Made by a program: the position numbers and the translations under genes. From Bacteroidales bacterium (lineage in GTDB: Bacteria > Bacteroidota > Bacteroidia > Bacteroidales > UBA10428), in NCBI GenBank assembly GCA_016926235.1, contig JAFGOZ010000354.1:1-15502 (forward strand): DNA of 15,502 nucleotides. Reading direction: 5' to 3'. Below, piece after piece: positions 1-15,502 of the stretch (position 1 is its first letter; every line of letters begins with the position of its first letter). Below the pieces are notes generated by a model. That model was not told the origin of the DNA. It worked only from the letters and a program-made list of their open reading frames with translations, and did no database searches.

Positions 1-2
1 AA

Positions 3-65
3 CAGATTGCCTATAGACACTTTATTCGACAAAATGATATAAATAGATATTATTCAGTAACTTAA
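3..65 (+). CDS. Possible 3' end of an unknown gene cut by the window edge
   Basis: One plus-strand frame is open from base 3 to a TAA at 63-65. It would encode about 20 residues ending RYYSVT, which looks like a plausible protein tail. A second frame is also open from the edge, to a TAA at 40-42. Such short frames are common by chance, so this is a weak call. No family can be named. Confidence 0.2.
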   Translation, partial: QIAYRHFIRQNDINRYYSVT

Positions 66-70
66 ATGTG

Positions 71-241
71 TCAAAGTAGAACTAATTCTATTTTCCATTT
101 ACACAAACCAAGCTGGAGTAAAAATAATGAAATTATTAATAACAGTAATATTATTGATGAAATAAGTACTCGAACCTCCCATTTTTTGGTCTCTTTCTCG
201 TAATATTTCCCTTTTCTTTCAAGCTCACTTTTTAATCCCAT
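71..241 (-). CDS. Possible small single-pass membrane protein
   Basis: This 56-codon frame starts at ATG 239-241; a TTG start seven codons further up (260-262) is possible but less likely. The N-terminal half is charged (about residues 4-24, rich in Lys and Glu). A strongly hydrophobic segment follows (about 27-47, with runs of Ile and Leu), then a short basic tail: the shape of a single-pass membrane protein. A Bacteroidota-like promoter precedes it on the minus strand: CTTG at 291-288, a 20-nt gap, and TAATTTTG at 267-260. No family is recognised. The region is so AT-rich that a hydrophobic reading frame could arise by chance. Small membrane proteins of this form occur in toxin or phage contexts, but nothing here proves such a role. 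Confidence 0.35.
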   Translation of the reverse strand: MGLKSELERKGKYYEKETKKWEVRVLISSIILLLLIISLFLLQLGLCKWKIELVLL

Positions 242-259
242 ATACAAAATATTTTTGAT

Positions 260-291
260 CAAAATTATAGCTTATCTGATTACTGGTCAAG
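260..291 (-). promoter_or_regulatory. Candidate Bacteroidota promoter for the small membrane ORF
   Basis: On the minus strand, CTTG (291-288) is followed after 20 nt by TAATTTTG (267-260), close to the TTTG / TAnnTTTG consensus of the Bacteroidota primary sigma factor. The predicted start point lies 10-15 nt before the ATG at 241. Chance matches are common in sequence this AT-rich. Confidence 0.3.
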
Positions 292-422
292 TATTTAAGC
301 TAAGAGTTATTAACGAAAAATAATAATATATACGTTATATTACACATTTTTATCTTATATTTAGATTAATAAACTTTATATCAGCATATTAATATTAGAA
401 TATATGATTATATACTTATTTT

Positions 423-800
423 ATGTCGAAGAAAATTAAATTATTTATTGTTACAGGAATCTTTGTCGATTTCGAGAAAAACAAAGACCTCACAAATGAA
501 TTGCATTGTATTGTGGGCTATTTTACAAATCTAAAAGAGCTATATGGGAATTTTCAGCCAAATACAATCCAATCATATTCAACTATTTGCTCACATATCA
601 ACAAACATGGTTATTACATATCAAAGGAATCAAGATTCTGGCATAGAAGAGAATATGAAGATTTTAATGAAATAATTATTAGAGAGGTTGAAACTAATCA
701 ATTATATGCAACACATAAATATATTTCATTATCAGAACTACTATCGAAAGAGGTTAGTAGTATTGATGTTCATTTAGGCATGAATTTATCTCGGAGCTGA
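423..800 (+). CDS. Hypothetical protein, 125 aa
   Basis: This encodes a soluble 125-residue protein with no signal peptide or membrane segment, starting at the ATG at 423. The N-terminus (MSKKIKLFIVTGIFVDFEKN) looks like a first beta strand. The middle is rich in Tyr, His and Ser, and the C-terminus is mixed helix and loop. I do not recognise the family and see no catalytic motif. It lies in the AT-rich left flank and converges on the minus-strand gene at 834-1778. The long hairpin at 814-868, followed by a run of T, lies just after its stop and should end its transcript. A product tied to an accessory island is possible, but this is inference from context only. Confidence 0.55.
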   Translation: MSKKIKLFIVTGIFVDFEKNKDLTNELHCIVGYFTNLKELYGNFQPNTIQSYSTICSHINKHGYYISKESRFWHRREYEDFNEIIIREVETNQLYATHKYISLSELLSKEVSSIDVHLGMNLSRS

Positions 801-813
801 TTTTAAAATGTGC

Positions 814-882
814 CCTAATCGAGTAGGCAGCCGCTAGGCAAAGCCTAGCGGCTGCCTACTCGATTGGGTACAGTTTTTTTTT
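814..882 (+). terminator. Perfect 23-bp hairpin with T tract between convergent genes
   Basis: The arms 817-839 and 843-865 are perfectly complementary around the 3-nt loop AAA. One G.U pair (816/866) and two G-C pairs (814-815/867-868) extend the stem to 26 pairs. On the plus strand a run of nine T (874-882) follows, which makes it a strong intrinsic terminator for the 423-800 gene. On the minus strand only a weak ATTTTAAAA follows. The hairpin also holds the stop codon and last codons of the minus-strand gene. Its GC content stands out sharply from the surroundings. Confidence 0.8.
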
Positions 883-1778
883 AAATTCAAATTGTCTATG
901 ATTAGTTTTGATTCGGTTAGAACTTTATTTCTTTCAAGAAATGAATAAAGGCCTTTCTTAATTTTAATGTCTTTGTATTTACCTTGCATAAGTGATTTCA
1001 GTTTGTTTTTATCAGTAAAATGATAATCCAAGCCATATTTATTAAGAAAAAGCATTAAAAATAAGTGAAATGCTTTTAGAGTATTATAATTTAGATTCTT
1101 AGGATCACTCTCTATATTTGTTATGTATACTACAACTTCTCTTATTGTTTCGTAATTCGTTTGAAATTTATCTTCAAAAGTTTTATAATCAATAGTTTTA
1201 CCAGCATCTTCTATAAAGCTACAATATTTAACTAGGTCATCCTTGTAAAAATGATTCGAACATCCGCCAACAGGATATCCTAATTCATCTAATAATTCTC
1301 TTTCACAAAAGAAGTGCTTAAGAGTTTTAATATACTTTAAATATAAAGCATCTTCCTTATCAGCTTGTTTTAAATCAAAACTATAAATAGATTCTTCTGC
1401 TTTGAGTGTCCAAAAAAGGAACGATAGTAATCTATAAGTAGAACTGCGTAAATAATACCTTTCTGGTTCCTTCCAGCTTTCCTCCTTTACATTATGCCAT
1501 TTCTCATCAATATGAGATGTTAAGTTCCATAGTCTATAATTCAATTCCTCAGCTGATTTTATCAATGGGGTTTTACTTTTTGATAAAATCTCTTTGATCT
1601 TCTTCCTTTGTTCAAAGTAGTACTCTCTCTTCATTTTATAATTAAGAGAATATTTCTCATAAATTAGTTTAACAATACCTCCAATAACAAAAAGAAACAC
1701 TGTAACTGATGCACTTATTATGGCGCTTTGCGTTTCAGTTGGAAGTCCTCTAAACCAATCAAAAATAGCTTTGAACAT
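834..1778 (-). CDS. Hypothetical membrane-anchored protein, 314 aa
   Basis: The N-terminus has a short amphipathic stretch (MFKAIFDWFRGLPTETQSA) and one transmembrane helix at about residues 19-39. A basic helical stretch follows (about 43-70, with KMKREYYFEQRKKIKEIL), then a large soluble region of about 240 residues that is mostly predicted helical. The topology suggests a protein anchored to the inner membrane with a cytoplasmic body. I do not recognise a named family or catalytic motif. Its last nine codons (SSRQPLGFA) and the TAG stop lie inside the hairpin at 814-868, so the ending of the protein is probably recent or variable. A leader of at least 40 nt carries one arm of a 14-nt inverted repeat. 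Its setting beside a tRNA-linked, recombinase-bearing flank is typical of accessory or defence genes, but no such role can be claimed. Confidence 0.6.
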   Translation of the reverse strand: MFKAIFDWFRGLPTETQSAIISASVTVFLFVIGGIVKLIYEKYSLNYKMKREYYFEQRKKIKEILSKSKTPLIKSAEELNYRLWNLTSHIDEKWHNVKEESWKEPERYYLRSSTYRLLSFLFWTLKAEESIYSFDLKQADKEDALYLKYIKTLKHFFCERELLDELGYPVGGCSNHFYKDDLVKYCSFIEDAGKTIDYKTFEDKFQTNYETIREVVVYITNIESDPKNLNYNTLKAFHLFLMLFLNKYGLDYHFTDKNKLKSLMQGKYKDIKIKKGLYSFLERNKVLTESKLIIDNLNLKKNCTQSSRQPLGFA

Positions 1779-2111
1779 ATTTTATAGTTTTAGGTGTGTC
1801 TGTTCTAAAATTGTACCCAACAACCGTATAAAAACCACTAGTGGCATTTATTCCCATTGGAGCTTCACTCCAAATGTAATAAATCAATTGGATTTTTAAC
1901 GCTTGAATATTAATTATTTATAACATTATTCTAGATCATTGTTGTGTTGGAACCTCACCTGGTCCTTTTGAAAAATATAAAATCTATATCTGGTTTCAAA
2001 AAACGAACATTTTAAGTAACTTTTTCATAATTACAATTCATATAATTTAAATAGTTACATTTTCCGTTTTATTTAATAGTTTAATAAATAACCCTTTTAT
2101 AAGACTAAATT
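1779..2111. other. Gene-free AT-rich stretch with small palindromes
   Basis: No credible gene is seen. The stretch holds the leader of the 834-1778 gene, the palindrome CCACTAGTGG (1835-1844), and a small hairpin around 1855-1876 (TTGGAG, loop, CTCCAA). Beyond that it is anonymous AT-rich sequence up to the recombinase remnant. It is probably decayed accessory DNA. Confidence 0.5.
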
Positions 2112-2150
2112 ATGATTTTTGGTTATGCGAGAGTTTCAACCCCTCGCTAA
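2112..2150 (+). pseudogene. N-terminal remnant of a serine recombinase (resolvase/invertase)
   Basis: ATG 2112-2114 opens a frame reading MIFGYARVSTPR before TAA at 2148-2150. MIFGYARVST is the hallmark start of small serine recombinases of the Tn3 resolvase / Gin-Hin invertase family. The Ser in ARVS is the catalytic nucleophile. Full-length members have about 180-200 residues; here only 12 codons survive. A REP-like palindrome begins at the stop codon. The rest of the gene is not found in any frame up to the tRNA terminator at 2245. It is therefore a broken relic and evidence of past mobile-element activity next to tRNA-Leu. Confidence 0.7.
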
Positions 2151-2236
2151 GCGGAATTTGTAATTCCGCTTCTCCTGCTGAGCTGGATTTGTAACCGAAC
2201 CGTCAGCTGGCAGTGAGCTTGGCAACTGTCCTCGCC
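2149..2236. repeat. REP-like palindromic cluster
   Basis: This begins with a perfect hairpin, arms 2149-2158 and 2162-2171 (AAGCGGAATT / AATTCCGCTT) around TGT. A second palindromic core, CCGTCAGCTGGCAG, lies at 2200-2213. CCTCGC occurs at both ends (2142-2147 and 2230-2235), as a target duplication might. The local GC content is far above that of the flanks. A near copy of the CAGCTGG core (12 of 14 bases) lies inside the tRNA relic at 2946-2959. Short palindromes of this kind are often spread by REP-associated tyrosine transposases; that link is inference. Confidence 0.55.
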
Positions 2237-2244
2237 TAAAACCA

Positions 2245-2279
2245 AAAAAGCCTCACAATCAAAAGATTTGAGGCTTTTT
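2245..2279 (-). terminator. Terminator of the tRNA-Gly / tRNA-Leu transcript
   Basis: The 11-nt arms 2245-2255 and 2269-2279 (AAAAAGCCTCA / TGAGGCTTTTT) are perfectly complementary. On the minus strand the stem ends in a run of T, immediately after the 3' end of tRNA-Leu. This is a classical intrinsic terminator. Confidence 0.85.
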
Positions 2280-2281
2280 CG

Positions 2282-2366
2282 TACCCGGGGCGGGACTTGA
2301 ACCCGCACAACCGTAATGGTCACAGGATTTTAAGTCCTGCGCGTCTACCAGTTCCGCCACCCGGGC
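2282..2366 (-). tRNA. tRNA-Leu (anticodon TAA)
   Basis: This 85-nt class II tRNA reads from 2366 down to 2282. The acceptor is GCCCGGG paired with CCCGGGT (one G.U pair), with discriminator A. The D arm is GGCGGAACTGGTAGACGC. The anticodon stem-loop GGACTTAAAATCC places TAA in the loop. A long variable arm follows, as expected for Leu. The T arm is GCGGGTTCAAGTCCCGC. CCA is not encoded. It lies downstream of tRNA-Gly and the S23-type gene in one probable transcript that ends at 2245. Its 3' side borders the AT-rich accessory flank. Confidence 0.95.
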
Positions 2367-2375
2367 GTATATTTT

Positions 2376-2383
2376 AATGAGCG
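2376..2383. repeat. 8-bp direct repeat, copy 1 (possible target duplication)
   Basis: AATGAGCG occurs here and again at 2814-2821, just outside the two inverted-repeat arms. The right copy includes the discriminator and last three acceptor bases of tRNA-Gly (minus strand CGCTCATT). The arrangement fits a target-site duplication made when the S23 unit inserted, but 8 bp could be chance. Confidence 0.45.
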
Positions 2384-2410
2384 ATTTTTGATTTGATGAA
2401 TTATTGATTT
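2383..2410. repeat. Left arm of the inverted repeat framing the S23-type gene
   Basis: This 28-nt arm begins GATTTTTGATTT and matches the reverse complement of 2776-2803 at 25 of 28 positions. It contains the stop codon of the four-helix-bundle gene (TAA on the minus strand, 2401-2403). Together the arms could form a long AU-rich stem in the RNA with the gene in the loop. Confidence 0.75.
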
Positions 2411-2763
2411 TTCAGTCTTGATTTTACTGTCTTTCTTGAAGAGGAAAAGATTTTGACTAATTCTTCTGATTCTTTTAACAGCTGTTTGCTTAATTCACAA
2501 ACGCAAATCTTAGATTCTGTTAATACTTCAAGCCAAAAAGAACTTTCATCTATTTCTTCTACCACGATGCATATTTTTGAATAAAATTCTGCATCTGATC
2601 TGGCTCTGCAAGCTGCCCTATAGTTAGCTCCAGAAGAGGATGATGATCGTAATAATTGTTTTCCAATTATTCTGGCTTCATCTGTTTTTGGCAAAGTTTG
2701 AAAGAACCTTATTATTTCCAGCACAAAACGTTTTGTTCTATCCTGTAACTGTTTTGCATACAT
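2401..2763 (-). CDS. Four-helix-bundle protein of the S23 / 23S rRNA intervening-sequence family
   Basis: This encodes a 120-residue, all-helical protein of the four-helix-bundle family (TIGR02436, S23), first seen in intervening sequences of 23S rRNA and also found as an accessory protein of diversity-generating retroelements. Family marks are the N-terminal helix (LQDRTKRFVLEIIRFFQTLP), the conserved turn GKQLLRSSSSSGANYRAACRARSDAEFYSKI (about residues 35-65), the EEIDESSFWLEVL helix (about 69-81) and the ESEELVKIFSSS helix near the C-terminus. The length is normal. It sits between tRNA-Gly and tRNA-Leu in the same orientation, with inverted repeats at its ends, and no reverse transcriptase is nearby. 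The biochemical role of free-standing members is unknown; RNA or nucleic-acid binding is suspected. Confidence 0.85.
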   Translation of the reverse strand: MYAKQLQDRTKRFVLEIIRFFQTLPKTDEARIIGKQLLRSSSSSGANYRAACRARSDAEFYSKICIVVEEIDESSFWLEVLTESKICVCELSKQLLKESEELVKIFSSSRKTVKSRLKNQ

Positions 2764-2775
2764 AAATAGATGCTT

Positions 2776-2803
2776 AAATCAATAAATCAATAAATCAAAA
2801 ATC
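2776..2803. repeat. Right arm of the inverted repeat framing the S23-type gene
   Basis: This 28-nt arm, made of AAATCAAT-type units, pairs with 2383-2410 at 25 of 28 positions. It lies in the leader of the four-helix-bundle gene, 13 nt from its ATG and 15 nt from the 3' end of tRNA-Gly. The short AAATCAAT reiteration is low in complexity, so part of the match could come from that. Confidence 0.7.
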
Positions 2804-2817
2804 AACAAATAAAAATG

Positions 2818-2890
<73 letters not shown>

Positions 2891-2929
2891 ATAAGAAAAT
2901 GCAAAATGCCGTTTTACATAATTTTAAAG

Positions 2930-3003
2930 AACTCGCGACCCCTATCCGCCAGCTGGCGGATCGTGCTCTGCTCCCGATATGTATCAGGAAGCTAATCACG
3001 CGA
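2930..3003 (-). pseudogene. tRNA-Gly-like relic carrying two palindromes
   Basis: On the minus strand, pieces of a tRNA appear in order: TTAGCT of the D stem, GCAGAGCACGA of the D arm, then GGGGTCGCGAGTTC of the variable and T region. They match tRNA-Gly at 2818-2890 in the blocks CGCGACCCC, TCGTGCTCT and AGCTA (plus-strand reading). In place of the D loop is a palindrome, CCCGATATGTATCAGG (2973-2988). In place of the anticodon arm is TCCGCCAGCTGGCGGA (2945-2960), a perfect palindrome. No anticodon or acceptor stem remains. It appears to be a duplicated tRNA destroyed by palindrome insertion and is still within the transcribed leader of the tRNA operon. Confidence 0.6.
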
Positions 3004-3054
3004 AACTTATTTTAAAAATGTAAAGATCATTTAATCTTATTTCTAAGAGTGGTG

Positions 3055-3084
3055 CAAATTTAAACTATTTTTTTTTTCTACAAA
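3055..3084 (-). promoter_or_regulatory. Promoter of the tRNA-Gly / S23 / tRNA-Leu unit
   Basis: On the minus strand, TTTG (3084-3081) is followed after 18 nt by TAAATTTG (3062-3055), a full match to the Bacteroidota -7 box. The sequence continues GCACCACTC, resembling stable-RNA promoters of the phylum. Transcription would begin near 3048-3050 and pass first through the tRNA relic. Confidence 0.6.
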
Positions 3085-3150
3085 AAATATTAGCAATGAA
3101 TATAAAAAAAGAATTAAATCTCAATATACGTTTCACTAAAGCGGTTTGTC

Positions 3151-3181
3151 TTTGATTCTTTGTAACTTTTTATTAAATTTA
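3151..3181 (+). promoter_or_regulatory. Candidate promoter of the bestrophin-like gene
   Basis: TTTG at 3151-3154, a 19-nt gap, then TAAATTTA at 3174-3181 match the Bacteroidota consensus except for the final base. The ATG at 3209 follows about 20 nt after the expected start point. Confidence 0.45.
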
Positions 3182-3208
3182 ATAGTGTAAAATTAATTTA
3201 GAACAAAT

Positions 3209-3982
3209 ATGGTACAGATCCGTCGCATCCTTATGATTTTAAATCTGAAAACATTAATTATTACAGGTTTATCTATTGTTTCCACGCTGCTTTGTTTGAA
3301 ATATAGTATAGTAGCTGAATTTCCATTAACGATAATTACAATAGCCATTGTTTTTCCTATCGTATTTTCTATTGGAGGGGCATATAAAAGGAGGGAAGTG
3401 GCTTTGTCAGAGTATGGATCAATTAAAGCACATTGCAGGGCATTATACTTTGTGCCGCGCGATTGGTTGGAAAAACCATCACAGGAAGTGGTTAAGAAAA
3501 CCCGTGACATTATAGAAGTATTCCTGGTGAGCTGCAGGGACTTATTCACTGGCAAATTCAAAGACCTGGAAGAAAATGAGAAAGTTGTATACGAGAATTT
3601 TTCGAAACTATCGATTTTTATCAGGGATGAATTTCGGAAAAATGACTTACCCTCGGGTGAAGTTTCCAGGGCTAACCAGTATCTGAGTAAAATCATGATC
3701 TCATTTGAAAATACCAAGCATATTTACCAATATAGAACTCCACGGACACTGCGTGCCTTTAGTAATATTTTTATTTCACTCCTTCCAATATTATACGGAC
3801 CTTATTTTGCTTTTATTGCCAAAGATTTTGCTGTTGGATTGGAATATGTTATACCAGTTTTATTTTCTGCAACACTTGTTGCACTTGACAATATCCAGGC
3901 ACACCTGGAGAATCCCTTTGATTTGATTGGTGAGGATGATATACGTTTGAATGTAGATAAGTTCATTGCCAGTTTAAATTGA
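3209..3982 (+). CDS. Bestrophin-like integral membrane protein (putative anion channel)
   Basis: This 257-residue protein has hydrophobic segments at about residues 12-30, 38-56, 185-205 and 208-228. Between the two membrane pairs lies a long helical soluble region. The basic turn after the second helix (GGAYKRREVALSEY) and the closing motif AHLENPFDLIGEDDIRLNVD (about 231-250) are the marks of bacterial bestrophins, where an acidic stretch follows ENPF. Bestrophins form pentameric anion (or, in some bacteria, cation) channels in the inner membrane. At 257 residues it is slightly short for the family. A second in-frame ATG (Met9, 3233) is possible. Its stop (3980-3982) is 8 nt before the CAP-protein ATG, so the two are probably co-transcribed. 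Confidence 0.7.
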   Translation: MVQIRRILMILNLKTLIITGLSIVSTLLCLKYSIVAEFPLTIITIAIVFPIVFSIGGAYKRREVALSEYGSIKAHCRALYFVPRDWLEKPSQEVVKKTRDIIEVFLVSCRDLFTGKFKDLEENEKVVYENFSKLSIFIRDEFRKNDLPSGEVSRANQYLSKIMISFENTKHIYQYRTPRTLRAFSNIFISLLPILYGPYFAFIAKDFAVGLEYVIPVLFSATLVALDNIQAHLENPFDLIGEDDIRLNVDKFIASLN

Positions 3983-3990
3983 TTTTGGTT

Positions 3991-4614
3991 ATGAAAACAA
4001 TTTTTGTACTTGTTTTATGTACTTTATGGGGAGTATTATCCGCTCAGGAAATACTATCAGATGAGATCTTTCAGAAATGGGATAAAGTAACTATAGAAAA
4101 AGCAAATACCGGTAAAGATTCTTCATTTTTAACTGATCCAGAAAAGGAAGTAATACTGCTATGCAACCTTGCCCGAATGAATGGGAAGCTTTTTACTGAA
4201 ACTTTTGTAAAGAAATATATTGGTGATGAGGTGCATACAAATGATAACATAACATCATTAATCTCCGATTTGAAGAACCAGACTCCCATGGAACCTCTTT
4301 ATGTGTCAAAAGTATTATATGAAGCTGCCCTTGAACATGCCAAGGAATCAGGAGAAAATGGCACAACCGGGCATGATAATTTTGGCGGCAGGTATTACAA
4401 TGCCAATAAGATTTTTGATATGGTTGGCGAAAATTGTGATTATGGTAATCAGTACTCACTGAATATAGTGATGTCATTGCTGATTGACGAAGGAGTGCCC
4501 AGTCTGGGTCATCGGATAAATATTTTAAGAGATCGCTATACACACATAGGTGTTTCTATACAACCTCACAAGACTTATAGATATAATTGTGTAATGGGTT
4601 TTGGGGGTGAATGA
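3991..4614 (+). CDS. Secreted CAP-domain (SCP/PR1-like) protein
   Basis: I place the start at ATG 3991; a TTG twelve bases upstream would overlap the previous stop and spoil the signal peptide. The protein has 207 residues. Residues 1-19 (MKTIFVLVLCTLWGVLSAQ) are a typical signal peptide ending in SAQ. The rest is a CAP domain: LEHAKESG with the first His, GHDNF (about 120), GENCDYGN, GHRINILRDRYTHIGVS (CAP motif 2 like), and the C-terminal YNCVMGFGGE. The His and Glu residues expected in the CAP cavity are present. Bacterial CAP proteins are extracytoplasmic and mostly of unknown function. It probably forms an operon with the bestrophin-like gene upstream. Confidence 0.85.
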   Translation: MKTIFVLVLCTLWGVLSAQEILSDEIFQKWDKVTIEKANTGKDSSFLTDPEKEVILLCNLARMNGKLFTETFVKKYIGDEVHTNDNITSLISDLKNQTPMEPLYVSKVLYEAALEHAKESGENGTTGHDNFGGRYYNANKIFDMVGENCDYGNQYSLNIVMSLLIDEGVPSLGHRINILRDRYTHIGVSIQPHKTYRYNCVMGFGGE

Positions 4615-4622
4615 TTTTTCAC

Positions 4623-4653
4623 TTTGAATTCTCTTAAAAAAATAGTAAATTAC
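4623..4653 (+). promoter_or_regulatory. Weak candidate promoter before the 102-aa gene
   Basis: TTTG at 4623-4626 and TAAATTAC at 4646-4653 are 19 nt apart, the expected spacing. The -7 box departs from TAnnTTTG at its last two bases. The ATG at 4681 follows. Confidence 0.3.
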
Positions 4654-4680
4654 ATATCAGGTAGTATAAAAACTTGAGAC

Positions 4681-4989
4681 ATGAAGGATATTTTAATTTC
4701 AAAGGAGAGAGTAAAGGATTTTCTTGCAGAAAGACTGACGTTTAATGTGTTGCAGGAAAATGAGGATAATCTGTATATGATTATTCGTAATGAGGGTCTT
4801 GGAGGTTTCAATAAGATGAGTGACCAGGAATTGTATGAAAATCTATTGATGGCAATTCCTGAATTTCAATTAATCACCCTGATAAGGGGAGATAGTACAA
4901 ATCTTATAGCTCAGGTTAAGCCGGAATATAAAGATACTGAAGAGGATATTTTAATAGATATACACCGTATTATCCAGATGAAGCTTTAG
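4681..4989 (+). CDS. Hypothetical protein, 102 aa
   Basis: This is a small soluble acidic protein with no signal peptide. It starts MKDILISKERVKDFLAERL and has a predicted helix, a sheet-forming middle (NLYMIIRNEG), a helix (MSDQELYENLLMAIPEF), a strand pair (QLITLIRGDSTNLIAQVKP) and a C-terminal helix (EEDILIDIHRIIQMKL). The alternating alpha/beta pattern suggests a compact domain, but I do not recognise the family. It lies 66 nt after the CAP gene and 75 nt before another small gene, all on the same strand, and shares their downstream terminator. Confidence 0.55.
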   Translation: MKDILISKERVKDFLAERLTFNVLQENEDNLYMIIRNEGLGGFNKMSDQELYENLLMAIPEFQLITLIRGDSTNLIAQVKPEYKDTEEDILIDIHRIIQMKL

Positions 4990-5064
4990 TCAAATATTTG
5001 AAACATTCATGAGACTATAGCGTTAATGAAATTATAAATACTTGTTTAACACTAATGATGGGAT

Positions 5065-5310
5065 ATGGAAAAGTATAAAAGTATAGCGGTTCATGCACGT
5101 GCTACGTACTGGACAACCAAAGAATTGAATGATGAGGCTATTGTTGACTCTGATGATCTGGCAAAAGAAGTAAGTATGCAATGTAATATACTTGATAATG
5201 AGGGTTATGATATTGTGTCTGTGACTCCCATCAATTCAGGGAGTATTTCGGGAGGCAATGGTTTTTATCAGACCGAAAGCGTATTGATTTTGGCAAAATT
5301 AAAGAGCTAA
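5065..5310 (+). CDS. Hypothetical protein, 81 aa (DUF4177-like fold possible)
   Basis: This is a small cytoplasmic protein that begins MEKYKSIAVHARATYW. A helix follows (ELNDEAIVDSDDLAKEVSMQCNILDNEG, about residues 19-46), then YDIVSVTPINSGSISGGNGFYQTESVLILAKLKS with two strands joined by a Gly/Ser-rich turn. The order of strand, helix with an NEGY/GW-like turn, and strand pair recalls DUF4177-type proteins, in which a helix ends in a glycine turn before a strand. That similarity is loose. No catalytic residues are evident. It is the last gene before the bidirectional terminator at 5329. Confidence 0.55.
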   Translation: MEKYKSIAVHARATYWTTKELNDEAIVDSDDLAKEVSMQCNILDNEGYDIVSVTPINSGSISGGNGFYQTESVLILAKLKS

Positions 5311-5328
5311 GTGCAGCAATTATATAAA

Positions 5329-5362
5329 AAAGAGGCTGCCAATCATTAACAGCCTCTTTCTT
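5329..5362. terminator. Bidirectional terminator between convergent units
   Basis: Arms 5329-5338 (AAAGAGGCTG) and 5350-5359 (CAGCCTCTTT) pair perfectly around an 11-nt loop. T or A runs on both sides let it work in both directions: for the small genes on the plus strand and for the ECF sigma gene on the minus strand. Confidence 0.85.
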
Positions 5363-5383
5363 TAAAACCCAAACCTATTTTTG

Positions 5384-5890
5384 TTATGCTGCATAATCAT
5401 GCAGGCTATCCATTAATTTTTTCCGGGTAAAGAATATCCGGCTTTTTACTGTTCCGATTTTTAATCCAAGTTTATCTGCAATTTCTTTGTATTTGTAGCC
5501 TTCAGTATGCATTTTAAATGGAACTTTAAATTCATCCGTAAGCTTTTCAATTTGCTTGGTTATTTCTCCTGTCGAATATATTGTATCGGGATTTTCCTGT
5601 GCAGCTTGTTTTGAACTGTTTAGATAAAAAGAGTCTTTTGTATTATCTACGCTTGTATTTTCTCTTACTGCTTTACGATAGTTGTTAATGAATGTATTTT
5701 TCATAATAGTAAAAGTCCAAGCTTTTAAACTTGTATATTCAACAAATTTATCCCTGTTCGAAAGGGCTTTTAAAAAAGTTTCCTGCACTAAATCTTGTGC
5801 ATCATCAGGATCAGAAGTCAGGCTCAATGCAAACCGTGAAAGGTTTTTTTCCAGGCCTACAAGTTGGTGATTGAATTCTACTGCTGTCAT
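5384..5890 (-). CDS. ECF-type RNA polymerase sigma factor
   Basis: I choose ATG 5888-5890 (MTAVEFNHQL), which gives 168 residues; a longer frame to 5950 would run through the promoter. Sigma region 2 covers about residues 10-75. It includes DDAQDLVQETFLKAL (region 2.1-2.2, core binding) and LKAWTFTIMKNTFINNYRK (region 2.3-2.4, -10 recognition). A variable linker follows (about 76-105). Region 4 is LTDEFKVPFKMHTEGYKYKEIADKLGLKIGTVKSRIFFTRKKL, with the helix-turn-helix. No anti-sigma gene is adjacent. The upstream neighbour is a CarH-like regulator, an arrangement known from bacterial light and carotenoid control. A TATATTTG box lies about 37 nt upstream of the ATG. Confidence 0.9.
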   Translation of the reverse strand: MTAVEFNHQLVGLEKNLSRFALSLTSDPDDAQDLVQETFLKALSNRDKFVEYTSLKAWTFTIMKNTFINNYRKAVRENTSVDNTKDSFYLNSSKQAAQENPDTIYSTGEITKQIEKLTDEFKVPFKMHTEGYKYKEIADKLGLKIGTVKSRIFFTRKKLMDSLHDYAA

Positions 5891-5926
5891 AATATCTGGT
5901 TTTAAATTATAAACTAAATTGTTTAA

Positions 5927-5934
5927 CAAATATA
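5927..5934 (-). promoter_or_regulatory. -7 box of the ECF sigma gene
   Basis: On the minus strand the sequence is TATATTTG, a full match to TAnnTTTG. The expected start point is near 5920, giving a leader of about 30 nt. A clear TTTG at -33 is not seen, which could mean activator dependence. Confidence 0.5.
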
Positions 5935-5948
5935 CAAAAAAAATAAAC

Positions 5949-5979
5949 ACATGTAAATACCTGTATATATAAACATGTA
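5949..5979. promoter_or_regulatory. Repeated ACATGTA sites upstream of the sigma gene
   Basis: ACATGTA occurs at 5949-5955 and 5973-5979, 24 bp apart (between two and two and a half helical turns), just upstream of the TATATTTG box. Each contains the palindrome ACATGT. The sites are well placed to bind a regulator such as the neighbouring MerR protein, but no binding evidence exists. Confidence 0.3.
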
Positions 5980-6115
5980 GTAAGATGGATATTATTCTAA
6001 ATAAGGAATGTTTGTAACTATCAGCAATAGAGGACTTTGATAATAAAGAGGGACTAGTTTTATAAATTTAGTCTAAATAAACTAAAGTTGTTTGTTGTTT
6101 AAATTATGGGAAAAG

Positions 6116-7024
6116 TTAAACAGGTTTTGGGAGGTATAAAGGCTGGTTTATTTTTCCTAAAACTTCCTGGATCATGTTTGGATGGCTTATGATCTGCACA
6201 TTTGGGTATGAATGATGAAAAGATTTTAGGGCCTGCCCGGAAAAAATGATTTGTTTATCAGGAATAGCTGAGGCCAGTCCGGATATATAGGTTTTCAGTT
6301 TTTCCGCATCATTACATGTGGTTATCGATGTAAATAAATAATCAATATCATTGTTTCCAACTACTTCAATAACATCGTTCAATGGCACGGACTGCCCAAG
6401 ATAAATGACTTTATAATGATGTTTTTTCAGAATGTAATGATAGAAAAGGAGGCTTAATTCATGAAATTCATTCTCGGGCAGGAACATTAAGAATTTTGTT
6501 GTATCCGTGTTATCCTTAAGTAAAGTGCTATCGATGGCAACAATTAGTTTTTGTCTCACCAGTTGTGTTACAAAATGTTCCTGGGCAGGGTTTATTTTGC
6601 ATGTCTGCCATAACAGGCCAATGTGATAAAACAAAGGATATAAGATATGAATGAAAGTTTCTTCAAAGCCCAATTGCATAATGCATTTTGAAAGGGTTTT
6701 TTCAAATTTTTGTTCATCAAATTCAACCGTGGATATGAGCAGGTTTTTTATCTGGGCCTCGTGATCTTCTGAGATATTGGATGAGTGCAATATTTTGTCG
6801 TATGTTTCTTCATCAGTTAATTTGGCAATTCGCGATATTTTATAACCATTGTTTAGCAGAATAGAAATGTTCAATAGTTTTTTCAGGTCCGCATCGCGAT
6901 ATGTCCTGATATTGGTGGAAGTGCGTTGAGGGTTGAAAAGGCCATATCTCTTCTCCCAAATACGTATGGTGTGGGCTTTTATCCCTGATATTTCTTCAAG
7001 TTGTTTAATTGAGTATGATGCCAT
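6116..7024 (-). CDS. MerR-family regulator with cobalamin-binding domain (CarH/LitR-like photoreceptor)
   Basis: The protein has 302 residues. Residues 1-70 are a MerR winged helix (SIKQLEEISGIKAHTIRIWEKRYGL, then RTYRDADLKKL). Residues 85-175 are the helical B12 cap domain with the Wx9EH signature (W139, E149, H150) that covers the adenosyl group in CarH. Residues 176-300 are the Rossmann-like B12 domain. Its E-x-H-x-x-S form of the DxHxxG motif has H188 as likely lower cobalt ligand, and it continues YKVIYLGQSVP. In Thermus CarH the residue after the Trp is His132, which ligates cobalt after light; here it is Gln140. In the dark such proteins repress promoters as AdoCbl tetramers. Likely target: the adjacent sigma gene and itself. 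A palindrome (7049-7060) lies just upstream. Confidence 0.88.
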   Translation of the reverse strand: MASYSIKQLEEISGIKAHTIRIWEKRYGLFNPQRTSTNIRTYRDADLKKLLNISILLNNGYKISRIAKLTDEETYDKILHSSNISEDHEAQIKNLLISTVEFDEQKFEKTLSKCIMQLGFEETFIHILYPLFYHIGLLWQTCKINPAQEHFVTQLVRQKLIVAIDSTLLKDNTDTTKFLMFLPENEFHELSLLFYHYILKKHHYKVIYLGQSVPLNDVIEVVGNNDIDYLFTSITTCNDAEKLKTYISGLASAIPDKQIIFSGQALKSFHHSYPNVQIISHPNMIQEVLGKINQPLYLPKPV

Positions 7025-7048
7025 TTGCTTTGCCTTAAATCATTTCAC

Positions 7049-7060
7049 TAACAAATGTTA
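7049..7060. promoter_or_regulatory. Palindrome upstream of the merR-like gene, possible autoregulatory operator
   Basis: TAACAAATGTTA is a perfect 12-bp palindrome 25 nt before the ATG. The related half-site AAATGTTTA lies at 7067-7075, and another palindrome, GTTTAT-ttgt-ATAAAC, at 7086-7101. On the minus strand the first overlaps a promoter-like TAACATTTG. Spaced repeats of this kind are typical of CarH-type operators. The assignment is inference. Confidence 0.35.
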
Positions 7061-7144
7061 AAGAGAAATGTTTAATCCGTGAATTGTTTATTTGTATAAA
7101 CCCAGATAATGGTTATGGCAAAAAAAAATTAAACAGGGGGGATA

Positions 7145-7783
7145 TTATTTTTTTCGGATTATTGTTAATCCGTCACGAATGGGGATGATGACTTTATCTA
7201 CTCTTGTGTCATTAGCTATAAAATCATTGAAAGCAATAATGCTTTTGGTTTCTTTATCGTTTGTCTTTAATTCCCCAATCACCTTTCCACTCCAAAGTAT
7301 ATTGTCTGCCAAAACATAACCTCCGCCTTTAAGTTTTGGAAAGATCGCCTGATACAGGGGAAGGTAATCCCATTTGTCAGCATCAATAAAAACAAGATCA
7401 AATATAATGTTTAATGAATTGATTATGGACAAAGCTTCTCCAATATGTAACTTAATTTTAGATATCATGCCTGCTTTTTCAATATAACTTTGAGCTAAAT
7501 CTATGAGTTCATCATTTCTTTCAATAGTGTGTAAAATACCTCCCGGTTTTAATCCTTTTGCAAGGCAAATTGCAGAATAACCGGTAAAAGTGCCAATTTC
7601 AAGTATGGTCTCGGGTTGAATCATCTTTGAGAGCATTTCCAATAGTTGGCCCTGCCAGTGTCCTGAGATCATCACGGATTTAACAACTTCTAAGTTTGTT
7701 TTGCGGTACAATTCATGCAATACTTCGCCTTCAGTAGAAATATGTTTCAGTATGTATTTTTCCAGTTCAGGCGTTATGTCCAT
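7145..7783 (-). CDS. Class I SAM-dependent O-methyltransferase (catechol/caffeoyl-CoA OMT type)
   Basis: This 212-residue protein has the usual length for bacterial members of O-methyltransferase family 3. Motif I is ILEIGTFTGYSAICLAKGL (about residues 60-78), which binds S-adenosylmethionine with E62 and G64. HTIERNDE (about 85-92) holds the acidic residue for the ribose. LVFIDADKWDY (130-140) has the Asp pair that usually binds the divalent metal, and LADNILWSG (158-166) provides the Asp-Asn. The metal ligands are thus complete (D134, D160, N161), and methyl transfer to a catechol-like hydroxyl is likely; the substrate is unknown. Its ATG lies 5 nt after the M16 stop, so translation is probably coupled. 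The protein is cytoplasmic. Confidence 0.9.
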   Translation of the reverse strand: MDITPELEKYILKHISTEGEVLHELYRKTNLEVVKSVMISGHWQGQLLEMLSKMIQPETILEIGTFTGYSAICLAKGLKPGGILHTIERNDELIDLAQSYIEKAGMISKIKLHIGEALSIINSLNIIFDLVFIDADKWDYLPLYQAIFPKLKGGGYVLADNILWSGKVIGELKTNDKETKSIIAFNDFIANDTRVDKVIIPIRDGLTIIRKK

Positions 7784-7788
7784 CTTCT

Positions 7789-9009
7789 TTACAAATAAAT
7801 CAGGGTAGATAATTGATCAATTTTCAGCACCTCGTTTGCCATGTCCAACAATTCGCTCGCTGTTACTGCTTCAATTTTTTGGTATGTCTCTTCCATGCTT
7901 TCAAATTTGTCAAAAATAAGGATGCTTTTGGCCAGAGAAAGCATAAGTGATTCATTATTGTCGGAAGAAATTGCTAATTGTCCCATAATTTGTTTTTTTG
8001 CCCGGCTCAATTGCAAAATACCCATTTTTATTTTCTGCATTTTCCTTATTTCTTTGTGCGCCAGGTCTATGCTTTTGTAAAGGTTTTCTTTATCTGAACC
8101 AAAATAAATGCTCATTATTCCTGTATCGAAATAGGGGTGATAGGAGGCTTCAACATTATACGTATAGCCACGTTTTTCACGTAAGGAGAGGTTTAAACGT
8201 GAATTTAATCCCTGTCCTCCCAGGATATTATTTAGCAGGTACATCCCAACTCTTCGTGGATCAAAAATATCATAGGTAACATTGCCAATTATGCAATGTG
8301 AATGAAAGGTCTGTTTGTTTTCAGTCTTATTTACAGGGGTGTAGGCATCAAATTTGGCCCAGCTTTTTTGTCCAAAATTGGCTGGAACATTACTGAAATA
8401 CTTTTCAAACAATCGTACTAAACGTTCAAAACTAATATTGCCTACAGAACTAAATACCATATTATTAGTATGATAGTTAGCTTTCATAAACCGGGTTATC
8501 TCATCTTTGGTGAAGGTACGGATGGTTTTTTCCGATCCTAAAATATTTCGGCCAATAGCAGCATTTGGAAATATCAGTTCTTCAAAATCATCGAAGATCA
8601 ATTCTGAGGGATTATCATTATATGAATTTATTTCATCAATGATTACTTCCTTCTCTTTTTCCATTTCTTTGGGAGGAAACGAAGAATGAAAAACTATATC
8701 ACCTATCAGTTCAAGGGCACGCTCATAATATTCATGAAGAAAAGATGCATGAATGCATGTTTCTTCTTTTGTAGTATAGGCATTTATTTCTCCACCAACA
8801 TCCTCAAGGCGACTAAGAATATGGTACGCTTTACGTTTATGTGTGCCTTTGAATAGCACATGTTCAATAAAATGTGCAAGACCATGCTCATGTTCTTCTT
8901 CATCACGTGAACCGGTTTGAATTAAAAGTCCGCAATAAGCTACAGGAGAAGATGTGTGTTTATGCACCAACCGTATGCCATTTGGCAACTTCCAACTTTG
9001 ATATTCCAT
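7789..9009 (-). CDS. M16-family zinc metallopeptidase (insulinase/processing-peptidase type)
   Basis: The protein has 406 residues from ATG 9007-9009. A TTG seven codons upstream is rejected because it is part of the promoter box TACCTTTG. The inverted zinc motif HFIEH is at residues 46-50, and the third ligand is E126 in KEVIIDEINSYNDNPSE, the HxxEH-X75-E spacing of the family. The second M16 half, near the C-terminus, carries LSLREKRGYTYNVEAS, the Arg/Tyr substrate-binding motif. There is no signal peptide. The length is that of single-unit bacterial M16B proteins (about 400-430). Such enzymes degrade or process peptides; the substrate here is unknown. It forms a two-gene unit with the O-methyltransferase. 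Confidence 0.92.
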   Translation of the reverse strand: MEYQSWKLPNGIRLVHKHTSSPVAYCGLLIQTGSRDEEEHEHGLAHFIEHVLFKGTHKRKAYHILSRLEDVGGEINAYTTKEETCIHASFLHEYYERALELIGDIVFHSSFPPKEMEKEKEVIIDEINSYNDNPSELIFDDFEELIFPNAAIGRNILGSEKTIRTFTKDEITRFMKANYHTNNMVFSSVGNISFERLVRLFEKYFSNVPANFGQKSWAKFDAYTPVNKTENKQTFHSHCIIGNVTYDIFDPRRVGMYLLNNILGGQGLNSRLNLSLREKRGYTYNVEASYHPYFDTGIMSIYFGSDKENLYKSIDLAHKEIRKMQKIKMGILQLSRAKKQIMGQLAISSDNNESLMLSLAKSILIFDKFESMEETYQKIEAVTASELLDMANEVLKIDQLSTLIYL

Positions 9010-9027
9010 GCATTTTAAATCAGGATG

Positions 9028-9035
9028 CAAAGGTA
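9028..9035 (-). promoter_or_regulatory. -7 box of the M16 gene
   Basis: On the minus strand TACCTTTG, followed by CATCC, matches the Bacteroidota box exactly. The start point would be near 9021, giving a leader of about 12 nt to the ATG at 9009. No clear TTTG lies at -33. Confidence 0.55.
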
Positions 9036-9090
9036 CAAATTAGATGACATATTTTTTTTCATTTTGATTTTATTATAAGAAATTTTTATT

Positions 9091-9098
9091 TAGATTTG
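9091..9098 (+). promoter_or_regulatory. -7 box of tRNA-Phe
   Basis: TAGATTTG matches TAnnTTTG and continues CAGCTCC, in the manner of stable-RNA promoters. TTTG at 9063-9066 is a possible -33 element, though the 24-nt gap is long. The tRNA begins at 9117. Confidence 0.5.
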
Positions 9099-9116
9099 CA
9101 GCTCCAAAATAAGGAG

Positions 9117-9189
9117 GGTACCATAGCTCAGTTGGTAGAGCACAGGACTGAAAATCCTGGTGTCCCTGGTTCGACCCCAGGTGGTACCA
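9117..9189 (+). tRNA. tRNA-Phe (anticodon GAA)
   Basis: This is a 73-nt tRNA. The acceptor is GGTACCA paired with TGGTACC, with discriminator A. The D arm is GCTCAGTTGGTAGAGC. The anticodon stem-loop CAGGACTGAAAATCCTG places GAA in the loop. The T arm is CCTGGTTCGACCCCAGG. All stems pair fully. CCA is not encoded. It is transcribed away from the M16 gene. Confidence 0.96.
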
Positions 9190-9192
9190 CTT

Positions 9193-9247
9193 AAAATGAG
9201 AGTGAGAGTGAGAGCGAGAAACGAGCGACCACTCTCATTCTCATTTT
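9193..9247 (+). terminator. Long GAGTGA-rich hairpin after tRNA-Phe
   Basis: Arms 9193-9209 and 9231-9247 (AAAATGAGAGTGAGAGT / ACTCTCATTCTCATTTT) pair over 17 positions with one G.U, around a 21-nt loop. The right arm ends in TTTT. It probably ends the tRNA-Phe transcript. The left arm is a short reiteration of GAGTGA, and related CACTC blocks continue to 9273, so slippage may have built it. Confidence 0.55.
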
Positions 9248-9444
9248 CCCGGTTCTCACTCTGACACTCACTCAAAATATTACGTGAAATAAAATAAAAG
9301 TAATGTCCGGCTTCCAGTAACTTCAAATTATTCATATTTTCTCAAATAATAATTCTCTTTTCTTGTTAATATATTTAGTAGCTTTATCACCTGATAATGA
9401 ATAAATGAATGTATTTTTGAAGATAAGTTGATAAAATTGAGAAA

Positions 9445-10203
9445 ATGGCATTATCCATTTATTTTTTGTGTACTGGTGTAAAATTGTTTATTCGAAACAT
9501 AACGGCAATTAGGAGCAATTATGTACTAGTTAGTCTGATGTTTTTATTTGTTAGTACAATTTTAACTGCTCAAAATGTAAAATGGTCATCAAATGTTGGT
9601 TCTACTTATTCATTTGTTATGGGTAAGGATAAATTGGAGGGTTCCAGTCCTATTTTTGGATGGATGATGTCTACATCTTTTGAAAATAAAGTATCCAAAT
9701 ATACTCCATGGTTAAGGACTAAACTGGAACTAGGTATTGAGCAAAGAGGTTATAATCTGGATATGGAGCCCGTTGATGACAATACCAATAAGTATGATAT
9801 TAAACGCAGGTTAAATTACTTATCTATTAAGCCATCGGCATGTTACTATAGTGAAAAGCCCTTTCATTATCTTATCAAGGTTGGACCATACTTTGGTATG
9901 AATATAAATATGATGGAAAAACATACCCTGAAGGGAGAAGCTTATACTCCCAGGGGGGTAGAAACATGGGAAGAAACCTTAAAGGAGACATTTAAAAGTA
10001 AGGATATTCAGCCAAGAGAATGGGGATATTTTGTGGGATTCAGGGCAGGGAAATTGTTTCCTAAAGAACGGTTGTTGTTTCTTTCCCTGGATTATACCAT
10101 GGCGTTAACGACATTTGACAACACATGTGAGGGCTGTAAATACATCCAGAGGAACAATAGCGTTTCGATAAGCGGTGGTATACTTATGTATATCAAGAAA
10201 TAG
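9445..10203 (+). CDS. Outer-membrane beta-barrel protein (PorT-like)
   Basis: The protein has 252 residues. The N-terminus has an unusually long basic lead before a signal-peptide core (YVLVSLMFLFVSTILTAQ, ending near residue 43). No in-frame ATG sits at a better distance, so I keep ATG 9445. The mature part alternates polar and hydrophobic residues in strands with aromatic ends, for example VKWSSNVGSTYSFVMG, LRTKLELGIEQRGYNL, FHYLIKVGPYFGMNINM and LLFLSLDYTMALTTF. It closes with a strand ending GGILMYIKK. This is the pattern of Bacteroidota outer-membrane barrels of the PorT / OMP_b-brl_2 type. Two Cys in DNTCEGCKY form a CxxC-like pair. A TATTTTTG box at 9412-9419 is a plausible promoter. 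The cargo or partner is unknown. Confidence 0.7.
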   Translation: MALSIYFLCTGVKLFIRNITAIRSNYVLVSLMFLFVSTILTAQNVKWSSNVGSTYSFVMGKDKLEGSSPIFGWMMSTSFENKVSKYTPWLRTKLELGIEQRGYNLDMEPVDDNTNKYDIKRRLNYLSIKPSACYYSEKPFHYLIKVGPYFGMNINMMEKHTLKGEAYTPRGVETWEETLKETFKSKDIQPREWGYFVGFRAGKLFPKERLLFLSLDYTMALTTFDNTCEGCKYIQRNNSVSISGGILMYIKK

Positions 10204-10321
10204 AGAATAATAATCATATCAATTTATAAGTAATCCTGGTCATTTGATAGTTATACACTTGCATACATTCCCTTTTTTTTGTAACTTGATTATTAATATT
10301 TAATCACAAAAACCTTATAAT

Positions 10322-10765
10322 ATGAAAGCAATTTTAACATCATTGCTCATCTTGTTTGCATTTGTTTGCAATGCACAGGAACCGGGCCCAAAAAAGGGAA
10401 AAGATATGTCTCCTGATCAAAGGGCTGAAAACTGGGTGAAAAAATTAGAAACCCAAATTACTTTTTCTGCTGAAGAGAGGGGAAGCATGGTAGAGATATT
10501 TAAAGATTTTTTTGTAAAGTTAAAGGATGTAAAGCAGGAGCAGCAAGGAGATAAAATCCCTGAGCTCAAGAATGCCAGGAATCAAAAGGTGAAAGAACTT
10601 CTTGGTGAAGAGAGATATGCTAAGTATATGAAGTACATGGAAGAAAATGAACCTAAAAAAGGTCCTCCACAAGGGGATAAACCAAAGAATCCTCCTCCTA
10701 AGAAAAGCAATAATCCCGGACCTCCACCAGAAGTTGAGAATCCGCCAGTAGAATCCGGACAATAA
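10322..10765 (+). CDS. Periplasmic Spy/CpxP- or DUF4890-like protein with Pro-rich tail
   Basis: The protein has 147 residues. Residues 1-18 (MKAILTSLLILFAFVCNA) are a signal peptide cleaved before QEPG. The middle (about 28-105) is helical and charged: SPDQRAENWVKKLETQITFSAEERGSMVEIFKDFF, then KELLGEERYAKYMKYMEE. The order of a helix, a start-like FSAEER (in place of LTxxQ), and a GEERYAKY turn recalls small periplasmic helical proteins of the Spy/CpxP and DUF4890 groups. The C-terminus (about 110-147) is rich in Pro, Lys and Gly, with PPPKK and PGPPPE blocks, and is probably disordered or bound to the envelope. A chaperone-like or stress role is inference. The gene stands alone between a barrel gene and a convergent unit. 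Confidence 0.6.
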   Translation: MKAILTSLLILFAFVCNAQEPGPKKGKDMSPDQRAENWVKKLETQITFSAEERGSMVEIFKDFFVKLKDVKQEQQGDKIPELKNARNQKVKELLGEERYAKYMKYMEENEPKKGPPQGDKPKNPPPKKSNNPGPPPEVENPPVESGQ

Positions 10766-10784
10766 AACTGTAAACTTAAAAAAT

Positions 10785-10823
10785 GGGCGTTAATACCTTT
10801 GTCATGTAAGGATATTAACGCCC
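10785..10823 (-). terminator. Terminator of the sigma / PepSY-like unit
   Basis: Arms 10785-10797 (GGGCGTTAATACC) and 10810-10823 (GGATATTAACGCCC) pair with one bulged base. On the minus strand the stem is followed by ATTTTTT, so it chiefly serves the minus-strand unit. No T run follows on the plus strand, although the stem also closes the 10322 transcript region. Confidence 0.7.
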
Positions 10824-10921
10824 GTTCGGCAATTAACTCATCGAAATTTGTTTAACCCGGTTATATTGTTATCTTTTATTTGGATTAATATTGACCGTTA
10901 AATCATGAAAGAATATGATAT

Positions 10922-11326
10922 CTATAATTCCTTCTTTTCAAAAATATTTCCTTGTTTATCCATTAATAACATGAAACGTACCAGTTCCTTATTGCGAATT
11001 ACGATATCATAATACGGTTCGTTATCTGAGGGCATTATTTCTACCACGTTCATTATTTCTCCTTCCCGGGATGCATTTTTAGCAAGTTGTTCAGGTATAG
11101 TATCAAGAGGTAGATTTTTTCTGGTGTCTAGTAATCTGCCATCATTATAAAAACGTGCAATGTGCTCTAAATCATTAAAATAAAATATTGCCTCATAGGT
11201 TTCATCTTTTATAAACCAGTCAATGTTCAGGGCATTATGAAACATTGCCTGGAAAGACTCTGTTATATTATCGGGAGGTACAACACTACTACCTGTTATT
11301 ATTTTTTTAAATAAGTTTTCAAGCAT
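10922..11326 (-). CDS. PepSY-like (DUF2874) protein without signal peptide
   Basis: This 134-residue protein holds one PepSY-like unit. FQAMFHNALNIDWFIKDETYEAIFYFNDLEHIARFYNDGRLLDTRKNLPLDTIPEQL (about residues 24-80) shows the W-x(6)-YEA-F ... A-x-Y-x-DG-x-L pattern of DUF2874, putative beta-lactamase-inhibitor-like proteins. A second, weaker unit (VVEIMPSDNEPYYDIVIRNKELVRFMLLMDKQGNIFEKKE) follows, with the same strand-turn-strand order. Most relatives are exported, but here no signal peptide is present (MLENLFKKIITGSS), so it is probably cytoplasmic. It begins 49 nt after the ECF sigma stop and shares its terminator, which makes a regulatory partner of the sigma factor a reasonable guess, not a proven one. 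Confidence 0.65.
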   Translation of the reverse strand: MLENLFKKIITGSSVVPPDNITESFQAMFHNALNIDWFIKDETYEAIFYFNDLEHIARFYNDGRLLDTRKNLPLDTIPEQLAKNASREGEIMNVVEIMPSDNEPYYDIVIRNKELVRFMLLMDKQGNIFEKKEL

Positions 11327-11375
11327 ACATATCTTTTATTCTATAGACGTAATTATTTTGTTAAGTAACAAATAT

Positions 11376-11948
11376 TTAATTTTCTGTGTCATATTTTGAC
11401 TTGTATAAATACAGCAAGCGTGTGCGTGCCCTCTTCAATCTCATTTTTGCTGCATCTTCAGTTATCCGGAGCGCAGTACTTATTTGTTTCATAGAGAGGT
11501 TGTCCTGGTATTTCATAAGAATGAGGGCTTTTTCTTCCGGGTGGATGAGTTCAAGTAGCTCTAAAAGTCGATTATAGTTAACCTCGGTTAAGTCTTCCGT
11601 TATTTCATCAATAATTTCAGGTATCTCATTTTCTTTATTCCATTCAGGATAATGCAATTTTTTTTGGTTGCGGAGATAGTCGATACAATAATTATATGTA
11701 ATGGAATAAAGCCAGGATGAGAACGAAGATTTGCCTTTAAATCCCGGGATATGTTCAAAAGCTTTTGCAAGAATGTCGTTTGCAAAATCTTCTGCAAGTT
11801 TTTTCTTTTTTAACAGGCTGTAGCATTTATCCCTGACTTTATGGTAATATCTTGCATAAATAATGTCATAAAGAGAATGTTTCCCTTCATTTTTTATAAA
11901 GCCAATTATTTCTTCGTCTTTTAATGTTTTGTACTGACTATTAATCAT
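11376..11948 (-). CDS. ECF-type RNA polymerase sigma factor
   Basis: This 190-residue protein starts at ATG 11946-11948. Region 2 spans about residues 22-98: YYHKVRDKCYSLLKKKKLAEDFANDILAKAFEHI (2.1-2.2), then FSSWLYSITYNYCIDYLRNQKK (2.3-2.4). The linker is acidic (ENEIPEIIDEITEDLTE). Region 4 (about 124-182) is LLELLELIHPEEKALILMKYQDNLSMKQISTALRITEDAAKMRLKRARTRLL, with the helix-turn-helix at ITEDAAKMRLKRAR. It is diverged from the sigma factor at 5384-5890, so the two should recognise different promoters. No classical membrane anti-sigma factor is adjacent; the next gene is the PepSY-like protein. No good TAnnTTTG box lies upstream, so it may use its own or another promoter type. Confidence 0.9.
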   Translation of the reverse strand: MINSQYKTLKDEEIIGFIKNEGKHSLYDIIYARYYHKVRDKCYSLLKKKKLAEDFANDILAKAFEHIPGFKGKSSFSSWLYSITYNYCIDYLRNQKKLHYPEWNKENEIPEIIDEITEDLTEVNYNRLLELLELIHPEEKALILMKYQDNLSMKQISTALRITEDAAKMRLKRARTRLLYLYKSKYDTEN

Positions 11949-12082
11949 ATGCCAGGAATAATGTGAGAGTTTTTTTTTAGTTAAGGTGTTACTTTATAAA
12001 AGAATTACGTCTTAATCTAAAATTTATCTCAAAAGGAAAAGCTTTTAAGCAAATATAAATCACATCTAACAAATTAAAAACA

Positions 12083-12682
12083 ATGAGTAAAAAAAATCTT
12101 TTTGGAATGCTAACTATCGTTTTAGTAGTGTTCCTTTCGAGTTGTGGCAAGAGCCCTGTTGCTGAAATTGAAAGTGCAAATGCAGCTATTGAAAAAGCGA
12201 CGACAGCAGAGGCGATGGTGTACGCACCTCAGGAATTTGCTGCTTTACAAGATTCCATGAATGTTGCAATGGTATTGGTTGAAGAGCAAAATGCCAAAAA
12301 AATGAAAAAATTCGGTGCTGCAAAAGAAAAATTGCAGGAAGTTGTATCATTGGCCGATTCTGTTATTGTTAAAGCAGCTGCGAACAAAGAACAAATGAAG
12401 GCTGATATCCAAACCTTATTAGCAGAAGTGAAGACATTACAAGATGAAAATAACCAGTTGATTACCCAGGTCCCAAAAGGAAAAGAAGGGACAGCTGCGA
12501 TTGAAGAAATCAAATCAGAAATTGCCGCCATTTCAACTTCAGTGACAGAAGCAAATGCCCAACTGGAAAAAGGAGAAATAGTTGCTACCCTTGAAGATGT
12601 AAAAGCAGCTAAGGATCAGGCAACTTCACTCAATACAGAACTGAAGGATGTACTTGCCAAGGTTGGGAAGAAAACGAATTAG
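12083..12682 (+). CDS. Alanine-rich coiled-coil lipoprotein (DUF4398-like)
   Basis: The protein has 199 residues. Residues 1-20 form a lipoprotein signal, with the lipobox LSSC at 18-21 and acylated C21. The mature part is almost wholly helical. PVAEIESANAAIEKATTAEAMVYAPQEFAALQDSMNVAM (about 25-63) shows the A-x-x-x-I-x-x-A ... YAP-x-E pattern of DUF4398. Heptad-like coils follow to about 195 (KMKADIQTLLAEVKTLQDENNQL is typical). It should be anchored in the inner or outer membrane and extend into the periplasm. DUF4398 proteins are often near envelope and peptidoglycan genes, and here an L,D-transpeptidase follows. The terminator between them implies at least partly separate transcription. 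Confidence 0.75.
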   Translation: MSKKNLFGMLTIVLVVFLSSCGKSPVAEIESANAAIEKATTAEAMVYAPQEFAALQDSMNVAMVLVEEQNAKKMKKFGAAKEKLQEVVSLADSVIVKAAANKEQMKADIQTLLAEVKTLQDENNQLITQVPKGKEGTAAIEEIKSEIAAISTSVTEANAQLEKGEIVATLEDVKAAKDQATSLNTELKDVLAKVGKKTN

Positions 12683-12714
12683 TGAGTTTTAAACTATAAA
12701 AATTGATAATATCG

Positions 12715-12746
12715 ATCCCCGGGATATTTAAACCGGGGATTTTTTA
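12715..12746 (+). terminator. Intrinsic terminator between the lipoprotein and L,D-transpeptidase genes
   Basis: Arms 12715-12722 (ATCCCCGG) and 12733-12740 (CCGGGGAT) pair around a 10-nt loop and are followed by TTTTTAA. It ends only 12 nt before the next ATG, so it must either be read through or be followed by a promoter that is not visible; it may reduce expression of the genes downstream. Confidence 0.8.
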
Positions 12747-12758
12747 ATTATACTTATA

Positions 12759-13562
12759 ATGCACGAAATTGAAGAGTTAAATAGCAGTTCTCATGGATCA
12801 TTTATTTTAAGGATATTATTCCGGATAAGGAATGTCTTTAGTGCAATTAAAAATTATTTATTAAAAGTATATTTAAAAGTAAAATCCTACAAGCGGTTTT
12901 GGAGGATATCACGAATTTGTGGAGTATATTTTACATTCATTTTCGTATTTATATTGCTTTGGTCTGTTGCTTTGCCATGGATGCAGGAATTAACGTTAAA
13001 AGGAGAAGATCAAAGGACAATTTGTCCGGAACCTATAGATAACAGTTCAATGTTAAAATATGAGACGAATCTTGAAAGAAGAATAAAAACTCTTACTGCA
13101 AAGATGAATATATATAAACCTGCAATGCCCTATATAATAATAAATTCAGAAATGAATTGCTTTTATCTTTATAAGAGGGGCAAGCTTGTTAGGGAAGGTA
13201 TTTGCTCAACAGGAAGTAATATATTGCTGGAAAGTGATGACGACCAGAAATGGATATTTAAAACCCCCAAAGGTTTACACAGGGTATTGGCAAAAAAAAC
13301 AGCCCCTGTATGGCGTAAGCCCGATTGGGCATTTGTAGAGGAAGGAGTGGATATTCCTTCTCAGAACCATCCTTCCCGGTACGAGTTTGGGGTGCTTGGC
13401 GATTATGCATTAAGTATGGGAGATGGATATATGATACACGGCACCCTTTTTCAGCGTTTTTTGGGATTGCCTGTGACCCATGGGTGTATAAGGCTCGGGG
13501 ATGAAGATCTGAAGGTTGTTTATTATACTTTACAAACGGGTTCCAAAGTATATATCTACTAA
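12759..13562 (+). CDS. Membrane-anchored L,D-transpeptidase (YkuD domain)
   Basis: The protein has 267 residues. It has a basic N-terminal cytoplasmic segment (about 1-52) and one transmembrane helix (about 55-75, VYFTFIFVFILLWSVALPWM). A linker follows, and the YkuD domain starts near residue 125 (YIIINSEMNCFYLYKRGKLV). The catalytic motif is complete: H227-G in YMIHGTLFQ, then THGCIRL with H241, nucleophile C243 and R245. Such enzymes form 3-3 cross-links in peptidoglycan or attach proteins to it, in the periplasm. The WKTP-like loop (KWIFKTPKGLHRVL) is also typical. The next gene follows 17 nt later and is probably co-transcribed. The start at 12759 is the only ATG before the membrane helix that suits the topology. 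Confidence 0.92.
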   Translation: MHEIEELNSSSHGSFILRILFRIRNVFSAIKNYLLKVYLKVKSYKRFWRISRICGVYFTFIFVFILLWSVALPWMQELTLKGEDQRTICPEPIDNSSMLKYETNLERRIKTLTAKMNIYKPAMPYIIINSEMNCFYLYKRGKLVREGICSTGSNILLESDDDQKWIFKTPKGLHRVLAKKTAPVWRKPDWAFVEEGVDIPSQNHPSRYEFGVLGDYALSMGDGYMIHGTLFQRFLGLPVTHGCIRLGDEDLKVVYYTLQTGSKVYIY

Positions 13563-13579
13563 ATTTTAACCAGGCAGTT

Positions 13580-14377
13580 ATGAAAAGATTTAAATGGAGT
13601 AAATTATACGTGGTAGTAATATTTCTAATAACTATAACTTATTTTATCTCTCTTGTTTTGGCTCCTGATGCATTAGGTGCAAAACTTAACGATGTATATG
13701 GATCAGGTGCTACCAGTAAATTAACGTTTAATAATGTTGGTTTTTTGGAAGATGATAAAATATTCGACATGTCCCTTGAAAAAGCTTTTTTGGAATCCAG
13801 GCTCTCATTGGCTAAAGCAGATTCAATCGGATTATCAATCAACTTAAAGGATAGTACAATATATCTTGTGCTTGGCGGCCTTGAAATACATAAAGCCAGA
13901 ATAGCCGGATTTAAATCAAGCAGTTTTTTTATGCAGATGAACAGGCAAACCTTTATAAATATACTTTCGGGATTAATGGAAGTTGAATCTCATAATGGAA
14001 GCATAGTAAAGGAGCCTGTATATTATTACAAAGCACCTAAAGATACTATTGAAGCATCAAAAAGATATTTTTCCCCTGATACTTCTCAGATAATACCTGC
14101 ATATGTTCAAATGAAGCTTTCATCGCACTTTACTTTACTAATAATGCAGCAAGAAACACGTTCCCTGAGGGATTTTACGGGCAGGTTATATTTCAGTTTT
14201 AAACAAAAGGCAAAAAGGACAATCCATGATTTTCACAATCTTGTTATGTTCCGGTTACCAGACTATTCTCCCCAAATAGTCATATATATTCCCCGAAAGG
14301 ATGTTGTAAATATATATAGGGCCCTGCCTGACCATGCGCAGGTAAGTATGAGATTTGTGTTATCCAATGGCCGATAG
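13580..14377 (+). CDS. Hypothetical membrane-anchored envelope protein, 265 aa
   Basis: The N-terminus is basic (MKRFKWSK), followed by a transmembrane or signal-anchor helix (about residues 9-29, LYVVVIFLITITYFISLVLAP). The remainder is extracytoplasmic. DSIGLSINLKDSTIYLVLGGLEIHKARIAGFK (about 82-113) is strand-rich. Then come QTFINILSGLMEVESHNGSIVKEPVYYYKAPKDT and two strand pairs, SSHFTLLIMQQETR and SPQIVIYIPRKDVVNIYRALP. I do not recognise the family. The 17-nt gap to the L,D-transpeptidase gene and the shared topology suggest a partner or regulator of that enzyme. A small terminator-like stem follows its stop. Confidence 0.6.
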   Translation: MKRFKWSKLYVVVIFLITITYFISLVLAPDALGAKLNDVYGSGATSKLTFNNVGFLEDDKIFDMSLEKAFLESRLSLAKADSIGLSINLKDSTIYLVLGGLEIHKARIAGFKSSSFFMQMNRQTFINILSGLMEVESHNGSIVKEPVYYYKAPKDTIEASKRYFSPDTSQIIPAYVQMKLSSHFTLLIMQQETRSLRDFTGRLYFSFKQKAKRTIHDFHNLVMFRLPDYSPQIVIYIPRKDVVNIYRALPDHAQVSMRFVLSNGR

Positions 14378-14379
14378 CT

Positions 14380-14396
14380 AAAGGCCAATGGCTTTT
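14380..14396. terminator. Short terminator-like stem between convergent genes
   Basis: AAAGGCC and GGCTTTT pair over seven positions (one G.U) around the loop AAT, with TTTT on the plus side. CCAATGGC occurs twice nearby (14364-14371 and 14385-14392). It is weak, but placed as expected between two gene ends. Confidence 0.4.
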
Positions 14397-14398
14397 CG

Positions 14399-15355
14399 TT
14401 AATATACTCCAAATGCCATTACCGGAGAACCCGGAAATGCTACTGCATAGTCATTGTGCCCAAGAATTATGCCATCGTTGATAGCACTAATGGTTTCTAC
14501 CAGTTTGCCAAAAGCATTATATACCCTGGCGATTTTATCTCCTTTTTTGACTATATCACCCGGCTTTTTAAGAAATCGTATCATACCGCTTGAGGAGCAA
14601 AGTGGTTCTGGTGAATAAGTAAGTGTTTTATTAACCAGATGTTTGGGAAGTGGGAAAGTGGCTTCGTTTCCCAGCGGATCAACCATACCCATACTTACAA
14701 GCATCTTCCAAATAGCATTTAAGCCGTATTTTATGTTTGTTTCATTAATTACAAGTGATTCTCCAAATTCCAGGGTAAGAGCCGGGATGGTGTTTTGCAG
14801 AAGGTTATACGTGAGAGTCGAAGTTAATTTATCTGTTTCAGTTATAGATACAAGGTTTGTTGTTGAGGCAAATCTTTTCAGTTTAATGTTAAGATCAGCA
14901 TTAAGGGTATTATCAATTATTACATAGGGTATAGATTTATTCCAGTCATTATGGAGGTCAAGAACAATATCCGGGTTTGAGGATGCTATCCTGGAGAATA
15001 TTTGAAATGCAATGCGTTGGGCAAGTGTGCCTTTTTGTTTGCCGGGGAATGCTCTGTTAAGGTCTTCATCACTTATACTTATGTGCCGGGATGCATTTTC
15101 AAAACCAAACGGATTCATAAGAGGGAAGGCATGCACACTGCCTGCCAGAAGTCTTTTTTTTAACAATTTAAATATTTCATGGATAATTACAGTGCCTCCT
15201 ATCTCGTCTCCATGCATACATCCTGTGAGCCATACAACCGGGCCTTCATTAATACTTCGAATTTTCATATATGGCAATCGTCGTTGAGACAGATCATACC
15301 CGGAAAGGAGTTTTATAAAGGAATAATTTACTTGTATGTTTTTCTCTTTAGCCAT
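14399..15355 (-). CDS. AstE/aspartoacylase-family zinc carboxypeptidase-like hydrolase (M14)
   Basis: The protein has 318 residues. The zinc site is complete: H48 and E51 in GCMHGDEIGG, and H135 in VLDLHND. NPFGFENASRH (81-91) and DEDLNRAFPG (96-105) are the substrate-binding Asn and Arg motifs of the succinylglutamate desuccinylase / aspartoacylase family. The catalytic Glu is E196 in TLEFGES. Residues about 255-318 form a C-terminal beta domain (SSGMIRFLKKPGDIVKKGDKIARVYNAFGKLVETI), of the lipoyl-like type common in this family. The enzyme is cytoplasmic and hydrolyses an amide or peptide bond; the acyl-amino-acid substrate cannot be named. No arginine-succinyltransferase genes are nearby, so AstE itself is unlikely. 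Some relatives sit beside RimK-type ligases; none is visible here. Confidence 0.88.
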   Translation of the reverse strand: MAKEKNIQVNYSFIKLLSGYDLSQRRLPYMKIRSINEGPVVWLTGCMHGDEIGGTVIIHEIFKLLKKRLLAGSVHAFPLMNPFGFENASRHISISDEDLNRAFPGKQKGTLAQRIAFQIFSRIASSNPDIVLDLHNDWNKSIPYVIIDNTLNADLNIKLKRFASTTNLVSITETDKLTSTLTYNLLQNTIPALTLEFGESLVINETNIKYGLNAIWKMLVSMGMVDPLGNEATFPLPKHLVNKTLTYSPEPLCSSSGMIRFLKKPGDIVKKGDKIARVYNAFGKLVETISAINDGIILGHNDYAVAFPGSPVMAFGVY

Positions 15356-15391
15356 AGGAAGTAATCATTATCAGAAAGTTACAAAAAGGGG

Positions 15392-15502
15392 ATGGCTATA
15401 AAGGTAATGAATTTTACGCAAAGTCCTCGTGATTTGTTGAATCAAACATCAACGGAGATAACTAGTGTCCCTGCTTTACGACGCAGGTTATATATTTGCC
15501 CT
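15392..15502 (+). CDS. 5' part of an unrecognised gene, cut by the window edge
   Basis: From ATG 15392 (or 15407) a frame stays open for 37 codons to the window edge, beginning MAIKVMNFTQSPRDLLNQTS. AAAGGGG just before the ATG is Shine-Dalgarno-like but too close to be ideal, which slightly favours the second ATG. It diverges from the AstE-like gene with 36 bp between the starts. The family cannot be told from this fragment. Confidence 0.45.
   Translation, partial: MAIKVMNFTQSPRDLLNQTSTEITSVPALRRRLYICP

Follow-up and report, generated by a model that had tools for sequence, protein, structure and literature searches.

An S23-family gene between tRNA-Gly and tRNA-Leu in a Bacteroidales bacterium, framed by inverted short-word arrays like those at many other S23 loci

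The 15,502-nt stretch of Bacteroidales DNA analysed here, which we call the window, contains a small gene lodged between two tRNA genes, the order along the minus strand being tRNA-Gly(GCC), S23, tRNA-Leu(UAA) and a terminator-like hairpin (Table 1). An initial annotation, made from the letters alone, had placed an S23 gene between these two tRNAs, and this is confirmed by ARAGORN and Rfam for the tRNAs and by the PF05635 and TIGR02436 profiles for the gene. The encoded protein scores above the curated cut-offs of both profiles (PF05635, E 1.5e-12 and 48.1 bits, cut-off 33.8; TIGR02436, E 7.5e-22 and 77.6 bits, cut-off 24) and so belongs to the S23 / four-helix-bundle family, the solved chain nearest to it by sequence being 2rld (E 6.3e-15; five chains, one entry). 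As the tRNAs and S23 lie on one strand and a terminator-like hairpin follows tRNA-Leu, they are probably co-transcribed as a single unit; the hairpin (2245-2279) is absent from the terminator scan, its loop of 13 nt being longer than the maximum of 8 allowed there. Domain scanning of 18 of the 27 ORFs listed in the window revealed ordinary chromosomal families or no match among these neighbours, and no integrase, transposase or reverse-transcriptase (RT) domain.

Table 1. Features of the tRNA-Gly/S23/tRNA-Leu locus, in window coordinates
Feature	Position	Strand	Basis and remarks
Terminator-like hairpin (11-bp perfect stem, T run) after tRNA-Leu, closing the tRNA-Gly/S23/tRNA-Leu unit	2245..2279	-	Inverted-repeat search
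tRNA-Leu(UAA), downstream tRNA	2281..2366	-	ARAGORN, Rfam agrees
Direct repeat AATGAGCG, copy adjoining tRNA-Leu	2376..2383		Repeat search; without counterpart in L022
3' (right) inverted arm, overlapping the S23 stop codon	2383..2410	-	Repeat search; pairs with the 5' arm in the predicted fold
S23 / four-helix-bundle gene, 120 aa	2401..2763	-	ORF call, profile matches
5' (left) inverted arm, array in which the 8-mer TTGATTTA recurs with variants	2775..2813	-	Period-8 core 2775-2801
Direct repeat AATGAGCG, copy over the tRNA-Gly 3' end	2814..2821		Repeat search
tRNA-Gly(GCC), upstream tRNA	2817..2890	-	ARAGORN, Rfam agrees

The two arms that frame the gene match in inverted orientation at 25 of 28 positions (2383-2410/2776-2803), as first read, and the repeat search also returns a longer inverted pair (2372-2410/2776-2814) at 79%. 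The array in the 5' arm (2775-2801) is the sole 7/8-nt array that a period scan finds in the whole window, and the 3' arm, which covers the last codons of the ORF together with its stop codon, is an imperfect mirror of it. The gapped inverted score of the arms is 41, compared with a mean of 24.7 (sd 4.1) in dinucleotide shuffles of the two flanks, and as only 4 of 4000 shuffles equalled it, AT-richness does not explain the arms. In the predicted RNA fold of 2370-2822 (z -3.5) the ends pair around the ORF, which agrees with the initial proposal that a repeat stem would hold the gene in a loop. Complementary ends enclosing an S23 ORF are a mark of the intervening sequences (IVS) of rRNA genes, and the window has them; another mark, insertion inside a 16S or 23S rRNA gene, is not found, Rfam giving no rRNA family match in the window. 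The 8-bp direct repeat noticed at the outset is likewise present just outside the arms, its right copy on the 3' end of tRNA-Gly; by a post hoc figure, 8 nt or more are shared by 0.5% of random pairs of window stretches of equal lengths. Removing the 438-nt unit would leave the tRNAs 12 nt apart, a spacing as close as had been supposed if not exactly the estimated 14 nt or so.

Palindromic sequence also occurs on either side of this locus. Upstream of tRNA-Gly, at 2929-2990, a tRNA-Gly-like fragment is split by the palindrome CCGCCAGCTGGCGG and has words of 9-14 nt in common with the real gene; it may be a degenerate tRNA gene copy that carries an insert. On the downstream side of the tRNA-Leu terminator, at 2137-2240, lie palindromic, GC-richer repeats, one 12-nt word of which recurs at 2946-2957 with one change.

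Inverted arms are a widespread property of S23 loci. In 83 units, the mean inverted score of a unit's own pair of flanks was 36.6, as against 19.4 for cross-locus pairs, and 15 of the 83 lay above the 99th percentile of the cross pairs. When 84 S23 loci were set against 191 control ORFs, taken from the same loci at a distance of at least 400 nt from any S23 unit, an inverted flank score of 30 or more was reached by 63% of the former and 3% of the latter, and one of 40 or more by 42% and 2%; the inverted score exceeded the direct score in 70 of the 84 loci, a set whose effective number is smaller because it includes recurring orthologous sites of Pedobacter and Mucilaginibacter that are not fully independent. 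The other 37% of these loci scored below 30. In this set-up the window itself reached an inverted score of only 24 (direct 27), a level attained by 5.8% of the controls, because its right arm overlaps the end of the ORF; the fair test for the window includes the overlap and gives 41 inverted and 8 direct. Repetition at 7 or 8 nt was detected (at the 0.7 level) on both flanks of 38% of S23 loci and 1% of controls, and on either flank of 73% and 15%, an upstream array being present at 14 of the 191 control ORFs. This excess is confined to 7 and 8 nt: of the remaining lags between 4 and 12, none is passed by more than 3% of flanks, and upstream the figure at lags 5/10 is 0%. Arrays were detectable on both sides in 23 of 139 loci, 14 of them 7/7, nine 8/8 and none mixed. 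Array length, with medians of 5.1 and 4.8 units, would match a pentameric protein, a correspondence on which we do not rely, as the medians vary with the detection threshold. The inverted-arm signal comes from loci titled Bacteroidetes, Acidobacteria, Chloroflexi, Planctomycetota, Verrucomicrobia and candidate phyla; such units occur in many phyla, and where the arrays are clear both word and period are matched on the two sides.

The words themselves are mostly specific to each locus. To take host composition out of the comparison, S23 copies were compared within three genomes (12 regions of 14 matches in G406, all 15 in G005 and all 10 in G006), whose highest within-genome S23 identities are 74%, 87% and 57%, respectively. 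By eye, copies within a genome mostly carry different words, the close copies L281/L284 and L294/L295 being alike. The mean score of a copy's own arms against that of arms crossed between loci was 25.9 to 16.3 in G406, 24.5 to 15.7 in G005 and 33.1 to 16.2 in G006, an advantage that none of 20000 permutations matched in any of the three, and an arm's own partner was its best partner in 6/12, 9/15 and 8/10 cases.

In Mucilaginibacter, where an S23 unit occupies one orthologous site, 19 orthologs of more than 100 aa gave a mean of 46.9 for their own arms and 38.7 for crossed arms (p 5e-5; direct score 18.0), so both arms change together. The S23 gene at this site is under purifying selection; the three closest pairs give dN/dS values of 0.155, 0.063 and 0.025, and other pairs are near saturation. 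Twelve of the Mucilaginibacter loci that we viewed are without an intact S23; three of these have a right-side array over threshold, most others have two to four similar words, and L269 has, by eye, kept a piece of S23. Units may have been lost leaving their arrays, or the arrays may precede S23. Ten Pedobacter orthologs showed no arm co-change (32.0 vs 30.9, p 0.27) and hardly any inverted excess over direct (32.0 vs 30.7), which counts against the generality of arm co-change. Turnover is visible at one Pedobacter site, as S23 carries a stop in L014 and is absent from L259, where the flanks are ~95% identical and another palindromic element stands in its place; that element leaves the exact boundary missing, and L259 was rejected as a clean empty site. 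The gene that follows begins like murG. Palindromic elements of the form GTCATTGCGAGGAA...CTCGCAATGAC, and similar ones, are found at this site in the S23-less L259, L260 and L263-L265, and the Pedobacter spacer seems to attract hairpin-forming elements.

A second case of the window's arrangement was found among the best 80 S23 loci of a contig scan. In this locus, L022, from a metagenome-assembled genome titled Chlorobiota (G001), an S23 gene 56% identical to that of the window is flanked by the same pair of tRNAs, ordered as they are in the window; its arms are built, by eye, of another word (ATTGAACT/ATTGAATT), its ends also pair in the predicted RNA fold (z -3.0) and the 8-bp direct repeat is absent. 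A tree of S23 proteins gave p-AU 0.42 for a clade of the window, P0002 and L022, a value that neither favours nor excludes such a grouping. G001 is alone among 393 genomes of the order in matching the whole region at 1e-38 or better, and among its 99 relatives the matches listed to the window region run through the tRNAs in all except G001. We took 45 loci from relatives, 30 fetched automatically and 15 picked for nearby tRNAs; the Gly(GCC)-Leu(UAA) pair is present in 40, with a spacer of at most 40 nt in 25 of these, and S23 profiles matched only in L111, which is the L022 site. In G046, whose M16 peptidase comes closest to that of the window among 295 class members (59%), the spacer measures 16 nt and has neither an array nor S23. 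The initial annotation had predicted an empty site with one copy of the direct repeat, and closely spaced S23-less pairs do exist, as would be expected for a transposable element, in relatives that are distant (M16 peptidase 59% at best) and do not fix exact boundaries; a single copy of AATGAGCG (CGCTCATT on the tRNA strand) occurs in none of their spacers viewed. The M16 peptidases of G046 and G001 are 61% alike and that of the window is less similar to either (58.5% and 56.2%). From this distribution the gene and both arms look to have been gained together into a short tRNA spacer. A search of plasmids for distant DNA similarity matched at tRNA-like stretches, covering at most 19% of the query among the matches listed. 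Elsewhere in L022, at 4580-5000, tRNA-Leu-like copies are interrupted by a palindrome-rich stretch, and a similar stretch lies in the tRNA-Gly/tRNA-Leu spacer of L123; this is perhaps a further kind of small element, one that inserts into tRNA genes.

We think it probable that the window carries an S23 unit, consisting of a four-helix-bundle gene and two opposite arrays of 7- or 8-nt words, that was gained into an existing tRNA-Gly/tRNA-Leu spacer and is one of a widespread class whose best-known representatives are the rRNA IVS. Gene and arms would arrive together in the spacer, and the unit would be transcribed with the tRNAs, the modelled fold placing the S23 ORF in a loop whose stem, by analogy with IVS, RNase III could cleave in a way that spares the tRNAs. 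The arms would be kept alike mainly at the DNA level, through slippage within an array and through a template switch in which pairing of the inverted arrays lets one arm be copied from the other. Binding of an S23 oligomer to its own array is a putative and the most speculative step.

It is possible, if rather unlikely, that selection on an RNA stem instead maintains the complementarity of the arms, the stem being an RNase III substrate whose cleavage would free the tRNAs and either discard or express the S23 mRNA. The predicted folds of the window and L022, which close the ORF in a loop, the co-change of arms in Mucilaginibacter and the IVS precedent (PMC4990558) all speak for this explanation. 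So do the neighbouring genes. In 57 of 79 S23 triples, against 119 of 208 background triples, the genes on both sides run in the same direction (p 0.02; taken by itself, the downstream side gives a non-significant p 0.28), a pattern that fits the favoured unit as well, being compatible with S23 units residing inside transcripts. In stems under RNA selection G·U is usually tolerated much more readily than A·C. Yet the 342 transition mismatches found in the arms of 102 of 159 loci have no G·U bias, with 178 compatible and 164 incompatible (p 0.48) in a test that had no positive control and that out-of-register alignment of repeats may blur. Selection on the RNA stem as the sole cause is thus not supported, and homogenisation at the DNA level is favoured over it; processing of the RNA by RNase III would then be a consequence of arms homogenised as DNA.

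The same arms could be the termini of a transposable unit, autonomous or mobilised in trans, with AATGAGCG as a target-site duplication at the tRNA-Gly 3' end, and a self-contained mobile unit is what the initial annotation had envisaged. The window has the direct repeat at the right places (the chance figure of 0.5% being post hoc), relatives have short spacers without S23, and two copies in unrelated places of G005 share 81% identity across 435 nt, a homology that starts with the array and goes no further than the stop codon; in this pair the left array of one copy matches the right array of the other, inverted, at 26 of 28 positions. By such limits of homology the S23 unit, array included, has been duplicated in G005, but recent mobility is unproven. 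No separate copies more than 90% identical were found within one genome among 147 loci compared, a set complete for G005 and G006, partly sampled for other genomes and inclusive of plasmid S23 loci, in which the pairs at 100% come from a single stretch represented by overlapping pieces. As a sign of movement the direct repeat did not hold up either, since L022 is without it and 67 S23 loci have no excess of direct repeats next to their arms (the mean is 3.94, compared with 4.10 in cross pairs, and none reaches 7 or more where 1.07 were expected to), so that target-site duplication is rejected as a feature of the class. The scan of 18 window ORFs likewise gave no domain of an integrase, transposase or RT, and we regard a transposable unit of this kind as decidedly unlikely. 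That an ordinary S23 gene came by chance to lie between tRNAs amid meaningless AT-rich intergenic repeats is scarcely credible, for although S23 genes are numerous (3-15 matches per genome in 12 genomes) and the spacer is AT-rich, the shuffle test, the arm statistics over S23 loci in general and the window's array being the only one that the period scan found in it all speak against this.

The unit that we favour has much in common with the IVS of 23S rRNA (PMC4990558), namely an S23 ORF, a length near 430 nt, ends that are complementary over ~28 bp, tandem repeats of short words just before the ORF and a host RNA operon on the same strand; it differs in having a tRNA spacer as its host and an 8-mer array in its 5' arm that is mirrored by the 3' arm. 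In the IVS described in that paper, GACAGAT heptamers precede the S23 ORF in copy numbers that differ between strains, and a 28-bp terminal stem is cleaved by RNase III. The S23 protein is presented there as having no known function and viewed as expendable, whereas in Mucilaginibacter it is under purifying selection. An IVS-like element with a tRNA operon as its home had been suggested for the window. The IVS-like S23 unit outside rRNA stands, but the tRNA home proved to be a special case: over 159 units, many with only ~500 nt of flank, a scan for tRNAs recovered L022 at the same place as the window and a position directly between tRNAs in G001 only (L022 and L319). The S23-family gene of L319 is diverged, has tRNA-Ser(gct) and tRNA-Pro(tgg) on its two sides, all on one strand, and is without clear arrays.

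Avd, the accessory protein of diversity-generating retroelements, is a four-helix bundle of a fold family common with S23. An Avd gene is recognised by an adjacent RT and by template/variable repeats; the RT was not found here, there being no such domain in the 18 window ORFs scanned. Tandem 7-nt words are also known from marine Beggiatoaceae, where intergenic TAACTGA repeats lie, in many cases, just upstream of genes (PMC4679880); as reported there these are almost exclusively direct repeats, unlike the inverted matched pairs around S23 genes, and the main text of that paper contains neither 'S23' nor 'four helix'. PMC5041132, a paper on 16S IVS in which 'S23' is a figure number, was set aside as not relevant. 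Among the open-access papers listed in our searches we found none that describes inverted heptamer arrays as a general companion of S23 genes, and one may be in print elsewhere.

S23 genes are very common small genes, with at least 7980 of 7996 scored candidates passing in one search, and matched, mostly locus-specific inverted arrays would bring the S23 protein into one testable frame with the IVS of rRNA and with orphan heptamer arrays. A bolder extension, which we think doubtful, is that an S23 ring, by binding the 7/8-nt word of its own unit, drives the fold-back copying of one array into the other arm, that rRNA IVS are the rRNA subset of such units and that many orphan heptamer arrays are footprints of lost ones. 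Were S23 and array paired in this way, each unit would drift to its own word and yet remain a mirror image. The arrays offer a natural assay, in the co-change of arms in close strains and in the binding of S23 to its own word as opposed to that of another copy. Among the plasmid loci, the Planktothrix L192-L194 have S23 between a helicase gene (drmD in two of the three) and a long gene annotated as MmeI, PglX or hypothetical; all three genes are co-directional, and the plasmid regions are 97-99% identical.
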